A DNA stretch of 64,000 bases from Collinsella aerofaciens (GTDB lineage Bacteria > Actinomycetota > Coriobacteriia > Coriobacteriales > Coriobacteriaceae), in the NCBI RefSeq assembly GCF_009876115.1, contig NZ_WWSY01000003.1, forward strand, positions 1-64,000, read 5' to 3'. Below are positions 1 to 64,000 of this stretch, piece after piece. Each line of letters opens with the position of its first letter. The stretch's first letter is position 1. Both the position numbers and the translations under genes were made by a program. The notes below the pieces were generated by a model. The model did not search any database. It saw only the letters and a program-made list of their open reading frames with translations, and was not told the DNA's origin.

Positions 1-80
1 GGGGCAGCGGGGGCGTTCGGCTAGGTGCGGGAACGGCCTATTTGCTCAATGTGTTCGGCTGAGATCGGAAATCAACCTAA
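1..80. other. Cluster edge downstream of murG, no gene seen
   Basis: This is the left edge of the window, just after the murG stop on the minus strand. Reading leftwards, no open frame starts here with a convincing ribosome site. The next dcw gene (murC or murB would be usual) must begin outside the window. Confidence 0.4.
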
Positions 81-1196
81 CTAACGCAAACCCTCTACCG
101 CATCCGCCAGAAGAGCGGCGGCTCTATCCTGAGCCAGACCACGCGCCGCCTGACGCATGACGTCGCGCTCTGCCGCGTCATCGACCAGGTGCAGCAGCTC
201 ATCGGCAAAGGCAGAACCGTCGATATCGGCATCGGCGCAGAGCACGCCGGCCCCGGCGTCGACCAGATAACGGGCATTGGTGGTTTGGTGGTCGGCCGTC
301 GCATGCGGGTACGGCACGAGCACCGAGGGCACGGCGAGCGCAGCGATCTCGGCCACGCTCGATGCGCCCGAACGCGATAGCACCAAATCGGCAGCAGCCA
401 GCATGTCGCCCATGTTGTCGATGTAAGGCTGGACGCGGTAACGCTTCGCCTCCTCGGGCGTCAGCGCCAAAGCGCGCTCGGTCTCCTCAAAGCCGTCGGC
501 ACCCGTCGAATGCAACACATAGAGGTTCTTGCGCGAAAGCAGCTCGTTTTTGAGCGAAGCCACGCGCTCGTTGAGGTGCTGGGCGCCAAGTGAACCGCCA
601 AAGACGAGCAGCAGCGTAGCGTCCTCGGGAACGCCAAGTGCCTTGCGGCCGCGAGTGCGATCGCCCTCGATCACCGAGCGACGTACGGGGTTGCCGGTCA
701 TGAGCACGTGGTCAGGGTCACCTTCGCGCTCAAAGACCGAACGCGCTGCCGGCACCGAGATGCACACGCGGGCGGCGTGGGAGTTCATCATCTTGTTGGC
801 CAGGCCCGGAACAGAGTTCTGCTCATGCAGCAGATACGGAACGCCTGCGCCCTTGCACCACCCCAGCAACGGAACCTCGACATAGGCACCAAAACCGATG
901 GCGGCATCGGGCTTGCCGACCTTTGAGAAATGACTGGCAATCGCACGCTTGGCCTTGTTGACACGCCACAGCGAGGTCAGCGCCGTCCAAGGACGGGAGC
1001 GGTCGAAGCCCGTGACCGTAATGGGCACAAAATCAAACCCAGCCTCGGGGACCAGACGACCCTCGAGCTTGCGCGACTGGCCCACGAACACAACGTGGTG
1101 GCCACGGTCACGCAGCTCTTCGGCCAAGGCGAGCGCAGGGTTGATGTGTCCTGCCGTGCCGCCGGCTGCAACAGCAACGGTCATCTTATCGGTCAT
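81..1196 (-). CDS. murG: MurG, lipid II-forming GlcNAc transferase
   Basis: MurG transfers GlcNAc from UDP-GlcNAc to lipid I at the inner face of the membrane, giving lipid II. The 371-residue product has the N-terminal glycine-rich loop AAGGTAGH (residues 10-17), the second-domain GGSLGAQHLN loop near residue 200 and the donor-site stretch SRSGASSVAEIAA near 280, as expected for the GT28 family. I chose the ATG at 1196 because GAAGGGAC lies just upstream. This start overlaps the end of ftsW by 11 bases, which suggests translational coupling. It is the last dcw gene in the window. Confidence 0.95.
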   Translation of the reverse strand: MTDKMTVAVAAGGTAGHINPALALAEELRDRGHHVVFVGQSRKLEGRLVPEAGFDFVPITVTGFDRSRPWTALTSLWRVNKAKRAIASHFSKVGKPDAAIGFGAYVEVPLLGWCKGAGVPYLLHEQNSVPGLANKMMNSHAARVCISVPAARSVFEREGDPDHVLMTGNPVRRSVIEGDRTRGRKALGVPEDATLLLVFGGSLGAQHLNERVASLKNELLSRKNLYVLHSTGADGFEETERALALTPEEAKRYRVQPYIDNMGDMLAAADLVLSRSGASSVAEIAALAVPSVLVPYPHATADHQTTNARYLVDAGAGVLCADADIDGSAFADELLHLVDDAAERDVMRQAARGLAQDRAAALLADAVEGLR

Positions 1197-2706
1197 GGTA
1201 GTCCCTTCGTACACGCGGTCCCTGGTCGTCAGTGCGCAGACGCGCCGACGGGTCCGAATTCAAATCGATTCGATTATATCCGCCGCCCGCATTGCGAGGA
1301 GTTGGGCGCTGCGGACGACCTTGCGGCGCCGTTCGCTGACGCGGACGGGCTGCCGGCTCGGTCGCAGAGCCATCCAGAACGGTAAAGCCGTTACGCGAAG
1401 ATCGCTCGCCGCGCACGTGGGGCACGCCGGCGGTACTCTCATCCATAACGGCAAAGCTCTCACGGCGGCGGTCATACTCATCGCGGCGGGCGCTCTCGTA
1501 CGAAACGCGCAGGATCAGACCGGCAAGCATGAGCGACACAATAATCGACGAACCGCCGTAGCTAATAAACGGCAACGGTTTGCCCGTCATGGGAAACACG
1601 TTGAGGATGCCCAGCGCGTTAATCAAAAACTGCACCGCGAGAATGACCGCGGAGCCAGACGCCATGAGCGCGCCCCGACGATCGGTCGCCTGCTCGGCAA
1701 TGCGAAACGCCGAGTAGATCAGCATCGCAAACACCAAGAAGAACAGCACGGTTCCGACAAAACCGACTTCCTCGCCAATGATGGCCAAGATGTAGTCGTT
1801 GTGTGCCTCGGGCAGATACGAGTACTTCATGGTTGAGTTGCCGATGCCACGGCCGAACAGACCGCCCGAGGCAAAGGCCATGATGGCAAGCGTGGCCTGA
1901 TAGCCGTCACCATACTCGTCGGCCCAAGGGTTCAAGGCAACCTGAATACGCACCATACGGTACGGCTCTGCGACAAGCGCAATCACGATCACGAGGATGC
2001 CGAAGATTAGCACGCCGATGATAAATCTGGGGTCGAGACCCGCAAACAACGCCATGCACATGAGGGTCAACAGGATGATCAGGACAGTACCGAAATCGGG
2101 CTGGATAAAGATCAGAAAGAGCGAAATGCCCAGGTAGATGCCCATCTTGCGAAGGAATTCGTTGATGTTGCCACCGGGCGAAAAGAAGCGATCAAGCATG
2201 ATGGCCGAATACGCAATGGCAAATGGCTTTAAAAACTCGGAAGGCTGGAACTGAATACCGGCGATGTTGAGCCAGCGCGTGGCGCCACGACTGCCGCTGC
2301 CCACCAAGAACACCAGAAACAGTAGCCCTATCATGCCGATAAGGAAGATCCTGAGCACATCCTCCCCAAACCAGCTGTCCGGCAAAACGCGCACGATGGC
2401 AATCAGCGCCAGAACACCGACCACGGCAAACGCGGCCTGTCGACCCAGAAAAAACGTCGCCGAGCCATTCTCGTGCAGTGCCTCGACCGAAGAAGCCGAG
2501 TACACCATCAACAGGCCAAAGCACACCAAGGTAAACAGGCAGGCCATAAATATCAAACGGGGGCGCATGATACGGGCGGGAACGCCGGCGATATAGCGTT
2601 CACTAAACGTCTGCCCGCCGCGACCGGAACACGGTGTGCTGCGCCGCGAGGAAGCACGGTCCGAGTCGGGCCTCCTCATACCTTGTCGGGGGCTCTCCTC
2701 TCTCAC
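1186..2706 (-). CDS. ftsW: FtsW, SEDS-family peptidoglycan polymerase of division
   Basis: FtsW is a polytopic SEDS glycosyltransferase that polymerises lipid II at the septum with its partner PBP (ftsI, same cluster). The protein has a basic, probably disordered N-terminus of about 45 residues, then about ten membrane segments starting at MRPRLIFMACLF. The SEDS signature PFISYGGSS is near the C-terminal end of the core. A charged tail of about 100 residues rich in Arg, Asp and Pro follows. The start is uncertain: GTG at 2706 has AGGGG six bases upstream; TTG at 2712 and ATG at 2679 are alternatives. It lies a few bases after murD. Confidence 0.93.
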   Translation of the reverse strand: MREESPRQGMRRPDSDRASSRRSTPCSGRGGQTFSERYIAGVPARIMRPRLIFMACLFTLVCFGLLMVYSASSVEALHENGSATFFLGRQAAFAVVGVLALIAIVRVLPDSWFGEDVLRIFLIGMIGLLFLVFLVGSGSRGATRWLNIAGIQFQPSEFLKPFAIAYSAIMLDRFFSPGGNINEFLRKMGIYLGISLFLIFIQPDFGTVLIILLTLMCMALFAGLDPRFIIGVLIFGILVIVIALVAEPYRMVRIQVALNPWADEYGDGYQATLAIMAFASGGLFGRGIGNSTMKYSYLPEAHNDYILAIIGEEVGFVGTVLFFLVFAMLIYSAFRIAEQATDRRGALMASGSAVILAVQFLINALGILNVFPMTGKPLPFISYGGSSIIVSLMLAGLILRVSYESARRDEYDRRRESFAVMDESTAGVPHVRGERSSRNGFTVLDGSATEPAARPRQRTAPQGRPQRPTPRNAGGGYNRIDLNSDPSARLRTDDQGPRVRRDYHDR

Positions 2707-2715
2707 CGGCAACCC

Positions 2716-4122
2716 CTATTCCATTTGCGATTTCGCCGCAGCGGCAAGCTGGGCCACATAGTCCTTAAACACGCGGCCGCGCTCCTCATAGCCCGAGAAC
2801 TCATCGAACGAAGAGCAGGCAGGAGAAAGTAAGATCACGTCACCACGGCTCGACAGCGAACGGGCGACGTCCACGGCGTCGCGTAGGTCATCCGCCTGGG
2901 CGATATCCACATCGCCATCGACATCGGCCTCGTCCATAGCGGCAGTAAAGCGCTCGCGCGCATCGCCAAAGCAAACGACCGAGCGCACGTTGTCCATAAC
3001 GACGCGGGCAAAGTCCGCAAGCGGCGTACCCTTATCGTGACCGCCGAGCAGCAAGATCACGTCGTCATCGGGAAACGCCGTCAGAGCCTTTTCGACTGCA
3101 TCGGTGTTCGTTGCCTTGGAATCGTTGACGTAGCGCACGCCATCGATCTCGCCGCAGGGTTCCACGCGGTGTTCGAGTGGCTGGAACGATGCCAAGCCGC
3201 GGCAAACGCCCTCGGGATCGGCACCGACGGCCAGGGCAGCCGTGGCGGCACATAGGGCATTGATGACATTGTGATGGCCCGAGATCTTGAGCTCGGACGT
3301 GGCGACAAGCTGAGTCTCGACGCCCTTCAGGCGGACGACCATCTTGCCGTCGCGCACAAAGGCGGCGTCTGCACCCTCGGGCTCGTCAAAAGCGACCTTG
3401 CAGATGCGGCGACCCGGCGTGTAGATGTACTCATCGAACTCATGGATGCCGGCATCCTCGACGTCGATAACCACGAGGTCGTCGTCGACCATATTCTCGA
3501 ACAACTTGATCTTGGCAAGCGCATAGTTCTTGTGGCTCTTGTGCCAGCCCAGGTGGTCGGGCGTGATGTTAAGTAGCACCGCCACGCGAGGATGAAGCTC
3601 GGCGGTCGTAGCAATCTGGTAACTCGACAGCTCGGCCACAAACCACTCATTGTGTGCACGGCCGTCGATCTCGTTCACCGGCGGCTCGCCGATATTGCCG
3701 ACGGCCACGCTGGCTTCACCGGCGGCCTTGAGCAGATAATCGGTCAGCGACGTGGTAGTTGTCTTGCCGTTGGTGCCCGTGATGGCGATCCAATTTTGGG
3801 GAGACAGGCGGTAGGCAAACTCGGGCTCGCCCATAATCTGAGCGGTATGCTCACGCCCAGCCTTAAAGAAGGCCGAGAACTCCGAGATACCCGGGCATGT
3901 CACGCACACGTCATAGGCACCCTCGACCTGCTCGGTGCCGTAGACAAACGACGCGCCCTGCGCCTCGAGCGCACGCGTGGCGTCATTGGGCTCGGAGGTA
4001 CCACCGCCATATACGGTCGTGGCGCTCACGCGCTCGGGGTGAGCCAGCGCCCAACGGGCGACATCGAGACCGGATTTACCCTGCCCCAAAACGAGCAGGC
4101 TAAAGACATCAGCAAGAGGCAT
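2716..4122 (-). CDS. murD: MurD, UDP-MurNAc-L-Ala:D-Glu ligase
   Basis: MurD adds D-glutamate to UDP-MurNAc-L-alanine in the cytoplasm, using ATP. The 468-residue protein has the Mur ligase ATP loop GTNGKTTT at residues 116-123, a central-domain histidine segment (NITPDHLGWH) and the C-terminal domain stretch LLLGGHDKGT. Its length is normal for the family. It starts nine bases after the mraY stop and is followed within about ten bases by ftsW, so it belongs to the dcw transcript. Confidence 0.95.
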   Translation of the reverse strand: MPLADVFSLLVLGQGKSGLDVARWALAHPERVSATTVYGGGTSEPNDATRALEAQGASFVYGTEQVEGAYDVCVTCPGISEFSAFFKAGREHTAQIMGEPEFAYRLSPQNWIAITGTNGKTTTTSLTDYLLKAAGEASVAVGNIGEPPVNEIDGRAHNEWFVAELSSYQIATTAELHPRVAVLLNITPDHLGWHKSHKNYALAKIKLFENMVDDDLVVIDVEDAGIHEFDEYIYTPGRRICKVAFDEPEGADAAFVRDGKMVVRLKGVETQLVATSELKISGHHNVINALCAATAALAVGADPEGVCRGLASFQPLEHRVEPCGEIDGVRYVNDSKATNTDAVEKALTAFPDDDVILLLGGHDKGTPLADFARVVMDNVRSVVCFGDARERFTAAMDEADVDGDVDIAQADDLRDAVDVARSLSSRGDVILLSPACSSFDEFSGYEERGRVFKDYVAQLAAAAKSQME

Positions 4123-4131
4123 GAAAGACCA

Positions 4132-5151
4132 CTATCCCAACTGGAAGAACAGGGCGAGGCCAACGGCGCCAAAGGCCGCGGCGATAATCCAAAAACGGAT
4201 AACGACCTTGGTCTCGGCCCAGCCCTTCTTTTCGAAATGATGATGAATGGGCGCCATAAGGAAGACGCGCTTGTGCGTAAAGTGGAAATAGACAACCTGG
4301 ATCATGACCGACAGGGTCTCGACGATAAACAGACCGCCGATGATGAGGGAAACGACTTCGGTGTTGGTCATGATGGAGGTGCAGGCAAACGCGGCACCCA
4401 GGGCAAGCGAGCCGGTATCACCCATAAAGATGCTCGCCGGGTAGCAGTTGAACCACAAAAAGCCCAGGCAGGCACCGGCACACGCCGTGCAGAAGATGGA
4501 CAGGTTCACGTCACCGTGCAAAAACGCCATAGCGGCCATGGCGAGCATGGCGATCATGGAAGTGCCGCCGGCAAGGCCATCCAGACCATCGGTCAGGTTC
4601 ACGGCATTGGAGAGACCAGCGATCATCAGCCAGCAAAATACAATGTAGAGCCACGGGAACGAAAGGCCGCAGATGGTGGTCGAAAGAACACCGAGGTCAA
4701 TCGTCAGGCCGCCGGGAAAACGAATCTCGGGGGCGACGCCGCACCAATTGACTGCGAGCACGGTAAAAGTGACGCAGATGATGGTCAGACCGATCATCTT
4801 GGCGTGAGGCGTCAGGCCGAGCGAGCGACCATGCGTGACGGAGGTCAGGTCGTCGATGAGACCCAAAACGCCGGTGGCCAGCGTGGCAAGCAGCACGAGC
4901 ACGAGCTCGGTGGTGAGCTTGCCCATCAACAGGCAGGTCAGCGAGATCGCGACAAGGATGATGACGCCGCCCATGGTCGGCGTACCCTGTTTAATCAAAT
5001 GACGCTTGGGGCCGTCGGCTCGGACCTGCTGGCCGATACCCTCGACCTTCAGCAGCTTGATCCACCACGGCATAAGCAGCAGCGCAATGGCGGCAGCGAT
5101 GCCAAGTCCCAAAAAGGCCTGATACGTAGGATACGAGGGATTGCCGAACAT
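4132..5151 (-). CDS. mraY: MraY, phospho-MurNAc-pentapeptide transferase
   Basis: MraY is the integral membrane enzyme that makes lipid I by moving phospho-MurNAc-pentapeptide to undecaprenyl phosphate. The 339-residue sequence has about ten hydrophobic segments, the aspartate-rich motif NLTDGLDGLAGG and the cytoplasmic MAPIHHHFEKKGW motif that are diagnostic for the family. The start has GGAAGGTG upstream, inside the end of murF, and only three bases separate the two genes. Confidence 0.96.
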   Translation of the reverse strand: MFGNPSYPTYQAFLGLGIAAAIALLLMPWWIKLLKVEGIGQQVRADGPKRHLIKQGTPTMGGVIILVAISLTCLLMGKLTTELVLVLLATLATGVLGLIDDLTSVTHGRSLGLTPHAKMIGLTIICVTFTVLAVNWCGVAPEIRFPGGLTIDLGVLSTTICGLSFPWLYIVFCWLMIAGLSNAVNLTDGLDGLAGGTSMIAMLAMAAMAFLHGDVNLSIFCTACAGACLGFLWFNCYPASIFMGDTGSLALGAAFACTSIMTNTEVVSLIIGGLFIVETLSVMIQVVYFHFTHKRVFLMAPIHHHFEKKGWAETKVVIRFWIIAAAFGAVGLALFFQLG

Positions 5152-5154
5152 GGG

Positions 5155-6579
5155 CTAGCACACACCTTCCACAAAGCGGTCGAGCTCAACAAAACGGGAA
5201 CCCTTGACCAGTACAACATCATGATTTTCAAGCGCGCCGCCCATGCGGTCGAGCACCTGTTGATAATCGGAAAACACCTGGATGCGGTCCTCATCCATGC
5301 CCATCATGCGTGCGGCATCGGCCATGAGCTGAGCCAGCTCACCACCGACGCACGCGAGCATGTCGAGCTTCTTGGCGGCGGCATAGGCGCCCACGAGCTC
5401 ATGCATGCGGGGAGCCTCGTCGCCCATCTCGCCCATCTCGCCCAAGATCGCCATGCGCGAACCGTCACACGAAAGCGAGCACAGCAAATCGAGGCCGGCA
5501 GCCATAGACTCGGCACTGGCGTTATAGGAGTCGTCGATGATGCGTGCTCCGCTCTTGGCGCGCTTGATCTCCTGACGGTGGCCGGTGATCGTAAGACCCC
5601 TAAAGGCAGCATCGATCTGCTCGGGCGTCACGCCCAGACGATAGGCGACCGCGGCGGCCTTGACGGCATTGGGCACGGACTGCACGCCGGGAATGGCCAG
5701 CATGGTATCGACCGTGTCGCCCTGACCAAAGTCGAGCGTAAAGACCGGATGGCCCTCGTCGTCGACGCGAATGTCGCGCGCGCGGATCTCGTCGTCGTCC
5801 GAGACGCCGGCCATCATCACGTCAATACCCGCAGGCTGGGCGAACGTATCGCGAATAAACGGCGTAAAGTCGTCCTCGCCGCCCAAAACCAGCAACGGCG
5901 AGAAGTCGCCGGCGGCGCACATGCCCTGGACAATCTCGGACTTGGCGCGGGCGATGTTCTCGCGGCTGCCCAGAATACCGATGTGGGAGGTTCCGATCTT
6001 GCTCACGATGGCAAGATTGGGGTTGGCAGACTGGGACAGGCGCTCAATCTCATGAAAATGGTTCATGCCCATCTCGAGCACCAGAACCTCGGTATCGGCC
6101 GGAGCAGAAAGCACCGTGAGCGGCATGCCAATCAGGTTGTTGAAATTGCCTTTGGTGGCCCAGACGCGATAACGCTTGGCGAGCACGGCGGCGAGCACGT
6201 CCTTGGTCGTCGTCTTGCCAATCGAACCGGTAATGCCGACGACCAGGCAGCCAAGCTCCAAGCGATATACATGCGCCAGGCGCAGCAAGAACTCCTCGGG
6301 GTCGTCGGTCATCAAGATGGCGCATCCCTTGTCCTGCGCCAGCGAAACCAGCTCGGCATCGGGCTCGCGCGTCATCACGACGGCACCGGCACCCGACTCG
6401 ATGGCACGGGAGGCAAAATCATTGCCGTCGACCTTTTCGCCGGGGAAGGCGACAAAGATCGTCCCCTCCTCGACCTGACGCGAGTCGATAACGCACCCGC
6501 GGCATACCCGATCGACTTCTTCCGTCACGGTTCGGGCCCCCGTTGAGGCCGCGAGGTTGTTGACGGCGATCTCTATCAT
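5155..6579 (-). CDS. murF: MurF, UDP-MurNAc-tripeptide:D-Ala-D-Ala ligase
   Basis: MurF adds D-Ala-D-Ala to the UDP-MurNAc tripeptide, completing the soluble precursor used by MraY next door. The 474-residue protein has the Mur ligase P-loop GSIGKTTTKD near residue 110, the central motif DDSYNA and a Mur C-terminal domain. CAGGGGAGCTGCA precedes the ATG. A gap of about 125 bases separates it from ftsI upstream; I see no clear hairpin in that gap, so read-through from ftsI is likely. Confidence 0.95.
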   Translation of the reverse strand: MIEIAVNNLAASTGARTVTEEVDRVCRGCVIDSRQVEEGTIFVAFPGEKVDGNDFASRAIESGAGAVVMTREPDAELVSLAQDKGCAILMTDDPEEFLLRLAHVYRLELGCLVVGITGSIGKTTTKDVLAAVLAKRYRVWATKGNFNNLIGMPLTVLSAPADTEVLVLEMGMNHFHEIERLSQSANPNLAIVSKIGTSHIGILGSRENIARAKSEIVQGMCAAGDFSPLLVLGGEDDFTPFIRDTFAQPAGIDVMMAGVSDDDEIRARDIRVDDEGHPVFTLDFGQGDTVDTMLAIPGVQSVPNAVKAAAVAYRLGVTPEQIDAAFRGLTITGHRQEIKRAKSGARIIDDSYNASAESMAAGLDLLCSLSCDGSRMAILGEMGEMGDEAPRMHELVGAYAAAKKLDMLACVGGELAQLMADAARMMGMDEDRIQVFSDYQQVLDRMGGALENHDVVLVKGSRFVELDRFVEGVC

Positions 6580-6704
6580 TGCAGCTCCCCTGTAAACCTA
6601 ATAATGCTATCGGCGTATTGTATCCCAGTGCCATGCGCGCGTGGTGCAGGGCATGTGAACACCCTTCAGATCAAACGGCAGACCACGCTCAAGATTCTAA
6701 CCCC

Positions 6705-8570
6705 CTACTTCGTGCGCGGAATACCCAGCACGTCGAGCGCGTTGGCCATAATCGACTGGAATGGCACCGCGGCGGCATCCGAGCCGCTCGGCGTTCCATC
6801 GAGTGTGATATAGCACAGCACCTTGGGCGATTGTGCCGGTGCAAAGCCCATAAAGGACGACATATAGTTCTCCTTGAGGTAACCGCCGTTATCGTCAGCA
6901 CGCTCGGCCGTACCGGTCTTGCCCGCCACGTCATAGCCATCGACCGCACCGCCAACGCCCGTGCCTTCGGACACGACCGTCTGCATGCACGATGCCACCT
7001 GGGCGGCAGCGTCGTCCGATATCGCACGCTCGCCTTCGCCCCAGTCCTTCTCATCGCCCTTGCTGGACTTATAGAAGTGCGGAGTCATCATCACGCCGCC
7101 GTTCGCGATGCCGCCCACGGCACGTGCGACCTCAATCGGCGAGACAGACAGCGCCTGGCCAAAGCTCATCGAGCCCAGCGTGGCGCCGTCGTACTGGTCG
7201 CGCTCCTTGACGATACCCAGACTCTCACCCGGAAAATCGACACCGGAGCTATGACCGATGCCCCACTTGTCCACATAGGTGGCAAAATCATCGGCGCCGA
7301 TCTTGCGTCCCACCAGGACAAAGCCCACATTGGACGAACGGCGCATCATCTCGCGCACGTCCATGGTCATGGTGTAGTCGCGCTTATCGGCGTCGGTAAC
7401 GGTGTCGTCGCCAACCTTAATGCTCGCCGGCACCTCAAACGACGTGCTCGAACGCACGGCGCCCAAGTCGAAACCGGCACCGGCCACGAGTGTCTTAAAG
7501 ACCGAGCCGGGCTCGTAGGCATCGGTAACCAGACGCAAGTTCATGTCCTCGGTCTTGGCGTTTTCCAGATCGGTCTGGTCATATGTCGGATACGAGCATG
7601 CCGCCAGAATCTCGCCCGTCGTGGGATCGGTGACCAGGGCCGAGCCATTCTTGGCCTTGGTCTTTTCGACAGCCTCGGCCAGGGCGTCCTCGGCGGCACG
7701 CTGGATATTGACATCGAGTGTCGTCACGATGTCCACGCCGTCAACCGCCGCCACCTTTTTATAGGCGCCGCCCGCGATATAGCTACCGTCCCTCGCCCGC
7801 TCGCGCACCAGTGAACCGTTCGTTCCGGTCAAAAGCTTGTTGTACTGCTTCTCAAGGCCCGTCAGACCGTCGTTGTCCACGTTTACCACGCCAAGCACCT
7901 GCGATGCCAGGTTGCCATAAGGATATACGCGCTTCATGGCCTGCTCAAAGAGCACGCCGGGCAGATTCTTCTTCTCCAGCGCCGCAGCATCGTCCTCGTC
8001 CACCTGGCGTTTGATATACACCCAGGTGCCATCGGACATAACGAGATCACGACAGGTTTTCTTATCGATGCCCGTAGCTTTGACCAGTGCCGAGACCGTC
8101 TTGTCAACATCCTCGATAAGCTGAGGATTCACGGCGATGTTGCGGCATTCGACCGACGACGTCAGCACGTTGCCGTTACGGTCGTAGATGGTACCGCGCT
8201 TGGCATACAGCGTCTGCGCAAGCAAGCGACGCGCATCGGCACGGTCGCGTAACTTATCGGCTTCCACGATTTGATAGTCGGCAAGGCGAAGGACGCCCAA
8301 GCCCAAGCCAAACCCAATGAAGCCCATGACGGCTTTGCGACGAGGCAGCGGCGTGCCCGTGAGCCATTCGGTCGACGAGCTCTTGCGCGGTCTGGTGTTA
8401 TGCATTTGAGGACCACTCGAGCTACGGAGACGCGACGCGGGGTCGTTGCCATAGGACGGCCTCGCGTTGTAAGATGGCCGACCCGTTCCTTGATAACCAG
8501 AACGTCCCCGCGATGAGGGACGTCCAGAACCGCGACCCCCGTCGGAACCGCGGCGATAGTCATTTGTCAT
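6705..8570 (-). CDS. ftsI: FtsI/PBP2-type division transpeptidase
   Basis: This class B penicillin-binding protein cross-links septal peptidoglycan outside the membrane. The 621-residue protein has a long basic Gly/Arg/Ser-rich N-terminal tail (about residues 1-78), one membrane anchor (about 80-97), a PBP dimer domain and a transpeptidase domain. The catalytic motifs are SVFK (Ser356, Lys359), SSN (412-414) and KTG (551-553). The extended cytoplasmic tail is like those of actinobacterial PBPs. Its ribosome site is weak, and the gene starts 17 bases after the ftsL-like stop, so coupling is plausible. Confidence 0.93.
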   Translation of the reverse strand: MTNDYRRGSDGGRGSGRPSSRGRSGYQGTGRPSYNARPSYGNDPASRLRSSSGPQMHNTRPRKSSSTEWLTGTPLPRRKAVMGFIGFGLGLGVLRLADYQIVEADKLRDRADARRLLAQTLYAKRGTIYDRNGNVLTSSVECRNIAVNPQLIEDVDKTVSALVKATGIDKKTCRDLVMSDGTWVYIKRQVDEDDAAALEKKNLPGVLFEQAMKRVYPYGNLASQVLGVVNVDNDGLTGLEKQYNKLLTGTNGSLVRERARDGSYIAGGAYKKVAAVDGVDIVTTLDVNIQRAAEDALAEAVEKTKAKNGSALVTDPTTGEILAACSYPTYDQTDLENAKTEDMNLRLVTDAYEPGSVFKTLVAGAGFDLGAVRSSTSFEVPASIKVGDDTVTDADKRDYTMTMDVREMMRRSSNVGFVLVGRKIGADDFATYVDKWGIGHSSGVDFPGESLGIVKERDQYDGATLGSMSFGQALSVSPIEVARAVGGIANGGVMMTPHFYKSSKGDEKDWGEGERAISDDAAAQVASCMQTVVSEGTGVGGAVDGYDVAGKTGTAERADDNGGYLKENYMSSFMGFAPAQSPKVLCYITLDGTPSGSDAAAVPFQSIMANALDVLGIPRTK

Positions 8571-8587
8571 ACTCAGCTACCGTCTTG

Positions 8588-9058
8588 TTACTGAGCGGTC
8601 GCGGTCGAGCTAGCGCCCGCGGCTGCATCCTGCGAAAAATCAAGTGTAACGCTCTCGCTGGGCTCCACCATGCCATAAGCGCCCGCAAGGTCGCGAATGC
8701 GCGTGTCGGCACCATAGACCGAATGCATGACCTCCAGGTCGGAGCTCTCATCGGTCGCCTTCTCGAGCGTGTTGGTAAGCGCGGCATTGCTGTTGAGCAC
8801 CTGGGCCGTAACGCCGGCGAGCGCCACACGGGCGACACCGATCGTCATGAAGATGGCCGCAATGATGCAAAACGTTTTAAGAACGCTCATGAAAACCGGG
8901 CTTACCGCCTGGTTTGCCTGACGGCCCGCGCCCGTGTAGACATCAAAGCGCGGCGTGCGCTGCTCGCGGGGAGCAACGGGGGCCTGCGGCGTCTCACGAT
9001 AGGCGGGCATGGCGCTCATATCATAGGCGAGTGCTGCGTTTGAAGTGTTGTAGCCCAT
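8588..9058 (-). CDS. FtsL-like bitopic division protein
   Basis: The product has 156 residues, a cytoplasmic tail of about 55 residues, one membrane helix (about 57-82), a short polar helix likely to form a coiled coil (about 85-115) and the segment AGAYGMVEP. Size, topology and position between rsmH and ftsI are those of FtsL, which links FtsB/Q to FtsW-FtsI. Sequence conservation of FtsL is poor, so the call rests mainly on context. GGGAGGCGGC precedes the ATG. The tail rich in Pro, Arg and Gln is longer than in E. coli FtsL. Confidence 0.75.
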   Translation of the reverse strand: MGYNTSNAALAYDMSAMPAYRETPQAPVAPREQRTPRFDVYTGAGRQANQAVSPVFMSVLKTFCIIAAIFMTIGVARVALAGVTAQVLNSNAALTNTLEKATDESSDLEVMHSVYGADTRIRDLAGAYGMVEPSESVTLDFSQDAAAGASSTATAQ

Positions 9059-9148
9059 GATATGCCGCCTCCCATCCCGAGTACGTTGGTAGTGTGTTTA
9101 AGCTTCGTTTATGGTGCGAGCGGGAGGTCCAATATCGCGCGGTCGCGT

Positions 9149-10114
9149 CTACAGACGCTGCGCCACGCGGATCTTGGCTGATCTCGCCCGAGGGTTGCGC
9201 GCAACCTCATCGGGTTGGGCAACCAGGGGTTTGCGGGTGATGACCTTGAGTATCGGCACGTTGCCGCACACGCACACCGGAATCTCCGGCGGACACGTGC
9301 ACCCCTGGCTCATCTCCTTAAAGTGGTTCTTTACGATACGGTCCTCGAGCGAGTGATACGAGATGACGCAGATGCGTCCGCCCGGGTTGAGCCACCTTGT
9401 GGCGGCGTCTAGCCCTCGCTCGAGCACATCGAGTTCGTGATTGACCTCGATGCGAATGGCCTGGAAACTTTTCTTGGCTGGGTGTCCGCCATGCCGACGA
9501 GCGGCAGCGGGGATACCAGCCTTGATGATCTCGACAAACTGGCCGGTGGTTTCGATCGGCTCATGCTCGCGGCGGCGCACGATCTCGCGCGCGATCTGCG
9601 AGGCAAACTTCTCTTCGCCGTAGACGCGTAGAATCCGGGCGAGGTCGTGTTCGTTATAGGTATTGATGACCTCAGCTGCGTTTAAGGTGTTGTTACCCGG
9701 ATCCATCCGCATGTCCAATGGGGCGTCCTCGTTGTACGAAAAGCCCCTGCCAGGGATATCGAGTTGCGGCGACGAAACGCCCAAGTCGAACAGGAAGCCA
9801 TCGACCCCGGGCACCTCGGCCGAGCAAAGCAGCTCGTCCAAGTCGCCGAAGTTGCCCTTCAGCAGCTGGTGCGGTACGCCGGGAACCTCGCGGTCCAGAC
9901 GGGCACCAGCGGCCTCGAGGGCCATGTCGTCCTGATCGACGCCGAGCAAAAGGCCGGTCTCCCCCACCTGCGCGGCCATCTTTACCGAATGGCCGGCACC
10001 GCCAAGGGTGCAGTCGCAGACGACGGAGCCGCTCTTGAGCTGCAGCGACTCAAGCACTTCGCCGAGCATGACAGGTTCATGCCGATATTCTTGTGTCAAG
10101 ATCCCACGCTCCAT
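9149..10114 (-). CDS. rsmH: RsmH, 16S rRNA C1402 N4-methyltransferase
   Basis: RsmH (MraW) methylates N4 of C1402 in 16S rRNA using SAM. The 321-residue protein opens with HEPVMLGEVLESL, has the SAM-binding loop DCTLGGAGHS near residue 35, GVSSPQLD near 112 and the C-terminal VISYHSLEDRIVKNHFK segment, all typical. Its place right after mraZ is the usual one. The start is not well supported by a ribosome site; an in-frame TTG six codons on (after GAGCGTGGGATC) is possible. Confidence 0.95.
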   Translation of the reverse strand: MERGILTQEYRHEPVMLGEVLESLQLKSGSVVCDCTLGGAGHSVKMAAQVGETGLLLGVDQDDMALEAAGARLDREVPGVPHQLLKGNFGDLDELLCSAEVPGVDGFLFDLGVSSPQLDIPGRGFSYNEDAPLDMRMDPGNNTLNAAEVINTYNEHDLARILRVYGEEKFASQIAREIVRRREHEPIETTGQFVEIIKAGIPAAARRHGGHPAKKSFQAIRIEVNHELDVLERGLDAATRWLNPGGRICVISYHSLEDRIVKNHFKEMSQGCTCPPEIPVCVCGNVPILKVITRKPLVAQPDEVARNPRARSAKIRVAQRL

Positions 10115-10134
10115 CCGTTACTCGTGCCTTGCCC

Positions 10135-10569
10135 TTACGAGAAGAAGAGGTCCAGCAGGGCCTCGTCATCATCGTCCTCATCGGCCGTAGCGCGGTCCCA
10201 AACCTCAAGGTGGTCGTAGTTGCCCACAACTGTGACCTCGCGGTCGAGGTTCGCCTGCTTGCGGAGAGACTCAGAAAGACCGATACGACCCGCGCTGTCC
10301 ACATCCATCGACGTGGTGCGCTTGTTGATCGCCCTCATGAGCTTCTGGTCGTTGATGTCACGCGGGTTAAAACCCTCGTGGTCCTCACGACCCGCGAAGA
10401 GTCCTTCGACCCACTTATCGAAGGCCTCGGCAGAGAACACGTACAGAGCATCGACATCCAGGGCTTTAAACACGCGAACGTGCTCTCCAAGCTCCTCACG
10501 AAGGGGTGCAGGCAGGGACAGACGACCTTTTGCATCGAGATTGCGCTCGTATGCACCCGTCATTCCCAT
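10135..10569 (-). CDS. mraZ: MraZ, transcriptional regulator of the dcw cluster
   Basis: MraZ is an AbrB-like DNA-binding protein that in other bacteria represses its own dcw operon by binding TGGG-type direct repeats. The 144-residue protein has two SpoVT/AbrB-type repeats, YERNLDAKGRLSLP near the N-terminus and DSAGRIGL near residue 92, and an acidic C-terminal tail. GAGGGGAGGGCGCAC gives a strong ribosome site. The G-rich tract about 100 bases upstream may be its operator (separate entry). Confidence 0.95.
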   Translation of the reverse strand: MGMTGAYERNLDAKGRLSLPAPLREELGEHVRVFKALDVDALYVFSAEAFDKWVEGLFAGREDHEGFNPRDINDQKLMRAINKRTTSMDVDSAGRIGLSESLRKQANLDREVTVVGNYDHLEVWDRATADEDDDDEALLDLFFS

Positions 10570-10668
10570 GTGCGCCCTCCCCTCGGTTACTCAGATGGCA
10601 CGTACGCGGGGAACCACCCCGCCTGTCGACGTCATCAATAATATGGGGAACCGCCCCATTTTTCAACA

Positions 10669-10713
10669 CCTTTCCCCACCCCTTCCCCCATCCCACCCCA
10701 CCACTCCACCCCC
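10669..10713 (-). promoter_or_regulatory. G-rich direct-repeat tract, candidate MraZ operator
   Basis: On the minus strand this tract reads as clustered TGGGG/TGGGA units, three of them at five-base steps and a fourth twelve bases on, about 100-145 bases upstream of the mraZ start. MraZ of E. coli is known to bind TGGGN repeats spaced by five bases, so autoregulation is a reasonable inference. The run of G triplets could also form a G-quadruplex in the coding strand. Confidence 0.45.
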
Positions 10714-10810
10714 AATATGTTGTAAAACACCCCCGAGCATATGTTCGAAAACACAATATGTTGTGTTTGCAGCAAAGGCGGGATGCCACCTGTAGAACCA
10801 CGCCCGCGAA

Positions 10811-10836
10811 CCTCAACCTTCAAGTTGACCTTGAGG
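10811..10836. promoter_or_regulatory. CCTCAA...TTGAGG inverted repeat, MerR-type operator candidate
   Basis: The site reads CCTCAACCTTCAAGTTGACC then TTGAGG, an inverted repeat that resembles MerR-family operators such as the SoxR box. A close relative lies at 57611-57629, upstream of the secreted cell-wall protein. It is about 250 bases upstream of mraZ. The regulator is unknown. Confidence 0.35.
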
Positions 10837-10934
10837 CGATTTTTACGTCCCTTTACACACCGTTCACATCGCCCCCAAACTCCCCCACCCACGGTACACA
10901 CGGCCCACCACCGCGTCGGTGTCTGGCGAAAAAT

Positions 10935-10996
10935 GGGACGGGCCCCAGATTGCCCATGTGCGCAAAAGTGCGTCTCGGCAATCTGGGGCCCGTCCC
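10935..10996. repeat. Perfect 20-bp inverted repeat, GGGACGGG type
   Basis: Arms at 10935-10954 and 10977-10996 are perfect complements beginning GGGACGGGCCCC, with a 22-base loop that holds a small GC hairpin. It lies just past the xerD stop and could terminate pyrG-xerD. The flank AAAAATGGGACGGG recurs at the inverted repeat at 31379, where the rest of the arm is different. Confidence 0.8.
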
Positions 10997-11031
10997 CTTT
11001 AATATTTATAAATATGCAGGTCAGCGAGGTG

Positions 11032-11973
11032 CTAGCGATGTGCCAGCGGATGCGCCGCCAGATAGACCTCGGTCAGTTGCGTGCGGTCGACATGCGTGTA
11101 GACCTGCGTGGTCGAAATATCGGCATGGCCCAAAATCTCCTGCAGCACACGCAGGTCGGCACCGCCCGCGAGCATGTGGGTGGCAAAGGAGTGGCGCAGG
11201 GTGTGGGGATGGAGCCCAACCAGCCCCACCTGGCGCCCATACCGCTCGCATATCGCATGTACGGCCTGGCGCGACAGGCGACGTCCGTTCTTATTTAAAA
11301 AGACCGCCGAGGTCTCCGTCCCGTGAGCATGCGCGGCCAGGAGCGTGCGCCCGTCACCTATATAGTGTGTCAAGGCGCGAGCCGCGCTTCCCACCAACGG
11401 GGCCAGACGCTCCTTGGAGCCCTTACCGCGCACCAGGACAAACCCGTCATCAATATGGATATCGCCCACATCGAGCCCAACCAGCTCACTCACGCGCAGG
11501 CCGCAACCGTAAAGCACTTCCAAGATGGCATGATCGCGCAGTCCCATCTCGCCCTCGGGAAAGTCTTGATCGAGCAGTGCCGAGACATCCTCCACCGAAA
11601 GGTATTCCGGCAGGCGATCTGCCTTTTTGGGCAGGCGCAACGCCGCTGTCGGGTTTTGGGCCACGGCCCCATCGCGCACCAAAAAGGCATGCAGGCCCTT
11701 CACGGCAGCAAGCGCGCGCTCCACCGAGGCGTCGGAATAGCCTCCGTCGCGGCGATCGGCAACAAAGCCCTCCACGACCTGACGGCTCACCTCTTCAAAA
11801 GACACAATGCCCGCCCGCTCCAGATAGGCGCAGTACGTCGTCAGGTCACGACGGTAGGCCGCAATCGTATTGCGCGCCAAACCCCGCTCGACCGCAAGGT
11901 AATCGAGATACTCCCCCGCCACCACAGCGAGCGACGAGGGAGTAGCTTCGGTATGTTCTTGGTTCTCCGGCAC
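11032..11973 (-). CDS. xerD: XerD-like tyrosine recombinase
   Basis: This 313-residue integrase-family recombinase probably resolves chromosome dimers at dif. It has an N-terminal SAM-like core-binding domain (about residues 12-105) and a catalytic domain with the full set Arg160 (GCGLRVSEL), Lys184 (GKGSKER), His257 and Arg260 (HTLRH), His283 (GHADISTTQ) and Tyr292. I chose GTG at 11973, two bases after the pyrG stop, because it gives the usual length. The frame stays open further upstream inside pyrG, but that part does not look like protein. XerC/XerD assignment is by similarity in form only. Confidence 0.88.
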   Translation of the reverse strand: MPENQEHTEATPSSLAVVAGEYLDYLAVERGLARNTIAAYRRDLTTYCAYLERAGIVSFEEVSRQVVEGFVADRRDGGYSDASVERALAAVKGLHAFLVRDGAVAQNPTAALRLPKKADRLPEYLSVEDVSALLDQDFPEGEMGLRDHAILEVLYGCGLRVSELVGLDVGDIHIDDGFVLVRGKGSKERLAPLVGSAARALTHYIGDGRTLLAAHAHGTETSAVFLNKNGRRLSRQAVHAICERYGRQVGLVGLHPHTLRHSFATHMLAGGADLRVLQEILGHADISTTQVYTHVDRTQLTEVYLAAHPLAHR

Positions 11974-11975
11974 CC

Positions 11976-13643
<1,668 letters not shown>

Positions 13644-13766
13644 TTACCTGCGCTTCCCGTAGAAGTTGTCCATACACATCTTACGGGTCTTCATTGTAAT
13701 ACTCGCGACGCGCGCCGTACGCATTTTTTCTTACGCGCAATCGTATTTCTCCATCTCGAAACAAAA

Positions 13767-13790
13767 CGCCGTCCGGTTGCCCAGACGGCG
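13767..13790 (-). terminator. Terminator after the winged-helix gene
   Basis: Arms CGCCGTC (13767-13773) and GACGGCG (13784-13790) form a hairpin. On the minus strand it is followed by TTTTGTTT, the form of an intrinsic terminator for the gene at 13816-14154. Confidence 0.7.
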
Positions 13791-13815
13791 TCGCTTCCAC
13801 TATGAATGCACGCTG

Positions 13816-14154
13816 TTATCGATCGGCGACTTCATCCTCGATCAAGTCCTTCATGAGCATACCGGCACGGATGCCTTCTAGATACCATTCGCCACGCTCC
13901 GTGAGACAAATACCATTTGCGAGCTGGCCGCCGTCGTCGCTGTAGCGCGAGACGACCTCGATGATGTCTTCGGATTCCAAGCGCTCTATTGCCGCGCGGG
14001 CGCGATACGGAGACACCCCCACGCGCTCGGCAAGCGTCTTGCGCGAAAAGCCATAAAATCCGCCGTTGTCTTCGGACAGCTGTGCAATCTCCATCAGCAC
14101 CTGCACCTCGACACGCTTCATATCGTTGACACTCGCACGACCCTTGCCAGCCAT
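13816..14154 (-). CDS. Small winged-helix regulator
   Basis: The 112-residue product looks like a compact MarR/Rrf2-sized winged-helix protein. A helix-turn-helix lies in RKTLAERVGVSPYRARAAIERLESEDII (about residues 38-65), then a wing with SRYSDDGGQLANGICLTERG and a C-terminal helix. I chose the ATG at 14154 because GAGGAGGCTGCC sits directly upstream; a longer frame to 14265 lacks a good ribosome site. No ligand-binding domain is visible and its targets are unknown. It has its own terminator. Confidence 0.75.
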   Translation of the reverse strand: MAGKGRASVNDMKRVEVQVLMEIAQLSEDNGGFYGFSRKTLAERVGVSPYRARAAIERLESEDIIEVVSRYSDDGGQLANGICLTERGEWYLEGIRAGMLMKDLIEDEVADR

Positions 14155-14346
14155 GGCAGCCTCCTCAAACCGAGCACGGCCATCACCTGCACCGTGCGCG
14201 ACCGGCACACCCCATGATGGCCGGCAACATCCATCATGCGGCATCCCCGCAAAAGGATGAAACAATTAGGGTTATTGTATACCGTCCAAATCGCTTATAG
14301 GCAGGTAAACGGGCTAATTTTAGGTTAAACGGTAGCTTTGTTGATA

Positions 14347-14384
14347 AAAGGGGCACACCGAATGTATACCCGATGCACCCCTTT
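14347..14384 (-). terminator. Terminator after the DUF1846 gene
   Basis: AAAGGGG (14347-14353) pairs with CCCCTTT (14378-14384), enclosing a second GTATAC-centred dyad. On the minus strand TTTTATC follows. It lies 20 bases past the stop of the DUF1846 gene. Confidence 0.65.
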
Positions 14385-14403
14385 CGGACCAATTTATCCA
14401 GGC

Positions 14404-15885
14404 TTAGCGGTGGAAGAAACCGCGGCGCTCGAACTTGGGCTCGCAGCACACGTTGATGCCCAGCTTGCGCAACACCGTCTCGTCCGTCGGCGAGATGATC
14501 ACGCTAAAGAAGGCATCGCAGCCGCGCAGCTGCTCCAGGCCCGAAAGGACGCGGGCCGCCGTCTCGCTCGTTGCCGAGGTGATCGAGAGCGCCATAAGCG
14601 TCTCGTCGGTGTGCAGGCGTGGATTCTTGCTACCCAAGAAATGTGTCTTGAGCTTGCTGATAGGCTCAATCGCCTCATCGCTAATGACCTCGAGCTCAAG
14701 GTCAACGCCCGAAACATGCTTAAGTGCATTCATGATGAGCGAGCTCGCGGCGCCCAGGCGCGTGGAAGTCTTGCCGGTCACCACGGAGCCGTCGGGCATG
14801 ACCATGGCGCCTACGGGGCCACCCGTCAGCTGCTCCCTGGTAAGGGCGGCCGAGCGTGCCGGCGAGTAATTCTTGTCGATACCGGCCTTTTTCATAATGA
14901 GCTCGAGACGATCAACCTGCTCATCGCCCACGCCGGTGCGGCGCACGGCCTCGACCGCAGAAAAGTAGCGGCGGACGATCTCCATCTTGGAGGCATCACG
15001 GCAGGCATCATCATCGGTGATGGCAAAGCCGACCATATTTACGCCCATGTCCGTGGGGCTCTGGTAGGGACTCTTGCCCAGGATCTTTTCCATCAGGGCA
15101 CGGACCACCGGGAAGGCCTCGACGTCGCGGTTGTAGTTAACCGTAGTCTTGTTATAGGCCTCCAAGTGGAAGGAGTCGATGATGTTGGCGTCGTCGAGAT
15201 CTGCCGTTGCCGCCTCGTAGGCGATGTTGACCGGATGCGTGAGGGGAAGGTTCCAGACCGGGAAGGTCTCGAACTTGGCGTAGCCGGCGGCGGTGCCGTG
15301 CTTGTGCTCGTGATAGAGCTGTGACAGGCAGGTGGCGAGCTTGCCCGAGCCGGGGCCGGGAGCGGTGACCACGACGAGCGGACGAGTGGTCTCGACAAAC
15401 TCGTTCTTGCCGTAGCCGTCGTCGGACACGATCAGATCGACGTCGTGGGGATAGCCCTCGATGGGATAGTGCAGCTTGGCGGGAATGCCGAGCGCGTTCA
15501 GGCGATTGCGGAACACATCGGCGGCGGGCTGGCCGGCGTACTGGGTGATGACCACGGCCGCGACAGCAAAACCATTGCCGCGGAACAGGTCGACCAGGCG
15601 CAAGACGTCCTCGTCATAGGTAATGCCCAGGTCGCCACGGGCCTTATTCTTCTCGATGTGGTTCGCGTTGATCGCGATGATGACCTCAACGTCATCGGCA
15701 ATGCTCTTGAGCATGCGAAACTTGCTATCCGGTTCAAAACCTGGCAGCACGCGGCTCGCGTGATAGTCGTCAAACAGCTTGCCGCCAAACTCCAAATACA
15801 GCTTGCCGCCAAACTGCGAGATGCGCTCCTTAATGTGAGCAGCCTGCAGCTCGATATACTTCGCGTTGTCGAAACCCTGGCGCAT
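14404..15885 (-). CDS. DUF1846 family protein
   Basis: The 493-residue protein matches the DUF1846 family of conserved, soluble bacterial proteins with a Rossmann-like N-terminal part and no firmly known function. I recognise it by MRQGFDNAKYIELQAAHIKER at the start, GGKLYLEFGGKLFDDYHASRVLPGF and the central VVVTAPGPGSGKLATCLSQLYHE segment, which resembles a nucleotide-binding loop. I start at 15885 (ATG preceded by GGGACGGGAGCC). It is a single-gene unit ending at a terminator. Confidence 0.85.
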   Translation of the reverse strand: MRQGFDNAKYIELQAAHIKERISQFGGKLYLEFGGKLFDDYHASRVLPGFEPDSKFRMLKSIADDVEVIIAINANHIEKNKARGDLGITYDEDVLRLVDLFRGNGFAVAAVVITQYAGQPAADVFRNRLNALGIPAKLHYPIEGYPHDVDLIVSDDGYGKNEFVETTRPLVVVTAPGPGSGKLATCLSQLYHEHKHGTAAGYAKFETFPVWNLPLTHPVNIAYEAATADLDDANIIDSFHLEAYNKTTVNYNRDVEAFPVVRALMEKILGKSPYQSPTDMGVNMVGFAITDDDACRDASKMEIVRRYFSAVEAVRRTGVGDEQVDRLELIMKKAGIDKNYSPARSAALTREQLTGGPVGAMVMPDGSVVTGKTSTRLGAASSLIMNALKHVSGVDLELEVISDEAIEPISKLKTHFLGSKNPRLHTDETLMALSITSATSETAARVLSGLEQLRGCDAFFSVIISPTDETVLRKLGINVCCEPKFERRGFFHR

Positions 15886-15992
15886 ATATGGCTCCCGTCC
15901 CGTTTCCATTTAATGTCTTAGGCGATTATAACGGAGCAGACCCTCCCCGAAGCCCAGGCCATCAACAGGCACCAACCAAACACGCGCTCGAT

Positions 15993-16061
15993 AAGTTGCG
16001 GTGGAATAGTTCCTGCTTAGCCCCTCAGGACACACAAACAGGAACTATTCCACCGCAACTT
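15993..16061. repeat. 23-bp perfect inverted repeat
   Basis: Arms at 15993-16015 (AAGTTGCGGTGGAATAGTTC plus CTG) and 16039-16061 are exact complements around a 23-base loop. It sits between the divergent-looking edges of the DUF1846 gene (start 15885) and the transporter (stop 16419). It is too strong and too far from the stop to be only the transporter terminator. Confidence 0.85.
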
Positions 16062-16136
16062 CCCCTTTTTTGGTTCAAACAAACCAGGCCTTTGTATCAA
16101 TAATGGAAACGTCGCAGGTTGAGCATAAGTCAGCGA

Positions 16137-16236
16137 GCGCCGCCCAGGACGTACAAGTTGGCATGAAAAAGGCAAGGCATAGACCTTTTGGTCATGCCTT
16201 GCCTTTTGAATGACAAATTGTCGTCCTGGGCGGCGC
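16137..16236. repeat. Nested palindrome with CGCCGCCCAGGACG arms
   Basis: Outer arms at 16137-16151 and 16222-16236 are perfect complements. Inside them an imperfect ACAAGTTGGCAT/ATGACAAATTGT pairing leads to a long inner hairpin whose arms read AAAGGCAAGGCAT and ATGCCTTGCCTTT. It is followed directly by GCAGCGTCGAG and the hairpin at 16250, the same order as at 46329-46380. Confidence 0.8.
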
Positions 16237-16249
16237 GCAGCGTCGAGTG

Positions 16250-16277
16250 GTTCCGGCGTTTGGTAAAACGCCGGAAC
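16250..16277. repeat. 12-bp hairpin with GGTA loop, copy 1
   Basis: GTTCCGGCGTTT (16250-16261) and AAACGCCGGAAC (16266-16277) flank the loop GGTA. The preceding GCAGCGTCGAG and the loop are shared with the hairpin at 46353-46380, while the stem bases differ and remain paired. Confidence 0.8.
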
Positions 16278-16418
16278 ACAAGAGCGCCCCCTCCCGCGCA
16301 CGGAACGGGAGGGGGCTAAAGGTAGGAGTCTACCGGTGGGTTGACCCCACCGGACAGACGATGACCAGGTGATCCTTTACAGGATCGTCAAGGTTTCCGT
16401 GGGGTACCCGTTGGGTAC

Positions 16419-17897
16419 TTAGATCAACACGCAGGCGACGGTCAGGATGATGGCGCAGACGACGGAGAGCGCGACGATGAGTTTAAGGGCAAACTTGAGC
16501 CAGGTCGTCCACTCGATCTTGGCCAGGGCGAGACCACCCATGATGGCGCCGGAGGTCGGGGTGAACAGGTTCACGACACCGATGGCGGCGGAGAAGATCA
16601 TGACCATGACCTCGGGCGAGAAGCCGAGCTTAACAGCCAGCGGTCCCATGATGGGCATGGAGACGGTAGCCATACCAGAGGTCGAGGGGATCAGGAAGGA
16701 CAGGCCGAAGTAGACCAGGAAGCTCATGGGAGCGAAAATCACGCCGGACAGGCCAGCCAGAGCATTGGCGGCAGCGTCGAGGACGTAGACGTCGAGGCCG
16801 GTGTTAGCCATGAGGACGGAGATACCACGGGCGAGGGCGATGACGAGAACAACGGACATCATGTCGGCAGCACCGGTGATGAAGGTGTTAACGATCTGCT
16901 TCTCGGACAGGCCACCGATGATACCGATCAGGACGGCCATGAGGAAGAACCAGGTGGAAGCCTCGTCGAAGTACCACTGGCCAATGGGCAGGCCGGTAAT
17001 CAGGGCAGACCAGCCCTGGACGACGGTGTTACCGTCGGCATCGTAGACAGCGCCAGCGTCAAAGAAGTTGGCGACGCCCTCGTTGAGGTCAGCCAGCGGG
17101 ATGAAGCCGACGATCATGACGACGAAGGTGAAAGCGAAGGCGATCAGAACACCCTTCTGACGACCGGTGAGCTTGACCTCCTTGTGAACCTCGGAAGCAG
17201 CCTTGCCGTGAGCCTCTTCGGCGTCCTTGAGCTCCTGCATCGACAGGATGGTGGAACCCTTGTCAGCCTTGACCTTCTTGGCATAGTTCATCACGAAGAC
17301 GATGGACATAGCGGTAGTGACAATCCACAGGACGGCACCGAGGCCGATGATGATGGACTGATTCACGGCAATGTCAACGCCGGTCAGAGCGTCGACGGCA
17401 GCGCCGACGGCGAACGGGTTAACCGTGGAGCCGAGGCAGCCGCAGCCAGCGCCGAGCAGGACGGTAGCGGCGCCGACCATGGGGTCAAAGCCAGCGGCCA
17501 TCATGGTAGCGGCGAGCAGGGCGTAGAAGGGAACGGTCTCCTCGCACATACCATAGGTGGTACCACCGAGGGAGAAGATGAGCATCAGCACGGGAATGAG
17601 CATAATCTCGTTGCCCTTAAGCTTCTGCACCAGAACGGCGATGCCGTTGTCCAGGGCGCCGGTCTCGGTCATCATGCCGAGGAAGCCGCCCAGGATCATA
17701 ACGAAGAGGCAGACGGGCAGAGCGTCAGCGAAGCCCAGGATCGGGGCGGTGCAGAAATCGCTCAGACGGGCGGCAGTAACCGCGCCGCCGGACGTGCCGG
17801 AGACGATAACGGTAATCACTGCGACAATTGCCAGCAGAGCAAGAAGAATGGTGAACGATGAAGGCATACCGCGCTTTTTCTTAGCGGTCTCAGTCAT
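16419..17897 (-). CDS. YfcC/DcuC-family transporter, ArcD-like arginine-ornithine exchanger
   Basis: The 492-residue protein is a polytopic membrane carrier of the YfcC group (C4-dicarboxylate anaerobic carrier, DcuC superfamily). About 11-12 hydrophobic segments are visible, with the glycine-rich re-entrant-like stretches GGTTYGMCEETVPFYAL and LIPSTSGMATVSMPIMGP in the two halves. It lies directly after arcB and arcA on the same strand. YfcC-type proteins act as the arginine/ornithine antiporter in streptococcal arc operons, so that role is a good inference; the substrate is not shown by sequence. I start at 17897, where GGGGGG is nine bases upstream. Confidence 0.8.
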   Translation of the reverse strand: MTETAKKKRGMPSSFTILLALLAIVAVITVIVSGTSGGAVTAARLSDFCTAPILGFADALPVCLFVMILGGFLGMMTETGALDNGIAVLVQKLKGNEIMLIPVLMLIFSLGGTTYGMCEETVPFYALLAATMMAAGFDPMVGAATVLLGAGCGCLGSTVNPFAVGAAVDALTGVDIAVNQSIIIGLGAVLWIVTTAMSIVFVMNYAKKVKADKGSTILSMQELKDAEEAHGKAASEVHKEVKLTGRQKGVLIAFAFTFVVMIVGFIPLADLNEGVANFFDAGAVYDADGNTVVQGWSALITGLPIGQWYFDEASTWFFLMAVLIGIIGGLSEKQIVNTFITGAADMMSVVLVIALARGISVLMANTGLDVYVLDAAANALAGLSGVIFAPMSFLVYFGLSFLIPSTSGMATVSMPIMGPLAVKLGFSPEVMVMIFSAAIGVVNLFTPTSGAIMGGLALAKIEWTTWLKFALKLIVALSVVCAIILTVACVLI

Positions 17898-17997
17898 AGT
17901 TCTCATCCCCCCTTCATAAATCATTTACTGATCTCGCCCGAAGCGGCTCTTCCGTGCCGTGCCTGCCGCTTGATGCGAGATTATTACCAGATAAAAC

Positions 17998-18029
17998 CGC
18001 TCGGGGTGTGCAGCAATACACCCCGAGCG
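17998..18029 (-). terminator. Hairpin between arcB and the transporter
   Basis: CGCTCGGGGTGT (17998-18009) pairs perfectly with ACACCCCGAGCG (18018-18029), and the minus strand then reads GGTTTTATC. It can end arcB transcription and set a lower level for the transporter gene by partial read-through. Confidence 0.75.
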
Positions 18030-18044
18030 AGATGCTAGACGCTC

Positions 18045-19040
18045 TTACTTGAGCGTGGCGTACATGACAGCCTTGATGGTGTGCATGCGGTTCTCGGCCT
18101 CGTCGAAGACCTTGGAAGCGGGGCTCTCGAAGACCTCGTCGGTGACCTCCTGCTCGGTGATGCCGAACTGCTCGCACTTCTCGGCGCCAATCGTGGTGTT
18201 GGTGTCGTGGAAGCTGGGCAGGCAGTGCAGGAAGATGGCGCCCGGGTTGGCCATAGCCATGACCTCGGAGGTAACACGATACGGGGTGAGCTGAGCGATG
18301 CGCTCGGCCCAGACCTCGTCGGGCTCGCCCATGGAGACCCACACGTCGGTGTAGATAACATCGGCACCGGTGACGCCGTCCTTGACGTCGGTGGTCAGCT
18401 TGATGGTGCAGCCGTTGGCCTCGGCGATGGGCTTGCAGGCCTCGATGACGTCGTCAGCGGGCATGCACTCCTCGGGGCCGCAGGCCACGAAGTTCATGCC
18501 GAGCTTGGAGCAGACGACCATGAGGGAGCGAGCAACGTTGTTCTTGCAGTCGCCCATGAAGACGAGGGTCTTGCCCTTGATGTCGTAATTGAAGTTCTCC
18601 TGGACGGTCAGGATGTCGGCGAGCATCTGGGTGGGGTGCCACTCGGTGGTCAGGCCATTCCATACGGGCACGCCAGACTTAGCAGCGAGCTCCTCGACGT
18701 CGTCCTGGGCAAAGCCACGGAACTCGATGCCGTCATACATGCGGCCGAGAACGCGGGCGGTGTCCTCGATGGACTCCTTCTTGCCCATCTGGGACGAACC
18801 GGGATCGAGGTAGGTGACGCCCATGCCAAGATCCATGCCGCCGACCTCGAAGGCGCAGCGGGTACGAGTGGAGGTCTTCTGGAAGAGCAGAACGATGTTC
18901 TTGCCCTCGAGATAACGGTGCGGAACGCCAGCGCGCTTCATGTCCTTGAAGTTCTTGGAGAGCTTGAGCAGGTACTCGATCTCCTCGGTGGTGAGGTCGA
19001 GGAGCTTGAGGAAGCTACGGCCGGAGAGGTTAACACCCAT
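18045..19040 (-). CDS. arcB: Ornithine carbamoyltransferase, catabolic type
   Basis: ArcB converts citrulline and phosphate to ornithine and carbamoyl phosphate in the arginine deiminase pathway. The 331-residue protein has the carbamoyl-phosphate loop STRTR (residues 57-61), HPTQ (135-138) and the ornithine-side HCLP (272-275). Start at 19040 follows GAAAGGAAACGAACC. Placement between arcA and an ArcD-like carrier points to the catabolic role; ArgF-type sequences are almost identical in motif. A carbamate kinase gene (arcC), needed for ATP gain, is not in the window. A CCGGTGCGGT/ACCGCACCGG hairpin lies between it and arcA. Confidence 0.92.
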
Positions 19041-19145
19041 GGTTCGTTTCCTTTCGAAAAAATGAATTACGTAAATAGTAGCGGTGCCCGTTTGACGGGC
19101 GAAACCGGTGCGGTTGTAGGGGGACCGCACCGGAAACGGAAAGAC

Positions 19146-20387
19146 TTAGAGGTCCTCGCGCCAGAAGGGCATGCTCATGCAGCGCGGGCCGCCGCGGCCG
19201 CGGGAGAGCTCGGCGGAGGGCACGACGAGAAGGTCCAGGCCCTCCTTGTACAGCACGTCGTTGGTGACGGTGTTGCGGGCGTAGACGCAGATCTTGCCGG
19301 GCTCGACGCACAGGGTGTTGGAGCCGTCGTTCCACTGCTCGCGGGAGGCCGCGATCGGGTCGCCGCCGCCGCAGGGGATCAGCTTGACCTGGTCGACGCC
19401 GGTGGCGTCCTCCAGGACGTGCTCGAGGGTGTCCTCGATCAGGCGGATGTTCACGTCGCCCGGGTTCTTGCCGGCGGTCAGCTCGTAGACGCGCAGGGTG
19501 CCCATGATGGCGGGGTGGATCGTGAACTTATCGACGTCGATCTGGGTGAAGACCGTGTCGAGGTGCATGAAGGCGCGCGAGACCGGGATGTCGAAGGCCA
19601 GGATGCGCTCGACCTTGGAGTCGGAGTTCCAGAAGATGTTCTGGGCCATGACGTCGATCGCGGCGGCCTGGGTGCGCTGGGAGATGCCGACGGCGAGGGT
19701 CTTCTCGTTGATGTTCAGCACGTCGCCGCCCTCGGTGTGGAACTGGCAGTCGCGGCGGAAGTACAGCGAGACGTCCTTGTAGTCGGGGTGGTACTTGAAG
19801 ACGTACTTGCCGTACAGGGTCTCGCGGTTGCGGGTGACCGAGTACATGCGGTTGAGGTTGACGCCCTCGCCGACGACCGCGAACGGGTCGCGGGTGAAGT
19901 AGAGGTTGGGCATCGGGTCGATGATCAGGTCGGACTCGGACTCGGAGTTGACCAGGGAGTCGAGGGTCGTGGACGCCGTGAGGGGCATGTCGATCTCGGC
20001 CTTGGTCATGCCGGCCATGGTCTTCTTGACGAACTCGAGGTTGTCCTCGATGGAGTCCAGCTTCTCGCGGACGATCTGCGGCATGTGCTGGCCGCGGATG
20101 CCGGCCTCGGCGATGTACTGGTCGGTGAACTCGGCGCGGGCGCCGGGGACCTGGTCGAACACCTCCGCGACGAGGTTCTCGAGGTAGAGGACCTCCACGC
20201 CCTGGTCCCTCAGGATCTGGGCGAAGGTGTCGTGCTCCTGCTGCGCGACCTCCAGGAACGGGACGTCGTCGAACAGGAGTCGCTCGAGCTCGTCGGGCGG
20301 CAGGTTGAGGAGCTCGTCGCCGGGACGGTGCAGGCAGACCTTCCTGAGCTTGCCGATCTCGGAAGGCACGTGCAGACCTTTCGTCAT
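19146..20387 (-). CDS. arcA: Arginine deiminase, copy 1
   Basis: ArcA hydrolyses arginine to citrulline and ammonia, giving acid protection and, with arcB and a carbamate kinase, ATP. The 413-residue protein has the family's guanidino-modifying fold motifs: FTRDPFAVVG, HTEGGDVLNIN, the His motif AFMHLDTVFT and the nucleophile Cys403 in GGPRCMSMPFWRED. GGTAGGAGGCC precedes the ATG. It is the first gene of arcA-arcB-transporter. The copy at 22242-23483 encodes exactly the same protein; I found only three silent base differences (20166, 20181 and near 19660). The codons are strongly GC-ending, as in highly expressed genes. Confidence 0.97.
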   Translation of the reverse strand: MTKGLHVPSEIGKLRKVCLHRPGDELLNLPPDELERLLFDDVPFLEVAQQEHDTFAQILRDQGVEVLYLENLVAEVFDQVPGARAEFTDQYIAEAGIRGQHMPQIVREKLDSIEDNLEFVKKTMAGMTKAEIDMPLTASTTLDSLVNSESESDLIIDPMPNLYFTRDPFAVVGEGVNLNRMYSVTRNRETLYGKYVFKYHPDYKDVSLYFRRDCQFHTEGGDVLNINEKTLAVGISQRTQAAAIDVMAQNIFWNSDSKVERILAFDIPVSRAFMHLDTVFTQIDVDKFTIHPAIMGTLRVYELTAGKNPGDVNIRLIEDTLEHVLEDATGVDQVKLIPCGGGDPIAASREQWNDGSNTLCVEPGKICVYARNTVTNDVLYKEGLDLLVVPSAELSRGRGGPRCMSMPFWREDL

Positions 20388-20471
20388 GGCCTCCTACCTT
20401 TCTTTCGGGCCCTTGTTAGGGCCGATTCGTTAGCGCCCCTCCGTGTGAGGCGTTATTGCTGACGACATATT

Positions 20472-20515
20472 TATATCCAAAATCAGCCCATACTTCCACC
20501 TTGCCCCCGAACGGT
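20472..20515 (-). promoter_or_regulatory. Conserved arcA promoter block, copy 1
   Basis: Two blocks, TATATCCAAAA (20472-20482) and TTCCACCTTGCCCCCGAACG (from 20494), lie 85 and 107 bases from the arcA start. Both recur at exactly the same distances before arcA copy 2, although the DNA between differs. On the minus strand the first reads TTTTGGATATA and may include the -10 element; the second may be the -35 region or an activator site. Confidence 0.55.
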
Positions 20516-20710
20516 TTTTTATACGGGGTGAACGGCATACACATATACTTCACGCATGGTACACTTTGACTTAATAAAGTGTATCTACGTGCTTAAACGC
20601 CTTTTTAACCGGAAAATCAATTGGAACTAATCTTTCTTGAACCACCCTCAATTTGCATATTTCACGCAAAGGTATGAATAGAATTCGCAATTCTTGCTAT
20701 GTCTCAACCA

Positions 20711-20749
20711 TTTTGATTTTTATTCAGAAAAAAGTTCGTCCTATTCATT
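20711..20749. promoter_or_regulatory. Paired ATTCA half-sites, possible ArgR boxes (arcA copy 1)
   Basis: TATTCA occurs at 20721 and 20742, a 21-base step that matches tandem 18-bp ARG boxes with a 3-base gap. Only the right half of each box fits the ArgR consensus. The same pair, with the same 21-base step and nearly the same distance to the start codon, precedes arcA copy 2. Confidence 0.3.
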
Positions 20750-20883
20750 TTTAGCAACCAGGCTACCGTTTACCAGACGTTGGATACCGTTCACCGGAAG
20801 CTCAGTATACGGCCCCTCGGATACCCCGTCTGTTTTGCGTCCCTATTTGTAACAACTTGACTTTTTCGGCGGTAAAGATAAAC

Positions 20884-20912
20884 AGACCCGCTCCCCCAAA
20901 GGGAGCGGGTCT
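20884..20912 (-). terminator. Terminator after the aminotransferase gene
   Basis: AGACCCGCTCCC (20884-20895) pairs with GGGAGCGGGTCT (20901-20912), followed on the minus strand by GTTTATC. A second hairpin, CGAGGGCC/GGCCCTCG, lies at 20926-20953, nearer the stop. Confidence 0.7.
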
Positions 20913-20967
20913 ACATTCGGTACATCGAGGGCCCAGTAAGGTTTAGGCCCTCGAAAGCCTCAAATGG

Positions 20968-22092
20968 CTAGCGATCGAACTCGGTCAGCGCCTCGCCCAG
21001 AAGCCTCAGGCCCTCGCGAAGAACGTCCTCGCTCGCGCAGTAACCCAGGCGCGCGCCGCAGGGAAGCTCAAAGCGGCTGCCGGGAACCAACAGCACTCCC
21101 CTCTCGACCAGCAGGCGCTTGCAGAACTCCTCATCGTCCTCGGGAATATCCAGCTGGATAAACGAGGTGGACACGCCCTGCGGCGCCGTCCAGGAAACGC
21201 GGTGCCGCGTATCGATCCAAGCCTGCGCGATATCGCGATTGCCAAACACGATCTTGCGGTTGCGCTCGAGAATCTTGTCCTTGTGCTCGAGCACATAGGT
21301 CGCCAGGGCGTCGTTGAACACGCCGCCGCAGATCATGGTGTAATCGCGATAAGTGCGGATACGGTTGGATACCTCTTCGTCTGCCACGACCCAGCCCACG
21401 CGTGCCGCAGGCGTCGAATAGGTCTTGGAGACCGAGTTGGTGACAATGGCCTTCTCGTACACATCGGCCATCGACATAAAGGCCTCGGTGTTCTCAAGCG
21501 GCAGGTACACCTCGTCGCACAGCACATAGGCGCCCACCGAGCGGGCGATCTCGGCAATCTGGCCGAGTGTATCGGCATCGAGCACCGTGCCGATGGGGTT
21601 CGATGCGTTGTTGATGCAGATGAGCTTGGTGGTGGGGCGAACTAGACGCTTGAGCTCCTCGATATCGGGCTTCCAGCCGAGCTCCACGCGAAGCTCCCAG
21701 TACTCGACCTCGGCGCCCAGCGTGCGCGGAATCTCGTAGAGCGGCGCATAGGTAGGCCACTCGGCAATCACATGGTCGCCGGGCTCGACCACGGCCATAA
21801 TGGCGTTGAGGTTCGCACCCGTGCAGCCGTTGGTCTGCAGGATGTGGTCGGGATTGACCTCGCGGCGATACAGTTTGGCGACCTCAGCCTTAAAGTCGGG
21901 CGAACCCTCGATCCAGCCGTAGTTCATCTTCTCGCGGTCCAGGCGCTCATAGAACGTAGCGCCATCCTGCTCGTCGAGCGCACGCAGCTCGCCCATGGTA
22001 AGCGAGGAGATCGTCGACTGGGCGATATCCCACGTAGCGCTCTTCTCCCAAACGTTGAGCCATTCCTCAACGCCAATTGTCTTGATATCCAT
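20968..22092 (-). CDS. PLP-dependent class I/II aminotransferase
   Basis: The 374-residue protein is a fold-type I PLP enzyme. It shows the substrate-binding NNASNPIGT segment, the cofactor aspartate and tyrosine in VLCDEVYLPL, and the Schiff-base lysine in SVSKTYSTPAARVGW, with the C-terminal arginine region LPCGARLGY. I start at 22092, where AAGGAG is eight bases upstream. It lies between the two arcA copies on the same strand, so a role in using arginine- or ornithine-derived amino groups is possible, but its substrate cannot be read from sequence. Confidence 0.85.
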   Translation of the reverse strand: MDIKTIGVEEWLNVWEKSATWDIAQSTISSLTMGELRALDEQDGATFYERLDREKMNYGWIEGSPDFKAEVAKLYRREVNPDHILQTNGCTGANLNAIMAVVEPGDHVIAEWPTYAPLYEIPRTLGAEVEYWELRVELGWKPDIEELKRLVRPTTKLICINNASNPIGTVLDADTLGQIAEIARSVGAYVLCDEVYLPLENTEAFMSMADVYEKAIVTNSVSKTYSTPAARVGWVVADEEVSNRIRTYRDYTMICGGVFNDALATYVLEHKDKILERNRKIVFGNRDIAQAWIDTRHRVSWTAPQGVSTSFIQLDIPEDDEEFCKRLLVERGVLLVPGSRFELPCGARLGYCASEDVLREGLRLLGEALTEFDR

Positions 22093-22150
22093 GGCCAAGC
22101 TCCTTACAAAAGCAGTCATCCAATCGTGCTGACGTTCCTAATACAAGAAT

Positions 22151-22178
22151 GGGGCGGTGCGAATACCCGCACCGCCCC
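22151..22178 (-). terminator. Hairpin between arcA copy 2 and the aminotransferase
   Basis: GGGGCGGTGCG (22151-22161) pairs perfectly with CGCACCGCCCC (22168-22178). It lies downstream of arcA copy 2 and upstream of the aminotransferase start. The U-tract is poor, so it may only attenuate. Confidence 0.55.
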
Positions 22179-22241
22179 AATGGGAGACATCTAATGGCAG
22201 CTAGATGTATGTATTAAGACCTGTATGGGTCCTTGAAGACC

Positions 22242-23483
22242 TTAGAGGTCCTCGCGCCAGAAGGGCATGCTCATGCAGCGCGGGCCGCCGCGGCCGCGGG
22301 AGAGCTCGGCGGAGGGCACGACGAGAAGGTCCAGGCCCTCCTTGTACAGCACGTCGTTGGTGACGGTGTTGCGGGCGTAGACGCAGATCTTGCCGGGCTC
22401 GACGCACAGGGTGTTGGAGCCGTCGTTCCACTGCTCGCGGGAGGCCGCGATCGGGTCGCCGCCGCCGCAGGGGATCAGCTTGACCTGGTCGACGCCGGTG
22501 GCGTCCTCCAGGACGTGCTCGAGGGTGTCCTCGATCAGGCGGATGTTCACGTCGCCCGGGTTCTTGCCGGCGGTCAGCTCGTAGACGCGCAGGGTGCCCA
22601 TGATGGCGGGGTGGATCGTGAACTTATCGACGTCGATCTGGGTGAAGACCGTGTCGAGGTGCATGAAGGCGCGCGAGACCGGGATGTCGAAGGCCAGGAT
22701 GCGCTCGACCTTGGAGTCGGAGTTCCAGAAGATGTTCTGGGCCATGACGTCGATAGCGGCGGCCTGGGTGCGCTGGGAGATGCCGACGGCGAGGGTCTTC
22801 TCGTTGATGTTCAGCACGTCGCCGCCCTCGGTGTGGAACTGGCAGTCGCGGCGGAAGTACAGCGAGACGTCCTTGTAGTCGGGGTGGTACTTGAAGACGT
22901 ACTTGCCGTACAGGGTCTCGCGGTTGCGGGTGACCGAGTACATGCGGTTGAGGTTGACGCCCTCGCCGACGACCGCGAACGGGTCGCGGGTGAAGTAGAG
23001 GTTGGGCATCGGGTCGATGATCAGGTCGGACTCGGACTCGGAGTTGACCAGGGAGTCGAGGGTCGTGGACGCCGTGAGGGGCATGTCGATCTCGGCCTTG
23101 GTCATGCCGGCCATGGTCTTCTTGACGAACTCGAGGTTGTCCTCGATGGAGTCCAGCTTCTCGCGGACGATCTGCGGCATGTGCTGGCCGCGGATGCCGG
23201 CCTCGGCGATGTACTGGTCGGTGAACTCGGCGCGGGCGCCGGGGACCTGGTCGAACACCTCGGCGACGAGGTTCTCCAGGTAGAGGACCTCCACGCCCTG
23301 GTCCCTCAGGATCTGGGCGAAGGTGTCGTGCTCCTGCTGCGCGACCTCCAGGAACGGGACGTCGTCGAACAGGAGTCGCTCGAGCTCGTCGGGCGGCAGG
23401 TTGAGGAGCTCGTCGCCGGGACGGTGCAGGCAGACCTTCCTGAGCTTGCCGATCTCGGAAGGCACGTGCAGACCTTTCGTCAT
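22242..23483 (-). CDS. arcA: Arginine deiminase, copy 2
   Basis: The product is identical in all 413 residues to arcA copy 1 at 19146-20387, with the same catalytic Cys403 and ribosome site GGTAGGAGGCC. The match stops close to the stop codon on one side (CTTAGAGGTCC) and about 30 bases before the start codon on the other; further upstream only short blocks are shared. This copy stands alone, not followed by arcB, and is separated from the aminotransferase by a hairpin. Gene dosage or separate regulation of arginine catabolism is a plausible purpose. Confidence 0.97.
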   Translation of the reverse strand: MTKGLHVPSEIGKLRKVCLHRPGDELLNLPPDELERLLFDDVPFLEVAQQEHDTFAQILRDQGVEVLYLENLVAEVFDQVPGARAEFTDQYIAEAGIRGQHMPQIVREKLDSIEDNLEFVKKTMAGMTKAEIDMPLTASTTLDSLVNSESESDLIIDPMPNLYFTRDPFAVVGEGVNLNRMYSVTRNRETLYGKYVFKYHPDYKDVSLYFRRDCQFHTEGGDVLNINEKTLAVGISQRTQAAAIDVMAQNIFWNSDSKVERILAFDIPVSRAFMHLDTVFTQIDVDKFTIHPAIMGTLRVYELTAGKNPGDVNIRLIEDTLEHVLEDATGVDQVKLIPCGGGDPIAASREQWNDGSNTLCVEPGKICVYARNTVTNDVLYKEGLDLLVVPSAELSRGRGGPRCMSMPFWREDL

Positions 23484-23567
23484 GGCCTCCTACCTTTCTT
23501 TCGGGCCTTACTGGCCGAATGTATCAGCGCCCCTCCGTATGGGACGCTGCTTGCTGACAGCACTAGT

Positions 23568-23611
23568 TATATCCAAAAACCACCCGCAATTCCACCTCGC
23601 CCCCGAACGGT
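23568..23611 (-). promoter_or_regulatory. Conserved arcA promoter block, copy 2
   Basis: TATATCCAAAA (23568-23578) and TTCCACCTCGCCCCCGAACG (from 23590) lie at the same 85- and 107-base distances from the start codon as in copy 1. Conservation of the blocks with divergence between them argues that they are functional promoter or operator elements. Confidence 0.55.
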
Positions 23612-23808
23612 CAGCAAAGTGCGATGAACGGTATATCGCATATGATTCCCCCATGATGCACTTCAGTTTCGTAAAGCAGATTTTCCTAGGTAAACGTTAT
23701 TTTTTTCTAGTAATTCAAGACGAAACACTCAAAGTTATCCATGATTCAAAAATGCATAGCGAAAACGGTTTTCTGCATATAAATGATGCTTGCCCTCGAT
23801 TCGACCTA

Positions 23809-23847
23809 CATTCGATTATATTCAGCTTGCTATCATTCTTATTCATA
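23809..23847. promoter_or_regulatory. Paired ATTCA half-sites, possible ArgR boxes (arcA copy 2)
   Basis: TATTCA at 23819 and 23840 keep the 21-base step seen upstream of copy 1 and lie 336 bases from the start codon (334 in copy 1). The left halves of the boxes are poor, so binding by ArgR is a suggestion only. Confidence 0.3.
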
Positions 23848-24035
23848 CATTCTCACCAGTTGAGTGAGGATATAAATCGCTTACTCAAAGCACCGGACGT
23901 TAGTGCTTCGGCTCGTCAGCGTTAGAAGTAGGTAAAGATACCGTTCGCACAATACGTCCGTGCCGCAAGTCGACTAAATTGAGACAATAGAGAATAGTGT
24001 TAGGCTACCGTCCCCTGCGGGGACTGAACGGACAG

Positions 24036-26432
24036 ATGAATATGCCGAGCAAAATCGAAAAAAAGCAAGCCGCCGCAAAGCTGCGCAAACCGCCGCGCGA
24101 CTTCTCGTACACGCAGAACCGAGAGCTCAGCTGGCTGCGCTTTGACAACCGCGTGCTCGACGAGGCTTTTGATGAGTCCGTGCCGCTGTTCGAGCGCCTT
24201 AAGTTCGTCTCGATCTTCGAGTCAAACCTCGATGAGTTCCTCATGGTGCGCGTGGGTGGCCTGTCCGACCTGGCCGAGCTCAAAAAGCAACCCGTCGACA
24301 ACAAGAGCAATATGACCGCCTCCGAACAGGTCGATGCTGTCATGGCAGAGCTGCCCGGGCTCCTTACCCGTTGGGAGTCCATCTTTAAGAGCATCGAAGG
24401 CAAGCTCGACACCCTGGGCGTTCACCGCGCGCGTGTCGATTCGCTTACGCCCGAGGAACGCACCTTTGTCACCCGTTACTTCCAGGCCTACGTGTCGCCG
24501 GTCATCTCACCGCTGGTGATCGACCCGCGCCACCCCTTCCCCAACCTGCGCAACGGCGCGCTCTACCTGGCCTGCGGCCTGGACGGCGTCACCGACGAGG
24601 AAAGTCTGCTGGGCCTGATCGAGATTCCCGCCTCGATGAACCGCGTGGTCGAGATCCCCTCGCCCACCGGCACCTACTCCTACATTCTGCTCGAGGACGT
24701 CATCCTCGCCTGCCTGGACAGTTGCTTTGGCTCCTATAAGCCGCTCGACCGCGCACTCATCCGCGTCACCCGCAACGCCGACATCGATCCGGACGGCGAG
24801 GGCGTCGAGGAGGAAGAGGACTACCGCCAGCATATGAAGCGCATCCTCAAGAAGCGCCTGCGCCTGCAGCCGGTAGTGCTCGCCGTCTCGGGCTCACTCG
24901 AAAAAGCAACGCTCAAGACCATCCGCAAAGCGCTCGAGCTCTCGCGTCGCTCGGTCTTTACCTGCGATATCCCGCTCGACCTGGGCTATGTCTTTGGCAT
25001 CGAGGGCAAGATTCCCGAGCATCTGCGCAACGAGCTGCTCTTTACGCCGTTTAAGCCGCAGCCCAACCCCACCATCGATATGGCCCGCTCCATCCGCGAG
25101 CAGGTACTTCAGCACGACAAGCTGCTCTTTTATCCCTATGAGGCCATGAACCCCTTCCTGGATCTGGTGCACGAGGCCGCCTACGACCCCGAGTGCATCT
25201 CGCTGCGCATCACGCTCTACCGCGTGGCCAAGCAGAGCCGCCTGTGCGAGTCGCTGATCGATGCCGCCGAGAACGGCAAAGAGGTTACGGTGCTCATGGA
25301 GCTCCGCGCCCGCTTCGACGAGCAGAACAACATCGAGTGGGCCGAGCGCCTGGAAGAGGCAGGCTGCACCGTCATCTACGGCTCCGAAGGCTTTAAGTGC
25401 CACTCCAAGATCTGCCAGCTCACCTATCGCGAGGGCATGGCGCTTACACGCCTGACGCTGTTGGGCACCGGCAACTTTAACGAGAAGACGGCCAAACTCT
25501 ACAGCGACTTTATGCTCATGACCGCCCATCCCGGCATCGGCGAGGACGCCAACTTGTTCTTCCGCAACCTGTCGCTGGGCAACCTGCGCGGCGATTACCG
25601 CTTCCTGGGCGTGGCGCCGGTCGGCCTGAAGCCGCTCATCATGCGCGGCCTGGATCGCGAGATCCAGCGCGCCCTCGCTGGCGAGCCCGCCCGTGTGTTC
25701 TTTAAGCTCAACTCGCTCACCGACCGCGAGGTCATCGACAAGATCGCCGAGGCATCGTGCGCAGGAGTCCGCGTGGACATGATTATCCGCGGCATCTCGT
25801 GCCTCAAGCCGGGCGTTCCGGGCAAGACTGAGAACGTGCATGTCCGTTCTATCGTCGGACGCTTTTTGGAGCATGCGCGCGTTTACGCCTTTGGCGTGGA
25901 CTCGGACATGATCTATCTGAGCTCGGCCGACATGATGACGCGCAACACCGAGCACCGCGTGGAGATCGCTTTCCCCGTGCTCGACCCCACCTGCCGCGCC
26001 CTGGTGCACGAGTACATGGGCATGCAGCTGCGCGACAACGTGAAGGCCCGCAGCCTCACGAGCGACGGCACCTGGGTCCCCGTGGAGCGTGCAGAGGGTG
26101 AGAAACCTTTCAACTCGCAGGAAGCCCTGCTGGAGCGTGCCTATCGCAACGCCGAGCCCGCCGCCGAGGCAAAGCCCGCCCCTGCTCCTGAACCGCAAGC
26201 GGCCACACCCGAGGTCCAGAAGGTCCAGGCGACCGTCATTGAGCCCGAGCCTGCACCTGCACCTCAGCCCGAGCCGCAGGTCACCAAGCCCGCACCCGAG
26301 ACGAGCGCCCGCCGCGAGAAGCCCGCTGGCAAGACCAAGGCCATCGAGCGCCATCGCCCCGGTCGTGTGCGCATGGGACTGGGCCTGATCGGCCTGGGTC
26401 TTAAGACGCTCATTACCGGCAAGACGAAATAG
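24036..26432 (+). CDS. ppk1: Polyphosphate kinase 1
   Basis: Ppk1 makes inorganic polyphosphate from ATP, reversibly. The 798-residue protein has the N-terminal motif NRELSWLRFDNRVLDEA, the head domain, and two phospholipase-D-like catalytic domains with the phosphorylated histidine in KCHSKICQL and the ATP-site GTGNFNEKTAKLYSD. After the core, about 90 residues rich in Pro, Ala and Glu, then a basic tail, extend the usual 700-residue length. The start is uncertain: ATG at 24036 or 24042; the ribosome site is weak. Confidence 0.94.
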   Translation: MNMPSKIEKKQAAAKLRKPPRDFSYTQNRELSWLRFDNRVLDEAFDESVPLFERLKFVSIFESNLDEFLMVRVGGLSDLAELKKQPVDNKSNMTASEQVDAVMAELPGLLTRWESIFKSIEGKLDTLGVHRARVDSLTPEERTFVTRYFQAYVSPVISPLVIDPRHPFPNLRNGALYLACGLDGVTDEESLLGLIEIPASMNRVVEIPSPTGTYSYILLEDVILACLDSCFGSYKPLDRALIRVTRNADIDPDGEGVEEEEDYRQHMKRILKKRLRLQPVVLAVSGSLEKATLKTIRKALELSRRSVFTCDIPLDLGYVFGIEGKIPEHLRNELLFTPFKPQPNPTIDMARSIREQVLQHDKLLFYPYEAMNPFLDLVHEAAYDPECISLRITLYRVAKQSRLCESLIDAAENGKEVTVLMELRARFDEQNNIEWAERLEEAGCTVIYGSEGFKCHSKICQLTYREGMALTRLTLLGTGNFNEKTAKLYSDFMLMTAHPGIGEDANLFFRNLSLGNLRGDYRFLGVAPVGLKPLIMRGLDREIQRALAGEPARVFFKLNSLTDREVIDKIAEASCAGVRVDMIIRGISCLKPGVPGKTENVHVRSIVGRFLEHARVYAFGVDSDMIYLSSADMMTRNTEHRVEIAFPVLDPTCRALVHEYMGMQLRDNVKARSLTSDGTWVPVERAEGEKPFNSQEALLERAYRNAEPAAEAKPAPAPEPQAATPEVQKVQATVIEPEPAPAPQPEPQVTKPAPETSARREKPAGKTKAIERHRPGRVRMGLGLIGLGLKTLITGKTK

Positions 26433-26456
26433 TTGTTTGTAGAAGCAGTTTGTAGA

Positions 26457-26499
26457 AGCGCCCCGCATTCGAGGAAAGCCTCGGATGCGGGGCGCTTTT
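26457..26499 (+). terminator. Terminator after ppk1
   Basis: An 18-base pair of arms starting AGCGCCCCGCAT (26457) and ending GCGGGGCGCT (26496) is followed by TTTTC, a strong intrinsic terminator about 25 bases past the ppk1 stop. Confidence 0.85.
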
Positions 26500-26545
26500 C
26501 CCTGCTACCATGGTGCGAACAACAACACGAATGACAGGCAGGAAT

Positions 26546-27859
26546 ATGAAGCTCACTATAGAATCGATGACCTACGGCGCCGACGGGCTGGCGCACGCCG
26601 ACAACGGCAAAGCCGTCTTTGTGCAGGGTGCCGTGGCAGGCGACACCGTCGAGGCCGAGGTCGTACAGGACGGCAAGTCGTTCATGCGCGCCCGCACCAC
26701 CGAGATTCTGGAGCCAAGCCCCGATCGCATCCAGCCTCCCTGCCCCTTCGTTGGCATCTGCGGCGGCTGCTCGTGGGGTAATCTCTCACGCACGGCACAG
26801 CTCGCCGCCAAGGAGCAAAACCTGCGCTCCACGCTCGAGCGCATTGGCAAGTTCGCTCCTGAGCAGGTCGATGAGTTGGTACAGCCCATCCGCCACACCA
26901 AGGACGACTGGGGCTACCGCAACAAAATCGAACTCGAGCCGACCGTCGTTAACGGCCGCGTTCGCCTTGGCATGCACGGCGTCGACCCCAGCAAGATCGT
27001 GACCGTCGATTCGTGCCCGCTGTTCGATAAGCGTTTTCCCAAGGCGCTCAAATCGGTCGTCGGCGCGCTCAACTATCTGAGCGGCAGCCACGACCTGGGC
27101 CTCGAGCGCGTGGGCATTCGCGCATCGCGCCGCACCAAAGCGCTCGAGGTCGCGCTCTGGACGCCCACGGGTTCCTTTCCGCGCTCACAGGTCTCGCGCG
27201 TTCTGGCAGACGCCGCACACCCCACGAGCGTAGTGCGCGTCATGAGCAAGGGCGAGAAGAAGGCCCGCCGCGTCTCTAAGGTGGAGATGCTCGCCGGTGA
27301 GGGCTCCTGGACCGAGAATATCGCCGAAGGCCAGATGCGTTTGTCTGCTCCGTCGTTTTTCCAAGTCAATACCAAGGGCGCCGAGATTTTGATTGAGCTC
27401 GTTATGGACGCCCTCGACCCGCAGGAAGACGAACTGGCCGTGGACCTGTACTGCGGTGCCGGCACCTTTACCCTGCCGCTCGCCCGCCGCTGTGATTTTG
27501 TCGCCGCCGTCGAAGCCTATGGCCCGGCCGTGCGCGACCTGCGTCGCAACCTGGAGATCAACAAGCTCGATAACGTCGACGTCATCGGCGGCGACGCGGT
27601 GCGCGAGTTCCCCGATCAGGACGCCGACGTCTTGGTGGTCGACCCGCCGCGTGCGGGCCTCGCCCCTGAGGCGATCGACCTCATCGCGAGCACGAGCGCC
27701 CGCGATGTCGCCTACGTGAGCTGCGACCCGGCAACTCTGGCCCGCGACCTCAAACGCTTTGTCGAGGAGGGCACCTTCTCCCCCGTCAAGATCACGCCGG
27801 TCGACCTATTCCCGCAAACCTTCCACTGCGAAACCGTCATCCACCTCAAGCGCAACTAA
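26546..27859 (+). CDS. TrmA/RlmD-family RNA m5U methyltransferase
   Basis: This 437-residue enzyme methylates C5 of a uridine in rRNA or tRNA with SAM. It has an N-terminal TRAM domain (about 1-55), the iron-sulfur cysteine cluster CPFVGICGGCSWG near residue 65, the SAM loop DLYCGAGTFTLPLA, VVDPPRAGL and the catalytic cysteine in YVSCDPATLARDL near the end. I start at 26546, with AGGCAGG just upstream. Whether the target is 23S rRNA U1939 (RlmD), U747 or another site cannot be decided from sequence. Confidence 0.9.
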   Translation: MKLTIESMTYGADGLAHADNGKAVFVQGAVAGDTVEAEVVQDGKSFMRARTTEILEPSPDRIQPPCPFVGICGGCSWGNLSRTAQLAAKEQNLRSTLERIGKFAPEQVDELVQPIRHTKDDWGYRNKIELEPTVVNGRVRLGMHGVDPSKIVTVDSCPLFDKRFPKALKSVVGALNYLSGSHDLGLERVGIRASRRTKALEVALWTPTGSFPRSQVSRVLADAAHPTSVVRVMSKGEKKARRVSKVEMLAGEGSWTENIAEGQMRLSAPSFFQVNTKGAEILIELVMDALDPQEDELAVDLYCGAGTFTLPLARRCDFVAAVEAYGPAVRDLRRNLEINKLDNVDVIGGDAVREFPDQDADVLVVDPPRAGLAPEAIDLIASTSARDVAYVSCDPATLARDLKRFVEEGTFSPVKITPVDLFPQTFHCETVIHLKRN

Positions 27860-27871
27860 CCGCATGATGAG

Positions 27872-27907
27872 AGCGGGCCCGCGTGCGTAACTGCACACGG
27901 GCCCGCT
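27872..27907. terminator. Bidirectional terminator between convergent genes
   Basis: AGCGGGCCCGCGTGC (27872-27886) pairs with GCACACGGGCCCGCT (27893-27907), with TTTA following on the plus strand. It separates the methyltransferase gene from the DUF6020 gene, whose stop at 27908 immediately follows. Confidence 0.75.
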
Positions 27908-29611
27908 TTATTCGGTCGATGCAACGCTGGCAAAAGTCATCGCTGCACTCACGGGCAGCCAGAACAACAACGGCAGAAGGTAGCGCATCGACTCGGTCGT
28001 GTATGACGTCGGCGAGATCCAAAGGACAAGGTTTGCCGCGACAAGCGGTGCCATCAGATAGAGTTTCTGGGGCGCACGACGTTTTATCTCCAACAGCAGA
28101 AAAGCCATACCCCAGGTTGACCAAAACGCCTTGGCGCCGACAAGCATGCCGACCGGCGTCGACTGAAACCATGCGACGAGCGACTCGACACTGCGGCCCA
28201 AGGTCGCATCGGACCAGCTCAATCCCAGGTCCCGCGAGCGGGGAAACACATGGCTCACGTTGTGCCCGTCGACAGGAGTCACATAGGGCGACAGGGCCTC
28301 GCTTCCCGCCACCGGCATGGCATACCAGCCAATCTGCACTCCCAGATACGCCTTAAGATAACAAAGTGGATGTTGCAGGAACCCCGCTGCCCACGCGCCA
28401 AAATAGGCTGCAAAATCGAGCTCGTCGGCCTTACCAAACGTGGGGTCTTTAACGGAGTCGGTTAAAAACCACGTGTAGTTGTTCTTACCATCCTCCCCGA
28501 TGGCGCGCTCGATCTCTTGACGCTGCCATTCCGGAAGCTCGTCCCCGTGGTCACGCATCAGCAACGCGGACTGCTGAAACATGAGACCGTAGACCTCCTG
28601 CTTGCCACCCGGCTCGCACCCCAAAGCTGGAAGCACGGCCCTGGGCATAAGGACCGTCATAAACAGAGAAGCGCCGACTGCCATTGCCGCAACGACAACT
28701 CGCCCGCGCCGATCCGTTACCTTGAAGAACACGACAACCAGGACAATCAGCACGAGAATCAGGCCGGTCTTACGCGTCAGCGAAACCAGAAGCAGAAGTG
28801 CAACGTATACAGCAAGGAAACCGGGAGCCCTCAGGAGTTGCCTCTTCGAACGCATGACCTCAATGGAAGCAACCGAGAACAGCAGGAAAAACGGCAGGGA
28901 GGTGGAATCCTTCGCCACGGCCGAGGCATAAATGGGAAGGTGCCAATACAGGCACAGAAGCGCTAGCAGTGCCAGGCAAACGCCACGTCCGCCGCCCATG
29001 CGGCGTACCAAAACAAGGCAGCACGCCAAGGCACACGCCGTCAGAAACGCCTGTACCAGGCAGAAGGCGTACACCCCAGCATCAACGCTTCCCAGCATAC
29101 GGCCCAGGTCGGTAAACCATCCGTACAGATAGGTATCAAGTATTGGATGGTGATCGGTAACGGCGCCCTCCGACAACGCGTTGGGCAGTCCGTTGTACTG
29201 TAAGAGTTGCTGGCGAGTATCCCACCAGATCACGCCCGGGAACAGCAAGACCAGCAGCGGGGCCCAACAGGCGTAGATGATTGCGCCCAGTTTTATGATT
29301 CCGCCGAATGCGTACGTCTTCGGGATGCCAGAGAACGCCATGTCGCACAAGCTATCAAACCATCCAGCATGGTCTTGCCGAGGGACGTCAACAGCACCTT
29401 TGCGTCCCACCAGGAACCGATCGATCAGATAGTCGCCAAGCATAAACGCTGCGCAGAAAAAGGCGATATACCCCAAGACATGGACCAAGTAGATAGGGTT
29501 GCAAGAGAATCCCACAGTATCGCGAAACATATCCGCAATGGTCGCGAGCACCGCCAAGATGCCCGCGACCATCAGCATGTCGCGATTCTGTTTTAATCGC
29601 TCCACCGGCAT
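27908..29611 (-). CDS. DUF6020-type multi-pass membrane protein
   Basis: The 567-residue protein has about 12-13 hydrophobic segments and large polar loops. Features such as FPGVIWWDTRQQLLQYNGLP, TDHHPILDTYLYGW and the loop with KDSTSLPFFLLF resemble the DUF6020 family, whose fold is like GT-C glycosyltransferases using lipid-linked sugars. The acidic and His residues in the first outer loop (WWDTRQQ; DHHP) fit a GT-C active site, but no donor or acceptor is known. It starts four bases after the beta-propeller gene and so is co-transcribed with it. Confidence 0.7.
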   Translation of the reverse strand: MPVERLKQNRDMLMVAGILAVLATIADMFRDTVGFSCNPIYLVHVLGYIAFFCAAFMLGDYLIDRFLVGRKGAVDVPRQDHAGWFDSLCDMAFSGIPKTYAFGGIIKLGAIIYACWAPLLVLLFPGVIWWDTRQQLLQYNGLPNALSEGAVTDHHPILDTYLYGWFTDLGRMLGSVDAGVYAFCLVQAFLTACALACCLVLVRRMGGGRGVCLALLALLCLYWHLPIYASAVAKDSTSLPFFLLFSVASIEVMRSKRQLLRAPGFLAVYVALLLLVSLTRKTGLILVLIVLVVVFFKVTDRRGRVVVAAMAVGASLFMTVLMPRAVLPALGCEPGGKQEVYGLMFQQSALLMRDHGDELPEWQRQEIERAIGEDGKNNYTWFLTDSVKDPTFGKADELDFAAYFGAWAAGFLQHPLCYLKAYLGVQIGWYAMPVAGSEALSPYVTPVDGHNVSHVFPRSRDLGLSWSDATLGRSVESLVAWFQSTPVGMLVGAKAFWSTWGMAFLLLEIKRRAPQKLYLMAPLVAANLVLWISPTSYTTESMRYLLPLLFWLPVSAAMTFASVASTE

Positions 29612-29615
29612 GCGC

Positions 29616-31259
29616 TTAGTGCTTTACCGGTGCGCCGCAATGTGGGCAGAATTGAGAATCGGGCGTAAGCGGGCTTCCGCACGAGCTACAGAATCGCGGC
29701 GCATCCGAGGGCGCAGGAGCCTGCTGCGGCTGGGCCTGAGCCTGCTGTCCGACGAAATTCTGCGGCATCGTCTGCTGAGACGCTGTATATGCGGTGTTAT
29801 TCGCAACCGCCCCATATGCCTTAGAGTGTTTGCGCATGCGAATGACAAAGAAGCCGCCAACGCCCGCAGCAAGAAGAATCGCAACTACAACGACAATGAT
29901 AATTGGGTTGAACGAGGATGAGCTGTCTTCCTTTTGCGAATCGGCCAAAAGGGATTGCTGGGAGATGCCACTCTTGTAGACATCGATCCTAAAGCCGTCA
30001 TCCTTATTATCTTGAACGGCATAAATCAATGAGCAGTCCTTCGAGAACCACGCAGATCCCAAGTAGCCGTCGTCGCCTACGCGGTCGTATTCCAGCGAAC
30101 CCCTCAAATTGATCTGAGAATGAGCGCCCGTCTTTGTATCGATCAGATACAACAGATTGTTATCGTTGTCGTCCGAACCATTGGCCAATGCAAACCTGCC
30201 GTCATTCGATAGAGCACCATATTCATCTTCACTCATAAAGGGGAGATCATTAGGGTACTTAGTCCTCCATTTTGTTTCGCCTGTCTTGTTATCGACGACA
30301 ATCATTTCAAGGCTTTCGAGCTCAGAAGAGCTGGAGCCAAGTCCATCACAGTTTTCGTTATACAAGCCAAGAACGAGCGATCCGTCCTGATTAAGCGAGT
30401 TATGTTCCAGGTTGCTGTAGTAGATAGAGGTTGCGTCGCCTTTTTTCGAGACATAGCAGCTCGAACCGACAGCAGCGCCGTCATCGTTAACGACAACCGT
30501 ATTGCCCGCCCTGTCAAATTCAGACGTGTTGACGGCTTCCTTGTCCTTCAGGTCGAGCGTTACCACGTCGTAGTACGAATGTGAATCGTAATCGTCGCCG
30601 CAATAATCTCGTATAACGTAGCCGTATTTGCCGTCATTAGAAATCCAAGCAGGGCCATCCAAAGAGTAGTCATCGGATGACGTAAATTCGTATTTAGTCG
30701 TTGTATTGCTGTTCTCAAAATCAACTACGCTAAAAACCGCGTAATAATCCTCTGAACGCGAATCATATACTAGGGATGTTATAAACAGTGATTTATTGTC
30801 CTTAGATATTTGAAGCCTGACATCGCCATCATCGTCATCAAGCACGTCAGATGGAACCGCGGAGCCCAGCGGATATTCTTCTGACTTGTCATTGGACAGA
30901 TCATATGCAATTACGGAATCGTTCGCTCTATTGAAACAGTAAAAGGTCTTTTCGTCGGCTGAAAAGCAGTATGCATTTTTATAGTCATCACTCTCGGAAT
31001 CAATATCCACTATGGTGCGAGACCAATCCTCGGTGTCTAGTAAATAGAACTTTTCTTCAGATGTATCCCCGTACAGCACATACCTTCCAGAGGGCGAACG
31101 GTTTACATATATCGAATTCTCAAGCTCATACGTGTCCTTGAGCTCGGGCGTGGGAACGTCGGCAGCGTAGGCACCGAGCGGCGCCACGACAAGACTGGCA
31201 GCCAGTGCAAGGCCGGCCGTAAGGAGCATCCCCCATTTCATTTTTCTCGTTCTTGGCAT
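29616..31259 (-). CDS. Secreted beta-propeller protein with membrane helix and zinc ribbon
   Basis: I do not recognise a named family for the 547-residue whole. It has a signal peptide (about 1-32, ending GAYAAD), about 400 residues of repeated beta-strand units of WD40/TolB-like type (for example SPSGRYVLYGDTSEEKFYLLD), a membrane helix (about 455-478), a Gln/Ala/Pro linker and a C-terminal zinc ribbon with two CxxC pairs (FCSSCGSPLTPDSQFCPHCG). This predicts an outer sensor-like propeller and a cytoplasmic zinc ribbon. The propeller is rich in Asp, Ser and Tyr. GAAAGGGGCAACC precedes the ATG. The next gene is the DUF6020 protein. Confidence 0.7.
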   Translation of the reverse strand: MPRTRKMKWGMLLTAGLALAASLVVAPLGAYAADVPTPELKDTYELENSIYVNRSPSGRYVLYGDTSEEKFYLLDTEDWSRTIVDIDSESDDYKNAYCFSADEKTFYCFNRANDSVIAYDLSNDKSEEYPLGSAVPSDVLDDDDGDVRLQISKDNKSLFITSLVYDSRSEDYYAVFSVVDFENSNTTTKYEFTSSDDYSLDGPAWISNDGKYGYVIRDYCGDDYDSHSYYDVVTLDLKDKEAVNTSEFDRAGNTVVVNDDGAAVGSSCYVSKKGDATSIYYSNLEHNSLNQDGSLVLGLYNENCDGLGSSSSELESLEMIVVDNKTGETKWRTKYPNDLPFMSEDEYGALSNDGRFALANGSDDNDNNLLYLIDTKTGAHSQINLRGSLEYDRVGDDGYLGSAWFSKDCSLIYAVQDNKDDGFRIDVYKSGISQQSLLADSQKEDSSSSFNPIIIVVVVAILLAAGVGGFFVIRMRKHSKAYGAVANNTAYTASQQTMPQNFVGQQAQAQPQQAPAPSDAPRFCSSCGSPLTPDSQFCPHCGAPVKH

Positions 31260-31378
31260 GGTTGCCCCTTTCGATTGAGAGGTGAGTATGACCTGAGACT
31301 ACGCTAAGCCCGAAAAATCAAAATGTGTTGCGCAACAATTCTCAGCGTGCAAAAAAGTCGGTAACGCCTGATGAAAAT

Positions 31379-31432
31379 GGGACGGGGATTAAATAATCAT
31401 TCGGTCCCCAATGATTATTTAATCCCCGTCCC
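31379..31432. repeat. Perfect 23-bp inverted repeat, GGGACGGG type, copy 2
   Basis: Arms at 31379-31401 and 31410-31432 are exact complements around the loop CGGTCCCC. The arm begins GGGACGGGGATTAAATAATC. The first eight bases and the AAAATGGGACGGG flank match the repeat at 10935, while the remainder of the arm is unrelated. It could terminate the zinc-ribbon gene at 31440-31733. A decayed half copy, GGGGCGGGGATTTAAATCAT, lies at 31841-31860. Confidence 0.85.
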
Positions 31433-31439
31433 AGAAAAA

Positions 31440-31733
31440 TCACCGGTGGTTGACCGGAGCGCCGCAGTTTTGGCAGAAGGATGCGTTTGCTTCCAACATT
31501 GAGCCACACTGTGCGCAAAAATGAGCGGGCTCAACTGGCTGAGCATCATCGACCATGGTTGACACCTGCTGTGCCGGCGGGACCTGCTGTATAGGAGGCA
31601 TTTGCTGGTACGGATTGGACTGAGGAGGCTGAGGCTTATTCGACGATTCCTTGTTCAAGATAACAGCAAAGGCGACAGCCGCGACGCCGCCAAATACAAC
31701 GAGCAAAACGAGAAGATCGAATACACTAATCAT
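31440..31733 (-). CDS. Small membrane-anchored zinc-ribbon protein
   Basis: The 97-residue product has one N-terminal membrane helix (about residues 4-26), a Pro/Gln-rich linker (about 30-62) and a C-terminal zinc ribbon with FCAQCGSMLEANASFCQNCG. The ribbon closely resembles that of the neighbouring beta-propeller protein, so the two may work together or share an origin. AGGAGC lies about ten bases before the ATG. No catalytic motif is visible; function unknown. Confidence 0.7.
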   Translation of the reverse strand: MISVFDLLVLLVVFGGVAAVAFAVILNKESSNKPQPPQSNPYQQMPPIQQVPPAQQVSTMVDDAQPVEPAHFCAQCGSMLEANASFCQNCGAPVNHR

Positions 31734-31939
31734 CGCACATCAGCTCCTCATGTAGCGAAAGATGACGGATGCCGAGATTTTATCGCCGCGCCGCAAGCCC
31801 CTCCTAGTGCGCAACACCCATCCACCCTGCATGATTTTCTGGGGCGGGGATTTAAATCATTGGGGAATGGTGCGTGGCAAGCGGGGGTCTTCGGGGTATA
31901 AGACGGCTAATTGTATGCCGCCCTATGAAAGGAACCCTT

Positions 31940-32482
31940 ATGCCCAGCGTTGCCGTTCTTGCCGCCGATGGCTTTGAAACGATTGAATGCCTGACCATGG
32001 TCGATGTCATGCGTCGCGGCGGCGTGCGTGCCACGCTCGTCTCGATCATGCCCACGCGCGAGGTCGTAAGCTCGCTGCAGATTCCCGTAACCTGCGACGC
32101 ACTCTTTGACGAGATTAACTTTGACGAGTATGACTGCGTCGTGCTGCCCGGCGGTCTGCCCGGCGCCACCAACCTGCGCGCCGACCAGCGCGTCTGCGAC
32201 GTAGTCTGTGAGTTCGCCGCGACCAAGCATGTTGCCGCCATCTGCGCCGCCCCGTTTATCCTGGGCGAGCTCGACCTGCTCGAGGGACGCCATGCCACGT
32301 GCTTCCCCGGCTTTGAGAAGAGCTTCCCCGAGGGCGCCTATACCGGCGACAAGGTCACGCACGACGGCAACATCATCACCGCCAGCGGCATGGCCCAGTC
32401 GCTCCCCTTTGCGCTTGAGCTGCTGCGTACGCTCGCCGGCGACAAGGCTGTCGAGAAGGTTGCCGAGGGCATTCAGCTATGA
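31940..32482 (+). CDS. DJ-1/PfpI-family protein
   Basis: The 180-residue protein belongs to the DJ-1/ThiJ/PfpI superfamily, with the nucleophile elbow in VAAICAAPFILGE (Cys near residue 105), the acidic residue in ADGFETIE near the N-terminus and GGLPGATNLR. Members act as chaperones, glyoxalases or deglycases; the exact role here is open. I start at 31940, where AAAGGAACCCTT is the ribosome site. Its stop overlaps the maf start in ATGA, so the two are coupled. Confidence 0.88.
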   Translation: MPSVAVLAADGFETIECLTMVDVMRRGGVRATLVSIMPTREVVSSLQIPVTCDALFDEINFDEYDCVVLPGGLPGATNLRADQRVCDVVCEFAATKHVAAICAAPFILGELDLLEGRHATCFPGFEKSFPEGAYTGDKVTHDGNIITASGMAQSLPFALELLRTLAGDKAVEKVAEGIQL

Positions 32483-33060
32483 TTTTGGCTTCGCAATCAC
32501 CGCGCCGCATCGAGTTGATGCGCGAAGCGGGCTACGACATCCGCGTCATTCCCGCTGACATCGACGAGACTCCTTTTGATGACGAGGCCCCACTTACGCT
32601 TGTCGAGCGCTTAGCTCGCGCGAAGGCTGCCGCCGTTGCCGCCGAGCACGCCGAGCCCAATGAGCTGACCATCGCGGCCGACACCATCGTCACCTTCGAT
32701 GGCAAGATTTTGGGTAAGCCGGCAAACGAGGACGAAGCCCGCACCATGCTCCACGAGCTCTCGGGGCGCACGCACCAGGTCGCAACCGGCGTCTGCATCG
32801 TCAGAGCCGGAGACGCCACAGCCCCGCACGCCGCCGAGAGCCTGTCGTTTGTCGATGTGACCGACGTAACGTTCTATGAGCTCACCGACGAGCAGATTGA
32901 GCGCTACGTCACCTCAGGCGAGCCCATGGACAAAGCCGGCGCCTACGGCATCCAGGGCGTCGGCGGGCGCATGCTCGTGCATGATATTTCGGGCGACTTC
33001 TACAACGTGGTGGGCCTGCCCATCGCTCGCGTCGCGCGCGAGATTCAAAAAGTATCGTAA
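32479..33060 (+). CDS. maf: Maf-family nucleotide pyrophosphatase
   Basis: Maf proteins hydrolyse non-canonical or excess nucleoside triphosphates (dTTP/UTP or m7GTP types) to monophosphates. The 193-residue protein has the N-terminal LASQSPRRIELM motif, ADTIVTFDGKILGKP and the C-terminal DKAGAYGIQG, in family order. It overlaps the DJ-1-like gene by four bases. Confidence 0.93.
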   Translation: MILASQSPRRIELMREAGYDIRVIPADIDETPFDDEAPLTLVERLARAKAAAVAAEHAEPNELTIAADTIVTFDGKILGKPANEDEARTMLHELSGRTHQVATGVCIVRAGDATAPHAAESLSFVDVTDVTFYELTDEQIERYVTSGEPMDKAGAYGIQGVGGRMLVHDISGDFYNVVGLPIARVAREIQKVS

Positions 33061-33161
33061 TTGCATCTGGCGCTGGGTATCCCCCAGCGCCTACAATTTC
33101 GGCGTACCGTACGGATCCCGACCGGGCATAAGGCCCGGCGGAAAACCGATAGGAGTAAAAC

Positions 33162-34163
33162 ATGGATACACTGCTTGAGGCCATTGACGTTTGCGATGTC
33201 GATGGCTTTTGCTTTGGCAACTATACGGACGAGGAGGCCGGCACCGGTTGCACCGTAATCGTGGCACCCGAGGGCGCCACCGGCGGTGTTGACGTTCGCG
33301 GCGGTGCCCCGGCATCGCGCGAGACCGACCTGCTGCGTCCCGAGAACACCGTGGACAAGGTCCACGCCGTCTGCCTTTCGGGCGGATCGGCCTTTGGTCT
33401 GGAGGCCGCAAGCGGCGTCGCCCGCGAGCTTGAGAGCCGCGGTATCGGCCTTCCCGTCGGCCCCACGCAGGTGCCCATCGTGTGCTCCAGCTGCATCTTC
33501 GACCTCGCCTTTGGCGACCCCACCGTACGCCCCGACATTGAGGCTGGCATCTCCGCCGCGCGCGAGGCACTCGACAACACCCCCACCACGCTCGAGCAGG
33601 GCAATGTAGGTGCCGGCACCGGTGCCACCGTGGGCAAACTCATGGGCCCCGCCACCTGCATGAAGGCCGGCCTTGGCGCTGCCGCCGTGGCGCTCGGCCC
33701 TGTTAAGGTGGGTGCCGTGGTCTCGGTCAACGCCTGCGGCAATGTCGTCGACCCCTCCACCGGTGAATGGGTCGCTGGTATGCGCGCTGCAGCAGATAGC
33801 GACCAGATCGTCGACATGGAGCTCGCAGCCTTTGCCGCCGCCGGCTCTATGCAGATGCCGCTCGACCGCACCAACACCACCATCAGCTGCATCGTCACCA
33901 ACGTTGAGCTCACCAAGGCCCAGGCCACCAAGGTCTCCCAGATGGCCGCAGACGCCTATGCGCACGCCATCCGCCCCACGCACACCACGAACGACGGCGA
34001 CACCATCTACACCCTCGCCAGCGGCAAACTAGACACTCAGACAAGCGCCGCCGTACCCCTAGACCTACTGGGCATGCTCGCCGTAAGGGCCCTACAGACC
34101 GCCATCGTAAACGGAGCCAAAACCGCCAAAACCTCCCACGGCATCCCCGGCGCCGCAAAGTAA
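33162..34163 (+). CDS. P1-family (DmpA/NylC-like) autoprocessing peptidase
   Basis: The 333-residue protein belongs to peptidase family S58/P1, N-terminal nucleophile hydrolases that cut themselves into two chains. The likely cleavage site is in DRTNTTISCIV (about residue 237-247), where the Thr after Asn would become the nucleophile, as in NylC. The N-terminal part has GAGTGATVGKL and LSGGSAFGLEAASGVA, typical of the family. Aminopeptidase or amide hydrolase activity is likely; the substrate is unknown. GATAGGAGTAAAAC precedes the ATG. A GGCGCTGGG/CCCAGCGCC hairpin lies between it and maf. Confidence 0.86.
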   Translation: MDTLLEAIDVCDVDGFCFGNYTDEEAGTGCTVIVAPEGATGGVDVRGGAPASRETDLLRPENTVDKVHAVCLSGGSAFGLEAASGVARELESRGIGLPVGPTQVPIVCSSCIFDLAFGDPTVRPDIEAGISAAREALDNTPTTLEQGNVGAGTGATVGKLMGPATCMKAGLGAAAVALGPVKVGAVVSVNACGNVVDPSTGEWVAGMRAAADSDQIVDMELAAFAAAGSMQMPLDRTNTTISCIVTNVELTKAQATKVSQMAADAYAHAIRPTHTTNDGDTIYTLASGKLDTQTSAAVPLDLLGMLAVRALQTAIVNGAKTAKTSHGIPGAAK

Positions 34164-34175
34164 CCTAACCTGACC

Positions 34176-34300
34176 GGTTGCCCGGTGGGGCTTGGTTATG
34201 TTTGCTGCTCTACAGTCCTGGCTCGCACGTAGAGCACATTAAGTGCTCTTCGGCTCGTGCGGAACTCGCGACAAACATAACCAAGCTCCACCGGGCAACC
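34176..34300. repeat. Core-conserved palindromic element A, copy 1
   Basis: Outer arms of 28 bases (34176-34203 and 34273-34300, one mismatch) start GGTTGCCCGGTGGGG. The core between them contains ACAGTCCTGGCTCGCACG, AGAGCACATTAAGTGCTCT and CGGCTCGTGCGGAACT. The core recurs, inverted, at 34418-34478, while the outer arms there are entirely different. Confidence 0.85.
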
Positions 34301-34336
34301 TACTCAACAAGATCCCTTTCAGCCCAGGCCCCTGTG

Positions 34337-34369
34337 TACCGCGCGTCCAAGATCTTCAAATTCAGGTAG
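34337..34369 (+). pseudogene. Possible remnant of a glycosyltransferase 3' end
   Basis: On the plus strand the last codons read VYRASKIFKFR and stop. The neighbouring glycosyltransferase on the minus strand ends LYHLASKIFKFN and stop. A shared SKIFKF terminus followed by a stop, with no gene body upstream, suggests a deletion remnant of a paralogous glycosyltransferase gene. Chance cannot be excluded for such a short match. Confidence 0.3.
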
Positions 34370-34394
34370 CCTGACAATCGATTCTTATAGCAAA

Positions 34395-34504
34395 GGCCCC
34401 TTGGCCTTTAGTTTGATACAAGTTCCGCATGAGCCGGAAAGCACTTAATGTGCTTTCCGTGCGAGCAGGACTGTTCGCAGTAGCAAACTAAAGGCCAAGG
34501 GGCC
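34395..34504. repeat. Core-conserved palindromic element A, copy 2
   Basis: Outer arms of 21 bases (34395-34415 and 34484-34504) are perfect complements beginning GGCCCCTTGGCCTTTAGTTT. The reverse complement of the core contains ACAGTCCTGCTCGCACG, AAAGCACATTAAGTGCTTT and CGGCTCATGCGGAACT, clearly the same as copy 1 and with paired changes in the inner stem. Confidence 0.85.
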
Positions 34505-34536
34505 CAGTCAACCTATCAGCAGCGATTACTCAGCAG

Positions 34537-35568
34537 CTAGTTGAATTTAAAGATCTTTGAGGCAAGATGGTATAGGCCGAGTGTGGTTTTGTCTCCGGCC
34601 CGTCCACGCAGGTTGGTAAAGAATCCGACCACGCCGTAGCGAGCGCGACGATACATGCGCTCGTCGTACTCTTTCAGGTCCTTCCACAGCGTCTTCAGGC
34701 GCTCATCGGCACAATCTTCCTCGGAAAGCTTGGTGAGCACCGAGCAAATCGCCATCATCATGGTGAAGTAGCCCATCATGTACGAACGCAGGCGCGAGGA
34801 CTCAACGTCCTGGTACAGGTGGAACGATTCCATCATGATGCGCGTTACGCGGAACTGTTGACCCAGGCGCTTGACCATCGTGGCCTCATTGACGCTCTGG
34901 CCCTCGCGACCGATAAAGTAGCGATAGAGGTCGATGTCGGCGTAGTACATGGTCTTGCAGCGCGGCAGCGGTACGTATGCGTAGATATTATCCACGTAGA
35001 ACGTGTGTGCCGGCATAGGCAGATTGGACTCGCGCAGCACATCGGTGCGATAGCACAGGCTGTGCATGAGCAGGTTCTGATCGGGACGGAAGTGTCCGAT
35101 CTGGTCCCAAGAGAAAATCTTTTTGCGCGGCAGGGCAAACTTGTAGCCAATAGCGGTATGTGTGCCCTCGTAAACCTTCTCGTACACGTAGTTCGAGATA
35201 AACAGGTCGACGCGCTGGTCGCGCTCCTCAAAGCCACGCAGAATCGACAGCATGGTCGAAAGCGCCGCACCGTCGAGCCAGTCATCCGAGTCAACGACCT
35301 TGTAGTACGTGCCATGCGCCTCGCGCAGGCCCGAGAGGACGGCGATACCGTGGCCGCCATTCTCCTGGTGCACCGCGCGGATGATTCCGGGATAACGGGC
35401 CTCCCACTCGTCGGCCTTGACGGCCGTCTCGTCCTTGGAGCCGTCGTCTACTACGATGATCTCGATATCGGTGGCGTAATTGCTCCCCTCCAAGATGGAG
35501 GTGATGCAATGGTCCATATCCTTGGCGGCGTTATATGAGGGAATACCGAATGTTATGACTTTATGCAT
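34537..35568 (-). CDS. GT2-family glycosyltransferase
   Basis: The 343-residue enzyme has a GT-A fold N-terminal domain with GIPSYNA, the nucleotide-sugar motif VVDDGSKDET near residue 40 and the metal-binding DSDD in VVDSDDWLDG near 92. The C-terminal half is helical, without clear membrane segments. It follows glf with an 8-base overlap, so it may transfer galactofuranose or act in the same surface-glycan pathway. I start at 35568 (MHKVITFG); ATG at 35586 is possible. The donor sugar is an inference from context. Confidence 0.85.
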   Translation of the reverse strand: MHKVITFGIPSYNAAKDMDHCITSILEGSNYATDIEIIVVDDGSKDETAVKADEWEARYPGIIRAVHQENGGHGIAVLSGLREAHGTYYKVVDSDDWLDGAALSTMLSILRGFEERDQRVDLFISNYVYEKVYEGTHTAIGYKFALPRKKIFSWDQIGHFRPDQNLLMHSLCYRTDVLRESNLPMPAHTFYVDNIYAYVPLPRCKTMYYADIDLYRYFIGREGQSVNEATMVKRLGQQFRVTRIMMESFHLYQDVESSRLRSYMMGYFTMMMAICSVLTKLSEEDCADERLKTLWKDLKEYDERMYRRARYGVVGFFTNLRGRAGDKTTLGLYHLASKIFKFN

Positions 35569-36763
35569 GGCAGGCGATAATCTCATCCGAAAGATCGAGG
35601 GCGGAATTGGTCACGGCGTCCATATCGTAGTAACGATACTCGGCCAGACGACCCACCGGGTGGAAGTTCGTCAGGTTCTGGACGCGCTCAAGATAGCGCT
35701 CGTAGAGCTCACGGTTCTCGGGCTCCAGGATAGCGTAGTACGGCGTCTCGCCCGAGCCGGGCGTATAGGCCTTGGAGTACTCCTTCATGATGGTGGTCTT
35801 GCCGGGCAAAACCTGACCGGTCATGTTCTTGAACTCGGTGATGCGCGTATAGTCCTCGCTCGTGGTGTAGTTGACGGTGCCCACGGGCTGGAACTGGTCC
35901 ATATCGAGCGTCTCGAACTTCATATCGAGCGTGCGGTACGGCAGCGCGCCCAGGTCGAGGTTGAACAGCTCGTCGAGTGGACCGGTGTAGACGATCTCGC
36001 CACCATAGACCTTGCCGTCGATCTTGACGGTGGTCTCGTCGATTTCAAAGAGGTCACGGGCGTCTACGTCACAGAATACGTCGATCAAATCGTGATCGAG
36101 CATATGCTCGAACAGCGCGGTATAGCCGTCCTGCGGCATACCCTGGAAAGGAGCCTGCGGGAAGTAGCGATCGTCATCGCCCACAAAGACGGGGACGCGG
36201 CCGGTGATCGAGGGGTCGATCTGGTCGGGCGTCTGGCCCCACTGCTTCATGGTGTAATGCAAAAAGACGTTCTCATAGACATAATCGGCGACCTCGGCAA
36301 GATCCGGGTCGTTCTTCTTGCGCAGCTCCATAATGGGCACCTTGACGTCCTTGCCAAAGGTCTCCACGAGCTTTTGGTACAGTTCCTCGCCGCGCTCATC
36401 GCCAAAGGCGAGCTTGAGGCTCGCATGGTTAAAGGGCACGGGCATAAGGGTGCCGTTGATGTTGGCGAGCACCTTGTGCTGGTAGTCCGTCCACTTGGTA
36501 AAGCGCGACAGGAAGTTATGGACGCGCTCATTAAAAGTGTGATAGATGTGCGGACCGTACTCGTGGACCAGGATTCCGGCCTCGTCAGTGCAGTCGTAGG
36601 CATTACCCGCGATGTGGCCGCGACGCTCCAAAACGGCAACACGATAGCCGATAGTTTCGGCAAGACGGCGGGCGCAAACGGCACCGGCATAACCGGCGCC
36701 GACAACGATCATGTCGTACGCACCGGCATTAAAGCCTTCAGGCAGGCCTGAGGTAATCTGCAT
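35561..36763 (-). CDS. glf: UDP-galactopyranose mutase
   Basis: Glf interconverts UDP-galactopyranose and UDP-galactofuranose, using reduced FAD, to supply Galf for surface polysaccharide. The 400-residue protein has the dinucleotide-binding MIVVGAGYAGAVCARRLAE (about residues 18-36), GGHIAGNAYD-like RRGHIAGNAYD and YGPHIYHTFNE, and the conserved C-terminal segments GRLAEYRYYDMD. AAGGAGTATCG precedes the ATG. It is followed directly by a glycosyltransferase. Confidence 0.95.
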   Translation of the reverse strand: MQITSGLPEGFNAGAYDMIVVGAGYAGAVCARRLAETIGYRVAVLERRGHIAGNAYDCTDEAGILVHEYGPHIYHTFNERVHNFLSRFTKWTDYQHKVLANINGTLMPVPFNHASLKLAFGDERGEELYQKLVETFGKDVKVPIMELRKKNDPDLAEVADYVYENVFLHYTMKQWGQTPDQIDPSITGRVPVFVGDDDRYFPQAPFQGMPQDGYTALFEHMLDHDLIDVFCDVDARDLFEIDETTVKIDGKVYGGEIVYTGPLDELFNLDLGALPYRTLDMKFETLDMDQFQPVGTVNYTTSEDYTRITEFKNMTGQVLPGKTTIMKEYSKAYTPGSGETPYYAILEPENRELYERYLERVQNLTNFHPVGRLAEYRYYDMDAVTNSALDLSDEIIACHA

Positions 36764-36995
36764 CGATACTCCTTGTCAAAAGCCACACGCTTTTTAACTG
36801 GGCTTTTTCTCGAACATACGTCGAGACATATTTATCAGAGCGATTATAGCGCTAATGCGTCCTATAATGAGCTTGCCACACAAGGAAAGCTCAAGCACCG
36901 CGGCGTACATTATTGAAAGGTAAACCCGCTAGCAGCGGGTTTATTCGTGTACAGCCGAGGGCCTGGAGCTTAGCGAAACGCTTGTAAGGAGTATC
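36764..36995. promoter_or_regulatory. Divergent glf/pta promoter region
   Basis: A TATAAT hexamer at 36863-36868 faces pta and is a good -10 candidate; no strong -35 is visible. Between it and pta lies AAACCCGCTAGCAGCGGGTTT with a short T-rich tail (about 36923-36945), which has the form of a leader hairpin or attenuator. Confidence 0.45.
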
Positions 36996-37976
36996 ATGAG
37001 CGATTTCCTAAACCGTATGAAGTCTGCCGCCAAGGCCGACCTTAAGACCATCGTCCTGCCCGAGGGCGAGGATCCGCGCACCATCGTCGCGGCTAACAAA
37101 ATCATCGAGGAGGGCCTGGCCAACATCGTCATCCTGGGCGATCCCAACGAGATCAACGTCCCCGGCGCCACCGTCATCGATCCGCGCAACGCCGAGAAGC
37201 ACGAGGAGTACGCACAGAAGTTTGCCGAGCTCCGCGCCAAGAAGGGCGTTACCATCGAGCAGGCTCGCGCCCAGGTGATGGACGCCACCTACTTTGGCAC
37301 CATGATGGTCAAGATGGGCGACGCCGACGGCCTGGTCTCCGGCGCCTGCCACTCCACCGCCGACACCCTGCGCCCCGCGCTTCAGATCCTCAAGACCGCC
37401 CCGGGCACCAAGCTGGTCTCGGCCTTCTTCGTGATGTGCACCGACACCCCGCAGTTCGGTACCGACGGCACGCTGATCTTCGCCGACTGCGGCCTCAACA
37501 TCAACCCGTCCTCCGACGAGCTCTCCGAGATCGCCATCGCCTCGGCCCACTCCTGGTCCACCTTCATGGGCAATGTTGAGCCGCACGTGGCCATGCTCTC
37601 CTACTCCACCATGGGCTCCGCCGGTGGCGAGGTCGCCAAGAAGGTCCAGGAGGCCGTGAAGTTCTGCAGGGAGAAGGCTCCCGAGCTCGCCATCGATGGC
37701 GACCTGCAGCTCGATGCCGCCATCGTCCCCACCGTCGCCCAGCTCAAGGCTCCCGGCTCCTCCGTCGCCGGTAAGGCCAACGTGCTCGTGTTCCCCGACC
37801 TCGAGGCCGGCAACATCGGCTACAAGCTGGTCCAGCGCTTCGCCGGCGCCGACGCCTACGGCCCCATCCTGCAGGGCATCGCCAAGCCGGTCAACGACCT
37901 GTCGCGCGGCTGCTCCGCCGACGACATCGTGGGTGTCGTGGCCATCACCGCCGTCCAGGCTCAGATGGCTGAGTAG
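36996..37976 (+). CDS. pta: Phosphate acetyltransferase
   Basis: Pta converts acetyl-CoA and phosphate to acetyl phosphate, the step before acetate kinase. The 326-residue protein is the short single-domain form, with VLPEGEDPRTI near the N-terminus, the GLVSGACHSTADTLRPALQ region near 110 and the C-terminal PDLEAGNIGYKLVQRF and KPVNDLSRGCS motifs. GTAAGGAGTATC precedes the ATG. It is convergent with the two ack genes. A hairpin AAACCCGC/GCGGGTTT about 70 bases upstream may be a leader element. Confidence 0.95.
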   Translation: MSDFLNRMKSAAKADLKTIVLPEGEDPRTIVAANKIIEEGLANIVILGDPNEINVPGATVIDPRNAEKHEEYAQKFAELRAKKGVTIEQARAQVMDATYFGTMMVKMGDADGLVSGACHSTADTLRPALQILKTAPGTKLVSAFFVMCTDTPQFGTDGTLIFADCGLNINPSSDELSEIAIASAHSWSTFMGNVEPHVAMLSYSTMGSAGGEVAKKVQEAVKFCREKAPELAIDGDLQLDAAIVPTVAQLKAPGSSVAGKANVLVFPDLEAGNIGYKLVQRFAGADAYGPILQGIAKPVNDLSRGCSADDIVGVVAITAVQAQMAE

Positions 37977-37996
37977 CGGACGCACTCGCCCGAAGA

Positions 37997-38117
37997 CCGT
38001 ACGGGCTAACCCCTGAAAACGTCCTCGACCAATGAAACGCCCCCGTTCTGCTCCTCCGGAGCTACGAACGAGGGCGTTTCTGGTCTGCGGAGTGTTTTCA
38101 GGGGTTAGCCCGTACGG
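37997..38117. repeat. Triple-nested palindrome with 24-bp arms
   Basis: Perfect outer arms at 37997-38020 and 38094-38117 begin CCGTACGGGCTAACCCCTG. Inside, GACCAATGAAACGCCC (38027 on) pairs with GGGCGTTTCTGGTC (to 38085), and at the centre GCTCC/GGAGC pairs. The whole can fold back as one long cruciform or RNA hairpin just after pta. Confidence 0.85.
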
Positions 38118-38271
38118 CCTTCTACTGCTACGAAGCATTCAGGGCATCTGGAGTGGGCGGCTGCTTGGCTACGAGCTGGGGCTGAGAATCCTGAACGAAT
38201 GGGTGTCATTGCTGAAAGAGCAGGCGTTGCTGGTGACGATCACTTTGGGACTGGAATTTCCGCCTGCTAGT

Positions 38272-38309
38272 AAAAAGGCCTCCGGAGCTGTTGCTCTGGA
38301 GGCCTTTTT
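38272..38309. terminator. Bidirectional terminator between pta and ackA
   Basis: Seventeen-base arms, AAAAAGGCCTCCGGAGC (38272-38288) and GCTCTGGAGGCCTTTTT (38293-38309), have T-runs on both strands, as expected between convergent genes. Confidence 0.85.
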
Positions 38310-38329
38310 GTCAATTACAGACGAATACG

Positions 38330-39508
38330 TTAGTTGTTCTTGGTCAGGCGTTCGACGTCGTGAGCGATCATGTATTCCTCGTCGGTGGGGATGACCATGA
38401 CCGTGACGGAAGAGCCGGCGGCGCTGATGACCTGCGGGCCGTTGCCCACGGCCTCGCGGTTCTTGTTGTTGTCGATGCGCACACCCAGCCACTCAAAGCA
38501 GTCGCAGAAGGCCTTGCGGATCGACCAGTCATTCTCGCCGATGCCGGCGGTAAAGGTGATGGTATCCACGCCCGCCATGGAGGCAATCATGGAACCGGCC
38601 TGCTGCATGGCCTTGTATGCGAACATATCGAAGGCGAGCAGGCAGCGCTCGTCGCCCTCGGAGGCGCGCGTACGGATGTCACGGGCATCGTTGGAGATGC
38701 CCGAGATGGCAAGCAGACCGGATTGCTTGTTCATCATGTCGTCGACTTCCTGGTAGCTGTAGCCGCCCTCGCGCTGGAGGTAACACACGGTGGCTGGGTC
38801 GATGGAACCGCAACGGGTACCCATCATCAGACCGTCAAGCGGCGTGAGGCCCATCGTGGTGTCGCGGCACACACCGTCCTCGATGGCGGCAAGCGAAGCG
38901 CCGTTGCCCAAATGGCACGAGAGCAGGCGGTGGCAGCGCGAGCCCAGGATCTCTTTGGCCATCATCCACTCGTAGCGGTGGCTCGTACCGTGGGCGCCGT
39001 ACTTGCGCACGTGGTACTTGTCGCACACGTCCTTGGGCAGGGCGTAGGTGTAGGCGACCTCGGGCATGGTCATGTGGAACGAGGTGTCGAAAACAGCCAC
39101 GTTGGGCAGCTCCGGATACTTCTCGCGGCAATATTCGATTGCCGCGGCCTCGCCGTAATTGTGCAGCGGGGCGAGCGGGGCCACCTCAAGGATCTTAGCC
39201 ATGACCTCATCGTCGACGACCGCGGAATCATCGAAGTGCCAGCCACCCTGAACGATACGGTGGCCGATGCCATCGATCGTAAAGTCGGTCTTCTCGAGCT
39301 CCTCGAGCACGCGCGCAATGGCGCAGCGATGATCAGGGAAAGGAATCTCCTCGGTCTGCTTGGCACCACCGTTCTCGGAGTGGCCAAAGATGCCCATCTC
39401 CGAGCCGATACGCTCGCAGTTACCCTTGGCGAAAACCTCGCGGGTATCGGTATCCAAAAGCTGATATTTAAGGCTCGAGCTGCCGGCGTTGACAACAAGT
39501 ACGTTCAT
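38330..39508 (-). CDS. ackA: Acetate kinase, canonical copy
   Basis: AckA turns acetyl phosphate and ADP into acetate and ATP, the energy-yielding end of the Pta-AckA route. The 392-residue protein keeps all expected motifs: NAGSSSLKY at the N-terminus, LAPLHN, DTSFH, GAHGTSHRY (His173, His177), HLGNGAS (Asn202), TRCGSIDP, GIGEN and TDEE near the end. AAGGAGTCTC precedes the ATG. It is convergent with pta and follows a second acetate kinase gene. Confidence 0.95.
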   Translation of the reverse strand: MNVLVVNAGSSSLKYQLLDTDTREVFAKGNCERIGSEMGIFGHSENGGAKQTEEIPFPDHRCAIARVLEELEKTDFTIDGIGHRIVQGGWHFDDSAVVDDEVMAKILEVAPLAPLHNYGEAAAIEYCREKYPELPNVAVFDTSFHMTMPEVAYTYALPKDVCDKYHVRKYGAHGTSHRYEWMMAKEILGSRCHRLLSCHLGNGASLAAIEDGVCRDTTMGLTPLDGLMMGTRCGSIDPATVCYLQREGGYSYQEVDDMMNKQSGLLAISGISNDARDIRTRASEGDERCLLAFDMFAYKAMQQAGSMIASMAGVDTITFTAGIGENDWSIRKAFCDCFEWLGVRIDNNKNREAVGNGPQVISAAGSSVTVMVIPTDEEYMIAHDVERLTKNN

Positions 39509-39672
39509 GAGACTCCTTCGTGATTACAGTACGGTCGGCAAACCTATAAGGCGGCCGTACCCTTAATAAGAAGTTATCAGAATCCAATAAATATCTATTA
39601 AACTCTTCGCCCAAAGAGCGTAAAAGGGGGCTGAACGGCACAAGGCCATCCAGTCCCCTCCCCTTGCATCAA

Positions 39673-40851
39673 TTACTTGCCGTTGACGATGCGCTCGACG
39701 TCGGAAGCGATCATGAACTCCTCGTCCGTGGGGATGACGAAAATCTTGACCTTGGAATCCTTGGCGGACAGGCACCAAGCGCCGTCGCCGCGCAGGGCGT
39801 TGCGGGCATGGTCCATCTTAACGCCCATAAAGGCCAGACGATCGGCCACGCCAGCGCGGACAGCCGGAGCGTGCTCGCCGATGCCGGCGGTAAAGACCAG
39901 GGTGTCCATGCCGCACATGGAAGTGGCCATCTCGGCGGCCTTGGCGGCAATCTTGTAGACAAACATATCGAAGGCGAGCTGGGCCTCGGGGTCGCCGGCA
40001 GCGGCGAGCTCCTCGACATTGCGGCAGTCGTTGGTCTTGCCGCCGGTCACAGCCAAAAGGCCGGACTTCTTGTTCATCATCTCGTCGACCTCGTCGAAGG
40101 TGTAGCCGCCTTCGCGCTGCAGGTAGCACACGGTAGCAGGGTCGATGGAGCCGCAGCGGGTGCCCATCATGACACCGTCGAGCGGCGTCAGGCCCATGGT
40201 GGTGTCCATGCACTTGCCGTCCTCGATGGCGCACAGGGAAGCGCCGGAACCGATGTGGCACACGACGACCTTGCGAGCCTCGCCGTTGGTCATCTCGGCA
40301 ACCTTCTTGGAGATGTAGCGGTAGCTGGTGCCGTGGGCGCCGTACTTACGGATGTGCAGCTTGTCGCAGACGTCCTTGGGCAGGGCGTAGGTCTTGGCGA
40401 CCTCGGGCATATTGAAGTGGAAAGCAGTGTCGTAGACCGTGACGTTGGGCAGGTCGGGATACTGCTCCAGGCAGTACTCAATAACGTTGGCCTCGGGGTT
40501 GTTGTGCAGCGGGGCGAGCGGGGCAACCTCGCGGATCTTGGCGAGGACGTCCTCGTCGACGAGGGAGGAATCGCCGAAGTACCAACCGCCCTGAACGATA
40601 CGGTGGCCGATGCCCTCGATCTTGACGCCGTTGGCCTCAAGGTCCTTCAGGACGACCTCGATGGCGACCTTGTGGTCGGGGAACTCGATGTTCTCGGTCA
40701 CCTTCTTGGAGCCGTTGGCAGCGTGGGTGAAGGTACCGCCGGTAAAGCAGACGCGCTCGCAGGAGCCCTTTGCGGACACCTTGTGGGACTTGGTATCGAT
40801 GACCTGATACTTAAGGGTCGAAGATCCTGCGTTGACGACCAGAACGTTCAT
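39673..40851 (-). CDS. Acetate kinase paralogue with altered active-site motifs
   Basis: This 392-residue protein aligns with the copy at 38330-39508 over its whole length. It keeps LAPLHN, DTAFH, His173, TRCGSIDP and the C-terminal TDEE. Three motif positions differ: GAHGTSYRY (Tyr177 for the conserved His), HIGSGAS (Ser202 for Asn) and GIGEH (His for Asn). These lie around the phosphoryl and ATP sites in known acetate kinases. It may be a slower acetate kinase, prefer another acyl phosphate, or be regulatory. GTAGGGAGACAC precedes the ATG. A GGGGCTG/CAGTCCCC hairpin lies between the two genes. Confidence 0.85.
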   Translation of the reverse strand: MNVLVVNAGSSTLKYQVIDTKSHKVSAKGSCERVCFTGGTFTHAANGSKKVTENIEFPDHKVAIEVVLKDLEANGVKIEGIGHRIVQGGWYFGDSSLVDEDVLAKIREVAPLAPLHNNPEANVIEYCLEQYPDLPNVTVYDTAFHFNMPEVAKTYALPKDVCDKLHIRKYGAHGTSYRYISKKVAEMTNGEARKVVVCHIGSGASLCAIEDGKCMDTTMGLTPLDGVMMGTRCGSIDPATVCYLQREGGYTFDEVDEMMNKKSGLLAVTGGKTNDCRNVEELAAAGDPEAQLAFDMFVYKIAAKAAEMATSMCGMDTLVFTAGIGEHAPAVRAGVADRLAFMGVKMDHARNALRGDGAWCLSAKDSKVKIFVIPTDEEFMIASDVERIVNGK

Positions 40852-40904
40852 GTGTCTCCCTACTAACAGGCGGTGTGGCGCCGCCAGGTTACATACGCTT
40901 CAAT

Positions 40905-40938
40905 AATAAACCCAAACGCCCTCGCGCTCGGGTTTATT
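40905..40938 (-). terminator. Terminator after the MFS gene
   Basis: AATAAACCC (40905-40913) pairs with GGGTTTATT (40930-40938) around GC-rich sequence, downstream of the MFS stop and upstream of the acetate kinase paralogue. Confidence 0.6.
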
Positions 40939-40971
40939 GCGTTGATATATAAGTTATCGGTGCCCAAATAC

Positions 40972-42132
40972 TCACGGCCTTTGACTTGTAAGACGAAATA
41001 GCGCGGGGATATACACCAGGGAAGAAATCCCGAGCGCAACAAGCAATACGACACGAATGCCCGCAACGCTACTCAACACAGCGTTGAGCAGATAGAAAAG
41101 AACGGCACCCACCGCCACCATCTGGCTTTGAACCGAAATCAGCGAACAGCGCATCGCTGAATCGGCAGCATTTTGGAAAACTGAGTATTTGATTGGGGCA
41201 AACAATGAGTACGCAACCGTCTGCAGTACATAGAACACGGGCAGCAAATTAGCCGGAGTAAGGGGAATCAAAAACAAAGCTGTCAATGCTAAGCGAATGA
41301 TGCCGCAAATACGCGCAAAACGGCCCTTGTCGACACGAGCAATCACACTGGGCACAATAAACCCTATGGAGGCGGAGGCAAGGAGCTGGACCGCAATGGT
41401 CACGCCCGAAGCGACGGCATTCATTCCGCGGCCCGCAAGCAACAGTGAGAAAAAGTCTTCCAGAGCGACGAAGGCAAATGCCTGAGAACAGTCCATGATG
41501 AACGCTGACCGAAGAACGCCATTACCCGTAATAGCAGCACCGATCATCTTCGGGCTCATTCCACGCTCAGGTGTCGCCGCAGTGCCCCCTCTTCGCATCT
41601 CAGGAATGCAGATAACGACAACCAACGTCAACACCATTGCGATGATATCTGCCGAAAGACCAATGAGGTATGCACCGACAGACGAAATGAAGCCGCCCAC
41701 ACAAGCGGAGATGGCATAAGAGGCATAGAAAACAAATCGCTCAACGACATTAAGTCTTACGAGCTGGTCCTGAGAGACGCTGTCAATGTAAATCGCTTCT
41801 ATGGATCCGCTCACGCATGCAACGGCAAAACCTTTGAGAGCAAACGCGCCGATTAAAAGCAGAGGAGAACGGACGAGAAGCAGGGCGGCGTAGTATCCAA
41901 GCATTCCCACAACGCCAACGAGACCGCTAGTCTTTCGTCCAAACCTATCCGCAATATAGCCAGTGGGAACTTCAAGGATGAACTTGCTCACTTGATATGC
42001 AATCATCATGCTAGAAATCGCTACCATCGAAAGCCCGACGAACTCAAGGTAAACCGTCAAAAAATACAAAATGGTGCTGAAGTTCGACAGAAAAACGAAC
42101 GTCATATAAAGCAAAACCGTACGGTTTTTCAT
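40972..42132 (-). CDS. MFS transporter
   Basis: The 386-residue protein has about 12 hydrophobic segments and the major-facilitator loop 2-3 signature GYIADRFGRKTSGLVG near residue 65. This and the size suggest a drug/metabolite exporter-like carrier. I start at 42132, where GGAGGGCGGAAC precedes the ATG. It follows a LysR-type gene on the same strand, which probably regulates it. Codons are less GC-biased than in neighbouring genes, which may point to later acquisition. Substrate unknown. Confidence 0.82.
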   Translation of the reverse strand: MKNRTVLLYMTFVFLSNFSTILYFLTVYLEFVGLSMVAISSMMIAYQVSKFILEVPTGYIADRFGRKTSGLVGVVGMLGYYAALLLVRSPLLLIGAFALKGFAVACVSGSIEAIYIDSVSQDQLVRLNVVERFVFYASYAISACVGGFISSVGAYLIGLSADIIAMVLTLVVVICIPEMRRGGTAATPERGMSPKMIGAAITGNGVLRSAFIMDCSQAFAFVALEDFFSLLLAGRGMNAVASGVTIAVQLLASASIGFIVPSVIARVDKGRFARICGIIRLALTALFLIPLTPANLLPVFYVLQTVAYSLFAPIKYSVFQNAADSAMRCSLISVQSQMVAVGAVLFYLLNAVLSSVAGIRVVLLVALGISSLVYIPALFRLTSQRP

Positions 42133-42251
42133 GTTCCGCCCTCCAAGAGTCAGCAATCTAAATCGGAATCTTGGAAAAGCATGAGGGCAAAGCTGTCAGC
42201 TATGTGTTACAAGGCGTCAATAATCACTTGACGTCTCGAAGCCAATTAATT

Positions 42252-43142
42252 TCACGAAGCAAGATGACGCAATAGGTGCAGAAAAACCGTCTGGTGTCGA
42301 TCAGTCCAGGAATTTTGCCGATAGCAAAAGTAGATAGGCAAGGTTACATCACGCGAACCTTCAATGGAGTACTCACTCACTTCTGACCCATCCGATGCGA
42401 GAGAGGACCCAGACAAACTCAATATCAATCCCCCGGCTTGAAGAAACTCAGTCTGCGCCCTGTTTCCATATTCGACATCGCGGAAACGGAAATTAACCAG
42501 CTGAGCTTCGGGGCATTGATTGATTGCATTGAGACAGGGTGACAAATTAATGGGAACAGCGAGCCTGCCGCCCAGTAACTCACGAACGGTCATAGCGTCA
42601 ACAGATTGATGACCCGCTGGGCATGAAAGAACCTTGAGCTCCTTTTCACCCAAATATTTTGAAGAAAGGACGCTGTCCCGTGGTTCCTCGAATGAGATAG
42701 CCGCGTCCGAAATTCCAAGTATAAGTGATTCAAAGCATGTAGCCGTTGGCTGATGCCACACATCAAGGTGAATCTGAGAGTACGAGCGTTCAAACGAGTC
42801 ATACCAGTTTTCGGCAAAAAGACGCCCCCGCCCATGAAGGCAGGGGGCGTAAAGACGAAAGTGACCATCGGGCGAGACGCCGTCGTCCCTCGATTGAGCG
42901 TACTTTTTGAGATCGTCGACTTGTGCCAGGATCACGCGTGCACGACGCGCAAATTCTCTGCCCGCCGGAGACAAAACAGCCTCCCCCGCCGATCGGTCGA
43001 GCAAAACAATCTGATACTCAGATTCCAACTTTTTGATTGCCGACGAAACGGCCTGCGGACTCACATGAACGGCGCGAGCTGCTTTGCGCACGCCGCCATA
43101 GTTCGCTACCGCTTGAAGGTATTCGAGTTGAGAAAGCTGCAT
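42252..43142 (-). CDS. LysR-family transcriptional regulator
   Basis: The 296-residue protein has an N-terminal winged helix (about residues 1-60, with LQAVANYGGVRKAARAVHVSPQAVSSAIKKLE) and a C-terminal ligand-binding domain of periplasmic-binding-protein type. GGAGTAATCT precedes the ATG. It is transcribed with, or just ahead of, the MFS gene and is the obvious candidate for its control. The inducer is not readable. Lower GC than its neighbours matches the MFS gene, so the pair may have moved together. Confidence 0.87.
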   Translation of the reverse strand: MQLSQLEYLQAVANYGGVRKAARAVHVSPQAVSSAIKKLESEYQIVLLDRSAGEAVLSPAGREFARRARVILAQVDDLKKYAQSRDDGVSPDGHFRLYAPCLHGRGRLFAENWYDSFERSYSQIHLDVWHQPTATCFESLILGISDAAISFEEPRDSVLSSKYLGEKELKVLSCPAGHQSVDAMTVRELLGGRLAVPINLSPCLNAINQCPEAQLVNFRFRDVEYGNRAQTEFLQAGGLILSLSGSSLASDGSEVSEYSIEGSRDVTLPIYFCYRQNSWTDRHQTVFLHLLRHLAS

Positions 43143-43183
43143 AGATTACTCCAAAGGCAGCCAAGTCGACGGGCTACGCGTCC

Positions 43184-43519
43184 TCAGATGAGGTTCTCGC
43201 CCAGGTTCTTACCGCCGAGGACGTGCATGTGGAAGTGCATGACGGTCTGGCCGGCGTTGACGCCCTTGTTGGAGATGACGCGGAAGCCGTCCTCCAGACC
43301 CTTGGCCTTGGCGACCTCCTGGATGGCGTGGGCCATGGCGCCCATGGTCTCGGCAGGTACGTTGTCGGCGATGTCACTGTAGTGCTTCTTGGGGATCACG
43401 AGCGTGTGGACCGGCGCCTGGGGGTTGAGGTCATCGAAGGCGATGACCTGGTCGTCCTCATAGACAACGGTCGAGGGGATCTCGTGGTTGGCAATTTTGC
43501 AGAAGATGCAATCGCACAT
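43184..43519 (-). CDS. HIT-family nucleotide hydrolase
   Basis: The 111-residue protein is a histidine-triad protein of the HINT type, which cleaves nucleoside phosphoramidates or AMP-lysine. It starts CDCIFCKIANHEIPS and has the triad in MHFHMHVLGG near residue 97. I start at 43519, with GAAAGGAACCAACC upstream. It follows xseB on the same strand. Confidence 0.92.
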   Translation of the reverse strand: MCDCIFCKIANHEIPSTVVYEDDQVIAFDDLNPQAPVHTLVIPKKHYSDIADNVPAETMGAMAHAIQEVAKAKGLEDGFRVISNKGVNAGQTVMHFHMHVLGGKNLGENLI

Positions 43520-43568
43520 GGTTGGTTCCTTTCTCACAGACCAAGGTAATTATATTTGGTCGGAATGG

Positions 43569-43835
43569 TTAGAACGAGAGGTTGTCGTCGGTGTTGGCGG
43601 CTTCGCCGTCGGCGAGCACGTCGTTGCCGTCGACGTCCTTAAGGAGCACCGAGACCTTCTGCTCGGCATCGGACAGGCGGGTGCGCAGGCTCTTGAGGAG
43701 CTCGACGCCGCGGGTATAGCTCTCGAGCGACTCCTCGAGCTCCATATCGCCCGACTCCAGGCTGCGGATGATGAGCTCCAGCTCCTGCGAGGCCTGCTTG
43801 TACGTAAGCTGCTCGACCGGGGTCTTCTCTGCCAT
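43569..43835 (-). CDS. xseB: Exodeoxyribonuclease VII small subunit
   Basis: XseB joins XseA to form the ATP-independent single-strand exonuclease VII. The 88-residue protein is helical with the family pattern LTYKQASQELELIIRSLESGDMELEESLESYTRGVELL and an acidic tail. It follows xseA by about 40 bases and precedes the HIT gene. Confidence 0.92.
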   Translation of the reverse strand: MAEKTPVEQLTYKQASQELELIIRSLESGDMELEESLESYTRGVELLKSLRTRLSDAEQKVSVLLKDVDGNDVLADGEAANTDDNLSF

Positions 43836-43877
43836 ATCTGTTTCCTTTCCTAAAGGTTTATCGCTATGAAACGCGGC

Positions 43878-45329
43878 TTACTCGACCGTATCGACCGTTG
43901 CCGCCACGTTGCCGTCTGCCATGCGCACACGAATGGCGTCGCCGGGCTTAAAGGTCCTGGCGCTCGTAGCCACACCATCATCGCTGTACGCGATGGAGTA
44001 ACCGCGGGCAAGCACCTTGAGCGGCGACAGGGCATCGAGCGAGGCTGCCGCACGGCCCAGGTCGGACGCGGGTTTGCTGAGCATCGTACGTCCCTGATGC
44101 TCCAGACGGGAACTCGCGAGCGTGAGCGCATGGCGCTTGCCATCGAGCCCCGAGGTGCTTGCAATCAAGCGCTCGGGCAGACGCTCGAAGTTGGAGCGGA
44201 AGGCCCCAACCGAACGCGTTATGGCGCCGGACAGACGATCGGCCGTTAAGGCAAGCTCAGACTCGCGACGCTCGACCATAAACGTTGGGTCGTTGAGGCA
44301 CGGGCGGCACGCGGCCGCATCGAGCGCATCGCCCAGACGAGCCGTATAGGTGTCCCAGGCACGACGACCGCGCTGGTCGAGCATTTCCAGATCGACCTGA
44401 TCCGACCCGATCATCGAAGCCATCGCGGCGCCCAGACGTTGATGGCGCGCCTCGAGCACATCGGCCAATTCCGTCATAGCCGGCGCCACCGATTCTGCCG
44501 CCGCCGTGGGCGTAGAGGCGCGGCGGTCGCTCACCATATCGCAAACCGAGGTATCGGGCTCATGCCCAATGCCGGTCACCACGGGCACAGGACAAGCCGC
44601 CACCGCGCGGGCAAGCTCCTCGTCGTTAAAGGTCATGAGGTCCTCGAAGGAACCGCCGCCACGCACGAGCAAAATGCAATCGGGCGCCGGCGTAATGGCA
44701 GCGGCGCGGCGCAAGCCTTCAATAAGCTCCGCCGGCGCACCCTCGCCCTGGACCTTTGCGCCCACGCAGACAAGCTCGACGAGCGGGTTACGGCGACGCA
44801 AGGTGCGCTTGACGTCGTCGATTACGGCACCCGAAAGCGAGGTGACGACTGCCACGCGCGAGCAAAACACCGGAATGCGACGTTTGCGTGCCTCGTCCAC
44901 CAGGCCCTCGCGACGCAGCTTTTCGGCCAACTGAGCCACCTGCTGACGCAGCAAGCCTTCCCCCGCCAGCGAAAACGAGCGGGCGACGAAGCTCATGCGG
45001 CCCGTGGGCTTGTAGAGATTGAAGCTGCCCTTAAAGCTCACCTGCATGCCATCACGCAGATCGAAGGTACGCTTAAGGTAGGCGCCCTTCCAGATGATGC
45101 AGTCGACGGCCGCCGAGTCGTCCTTGATTTGGAAGTAGCAGTGGCCGCTTCGGGCATTGGGACCGCGGAAACCAGTGACCTCACCCAAAACGCTCAGCTG
45201 CGGAATGGCATCGAGCGCGCCGGCGGCGATCTCCACCGCTTGGCTCACGCTGAGCTCTTTGCGCTCCTGCTCGTCCGATCCGTCGAACTCGGCGGAAACG
45301 GTATTGCCGGTCAGATTCCAGCCTGCCAC
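43878..45329 (-). CDS. xseA: Exodeoxyribonuclease VII large subunit
   Basis: XseA is the catalytic subunit of exonuclease VII. The protein has an N-terminal OB-fold (GEVTGFRGPNARSGHCYFQIKDD), the catalytic domain with VVTSLSGAVIDDVKRTLRRRNP and LLVRGGGSFEDLMTFNDEELARA, then a long coiled-coil region and a short C-terminal segment (LARGYSIAYSDDG). I prefer GTG at 45329 (483 residues), preceded by AAAGGGGG; ATG at 45356 is possible. AATTCAAGTTCAAC upstream (45376-45389) resembles the half-sites at 57611. Confidence 0.94.
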   Translation of the reverse strand: MAGWNLTGNTVSAEFDGSDEQERKELSVSQAVEIAAGALDAIPQLSVLGEVTGFRGPNARSGHCYFQIKDDSAAVDCIIWKGAYLKRTFDLRDGMQVSFKGSFNLYKPTGRMSFVARSFSLAGEGLLRQQVAQLAEKLRREGLVDEARKRRIPVFCSRVAVVTSLSGAVIDDVKRTLRRRNPLVELVCVGAKVQGEGAPAELIEGLRRAAAITPAPDCILLVRGGGSFEDLMTFNDEELARAVAACPVPVVTGIGHEPDTSVCDMVSDRRASTPTAAAESVAPAMTELADVLEARHQRLGAAMASMIGSDQVDLEMLDQRGRRAWDTYTARLGDALDAAACRPCLNDPTFMVERRESELALTADRLSGAITRSVGAFRSNFERLPERLIASTSGLDGKRHALTLASSRLEHQGRTMLSKPASDLGRAAASLDALSPLKVLARGYSIAYSDDGVATSARTFKPGDAIRVRMADGNVAATVDTVE

Positions 45330-45444
45330 GCAGCCCCCTTTCGTCGTCGTGCGCATGAGCTCCGGCCCTGCGCAAATTCAAGTTCAACACATAGTACAGC
45401 GCCGCAGGGACACAAATCCCCACGGCGCCCGTCGGTCCCATTTG

Positions 45445-46149
45445 TTATCGGTTGGAGTTTCTGTTGTAGCGAGCCATAAGATAGAGCAACTGAATAATCG
45501 AGGTGAGCGCCGCAGCCACGTAGGTGAGCGCGGCTGCCGTCAGCACCTTCTTGGCACCGTTGACCTGCTTGGAACTCATGCCCGACTGCTCGATATACGC
45601 CACGGCGCGGCGACTGGCATCGATCTCGACCGGCAGCGTAACCAGCTGGAACAGCACGCTAAACGAGAAGAAGACCAGCGCGAGGGTCGTGAGCCCTGCT
45701 ATGTTCATAAACAGGCCCATGAGCAGCACGATCGTCCAGGTGTTCTGGGTAAAGTTGACGACGGGGACCAAAGCGGTGCGTACCTTCATCATGGCGTAAC
45801 CGCTTTGACGCTGCGCGGCATGGCCCGCCTCGTGGCAGGCGACGGCAACGCTTGCGACCGACCCGCCAGAACGGTTGGCATCCGACAGATACAGGTTGTT
45901 GTCCTGCGGGTTGTAATGATCGGTGAGCTCGCCGGCAACGCCCTTGATGCCCACGGCATTGCAGCCGTTGGCGTCGAGCATGCGGCGAGCAACCGTGGCA
46001 CCCGTATCGCCGTCCGAGCGAACCTTGGACCAGGTCTTGTACGTCGAGTTGATATAGCTCTGCGCAGCAAGGCCAAGCACTGTACAAACAAGAACAACCA
46101 GCAGGTACAGCGGGTCGATGCCAAAGCCGTAACCATAGTAATAGGGCAT
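45445..46149 (-). CDS. YugP-like membrane zinc metallopeptidase
   Basis: The 234-residue protein belongs to the neutral zinc metallopeptidase family typified by YugP. It has an N-terminal membrane helix after MPYYYGYGFGIDPLYL, the zinc motif HEAGH in VACHEAGHAAQ (about residue 104) and three further hydrophobic segments. I start at 46149, where GGAGGAATTCGC precedes the ATG. Its substrate and topology of the active site are not known. Confidence 0.87.
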   Translation of the reverse strand: MPYYYGYGFGIDPLYLLVVLVCTVLGLAAQSYINSTYKTWSKVRSDGDTGATVARRMLDANGCNAVGIKGVAGELTDHYNPQDNNLYLSDANRSGGSVASVAVACHEAGHAAQRQSGYAMMKVRTALVPVVNFTQNTWTIVLLMGLFMNIAGLTTLALVFFSFSVLFQLVTLPVEIDASRRAVAYIEQSGMSSKQVNGAKKVLTAAALTYVAAALTSIIQLLYLMARYNRNSNR

Positions 46150-46241
46150 GCGAATTCCTCCGAATCGAGTTACACGTCGGAGGCATTCTACCCACTCGCC
46201 CAGCAGGCAAGTCAGCATCGATGTTTAGGCATTGTCAGCGA

Positions 46242-46380
46242 AAACGGCCGAGGGCGAGCAAGGTGACGTGAAAGAGAAGCGACGCGTACTTTGGTACGCA
46301 AACGACGATTGAACGTCAGATTGCCGCTCTCGGCCGTTTGCAGCGTCGAGCTGTTACGCGGTTTGGTAAAACCGCGTAAC
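46242..46380. repeat. Core-conserved palindromic element B with GGTA hairpin, copy 1
   Basis: Arms AAACGGCCGAG (46242-46252) and CTCGGCCGTTT (46329-46339) enclose a core with GCGTACTTTGGTACGC and GACGATTGAACGTCAG. It is followed by GCAGCGTCGAG and a 12-bp hairpin, GTTACGCGGTTT-GGTA-AAACCGCGTAAC (46353-46380), that touches the rnd stop codon. The core recurs, inverted, at 51728-51827. The tail hairpin matches the one at 16250-16277 in form and loop. Confidence 0.85.
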
Positions 46381-47513
46381 TATAAAAGCTCGATTTTGCC
46401 GTCCTTCACCGTCAACCCCATATTGCCCGACAGCAGATCGTCCAGGCGCGAGCCCACAAGCTCAAAACGCCAGCCTTCGCGCAGGGGGCTTTGCTCAGGA
46501 TGCTCGATGTAATCGGCCAAGTCATCGCGCGAGGCGATAACCGAGGTCGCAACGCCCGAGCGCTCGGCAACCAAGCGAATAAGCGCATACATAAGATCCG
46601 TCACGCTCTCCAGCTCCGGCGAGATCTGGCGATGTCCGCGCACCATGAGCGGCAGGCGATCGTGCGGGCAGCTCGCGCCGCGCTTGATGGCCATGAGCGC
46701 GCCGTCCACATCGCGCTCCCCCAGCTGGTCGGTGCCGCGGATGCTGCGGAACTCCTCAACGCGCACGGGATTGCGCTTGACGAGCGCCAGCAGCGTATCG
46801 TCGGACATGACCCACTTGCGTGGGATGTTGCGGCGCTCGGCGCGGTCCTCGCGCCAGGCGGCGAGCTCGCGCGCAATGCCCAGCTGATGGCGGCTGCACG
46901 AGTTAATGCGCTTGACCTTGCGGAATGCCTCATGGCGGTCGGCGCGGTAGTGCGACTCGTCGGCCAGCGGGCGCAGCTCATCGAGCACCCAATCCACACG
47001 ACCCAGCTCGCGTAGGCGGCTCATCATCTCGGTATAGGCAACGATCAGATACTTGACGTCATCGATTGCGTACTCAATCTGCTTATCGGTCAGCGGACGG
47101 CGCGACCAATCGGTCAGTGACTCGGTCTTGGGCAATGAGACGCCGCAAAACGTCTGCACGAGCGCGCCGTAGGAAATCTGCTGGCGCTCGCCCAAAAAGG
47201 CGGCGGCCACCTGCGTGTCAAAAATGGGACGCGGCAGCACGCCCACGGTATGGAGCATAACCTCCATATCCTGTGAGCAGGCGTGGAAGACCTTGGTCAC
47301 GCTCTCATCGCCCATAAGCTCGGCGAGCGGCGACAGGTCGTCGATCACCAGAGGATCGACCGCGACGCTCTCGGCGGGGGTGGCAATCTGGACCAAGCAC
47401 AGGCGCGGGTGGAACGTGCGCTCGCGCAAAAACTCGGTATCGACGGCAATCGCCTCGAACTCGCGGGCGCGCTGGCAAAAGTCGAGTAGAGCCTGATGTG
47501 TGGAAATGTACAT
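46380..47513 (-). CDS. rnd: Ribonuclease D
   Basis: RNase D is a DEDD-type 3'-5' exoribonuclease for tRNA and other RNA ends. The 377-residue protein has exonuclease motifs VDTEFLRE, FHACSQDMEVM and YAIDDVKYLI (about residues 25, 80 and 150), then an HRDC domain (about 200-285) and a C-terminal extension. I start at 47513 (MYISTHQALL), where the upstream GGGTTGAT is a weak ribosome site. The stop coincides with the edge of a repeat hairpin. Confidence 0.9.
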   Translation of the reverse strand: MYISTHQALLDFCQRAREFEAIAVDTEFLRERTFHPRLCLVQIATPAESVAVDPLVIDDLSPLAELMGDESVTKVFHACSQDMEVMLHTVGVLPRPIFDTQVAAAFLGERQQISYGALVQTFCGVSLPKTESLTDWSRRPLTDKQIEYAIDDVKYLIVAYTEMMSRLRELGRVDWVLDELRPLADESHYRADRHEAFRKVKRINSCSRHQLGIARELAAWREDRAERRNIPRKWVMSDDTLLALVKRNPVRVEEFRSIRGTDQLGERDVDGALMAIKRGASCPHDRLPLMVRGHRQISPELESVTDLMYALIRLVAERSGVATSVIASRDDLADYIEHPEQSPLREGWRFELVGSRLDDLLSGNMGLTVKDGKIELL

Positions 47514-47611
47514 ATCAACCCATCGAATAAGGTTAGGCCCGAAAAACACGGGTAGGATATCGGCATTGCCCTACAACTATACTCGGTTAGTCACAGAACG
47601 GGAACGTAAGT

Positions 47612-48529
47612 ATGCGCTGCCTTATCATCCACAACCCGGCATCGGGCCCCAGCTCAGATGAAATCTTCGCATTCACGCACGCCCTTGCACAGGGTGGCGA
47701 CGAGGTCGTGATGCGTTTTATCGGCGATGGCATGGAACCCGAGGACGCCGTGGCAGACGTGCGCGAGTTTGATCGCGTGGTGATTTCGGGCGGCGACGGC
47801 ACCGTCTCCAACGTGCTCGACCAAATGCGCGAATGCGGCGTCCCCACGCTCGTCTTCCCCTCCGGCACGGCCTGCCTGTTCTTCAACAACATCGGCAATG
47901 CCCCTGAGGCCGCGGCACTCGCCAAGGCCTGCCGCGTCGGCCGCACCGTCAAGGCGGATATGGGTGAGCTCTTTTGGCTCGACGAGAACGGCAACGAAAA
48001 GCGCCACGGCTTTATTATCATCGCCGGCTCGGGCTACGACGCCGAGATCATGATGAAGGCCGCCCCCACCAAAAACGATATCGGCGAGATCGCCTATTTC
48101 CTGTCGGCGCTCGCCACACCCAACCCCACGGTGGCGCACTTTACGATTGAGCATGACGGCATTGTCGAGGAGCTCGATGGCATCTGCTGCATGGCCGGCA
48201 ACACCTCGGTCATCCAAAACGACATCAACCTGTTCCCCGATTGCCGCATGAACGACGGCATGGTCGACATCGCGGTCATCGAGCCCGTAAAAACCGTGCA
48301 GCTGCTCCCGACCGTGATCACCGCCGCACTCGACCCCGCCGGCAAGGTGCTCGGCCGTCCGCAGTTCAAGATCATCCAGACCAAAGAAGCCAAGATCACC
48401 TGCACCCCGTCGCTGGGCATGCAGTTCGATGGCGAAATCATCTCCAGCAACTCGGGCGTCTTTGGAGCCCGCGCGCTTCCGCAATGCCTCGACCTCATCG
48501 TCGACGAATTCTCCCCACTCGGAAAATAG
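47612..48529 (+). CDS. Diacylglycerol kinase-family lipid kinase
   Basis: The 305-residue protein has the DAGK catalytic domain with NPASG at the N-terminus, the ATP motif SGGDGTVSNV near residue 55 and FPSGTACLFFNN near 85, followed by a beta-rich domain with GSGYDAEIM and FDGE. This YegS/DgkB-like fold phosphorylates lipid diacylglycerol or sphingoid-type substrates; the substrate is open. Its stop is joined to the ribosome site of a 30-residue membrane peptide. Confidence 0.87.
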   Translation: MRCLIIHNPASGPSSDEIFAFTHALAQGGDEVVMRFIGDGMEPEDAVADVREFDRVVISGGDGTVSNVLDQMRECGVPTLVFPSGTACLFFNNIGNAPEAAALAKACRVGRTVKADMGELFWLDENGNEKRHGFIIIAGSGYDAEIMMKAAPTKNDIGEIAYFLSALATPNPTVAHFTIEHDGIVEELDGICCMAGNTSVIQNDINLFPDCRMNDGMVDIAVIEPVKTVQLLPTVITAALDPAGKVLGRPQFKIIQTKEAKITCTPSLGMQFDGEIISSNSGVFGARALPQCLDLIVDEFSPLGK

Positions 48530-48538
48530 GAGGACCCC

Positions 48539-48631
48539 ATGAACGACAATCCCCTGCTCGGCTTTATCGTCATCGTTCTGGCCATGCTCATCGGCTATGC
48601 GATTAACGTGATCCACCGCCGGAAGAAGTAA
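48539..48631 (+). CDS. 30-residue single-span membrane peptide
   Basis: The frame encodes MNDNPLLGFIVIVLAMLIGY then AINVIHRRKK: a short polar N-terminus, one membrane helix (about residues 6-24) and a basic end. AGGAGG lies five bases before the ATG and overlaps the stop of the lipid kinase gene, so the peptide is very likely translated and coupled to it. It could anchor or modulate the kinase at the membrane; that is a guess. It is below usual annotation limits. Confidence 0.65.
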   Translation: MNDNPLLGFIVIVLAMLIGYAINVIHRRKK

Positions 48632-48666
48632 TTCCACATTGGTATGATATTCATCCAATTATCGTC

Positions 48667-48708
48667 TCCCCCGTTGTTTATGCATTTGCCAAACAGCGGG
48701 GGATTTTT
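48667..48708 (+). terminator. Terminator after the lipid kinase and small peptide
   Basis: TCCCCCGTTGTTT (48667-48679) pairs with AAACAGCGGGGGA (48691-48703), followed by TTTTTC. It ends the lipid kinase/peptide transcript. Confidence 0.8.
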
Positions 48709-48826
48709 CTTTGCGCCCCGTGCAAGGCGCTTTATTCAGATACAGTAATTGCAGGGTGTCTTTATTTAAGTAAAGCTACATAATGAGTATTCTTATCCGC
48801 TCATCGCATATTTTAGGACGCTCATC

Positions 48827-48855
48827 GAGTATTTCATCGAAATAGATGAATACTC
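48827..48855. promoter_or_regulatory. Dyad upstream of the C69 dipeptidase gene
   Basis: GAGTATTTCATC and GATGAATACTC form an inverted repeat around GAAATA, about 85-113 bases before the start codon. The shape suggests a dimeric repressor or activator site; no regulator is identifiable. Confidence 0.35.
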
Positions 48856-48939
48856 TTTAGACTTCCTATAGGCTAATAGATGTATTTATTAGCTGAGATT
48901 CCACATGGCTTTGCGGGGTCTCAACAGTTGGGAGGGATT

Positions 48940-50742
48940 ATGAGGTTTACTCATCCCGTCAACACGCTCAAGAAGCTCGGCTGCGGCCTTGCGTTTGGAG
49001 CAGCAGCCATCATGGCCATGCCGACCTCGGCACTCGCCTGCACCCAGATCTACATGGGCAGCAAGCTCACGGCAGACGGCAACACGTACTACGGCCGTTC
49101 CGAGGACTTCGGTCCACGCTATGTCAAGCACTTTGGCATTGAGCCCGCACACAAGGACGGCAACGAGTACACATCGGTCGAGTCCGGTTTTGAGTACAAG
49201 TCCAAGGGTGCAACCTACCGCTACACTTTCGTTCGCGACAACCCCTCGCAGTGGGAAGATCGCTACGACGCATATTCCGAGGCTGGCATCAACGAGAAGG
49301 GCGTTTCCTGCTCTGCCACGCTGAGCACCTCCTATAACGAGAAGGCCGAAGAGGCCGATCCCGTCACCGAGGAGACCGGCATCGGCGAGTACAACTACGC
49401 CAGCGTCATTCTGGGCGAGAGCGCCACGGCCCGCGAGGGTGTCGAGCTCCTCGGCAGCCTGATCGACGAGCAGGGCGTCTGCTCCAACGACCAGATCATC
49501 ATCGCCGACAGCACCGAGACCTGGCTGTTCGCCGCGCTTTCCGGCCATCAGTGGATTGCCATGAAGCTCGCCGACGACATCGCCTCGCTCAACCCCAACA
49601 TCGGCAACCTCACCTATGACGTCGACCTCGACGACACCGAGAACTGCCTCCACTCCGAGGGCATCGAGTCCATGCCTAAGGAGAAAGGCTTTGCCGAGTA
49701 CACCGACGGCAAGTTCGACGTCGCCAAGACCTACGGCGAGGAGATTAGCGAGGCCGGTATGCACCAGTGGTCGCGCTATGTCCAGGGACGCGATTACTTC
49801 ATGGCTCCGCTTGCCGAAGGCACCGACTACGAGATCGTTAAGGACGAGGGCGAAGAGGCTCGCGCCACGACCGGCGCCCTGGTCCACGAGATGCAGCCGC
49901 TGTTCTTCCAGCCCGGCAAGTCCGACTGGAACACCTTTGAGATGATCCGCAGCTTCGCCGCCCGCGGCGAAAATGTTGCCGGCCTCAACGCCAACACCGA
50001 CGGCGCCTACGCCATCGGCTCCAACCGCAACACCGAGATCCACACCTTCCAGATCCGTCAGGGCATGGATCCCGAGATCGCGACCATCCAGTGGGAGATG
50101 CTCTCCAACGCCGAGTTCTCCGTCGCCATCCCCCTCTACTCCGCACTGCTCACCGAGGTCAGCCCCTACTTTAGCGATCAGGATGTCTCCTTCGACCACT
50201 GCGAAGAGGAAGACGTCGTGAACAACGAGGAGCCCAAGAACTCCATCAACTACGTCCTCATGGACATCAACACGCTCGCCTATGAGAACCGCGACCACTG
50301 CGCTTCCGGCGTCCGCGCCTACCTCGACGCCCTGCAGAAGGAGCTCATCGAGCAGAACCTGACCGTCGACGAGGCCATGCAGGCCGCCGAGGGCACCGAG
50401 GCCCGCACCGCCCTGGCCAACAAGGCCGGCAAGGCTGCCACCAAAAACACCTACCTCAAATGCAAGGCCATGCTCGAGGAGATGCGTGACTACCTCAAGG
50501 AGGGCGACTTCTACGAGGAGTTCGTCCCGAGTGACTACGATGCCGACAACGACTGCCTGGTCGAGTCCATCACCTACGCCGACGAGGCACTCTCCGATGA
50601 GGACGTAGCCGAGCCCGAGGTCGAGAAGAAAGAGGCCACCGAGGAGAAGTCCGAGGGCAACAACATGGCCGCCATGGCCGTTGGTGCCGTCGTCATCATC
50701 GGTGTCTGCGGCTTCGTGCTCTATCGTCGCAAGAAGGCCTAA
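48940..50742 (+). CDS. Secreted C69-family dipeptidase
   Basis: The 600-residue protein is a peptidase family C69 (U34) dipeptidase, an N-terminal nucleophile hydrolase. A signal peptide (about residues 1-33, ending PTSALA) precedes Cys34 in ACTQIYMG, which becomes the catalytic N-terminal cysteine; GRSEDFGPR follows. The catalytic domain is followed by an acidic linker and a C-terminal membrane helix with YRRKKA, so the enzyme is probably tethered outside the cell. There is no LPXTG motif. I start at 48940, with GGGAGGGATT upstream. A role in dipeptide use fits an amino-acid-fermenting lifestyle. Confidence 0.9.
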   Translation: MRFTHPVNTLKKLGCGLAFGAAAIMAMPTSALACTQIYMGSKLTADGNTYYGRSEDFGPRYVKHFGIEPAHKDGNEYTSVESGFEYKSKGATYRYTFVRDNPSQWEDRYDAYSEAGINEKGVSCSATLSTSYNEKAEEADPVTEETGIGEYNYASVILGESATAREGVELLGSLIDEQGVCSNDQIIIADSTETWLFAALSGHQWIAMKLADDIASLNPNIGNLTYDVDLDDTENCLHSEGIESMPKEKGFAEYTDGKFDVAKTYGEEISEAGMHQWSRYVQGRDYFMAPLAEGTDYEIVKDEGEEARATTGALVHEMQPLFFQPGKSDWNTFEMIRSFAARGENVAGLNANTDGAYAIGSNRNTEIHTFQIRQGMDPEIATIQWEMLSNAEFSVAIPLYSALLTEVSPYFSDQDVSFDHCEEEDVVNNEEPKNSINYVLMDINTLAYENRDHCASGVRAYLDALQKELIEQNLTVDEAMQAAEGTEARTALANKAGKAATKNTYLKCKAMLEEMRDYLKEGDFYEEFVPSDYDADNDCLVESITYADEALSDEDVAEPEVEKKEATEEKSEGNNMAAMAVGAVVIIGVCGFVLYRRKKA

Positions 50743-50933
50743 GGCCCTCACGCTCTAAGGGAGGGCAAGACAGTGCGAGCGGTCTTGCCCTCCTCGCCTG
50801 TCATCCGACCGGCGGGAAACATCGCCGAAATCTTTTCAAAAAAGATTTCCTGCAAACACTTTGCTGTGTTATAGTGCAGCGCAACAGCAACAAGGTGCGA
50901 CCGCGCCACGGCATCACGAAAGGAGCCACCGAC

Positions 50934-51002
50934 ATGAAGAACACGATGAAGTCTCTCAACAACTGGTGGTGGCGTGATGCGAATACGATCGGTCGACAGT
51001 GA
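50934..51002 (+). CDS. Tryptophan leader peptide, Trp-Trp-Trp
   Basis: A 22-codon frame with a good ribosome site (GAAAGGAGCCACCGAC) encodes MKNTMKSLNNWWWRDANTIG then RQ and stop. Three consecutive Trp codons at 50964-50972, followed by a stop and an intrinsic terminator ahead of a transporter operon, are the hallmarks of ribosome-mediated transcription attenuation. A -10 like TATAGT at 50870-50875 lies about 60 bases upstream. Confidence 0.85.
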   Translation: MKNTMKSLNNWWWRDANTIGRQ

Positions 51003-51069
51003 GTCCCTCACGCCTGTTTTTGCGCTCTAGGTGATTGAAAGGCCTCCGGTTTCGACCGGGGGCCTTTTT
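50964..51069 (+). promoter_or_regulatory. Trp attenuator of the ECF transporter operon
   Basis: The terminator hairpin is AAAGGCCTCCGGT/ACCGGGGGCCTTTTT (51038-51069). Two competing pairings are visible. GGCGTGA at 50971-50977, on the last Trp codon, matches TCACGCC at 51008-51014. CGGTCGA at 50990-50996 matches TCGACCG at 51052-51058, inside the terminator. A ribosome stalled on the Trp codons would leave the second free to break the terminator; one reaching the stop codon would cover it. This mechanism is inferred from sequence alone. Confidence 0.75.
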
Positions 51070-51148
51070 CTATCTCGAGCCCGATCGCATTCGCATCACG
51101 CGCCTCCGCTTTCTTCTCTTGCACTTCCCCTCCGAAAGGATTTTCACC

Positions 51149-51721
51149 ATGTCTCAGAACACCACCGCCGCCCAGCCCCGCACCGTCCAGACCGCCGACC
51201 GCGGCAAACTCGACGTCCGCGCCCTCGTCTTGCTCGCCATCCTGCTTGCCGCCGGCTTCATCCTCAACTTCACCGTCGGCAAGGCCATCTCCGGCATCTC
51301 GGGCGGCATGATCAGCCCCGAGTTCATTATCTCGGCCTTCTGCCTCACCATCCTGGTCGTGCGCCCCAACATCGGTCAGGCGCTCGTTATCGGCCTGATC
51401 TCGGCCGCCGTGATCCAGATCACCACCACCTCGCCGTTCGTCGATTTTGCCGCCGAGGGCATCGCCGCCATGCTCATGGCCGTCATTGTCAACGCTGCTG
51501 CCAAGGACGGCCAGGTTAAGCCCGCCGTCGCCATCGTCGCAACGTTCGTGACCACCTTTGTCTCGGGCGCCATCTTCATGGTCATCAAGATGGCCATGCT
51601 CGGCGTGGTGGGCGAACTCGCCGCTGCCATGCTGCCCGTCGTCGCCACGACCGCCGTCTTTAACGCCATCCTGGTCGGCGCTCTCTACCTGCCCATCCAG
51701 AAGGCCCTGAAGCTCAACTAA
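51149..51721 (+). CDS. ECF transporter S component, probably for tryptophan
   Basis: The 190-residue protein has a polar N-terminus (about 1-22) and five to six hydrophobic segments, the size and form of an ECF substrate-binding S component. Genes for the ATPase and T components follow. No known S-component family motif (thiamin, riboflavin, biotin, folate) is recognisable. The Trp leader upstream makes tryptophan, or a related indole compound, the best guess for the substrate. GAAAGGATTTTCACC precedes the ATG. Confidence 0.78.
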   Translation: MSQNTTAAQPRTVQTADRGKLDVRALVLLAILLAAGFILNFTVGKAISGISGGMISPEFIISAFCLTILVVRPNIGQALVIGLISAAVIQITTTSPFVDFAAEGIAAMLMAVIVNAAAKDGQVKPAVAIVATFVTTFVSGAIFMVIKMAMLGVVGELAAAMLPVVATTAVFNAILVGALYLPIQKALKLN

Positions 51722-51727
51722 CCCGCT

Positions 51728-51827
51728 CGGCTTTACGAACCACCCCATCTTGGCGTTCATTCGTCACTCGCGTACCCAAGTACGCTTCACTCCTCTTTCG
51801 CGCCAACCTGGGCCCCTCGTAAAGCCG
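51728..51827. repeat. Core-conserved palindromic element B, copy 2
   Basis: Arms CGGCTTTACGA (51728-51738) and TCGTAAAGCCG (51817-51827) enclose a core with GGCGTTCATTCGTCACTCG, GCGTACCCAAGTACGC and CTCCTCTTTCGCGCCAACC. Its reverse complement matches the core at 46242-46339, while the arms are unrelated. It sits inside the ECF operon, between the S and ATPase genes, and may lower expression of the downstream genes. Confidence 0.85.
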
Positions 51828-51928
51828 TCTCCGTGCTTCACCACCAAAGACTGTCCCAAACAACGGGTTCATGGACGTTCTTATATGGTTCGTCATTCAA
51901 GAAACTCCGATGACTATGAAAGGTATCC

Positions 51929-53680
51929 ATGGAAACGATCATCAACGTCGACGATGTCTCGTTCTCCTATGGCACGCAGACAGAGCAGGTGCTTAAGCAT
52001 ATCTCGCTCGGCGTGAACAGGGGAGATTTTATCGGCATTATCGGGCCTTCGGGCGCCGGCAAGTCCACACTTGCCGCCTGCCTGTCGGGAGCCGTACCCC
52101 ACCATTACACCGGCACGTTCTTTGGCTCCGTCACTGTCGATGGCAACGACACCTGTGAAGTTTCGCTCACCGATGTGTCGCAAATCGTCGGCAGCGTGTT
52201 GCAGGACATCGACACACAAATGGTTGCCTCGGTCGTCGAGGACGAGATGCTTTTTGGCCTGGAGAACTTTGGCGTTCCCCACGACCAGATCGAGCAACGT
52301 ATAAGCGAGACGCTCGAGACCGTCGGCATCAGCGACCTGCGCGACCGCGAGATCGCCACGCTTTCGGGCGGCCAAAAGCAAAAGGTTGCCATCGCCGCCA
52401 TCCTCGCCATGCGTCCGCGCGTGCTCGTGCTCGACGAACCCACCGCGGCACTCGACCCCGCCAGCTCCACGCTGGTCTTCGAGACCCTGCGTGAGGCCAA
52501 CCGTGCACTCGGCATCACCATCGTCGTCGTTGAGCAAAAAGTCGCCCTGCTTTCGGAGTATTGCAACCGCGTGCTCGTGCTCAATCATGGCGAAATCGCG
52601 CTACAGGGCGAGCCGCACGAGGTCTTCGCGCACGCCGATGAGCTCCGCGCCATCGGCGTCGATTGCCCGCGTGTCACGCGCATTTTTAACAGCCTCGAAG
52701 CCGATGGCCTAGCCAGCGGCACTCCCTGTTTGGATGTTGATGAGGCCGAGCGCCTGATTACGGGCATCGTCGACCCCGCACACGTAAGCAGCGACATTCA
52801 GGCACCCGCCGGCTCACCGCACGCACCGTCGTTGCGCCCGCACGCCAAGGACGCCGAGCCCGTGCTCACCTTCAATCACGTTGAGTTTGCCTATCCCAAT
52901 GGCGGCGCCGCCGTCCACGACCTCAACCTGACCCTCTATCCCGGTGAGCTCGTGGGCATCGTCGGCCAAAACGGCGCCGGCAAGACCACGCTCACTAAGC
53001 TGCTCACAGGCCTGCTTAAGCCTGCCTCGGGCAGCGTGCGCGTCACGGGACTGGATACCGCAGCCGTTCCCACGAGCCGCATCGCCCGCGAAGTCGCAAC
53101 CCTCTTCCAAAACCCCGACCGCCAGATCTGCAAGGACACCGTACTCGACGAGGTCGCCTTTGGCCTGGAGCTTGCCGGCATCGACCGAGCCGAGGCGCTG
53201 CGTCGCGCCCAGCTCGTCATCGACCGCTTTGGCTTGCCGGCCGACGAGGCGCCCTTCTCGCTCTCGCGCGGTCAGCGCCAGATGGTGGCACTCGCCTCCG
53301 TCGTGGTCGTAGAGCCCAAAATCGTGGTGCTCGACGAGCCCACGAGCGGCCTTGACTACCGTGAGTGCATGACCGTCATGGAAACCGTGCGCACCATGGC
53401 CGAGCGCGGCTGCGCCGTCATCATGGTCTGCCACGACATGGAAGTCGTATCCGACTTTGCCGAGCGCATCGTGGTGATGGCCGACGGCCGCATCCTCGAG
53501 CGCGGCCGCACGCACGAGCTGTTCTCGAACATCGAGCTCATGCAGCAAGCCTACGTTGAGCCACCTCAGGTCATAGAGCTTTCTCGTCGTCTGGCATCCT
53601 CCGTCTCTCCCGCCTTTGCACAGGTGAGCGAGGTCACCGATATCGTTCGCATTACCGAGGAGATGGTCCACCGTGGTTAA
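51929..53680 (+). CDS. ECF transporter ATPase, two ABC domains fused
   Basis: The 583-residue protein joins both ECF ATPase subunits. The first ABC domain has GPSGAGKST (Walker A), LSGGQKQK and VLDEPTAALD; the second has GQNGAGKTT, the variant signature LSRGQRQ and VLDEPTSGLD. A linker of about 60 residues separates them. Fused A subunits are known in YkoD-type transporters. The stop overlaps the GTG start of the T component by eight bases, so the two are coupled. Confidence 0.92.
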   Translation: METIINVDDVSFSYGTQTEQVLKHISLGVNRGDFIGIIGPSGAGKSTLAACLSGAVPHHYTGTFFGSVTVDGNDTCEVSLTDVSQIVGSVLQDIDTQMVASVVEDEMLFGLENFGVPHDQIEQRISETLETVGISDLRDREIATLSGGQKQKVAIAAILAMRPRVLVLDEPTAALDPASSTLVFETLREANRALGITIVVVEQKVALLSEYCNRVLVLNHGEIALQGEPHEVFAHADELRAIGVDCPRVTRIFNSLEADGLASGTPCLDVDEAERLITGIVDPAHVSSDIQAPAGSPHAPSLRPHAKDAEPVLTFNHVEFAYPNGGAAVHDLNLTLYPGELVGIVGQNGAGKTTLTKLLTGLLKPASGSVRVTGLDTAAVPTSRIAREVATLFQNPDRQICKDTVLDEVAFGLELAGIDRAEALRRAQLVIDRFGLPADEAPFSLSRGQRQMVALASVVVVEPKIVVLDEPTSGLDYRECMTVMETVRTMAERGCAVIMVCHDMEVVSDFAERIVVMADGRILERGRTHELFSNIELMQQAYVEPPQVIELSRRLASSVSPAFAQVSEVTDIVRITEEMVHRG

Positions 53681-54419
53681 CGTCATCGACTATATGCCGG
53701 GCGATACACTGCTGCACCGCTTGAACCCGGTCGTCAAACTGGGCCTTGCCGCCGCCATCATCATCGGCATCTTCCTGTCCGATACCTACGTGGCGCTGTT
53801 GGGCTTTTTGGCACTCACCCTTGCACTGGGCGCCTACGCCGGCGTCGTCGACCGTCTGCTCTCGCTACTCAAGCTGCTGATTCCGCTCGCGCTTATCATG
53901 CTGGTGCTTCAGCTGGCCTTTATGCGCGACGGCAACATAGTGTGGGGCTTCATCACCGACACGGGCCTCATTACCGGATCGAAGGCCTGCCTACGCCTGT
54001 TGGGCGTGGCGCTGCCGCTCATCCTCATGCTTATGGTGACCAAGCTCAACGACCTCGCCAACGCCTGCGTCGAGGTGCTGCGCGTGCCATATCGCTATGC
54101 CTTCACCTTTACCACGGCACTGCGCTTTGTGCCGGTATTTGGTCAGGAAATGAACGCCATCATGGAGGCGCAGACTGCACGCGGCGTCGAATACGACACT
54201 AAGAATCCCGTCAAGAAACTCAAGCTCATGCTGCCGCTGTGCGTGCCACTGCTTATTTCGAGCGTGGGCAAGACCGATGCCACCGCGCTTGCCGCCGAGC
54301 AGCGCGGCTTCTACCTGCGCACGCGTGCGAGTTCGTATAAGCGTTACCCCATCAAAAGCCTGGATATCGCCGTACTTATCGTCAGTATCGCCCTTATCGC
54401 CATCGGCTTCCTGTTCTAG
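53673..54419 (+). CDS. ECF transporter T component
   Basis: The 248-residue EcfT scaffold has about five membrane segments. The coupling helices contain the Ala-Arg-Gly motifs typical of the family, seen here as MEAQTARGVEYDTKNPVKKL (ARG near 170) and AAEQRGFYLRTRASSYKRYP. It starts with GTG, overlapping the ATPase gene. With the S component and fused ATPase it completes a four-domain importer. Confidence 0.92.
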   Translation: MVNVIDYMPGDTLLHRLNPVVKLGLAAAIIIGIFLSDTYVALLGFLALTLALGAYAGVVDRLLSLLKLLIPLALIMLVLQLAFMRDGNIVWGFITDTGLITGSKACLRLLGVALPLILMLMVTKLNDLANACVEVLRVPYRYAFTFTTALRFVPVFGQEMNAIMEAQTARGVEYDTKNPVKKLKLMLPLCVPLLISSVGKTDATALAAEQRGFYLRTRASSYKRYPIKSLDIAVLIVSIALIAIGFLF

Positions 54420-54448
54420 CAATCGCTGGCAGCAACCGGCAAATGCAA

Positions 54449-54486
54449 AAGGCCTCGGCTCGCACCAAACGAGCCGAGGCCTTACT
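54449..54486 (+). terminator. Terminator of the ECF operon
   Basis: AAGGCCTCGGCTCG (54449-54462) pairs with CGAGCCGAGGCCTT (54470-54483), followed by ACTGTTTT. Confidence 0.8.
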
Positions 54487-54543
54487 GTTTTCCCAGATAA
54501 AACCTACCAAAATAAATCTGTCCCTTTTTGGCAGGCGGAAGAA

Positions 54544-55290
54544 CTAGAGGCGGTAGGGGACGCCGCTGCGAATAATGGACTCGCGTACCAGGACATCCAT
54601 CGCATCGAGGGTGATCTCGGGCATCTCGCGATACTTCTGCAACACCGAAAGCTCCGTGCAGGCCAGGATGACGCGGTCGCAGCCGCTACGGGCGAACTCC
54701 CACATCACGCGGTCGAACTTATCCATATCGGGCTCGCGCCCGGCCTTCACATCGTCGTAGATGAGCGACATCACATCGGCCTGACGCTTTTCACTGGGAT
54801 AGACGACCTCAACGCCCGCGGTCTCGCATTCGCGCCCATAGACGTCTGCGCTCACGGTACCGTCGGTGCCCATGATGCCGATCTTGCGCACCGGCTCGGC
54901 CGGCATGCTCAGGTTTGGGTCGAACTCGCACTCCCCCATCACCGCGCCGGCCAGAGCATAGCGCACCGACTCGCGCGGCATGTGGATAATCGGCACCTTC
55001 GTAAACGACTGGATCTGGTCGTAGAAGTAGTGTGACGTGTTGCAGGGAATCGCTATGTGCGAGCAGCCCAGCGACTCGAGCGCTTGGGCGCACTCCTTCA
55101 TGGTCGCCAGCAGCTCGGTATGCTCACCGGTCTTGATGGCCAGCGTGCGGTCGGGCATGGTCGACTTGGAAAGCACCACCATGTCGATATGCTCCTGGTC
55201 GCACGTAGCCGCCGTATGGCGTACTACCTGGTCGTAGTAATACGACGTGGCCTCGGCGCCCATGCCGCCGATAACTCCCAGCTTTTCCAT
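54544..55290 (-). CDS. Aspartate/glutamate racemase family protein
   Basis: The 248-residue protein is a cofactor-independent Asp/Glu racemase homologue with the N-terminal GVIGGMGAEATSYYYDQV and the two catalytic cysteines in AIPCNTSHYF (about residue 84) and ILACTELSVL (about 197). I start at 55290, where AAGGAGGCGGCG precedes the ATG. It follows the ATP-grasp ligase on the same strand. In Enterococcus faecium an aspartate racemase and D-aspartate ligase are neighbours, so aspartate is the likely substrate here. Confidence 0.88.
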   Translation of the reverse strand: MEKLGVIGGMGAEATSYYYDQVVRHTAATCDQEHIDMVVLSKSTMPDRTLAIKTGEHTELLATMKECAQALESLGCSHIAIPCNTSHYFYDQIQSFTKVPIIHMPRESVRYALAGAVMGECEFDPNLSMPAEPVRKIGIMGTDGTVSADVYGRECETAGVEVVYPSEKRQADVMSLIYDDVKAGREPDMDKFDRVMWEFARSGCDRVILACTELSVLQKYREMPEITLDAMDVLVRESIIRSGVPYRL

Positions 55291-55374
55291 CGCCGCCTCC
55301 TTGGTGACGCCCACGCAATTGCGCGTATCATACCCGCGCCCGCCCGATACATACCGGACGGGCGCCACGCTCGT

Positions 55375-56631
55375 CTACTTGTAATACGTCTTGAACAGCT
55401 TATAGTGACGCAGCTTGGTGTGCCACATGCGCAACCAGCGGTTAAAGACAAAGTCTCCCTTCATAAACGAGGGATCGGCGCCCTTGCCCTCCTTGGCAAG
55501 ACGATGTACCTTCGCACGCAGCTCGGGAGCCTTGACGTACTTGTCGACGACGCCCATGGGAACGACCATCCACAGCGCCTCGTCCTGCGCCGTCACAAAC
55601 TCCGGCTCAAACGGGCGATTGAACACATACTCGTCCACCACGTACTTGGCAACGTTAAAGCCGCTGTTGGTTACGTAGTAGTTGCTGCGGCCCTGACGGG
55701 TGTTGAAGTCAAAGAACTTAAACGAGCCATCGCGCTCGTCATACTTGACGTCAAAGTTGGAATAGCCCACAAAGTGAAGGTCCTCGAGCAGCTTGCGCAC
55801 GCCACTCATAAGCTCATCATTGGGCTCGGTGATGATGCAGGCGTGATTACCGACGCCGTGGGGCTGATGCTCCTCGAGCAGCACGTGACCCAGGCACATC
55901 ATGCGAACCTTGCCGTTGCGATCAGAATAGCTGGTAAGCACACGCATGTACTCGTCGTTGCCGGGCACGCGATCCTGCAAAATCAGGTCATCGGTGTAGC
56001 CACTGGCATAGGAATCGCGGATAACCTGCTCCAGCTCGGCGCGGTCGGCAATCTCATAAGCCTTCTTCTGACCCTCGAACTCATGCTGCCACCACATGAT
56101 GCCGTCGGAAGGCTTCAGGATCATCGGGTAGGGGAAGTCAATCTGGTCAAGCACCTCGGCAGGCGCCTCTCCTTGCGTGTTGAGCATCTGCGCAGTAAAG
56201 GTAAACGTATGCGGATAGGGCACGCCGTGCTTCTCGCACAGCTCGTAGAAGATCTCCTTCTTCTGGCACTGCTCAAGCATGCTATAGGGCGCGTAAGGCG
56301 CAACGATGTTATCCGCCAGCTCGTTGGCATCCTTGGCCTGGGCCACCAGGGCAACATAGTTATCGCCGCAGCCCATCAGGACAATCGTCTTGTCGGCATG
56401 TGCCCGAGCGATACCGTTGACGGTCTTAAGCATCACGGGCATGGTGTCGATATCCACGTTAGGCGTGTAGTCGATAATCTGGCTGCGATACGCAGGGCCC
56501 GTCTGATACTTGCCAAAGACCAGGCTCTTGACCTGATACTCCTCGTAGAAGGCGCGCGCCACCGAATACGCGTTGATGTCGCCGCCGAGCAGCACGGGAA
56601 TAAACTCGCGCTCTGTAAACTGCAATGCCAT
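55375..56631 (-). CDS. ATP-grasp carboxylate-amine ligase, D-aspartate ligase-like
   Basis: The 418-residue protein resembles the D-aspartate ligase of E. faecium, which adds D-Asp to the side chain of residue 3 of the peptidoglycan stem to build the cross-bridge. The N-terminal domain starts FIPVLLGGDINAYSVARAFYEEY. The ATP-grasp domain has PMILKPSDGIMWW (about residue 165-177) and the metal-binding end KFFDFNTRQGRSNYYV (about 305-320). The racemase gene directly downstream would supply D-Asp. The function is inferred from family resemblance and context; other amine acceptors are possible. Confidence 0.8.
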   Translation of the reverse strand: MALQFTEREFIPVLLGGDINAYSVARAFYEEYQVKSLVFGKYQTGPAYRSQIIDYTPNVDIDTMPVMLKTVNGIARAHADKTIVLMGCGDNYVALVAQAKDANELADNIVAPYAPYSMLEQCQKKEIFYELCEKHGVPYPHTFTFTAQMLNTQGEAPAEVLDQIDFPYPMILKPSDGIMWWQHEFEGQKKAYEIADRAELEQVIRDSYASGYTDDLILQDRVPGNDEYMRVLTSYSDRNGKVRMMCLGHVLLEEHQPHGVGNHACIITEPNDELMSGVRKLLEDLHFVGYSNFDVKYDERDGSFKFFDFNTRQGRSNYYVTNSGFNVAKYVVDEYVFNRPFEPEFVTAQDEALWMVVPMGVVDKYVKAPELRAKVHRLAKEGKGADPSFMKGDFVFNRWLRMWHTKLRHYKLFKTYYK

Positions 56632-56852
56632 GGAAACTTCCTATCATGAACTGCCCACACGACGGGCGGTCTTTGTGCAACTGATTTATTCTAGCGTGCC
56701 GAGCCGCCGGCACCCAAAGCTCCACCGTATCTATGGCAATCGGCGTAATTATCCAGCACGAAGGCGGCAATCACCGGTGTACGACAACGGGGCAATGAAC
56801 CCACCGTTGTTGTAGGATTCAACATGTTGCCCGCCCCGTCGAAAGATGCACC

Positions 56853-57485
56853 GTGCCCCAGGCTTATCCGATCAACAGCCCCATCATTGACGCCGCAAAG
56901 CGCGAACTTGCGGATCGTGCCCAGACGGCAGCTCCCCTACGCACCGCTAACGACGCTTACAACGGGCCTGCCCGCATCGTCTCAATCAACACGTCGGAGC
57001 ACAAAGGCACGCGTAAGTCACCCGTCGCCGACGGGCACGACACCGTCATCGAGCAGTTTGGCCTCGCCTCCGATGCGCACGCCGGGCATTGGCACCGCCA
57101 GGTTTCCTTTTTAGCTGCAGAGTCTATCCAGACGGCGCAGGCGCGCGGGCTCGATGTGCACGAGGGCGACTTTGGCGAGAACTTCACAACCCAGGGCATC
57201 AACCTGCTCTCGCTCCCCCTGGGAACGCAGCTCAAGATCGGCAGCGAAGTACTCGTCGAAATCAGCCAGATCGGCAAAGTCTGCCACACCCGCTGTGCCA
57301 TCTACTATCTCGCCGGCGACTGCATCTTCCCCCACGAGGGCATTTTTGGCGTCGTGTTGCAGGGCGGAGAAGTCCATATCGGTGACGACATGCAGGTGGT
57401 CAAGCTCGGCGATGGCACCTGTTCCTTCACTCCCGCCGAGGCACTCAAAGAGGTGGAGCAGGCTCGTCGCGAAGGAACCCTGTAG
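56853..57485 (+). CDS. MOSC domain protein
   Basis: The 210-residue protein has an N-terminal extension of about 40 residues and a MOSC domain (about 42-185) with VSINTSEHKGTRK, DAHAGHWHRQVSFL, GDFGENFTTQGI and the conserved cysteine in GKVCHTRCAIYY. MOSC domains bind molybdenum-cofactor sulfur or handle sulfurated oxyanions; some detoxify N-hydroxylated compounds. The start is GTG with a weak ribosome site. It stands alone. Confidence 0.85.
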   Translation: MPQAYPINSPIIDAAKRELADRAQTAAPLRTANDAYNGPARIVSINTSEHKGTRKSPVADGHDTVIEQFGLASDAHAGHWHRQVSFLAAESIQTAQARGLDVHEGDFGENFTTQGINLLSLPLGTQLKIGSEVLVEISQIGKVCHTRCAIYYLAGDCIFPHEGIFGVVLQGGEVHIGDDMQVVKLGDGTCSFTPAEALKEVEQARREGTL

Positions 57486-57610
57486 TTGCAAAACCCCACG
57501 TTGAGATAGCTTTTACAGCCAAGAATCCCGTTGCAACAGGGTGCCGTAACGTTAAAGTTGAACTCTATGGTTTCTCAACAATTCACCATTCCCGCAGGTC
57601 AAGGCCAAAG

Positions 57611-57677
57611 CCTCAAGTTCAACTTGACCCTTTAGAACCTTTAAGGTTCAAGTTGAGGTCGAAAGCAGTAGTAGAAT
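57611..57677 (+). promoter_or_regulatory. Inverted-repeat operator and promoter of the secreted cell-wall protein
   Basis: CCTCAAGTTCAACTTGACC (57611-57629) is a near-perfect dyad close to MerR-type boxes, and a second half, TTCAAGTTGAGG, lies at 57647-57658. TAGAAT at 57672-57677 would be the -10; TTCAAG lies 19 bases before it, the long spacer typical of MerR-controlled promoters. A related site is at 10811-10836. Confidence 0.4.
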
Positions 57678-57719
57678 ACAGCTCGACCAATAACCTACGA
57701 TTGATTGCAGAGGGACTGG

Positions 57720-58853
57720 ATGCAGCATTCGAACCATCGCACCGCAGCGCTCATCGCGTCGAAGCCGGCTCGTATCATCACGAGCGCCGCGCTCGCCGTC
57801 GCGCTGACGGCCACGCCGATGCTCTCCCCCGTCGCGGCCTATGCCGCCTCGCAGGCAACGCAGGATCAGCTTTCCGCCGCCCAGAAAAAAATCGAGGACG
57901 CTACGAGCGCCTACAACGACGCCCGAACCAAGCTCGAAGATCTGCAAAAGCAGATCGACTCCAATGAAGCGAACATCGATAAGATTGAGGCCGAGCTACC
58001 CGAGCAGCAGGCCAAGGCAAGCTCCGCCATGCGCGATCTGTATAAGTACCAGAAGGGCACCAGCCCCATCGTGAGCTTCCTGGTGAACACGCAGAGCTTG
58101 GGTGACTTTATCACCACCTGCAAATACACCAACCAGATTACGAGCTCGAGCGTCGACGAGATCGAAGAGCTTAACAAGATGCAAACCGAGCTCGAGCAAA
58201 ACAAAACCGAGCTCGATCAGGCCAAGTCTCAGCTCGAGGGCGAGCAAAAGAATGCCGAGGACGCGCTGGCCCAGGCGCAGCAGCTCCGCAGCGAGGCGCA
58301 GGCAAAGGCCGAGCAGGAAAATGCCGCCGAACTGGCTAAGCTCGAGGCCGACAAAGCCGCTGCCGCCGAGAAGATCTCGGGTACCGGCGTGAGTGGCAAT
58401 AACTCCAACAGTCAGGCCACCAACTCCAACACCACCATCGACACCACGGTGAACAACTCCAACAGCGGCAATTCCGATTACGACTCGTTCATTAACGAGT
58501 GGACGAGCCGCATCGACAACTACCTCGCCGGTTCCCCCATGGCAGGCCAGGGCTATAACTTTGCCGTCGCCGCCTGGAATACCGGCGTCGATCCCCGTTG
58601 GTCCCCCGCCATCGCCTGCATCGAGAGCAGCAAGGGCCTCTATTGCGCCGGCTCCTATAACGCCTGGGGCTGGAGTGCCCGCGGCGGTGGTTGGCGTAGC
58701 TTTGGCAGCTGGAGCGAGGGTGTCTCCGCCCACGTTGCCTACCTGGGCGCCAACTATGGCTCCACGCTTACCCCGGCAGCAGCCAAGAAGTACTGCCCGC
58801 CCACGTGGCAGGACTGGTACAACAAGGTCGCTTCCCAGATGAACCGCATTTAG
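57720..58853 (+). CDS. Secreted coiled-coil protein with lysozyme-like C-terminal domain
   Basis: The 377-residue protein has a long signal peptide (about residues 1-43, ending AAYAAS), a CwlO/EnvC-like coiled coil (about 45-220) with many Lys, Glu and Gln, an Asn/Ser-rich linker (about 222-252) and a C-terminal domain with GVDPRWSPAIACIESSKGL, whose glutamate fits the lysozyme/transglycosylase fold. It is probably a peptidoglycan hydrolase with an autoinhibitory coiled coil, as in FtsEX-regulated enzymes. I start at 57720, with GAGGGACTGG upstream. Confidence 0.8.
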   Translation: MQHSNHRTAALIASKPARIITSAALAVALTATPMLSPVAAYAASQATQDQLSAAQKKIEDATSAYNDARTKLEDLQKQIDSNEANIDKIEAELPEQQAKASSAMRDLYKYQKGTSPIVSFLVNTQSLGDFITTCKYTNQITSSSVDEIEELNKMQTELEQNKTELDQAKSQLEGEQKNAEDALAQAQQLRSEAQAKAEQENAAELAKLEADKAAAAEKISGTGVSGNNSNSQATNSNTTIDTTVNNSNSGNSDYDSFINEWTSRIDNYLAGSPMAGQGYNFAVAAWNTGVDPRWSPAIACIESSKGLYCAGSYNAWGWSARGGGWRSFGSWSEGVSAHVAYLGANYGSTLTPAAAKKYCPPTWQDWYNKVASQMNRI

Positions 58854-58872
58854 GCTCGCAAGCCTCAACTGC

Positions 58873-58898
58873 AAAGGGCCCCAAACGGGGCCCTTTTT
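58873..58898 (+). terminator. Terminator after the secreted cell-wall protein
   Basis: AAAGGGCCCC (58873-58882) pairs with GGGGCCCTTT (58887-58896), followed by TT. Confidence 0.75.
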
Positions 58899-58905
58899 CG
58901 TATAT

Positions 58906-60399
58906 CTAGGAGACGACGCCCGTCGCGTTGCCGATAACAACAACGACGCACATGACGGCAAACATAAACCCGAGCGCCTTGAACCATAGTTCGACAAAGG
59001 CGCCTCCCCGATACCGATCGAGCACGGGAAAGCGACGCCGAAGCCTGCGGCGGTCGAGCATACCAAACGTAATAAGCAGCACCAGGCCATCGACCATAAA
59101 GAAATACTCAAGTGCCAAAAACCACGTTGGATAGTTTCTGTTTTCGCCCGTCGGCGTAAATACCGCAAAATGGCTGCCCATCAGCAGCAACAATGTTGTC
59201 GCATAGACGCATCCATTCCATATGCGCCCCACGGGCTCGGGGATACGCGAGAGCAGACGCGCACATTTGGACATCACAGGAGAGACGATCGAACGCCGGT
59301 TTGCAGAAGACGGAAGCGTGAGGGCAACCGGCTGCTGTACCCGCTGCACCTGTGACGCCGCGACCCGGGGCACACTGGCAGCAGAAAAGGTCGCGGGCGA
59401 CGGTGCAGGGAGACATAGCTCATACGCCGCACGCGCAGCATGCCCCAGTGCCTTTGCACTCGCAAAGCGCTTAGCCGGATCGAGCGCCATCGCCATGCAA
59501 ACCGCATCGGCAAGCGGGGTTGGCATACCGTACGTCTCGCATTGCTCACGTATGTCCCGCCCCGGTTTGGGGTCAGTTCCCGTCAGGCAAAAGAACAGCA
59601 GTGCGCCAAGCGCGTAAATATCGCTGCGGACACTCGTCTGCCCAAACCCAAACTGCTCGGGCGGCGCATAGGAACGCGTGCCAAACTTGACGGTGTCGGC
59701 GTCGGCGCCGTCACGCCAGACACGCGCAATCCCCAAATCAATAATCACCAACGAGGAAAAGGTCATGCCGGCATCGGGCGCATACCTCACGCCCGATACG
59801 ATGATGTTCGAGGGTTTAAGGTCGCGGTGGATTACCGGTACCCCCGGCTCCCCCGCAGCTGCAAAACCAGCATGCAGCTCGCCCACCGCTTCACACAGAA
59901 CGGGATACAGACCGCGGGCATAATCGGTCGTCGCCCCCAAGCGTCCCACCAACGCCTCGAGTGTCTCGCCTTCGACATACTCCATCACCACGTCGAGCTC
60001 GTCGCCCACACGGCGGCAATCGACGATTCGGGGCAAGTGCTCAAAACGACGACCGGCGCGCTGGGCCGCAAACAGGCGCTCATATGCTCCGCCAATCTGC
60101 ACCGAAGCATCGATGCGCTTGCGGACAAAGGGGCCGAGAGACCCGCCACCAGAGCCCTCAAAATAGACGAGTTCGGTCGTCTCGACATCCGAGAGCTTGA
60201 GCACGCGCTCCACACGATAGCTGTCATCGCGGTCGAGCGACGCCAAATGCTCGACGAGCGAAGCAGTCAGCTCATCATCGGAATATGTTGGGCTCTGAGT
60301 ATCCATAGCGTCCATCATAACGCAGGGCGCGGACACCCCGTGTTGTCCGCGCCCCGTTCGTTTGCATGGTTGTTCTGGTGACACCGCCGGCTCAGCCAT
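58906..60399 (-). CDS. Membrane-bound Ser/Thr protein kinase
   Basis: The 497-residue protein has a Hanks-type kinase domain (about residues 60-320) with HRDLKPSNII as catalytic loop, IIDLGIAR as the DFG-like motif (DLG) and GTRSYAPPEQF as the activation segment; the lysine in VRKRID may be the ATP-site lysine, though the glycine loop is unusual (EGSGGGSLGPF). A linker follows, then two to three membrane helices (about 395-490) and no PASTA domains. It starts seven bases after a small helix-turn-helix gene. Start uncertain; an internal ATG pair at residues 28-29 is possible. Confidence 0.84.
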   Translation of the reverse strand: MAEPAVSPEQPCKRTGRGQHGVSAPCVMMDAMDTQSPTYSDDELTASLVEHLASLDRDDSYRVERVLKLSDVETTELVYFEGSGGGSLGPFVRKRIDASVQIGGAYERLFAAQRAGRRFEHLPRIVDCRRVGDELDVVMEYVEGETLEALVGRLGATTDYARGLYPVLCEAVGELHAGFAAAGEPGVPVIHRDLKPSNIIVSGVRYAPDAGMTFSSLVIIDLGIARVWRDGADADTVKFGTRSYAPPEQFGFGQTSVRSDIYALGALLFFCLTGTDPKPGRDIREQCETYGMPTPLADAVCMAMALDPAKRFASAKALGHAARAAYELCLPAPSPATFSAASVPRVAASQVQRVQQPVALTLPSSANRRSIVSPVMSKCARLLSRIPEPVGRIWNGCVYATTLLLLMGSHFAVFTPTGENRNYPTWFLALEYFFMVDGLVLLITFGMLDRRRLRRRFPVLDRYRGGAFVELWFKALGFMFAVMCVVVVIGNATGVVS

Positions 60400-60405
60400 C
60401 GGCCA

Positions 60406-60828
60406 CTAACTCACCGTTTCCTCGCCAAAGCGATACAGCTCTTCATTGACCTTTTGGGGGCTACAGCCACGGTCGATGCAAAAGATAATGATTGCATCGC
60501 GACGGTCCTTGCAGTTGAGGACGCTTACCCCGGCAGCTGTCAGAGCGCGGTTGGTCTCCTTGAGCGTCAACGCCATTGCAAAGGCAATCTGCAGCACCTT
60601 ATTACGGCTTGGGTGGCGTGCACCGGTAAAAATCTGATAACCAAAAGTCTCGTTGAGGTCGGCCATGCGCACCACGCGCGAGCGCTCTAAGCCCTTTTCC
60701 TGCAGCAGCTGCTTAAGGTAGTCCGAAAGCGACGGGGCGGCAAAGTCGTGTTCTTTGATATAGCCATCGATGTTTGGCGCGTCGAGGAGCTCATTGAGCA
60801 ACTCGTCCGTCAGCTTTTTATCGGGCAT
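60406..60828 (-). CDS. Helix-turn-helix protein paired with the kinase
   Basis: The 140-residue protein has an XRE-like helix-turn-helix core (about residues 32-100: LSDYLKQLLQEKGLERSRVV, ADLNETFGYQIFTGARHPSRNKVLQIA) and a C-terminal part with two cysteines. It lies directly before the Ser/Thr kinase gene on the same strand, with a seven-base gap. It may be a kinase substrate or set kinase specificity. The HTH lacks the usual hydrophobic periodicity at some positions, so DNA binding is not certain. Confidence 0.7.
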   Translation of the reverse strand: MPDKKLTDELLNELLDAPNIDGYIKEHDFAAPSLSDYLKQLLQEKGLERSRVVRMADLNETFGYQIFTGARHPSRNKVLQIAFAMALTLKETNRALTAAGVSVLNCKDRRDAIIIFCIDRGCSPQKVNEELYRFGEETVS

Positions 60829-60867
60829 ACGACCTCACCTCCCATACGGCGCAACGGTAGCGACATG

Positions 60868-61410
60868 CTAGGCCAGCACCCAGCTTGCAGTGGCAGACTT
60901 ATCAAACATGTTGGCAAAATACAGTGCCTTCTTGATATCGCCATCAAAGTAGATATTGCCCGCCACGGAGCCACCGGCGGCGAGGGTACCAGACTGTAGC
61001 TCATCGGAGCCCTCGCTGTAATAACCCTGATTCTGTTGAGCACCGTTGGCGTCCTCGCCCTTCCAGTCGTAGATATTGTAATCTGCGCCCTCATCGCCAT
61101 TGTTGACGTACGTGACGTGAATACCCGTCATGGTCGAACCGTCAAAATTTGTGAGACCGGGCTGGATGGAATCGACGACGACGGAAAGGCCAGCAGTCGT
61201 GGTCACCGTCGTGCCAACAGCCAGGTCAGTCGTAGGCTGCTCTTCCTTCTTCGCCTCTTCCTTCTTGTCGCCATCGCCGGCGTCCTCGGTGACGGTCGCC
61301 TTATCGCTACCACAACCGGCAAGAAGACCGGCAGTCCCCAAGGCGACGGTGGCGAATGCGCCCAGTGCAGCGCGACGGCTCAGCAGCACTTCGTTTTCGA
61401 GCTTTTTCAT
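60868..61410 (-). CDS. Lipoprotein with DUF4352-like domain
   Basis: The 180-residue protein has a signal with a twin-arginine-like SRRAALGAFA (residues 11-20) and a lipobox LLAGC (Cys33), then an acidic/lysine-rich linker (about 38-62) and an immunoglobulin-like beta domain similar to DUF4352 (about 63-180). It should be anchored to the outer face of the membrane. Function unknown. GGAAGGATGC lies close to the ATG. Confidence 0.78.
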   Translation of the reverse strand: MKKLENEVLLSRRAALGAFATVALGTAGLLAGCGSDKATVTEDAGDGDKKEEAKKEEQPTTDLAVGTTVTTTAGLSVVVDSIQPGLTNFDGSTMTGIHVTYVNNGDEGADYNIYDWKGEDANGAQQNQGYYSEGSDELQSGTLAAGGSVAGNIYFDGDIKKALYFANMFDKSATASWVLA

Positions 61411-61574
61411 AATGCATCCTTCCTACGATCCGGCTACCGCGCCGGCACACAGCACATCGTAGGAGGGACTAAACTTGAATTCATTAGCCGAGAGCTAAGG
61501 TTGCGGTAAACGGCCAATGCAGTTATCCAAACGCCGAGCAAACGCACTTTGCACGACCGTCTGCTGGCAACGCA

Positions 61575-61913
61575 TCAACCCACCGTGACGGATTCCCCAG
61601 TAAAGGCACTGATCATCAACAGGACAAAGAACACCAGGTAGCTGGCACTCAGCGGGTACGCAATGATCAAGAAGGCGACCCATCCAACATTGGTCTTGCC
61701 ATCGGCACGACGTTGCTCGCGAGAACGGCACAGCCAGACCGTCACGCCAATGGCCACAATCAACAGCACAAGTGCTGCCGCGGCCAGTCCAGCAAGCGCA
61801 AACATCACGCCAATGCTCACAGCAATAACCGGAAGCAGTAGCAAGCCACACCCGCATCCACCCGGACTATATACGGAAGACTGTCGGCGTCGCCTCATCG
61901 CCGCCCCCATCAT
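61575..61913 (-). CDS. Small membrane protein of unknown function
   Basis: The 112-residue product has a basic N-terminus (MRRRRQ), a glycine/cysteine stretch (PGGCGCG) and three hydrophobic segments (about residues 22-42, 43-62 and 78-106). The start is either 61913 or the ATG at 61898, which follows GATGGGGGCGGCG. It lies ten bases after the HigA-like gene, so the two are likely co-transcribed. I do not recognise a family. Confidence 0.6.
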   Translation of the reverse strand: MMGAAMRRRRQSSVYSPGGCGCGLLLLPVIAVSIGVMFALAGLAAAALVLLIVAIGVTVWLCRSREQRRADGKTNVGWVAFLIIAYPLSASYLVFFVLLMISAFTGESVTVG

Positions 61914-61922
61914 CTTTGAGCA

Positions 61923-62264
61923 CTACAGTGCGATGGCCTGCTGAACAGGAACGATCTTATCGAGTTCCGGTTCGATCCGCCTTTTCTCGGCCTCAAGGTC
62001 AAACGCTACCTGAGCGCGCAGCCAATAACCATCCGTCAGGCCAAAATAACGGCAAAGACGGAGGTCGGTGTCGGCCGTCACGCGACGTTTTCCCAAGACA
62101 ATCTGCCCGATACGCTGAGCCGGAATCCCGGTCTCTTTCGCAAGGCGATATTGAGAAATGCCCATGGGAACAAGAAACTCCTCTTTGAGAAGCTCACCAG
62201 GAGTCGCCGGCGACAACAAATCGGCCGAAGTCTCATCACTTGTGATAATCGACGATTTCGACAT
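61923..62264 (-). CDS. HigA-family antitoxin-like XRE regulator
   Basis: The 113-residue protein matches the HigA/VapI family: TPGELLKEEFLVPMGISQYRL, then AKETGIPAQRIGQIVLGKRRVTADTDLRLCRYFGLTDGYWLR, a complete XRE helix-turn-helix (about residues 30-85). HigA usually follows a HigB toxin gene. Upstream, between 62265 and 62428, there is no room for HigB and no frame for it, so this is an orphan. I start at 62264 with GGAGATGG upstream. Confidence 0.82.
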   Translation of the reverse strand: MSKSSIITSDETSADLLSPATPGELLKEEFLVPMGISQYRLAKETGIPAQRIGQIVLGKRRVTADTDLRLCRYFGLTDGYWLRAQVAFDLEAEKRRIEPELDKIVPVQQAIAL

Positions 62265-62428
62265 TCCAAGCCATCTCCTGTCTCCACTCAAAACAGACCC
62301 GATAGCGCTCATTACGATGCAATCATAGTATCGCCTTACGTTAGTAACGTCAAACGTTTCTACAGACTTACATCTCTATTATATCGTACGTTTGTTCGTG
62401 TTTTCTAGAACAAATAGTCCTTCACGCC

Positions 62429-63616
62429 TTAGTCAAGCAAAAGCAGTCGTTTGTAGACATCGAGGCCCTTGAGCAGGATTTCCTCGTCAAAGAGCATGGT
62501 ATCAGTATGCAGGGCACTCGTAGCATAGGCGGGGCAGCCCTCGGCGTCGCTCGGATTATCCTGCCCGACAGGAACGCCCGTGCCCAGCAAGAAGAACACG
62601 CCCGGCAGATGGCGCTGATAGAACGCGAAATCCTCGGCAATTAGCAGCGGCTCGTCCACAAGTTGCAGCTCGGACAAGGCAGGCGCAATGTGGGCGAACA
62701 GCTCGGGGTCGTTATCGACCGGCGGATAGCCCTCGGCAAAATCGAGACCGTACGTGCAGCCCGTTGCAGCGCATGCCTCGTCGAGTACACGGCGCACGCC
62801 CTCGCGCGCGCGGTCGAACATGTCGTCCGTAAACACACGCAGACTGCCGGCCACATGGGCCTCCCCCGCCACCGCATTGCAAACGGTACCAGCCTGCAGC
62901 AGGCCAAATTTGCCGATACAGGGCTCGTCGGTGCCCAGCTCGTCCATCAGCTCGCGCTCGGCAACCAAAAACTTCGCTGCCGCCAACGCGGCATCGTGCG
63001 ATTCCTCGACTGGAACGCCGTAGGTCTTGGCGATATGGATGCTCGCGCCATGGATATGAATGTGCGTCTCGCTTGAGCGCGCCAGCAGCGGACCGGAACA
63101 GCTCGCCAACGTGCCGGCGGGCAAATCGGGCCATACGTGGAAGCCAAAGATGCGATCCGCCCCGTAGCGCTCGAATACGCCGCTCTCACACACCGTCTTG
63201 GCGCCACCGGTCGTTTCCTCGGCCGGCTGAAACACAAAGAGCACGTTGCGCTTGATGGCACCCGGCTGCTCACGAATCGTGCGATCGACATACGTCGCGG
63301 CGGCAAGCACCATGGCCATGTGACCGTCGTGACCGCACGCATGCATCTTACCGGGATGCGTCGAGGCAAAGGCCGCGCCCGTTGCCTCCGCGATGGGCAG
63401 GGCGTCCATGTCGGCGCGAATCGCCGTGGCATGCGCGGCGCCCGTGCCGGCATCGAAGAAAGCGCAGACGCAGCTGGGGCACGGATGGGTCACCTCGCAG
63501 GCGAGCGGAGCGAGCGCGCCCTCGATATAGGCGATGGTTTGAGGAAGATCGAAATCGAGCTCCGGAATGCGATGCAGGTCGCGCCGATAGCGACGAAGTT
63601 CTTGGAGCTCGGTCAT
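62429..63616 (-). CDS. M20-family amidohydrolase
   Basis: The 395-residue protein belongs to the M20D group of N-acyl-amino acid or peptide amidohydrolases (HipO/AbgB-like). Metal ligands are visible in ADMDALPI, MHACGHDGHMAM (about residue 100) and FQPAEETTGGAK (about 138), with ALHTDTMLF near the end; a lid domain lies between. Such enzymes release amino acids or diaminopimelate from acyl forms. I start at 63616, after GAAAGGAACCTTT; a longer frame to 63862 has no coding character and crosses a riboswitch on the other strand. Confidence 0.88.
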   Translation of the reverse strand: MTELQELRRYRRDLHRIPELDFDLPQTIAYIEGALAPLACEVTHPCPSCVCAFFDAGTGAAHATAIRADMDALPIAEATGAAFASTHPGKMHACGHDGHMAMVLAAATYVDRTIREQPGAIKRNVLFVFQPAEETTGGAKTVCESGVFERYGADRIFGFHVWPDLPAGTLASCSGPLLARSSETHIHIHGASIHIAKTYGVPVEESHDAALAAAKFLVAERELMDELGTDEPCIGKFGLLQAGTVCNAVAGEAHVAGSLRVFTDDMFDRAREGVRRVLDEACAATGCTYGLDFAEGYPPVDNDPELFAHIAPALSELQLVDEPLLIAEDFAFYQRHLPGVFFLLGTGVPVGQDNPSDAEGCPAYATSALHTDTMLFDEEILLKGLDVYKRLLLLD

Positions 63617-64000
63617 AAAGGTTCCTTTCATGGGGGGGCATATCCATTCACACAATATTGTGACGCAGGATTGTGGCACCCTTGTTTCTAGCATATCCCT
63701 GCATTTTTTAAACGTTATATACGAATACTCTTGTTTGGTAAAGTGCAACGTGGTAGGGTCGTTACCACTTGATAGAGGCGCGGGCACGAAGAGCCGCGGG
63801 CGAGTCGGCAGACTTTGACCCTGCGGGGAGGCGAAACCCGCCGAACTGGGCTTTTCGGGCACGAACAGCCTGGTGGGCCTGCGGGAAACACCCGCAGGAC
63901 TGTCTGCAGCAATGCGGGAGCCCTATCCGGACATTGGGTCCACGTTATGCGGATTCGATGCGCAGATGGCGCCGTCTGGATAGCGAGGTTTACGGGACAT
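63617..64000. other. Divergent interval with a lysine riboswitch
   Basis: No gene begins in these 384 bases. The plus strand carries a promoter-like TTGTTT-17-TAGGGT (about 63731-63759) and then a lysine riboswitch. The amidohydrolase promoter on the minus strand should lie between 63620 and 63720. Confidence 0.6.
63768..63930 (+). ncRNA. Lysine riboswitch (L box)
   Basis: The sequence follows the L-box consensus in order: GATAGAGGCGCG at the 5' end (63771), AAGAGCC, the GGGGAGGCG...GCCGAA block (63825-63845), CTGGGC...GGGCACGAACAGCCTGG, a long hairpin CCTGCGGG/CCCGCAGG, CTGTC (63900-63904) and GGAGCCCTATCC at the 3' end. GATAG (63771-63775) and CTATC (63923-63927) form P1. Downstream, GGATAG (63978-63983) can pair with CTATCC, giving an alternative helix that would switch expression. 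The controlled gene, probably lysine synthesis or uptake, lies past 64000. Confidence 0.82.

Follow-up and report, generated by a model that had tools for sequence, protein, structure and literature searches.

A leader peptide with three Trp codons precedes a probable ECF tryptophan importer operon in Collinsella aerofaciens

Organization of the locus

The window, the whole 64,000-nt stretch of Collinsella aerofaciens DNA analysed here, carries on its + strand a leader and a terminator, followed by the ECF genes for an S component, a fused A-A' ATPase, and a T component. The features are as follows.

50870..50875, + strand: candidate promoter -10 element TATAGT, recurrent in the same-genus loci inspected
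50919..50925, + strand: Shine-Dalgarno-like AAAGGAG of the leader, read directly; AGGAG is retained in the same-genus loci inspected
50934..51002, + strand: leader peptide ORF MKNTMKSLNNWWWRDANTIGRQ plus stop, read directly; ATG at 50934, 22 codons, stop at 51000-51002
50964..50972, + strand: three Trp codons TGG TGG TGG, read directly; conserved
50971..50977, + strand: GGCGTGA, strand A of the A:B (anti-antiterminator) helix; pairs with 51008-51014
50990..50996, + strand: CGGTCGA, 5' strand of the candidate antiterminator; pairs with 51052-51058
51008..51014, + strand: TCACGCC, strand B of the A:B helix, from covariation with A
51037..51069, + strand: intrinsic terminator with a 14-bp stem, UUCG loop, and U run, from fold and covariation
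51052..51058, + strand: TCGACCG, 3' strand of the candidate antiterminator (terminator loop and 3' arm), from conservation and the partial-transcript fold
51081..51107, + strand: E box, 3' of the terminator; 51081-51101 can pair with 50972-50992 at 20/21 positions
51149..51721, + strand: S component, TrpP-like, 190 aa, from PF17099 similarity and S-component fold
51929..53680, + strand: fused ECF A-A' ATPase, 583 aa (TIGR04520; two ABC_tran stretches)
53673..54419, + strand: ECF T component, 248 aa, GTG start (PF02361 CbiQ)

Rereading of the sequence confirms the parts that an earlier note on this DNA had described, namely the 22-codon Trp-Trp-Trp leader, the terminator, the two competing pairings, and the ECF transporter. 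A promoter scan gave no sigma-70 match at the scan threshold.

Conservation of the leader peptide

The leader was compared among 80 named loci, which are the best 80 of 338 relatives and hence close ones. In all 79 loci with upstream sequence, a short leader ORF contains Trp codons in tandem, while the sequence of the 80th (L103) stops 33 nt upstream. The run is WWW in 78 of the 79 leaders and WW in one (L095). Outside these, no leader was found at L158 in 304 nt upstream. Since TGGTGGTGG occurs twice on the + strand of the window (21627 and 50964; never on the - strand), a Trp run alone means little, and its conservation is what counts. The start, the stop, and the ribosome-binding-site-like sequence are also kept, while the codons flanking the Trp run vary.

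Terminator and competing helices

An intrinsic terminator lies between the leader and the first gene. Its stem (51037-51050 : 51055-51068) folds at -24.6 kcal/mol with a z of -5.1, and 0/200 shuffles are as stable. The hairpin was found in 75/80 sequences by script (the window included; the L097 match is atypical) and in the other five by eye. The terminator helix is 87.4% paired with 23 double-change cells, compared with 9.4 when shuffled, and a +1 slide is still 78.6% paired. The A:B helix is 90.1% paired in 62 sequences and has 23 double-change cells versus 5.0 shuffled. This helix rests on the covariation count because the consensus of RNAalifold itself lacks A:B and pairs other columns (3-5 : 47-49 and 8-10 : 40-42). 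The antiterminator is 92.9% paired in the 62 sequences, but it is almost invariant (3 double-change cells versus 1.0 shuffled, 29/500), so that covariation is hardly a test of it. Thus, the alignment of homologous leaders proposed in the earlier note bears out the Trp run, the terminator, and the covarying first helix, but lends little support to the antiterminator. Pairing of B with the 5' arm of the terminator as a classical 2:3 helix (columns 50-53 : 85-88) was rejected, since it is 79.5% paired with 0 double-change cells.

The antiterminator appears in the fold of a Trp-stalled partial transcript and is favoured in partial-transcript folds only. Because the terminator wins in every fold that contains it completely, antitermination would have to be kinetic. 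The fold of the whole leader has a z of only -1.34, and 21/200 shuffles are as stable.

From this arrangement we infer where the ribosome would stand, that antitermination would occur, and in which direction the operon would respond. At low levels of charged tRNA-Trp, the ribosome would stall on the three Trp codons and cover strand A. With A:B blocked, CGGTCGA would pair with the TCGACCG segment of the terminator, letting RNA polymerase read through. If the cell has plenty of tryptophan, the ribosome would reach the stop codon at 51000 and cover the antiterminator strand and B, so that the terminator would form; it would form likewise if the leader is not translated.

RF00513 is the Rfam Trp leader by name and number in the available part of PMC3766115. 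The window leader has no match to RF00513 at the gathering score, an Rfam search of the leader returned nothing, and the Rfam listing for the window holds a lysine riboswitch only. We propose that this leader works like the Rfam Trp leader yet falls outside RF00513.

A conserved E box after the terminator

The E box is conserved and covaries with its partner, the leader stretch just 3' of the Trp codons. It is present in Collinsella and Enorma. The fold of the read-through RNA contains the E helix (z of -6.0). The exact 8-nt complement occurs in 32/73 distinct loci, with none of the Olsenella-type cores having it. Locus by locus, 8-nt matches to the A core have weak chance values of about 0.1 to 0.25. 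The E helix is 97.8% paired in the 32 rows used of 43 eligible, and a +2 slide still gives 70.8%. The rows left out are nine near-identical C. aerofaciens-type rows, L090, and L091; the E box is absent from L091 and, by the 8-nt-match counts, from L090, so that the 97.8% is flattering.

Our guess is that E captures A in the read-through mRNA, refolding it and locking the leader. The E box might form a second regulatory layer, a tentative reading that we hold to be somewhat less probable than its opposite: E would take strand A together with some of the antiterminator strand in the read-through mRNA, a long helix around the terminator would lock the leader, and the operon mRNA itself, besides its synthesis, would answer to the position of the ribosome on the Trp codons. 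We know of no trp attenuator with a post-terminator partner of this sort.

The S component and its ECF module

The S component is similar to the TrpP family PF17099, of which we take Bacillus subtilis TrpP to be a member. Residues 23-187 align to positions 2-168 of the 169-position profile, nearly the whole domain, with an E of 1.9e-5 and 24.9 bits, below the curated cut-off of 27.2. Among nine S relatives scanned against PF17099, two are above the cut-off (L027 with 44.4 and L149 with 43.8), one is below, and six have no match. We use the name TrpP-like because the window S is under the cut-off and only two of the nine relatives are over it. At an E of 0.01, Pfam gave no match for 4/14 members of A1 and for 6/9 further-scanned proteins (partly A1 members). 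The S relatives with a source name are called 'hypothetical protein' or uncharacterized, and the NCBI name 'tryptophan transporter' stands on two Adlercreutzia relatives. That name and the near full-length PF17099 match contradict the earlier description of S as a kind without a named family, although NCBIfam has no family for S.

The predicted fold of S is the ECF S-component fold. Foldseek gave no hit with an E below 0.001 (the best, at 0.15, is ThiT), and a PDB sequence search with the S profile gave no match. ECF S components carry an AxxxA-type alanine motif in helix 1. S has a motif of this type in that helix, with A30 and A34 unchanged throughout A1 and A3. A pair of alanines in helix 1 is mentioned in the available part of PMC11109136.

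The module comprises two ATPase domains and a T component. As a whole protein, A-A' scores 460.2 bits against TIGR04520 (cut-off 315) in two stretches. Taken singly, the domains of the same gene in five relatives score 245.6-250.2 and 213.2-216.2, below 315. The T component matches PF02361 CbiQ with an E of 4.9e-26 and 92.2 bits (cut-off 25). Its score against the cobalt-specific TIGR02454 is 61.6, below the cut-off of 111.8, as expected for a non-cobalt substrate.

Tryptophan control of related loci

Elsewhere in the order, other families have a T-box on the S operon in place of the leader, and all 29 T-boxes have a UGG (Trp) specifier, 28 found by pattern and one (L216) by eye; for this sampling, 19/30 listed loci were scanned. 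Stem I with the specifier and the UGGN bulge is present, the bulge being UGGC in 28 and UGGU in one. UGGC presumably matches G73 of tRNA-Trp; a scan of two sources for the discriminator found no tRNA-Trp. Against RF00230, the scores of all 29 lie between 53 and 78 bits, with E values of 9e-9 to 4e-15, and stay under the gathering score of 93. L143 and L151, which have only the pattern GGTGGNACC, are not among the 29. L147 and L148 (f2) have a WWW leader instead of a T-box, and the scan of L148 shows no T-box.

In the whole order, 133 strong leader matches were found, of which 123 precede S, eight precede an NSS transporter, and two lie at contig ends, with a leader model that was built from S-operon leaders and is biased toward S operons. 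Weaker leader matches stand ahead of TrpB-like enzymes.

Substrate of the importer

Judging from sequence, we consider the product of the locus to be, very probably, an ATP-driven ECF importer for tryptophan that has an A-A'-T module of its own. Ribosome-mediated transcription attenuation would induce the operon when tryptophan runs short, and L-tryptophan itself would be the cargo. This reading is based on the conserved leader ORF, the Trp run, the terminator, the covarying A:B helix, and the operon, and further on the biosynthesis genes missing in relatives, the replacement of the leader by Trp T-boxes, and the leader on the NSS transporter. The core of the earlier note, that tryptophan attenuation of an uptake operon indicates a tryptophan importer, is thus upheld. 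Its view that regulation alone assigns the substrate is not, because the TrpP family, the fold, the Trp-specific T-boxes, and the missing biosynthesis genes also indicate tryptophan.

Tryptophan control would also be sensible for an importer of some other compound that feeds the tryptophan pool, a precursor or a derivative, be it indole, anthranilate, another indole compound, or a Trp-containing peptide; we consider this unlikely. A leader of similar kind stands ahead of TrpB-like, indole-using enzymes in five loci, two of which were scanned; in the f7 genome G030 the leader is followed by TrpB2 and then by S and A, and G361 has the same spacing with an intervening gene that was not read. On the other hand, we surveyed 43 genus genomes, a set outside which the assembly of the window lies, for trpC, trpB, and TrpB2. 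The results show that trpC is present in 1/43 and absent from 42/43, while trpB and TrpB2 over the cut-off are each present in 1/43 and neither is present in 41/43. Below the cut-off, trpB matches occur in 17 further genomes; the 136.8-bit match in G191 is its TrpB2, and the rest are under 39 bits. Indole and anthranilate would not be convertible to tryptophan by these routes, which disfavours both as substrates, including the indole-type substrate that the earlier note had allowed. Carriage of Trp-containing peptides is improbable but may occur. In addition, B. subtilis TrpP is implicated in the uptake of tryptophan and 5-fluorotryptophan (PMC13170310, available part). In the count of S against trpC, which ignores kinship, 27 genomes carry both.

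It is equally improbable that many S components share this A-A'-T module as a general one and that its tryptophan control is a side effect of gene order. ECF modules are commonly shared (PMC7755397, available part), and at L107, which has the leader and S, neither A nor T was found within 4 kb. However, A lies downstream of S in 79/80 named loci, and in all five Collinsella genomes examined a different fused ECF ATPase, encoded elsewhere, outscores that of the Trp locus, which disfavours a general vitamin module here. That the short ORF is untranslated, and that the conserved leader joins a terminator to an RNA element which binds a protein or ligand, is very improbable: the Trp codons overlap strand A and the E box pairs with the same stretch, so an RNA constraint could conserve them, but start, stop, and ribosome-binding-site-like sequence are kept while the codons around the run vary, and the Trp T-boxes on the homologous operon in relatives indicate sensing of Trp charging.

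Comparison with known systems

The attenuators of the Corynebacterium and Streptomyces trp operons and of S. avermitilis trpS2 are ribosome-mediated (PMC1262725, available part). The window leader resembles these actinobacterial attenuators in its leader peptide with Trp codons, two or three in those attenuators, its GC-rich terminator, and its candidate competing antiterminator. They control biosynthesis or a tRNA synthetase, whereas the window leader precedes a predicted importer in a genus where most of the genomes surveyed are without trpC and trpB, and it has an extra partner of strand A 3' of the terminator. The word 'transporter' is absent from the main text of that paper as available. 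In Firmicutes, Trp T-boxes control ABC and NSS transporters (Wels et al., 2008; PMC2494555, available part), whose substrate was likewise inferred from Trp-specific RNA control; the window family is ECF/TrpP-like, and leader-peptide attenuation replaces the T-box.

The operon shares with ThiT, RibU, PanT, FolT, and CbiMQO the S fold, two ATPase domains, and a T component in a single operon, but those systems carry a vitamin or metal, and here an amino acid is predicted. No earlier work on Trp-controlled ECF importers was found in the open-licence literature searched. If our reading is true, this is an amino-acid ECF importer under textbook trp attenuation in organisms mostly without trpC and trpB, and a concrete uptake route for a diet- and host-derived amino acid in Collinsella, which are common gut bacteria. 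Within a single order, two unrelated devices, leader peptide and T-box, would link the uptake operon to tRNA-Trp. The leader type is common to the unrelated ECF and NSS transporters, which makes the substrate assignment directly testable.

The S component is like B. subtilis TrpP in its PF17099 similarity, but trpP is controlled at translation by TRAP (PMC13170310, available part), whereas the operons described here include an ECF module for S and are under the control of a leader peptide or a T-box. The Corynebacterium glutamicum 'TrpP' Cg3357 has been compared with SdpI, and transport was excluded (PMC11995493, available part); its name and that of the PF17099 TrpP look like a clash of names.

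Leader peptide and proposed attenuation switch

The window is Coriobacteriales DNA with Collinsella closest; its S protein is 94-97% identical to named C. aerofaciens records, and the nearest of the genomes searched is G001. The leader ORF was read directly, and the importer genes were assigned from sequence and family profiles.

50934-51002 (+), leader ORF of 22 codons with three Trp codons
51149-51721 (+), S component
51929-53680 (+), fused A-A'
53673-54419 (+), T component

Folding places a strong intrinsic terminator downstream of the leader ORF, ahead of S. An earlier note had proposed a Trp-attenuated ECF importer here, and its coordinates and pairings are correct as read in the window sequence. 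Partial transcripts were folded with assumed ribosome footprints. In these folds, a ribosome halted on the second or third Trp codon leaves RNA that, with the transcript ending at 51058, forms the antiterminator (50990-50996 with 51052-51058), and a ribosome that has reached the stop codon leaves RNA that forms the terminator. Every folded transcript holding the complete terminator forms it, so the switch must be kinetic. An attenuation switch is thus modeled as plausible, in which a Trp-stalled ribosome would lead to the antiterminator and a ribosome at the stop codon to the terminator.

Upstream of the operon, the protein encoded at 48880-50742 (+) belongs to the Peptidase C69 family (PF03577), and its C-terminal part has a hydrophobic segment and an RRKK tail. 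A lysine riboswitch (RF00168, 74.2 bits) lies at 63765-63933 (+), close to the window end, and the gene under it would fall outside the window.

Conservation and covariation of the leader

Leaders were surveyed in the best 80 of 338 relatives, all named, a choice biased toward close kin. All 79 that have enough upstream sequence possess a leader ORF in which Trp codons stand in tandem (WWW in 78, WW in 1), which bears out the expectation that homologous leaders keep the run. The expected covariation of the two pairings is clear for one of them. Among 62 distinct leader sequences out of the 80, the anti-antiterminator helix A:B (50971-50977 with 51008-51014) is paired in 90.1% of cells and shows 23 double-change cells vs a shuffle mean of 5.0, a count reached by 0 of 500 shuffles, and slid versions pair at most 54.1%. 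The variation is mainly C-G, U-A and U-G at a single pair; in L049 and L055, three adjacent pairs are changed together relative to the window. The terminator helix also covaries. The antiterminator (CGGTCGA with TCGACCG) is paired in 92.9% of cells, but its covariation says little because the GGUC/GACC core is nearly invariant. RNAalifold, unaided, proposes other partners for the A columns.

A conserved box downstream of the terminator

In Collinsella and Enorma, a stretch downstream of the terminator, the E box (51081-51107 in the window), is conserved, complementary to strand A and covarying with it; strand A is the part of the leader immediately past the Trp codons. In the window, 20 of the 21 bases of 51081-51101 can pair with 50972-50992. 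A sequence exactly complementary to the 8-nt A core is present in 32 of 73 distinct loci, and in 32 of the 40 with a Collinsella-type core. The complement tracks the core variants GCGTGATG (26/32), GCGTGGTG (3/3) and GCGCGATG (3/5), with 2 cross-type matches. Across 32 of 43 eligible aligned rows, the A:E helix is 97.8% paired, a flattering value with L090 and L091, which lack the E box, left out along with nine near-identical C. aerofaciens-type rows; it has 6 double-change cells vs a shuffle mean of 0.7 (0/500 shuffles), and slid versions pair up to 70.8%. The fold of the read-through leader contains this helix (-90.7 kcal/mol, z -6.0, 0/200 shuffles as stable). The E box as a classical antiterminator is ruled out, because it is transcribed after the terminator decision; our guess is that it influences what becomes of the mRNA once polymerase has read through.

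Tryptophan synthesis genes and T-boxes

Of the 395 genomes of the order, 98 have a trpC, but of the 43 belonging to the genus only G002 does; among the latter 43, trpB exceeds the cut-off in one (G002) and TrpB2 occurs in one (G191). Order-wide, 27 genomes have both S and trpC, 204 S only, 71 trpC only and 93 neither (odds ratio 0.17, p 1e-12), and the high-quality genomes give 22/166/31/45 in the same order (p 4e-7); both statistics ignore kinship. This avoidance fits an importer that would replace tryptophan synthesis.

Elsewhere in the order, in families f2, f6 and f10, the same S operon carries T-boxes in place of the leader peptide, although the split is imperfect, with WWW leaders at f2 loci L147 and L148. 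Three Rfam scans place a same-strand T-box upstream of S in 1/9 (L027), 9/12 and 19/19 loci. All 29 score under the Rfam gathering score, with E-values of 9e-9 to 4e-15. UGG occupies the specifier position in 29/29, with 28 recognized by a pattern search and L216 by visual reading; the bulge is UGGC in 28/29, which would presumably fit G73 of tRNA-Trp. Judged by sequence, the T-box is a second predicted Trp control of the operon, unrelated to the leader peptide. At L027, a divergent T-box with CUC (Leu) at the specifier position (2838-3085, +) adjoins the Trp T-box.

Comparison with known systems

The locus appears to combine the workings of a trp attenuator with those of an ECF importer. In earlier reports, attenuators of Rfam leader families are described as acting mostly on biosynthetic genes (PMC3766115), a survey of Actinobacteria lists trp operons and trpS (PMC1262725), and Firmicutes are known to have ABC and NSS transporters governed by Trp T-boxes (PMC2494555). 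Whereas those Firmicutes systems place an ABC or NSS transporter under a T-box, the window has an ECF importer that would be under a leader peptide. We found no earlier description of this combination in the open-licence literature, which does not prove its absence; what would be new is the joining of a trp-attenuator-type leader to an ECF importer, each a known kind separately.

Genes behind the leader across the order

A covariance model built from S-operon leaders was run against the order's 395 genomes, with stricter filters and ten candidates scored per genome, and matches 157 of them. Among the 133 listed matches of at least 50 bits, coordinates put a listed S homologue no more than 600 nt downstream of 108, and reading the DNA shows S downstream of a further 15, including G096 (S about 0.8 kb away) and G196 (an S fragment at a contig end). 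Two stop at contig ends (G209, G016), and eight precede a sodium-dependent NSS transporter, two identified by scanning (PF00209, NF037979) and six by eye from their sequences. The S homologue search found none in six leader-NSS genomes (G317, G319, G324, G325, G326, G328); G327 and G322 have both NSS and S. In G322 (L186, G322:C1:1545000-1553500), leader-NSS and leader-S-A-T lie in tandem, and a separate Trp leader heads each of the two units.

In G218, G180, G182, G345 and G047, a weaker leader match (31-41 bits) stands ahead of a gene for a TrpB-like enzyme, with the G218 and G047 genes profile-scanned. The f7 genome G030 has a weaker match followed by TrpB2, then S and A; G361 shows the same arrangement as judged by spacing. 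At L107, where leader and S are present, neither an A nor a T gene turned up within 4 kb.

A second tandem S gene, 44-51% identical to the window S, occurs at L029 and L030 and as second matches in G013, G016, G017, G022 and G023; at L029 and L030, the 400 nt read contain no separate WWW leader for it. A leader of Collinsella type, together with an S closely resembling that of Collinsella, is also carried by L052, whose record bears the name Slackia isoflavoniconvertens, and by the f2 genome G321. The two may belong to a single species, and the E box is present in L052. Their genome is otherwise grouped outside Collinsella, which suggests that the operon was transferred together with its leader.
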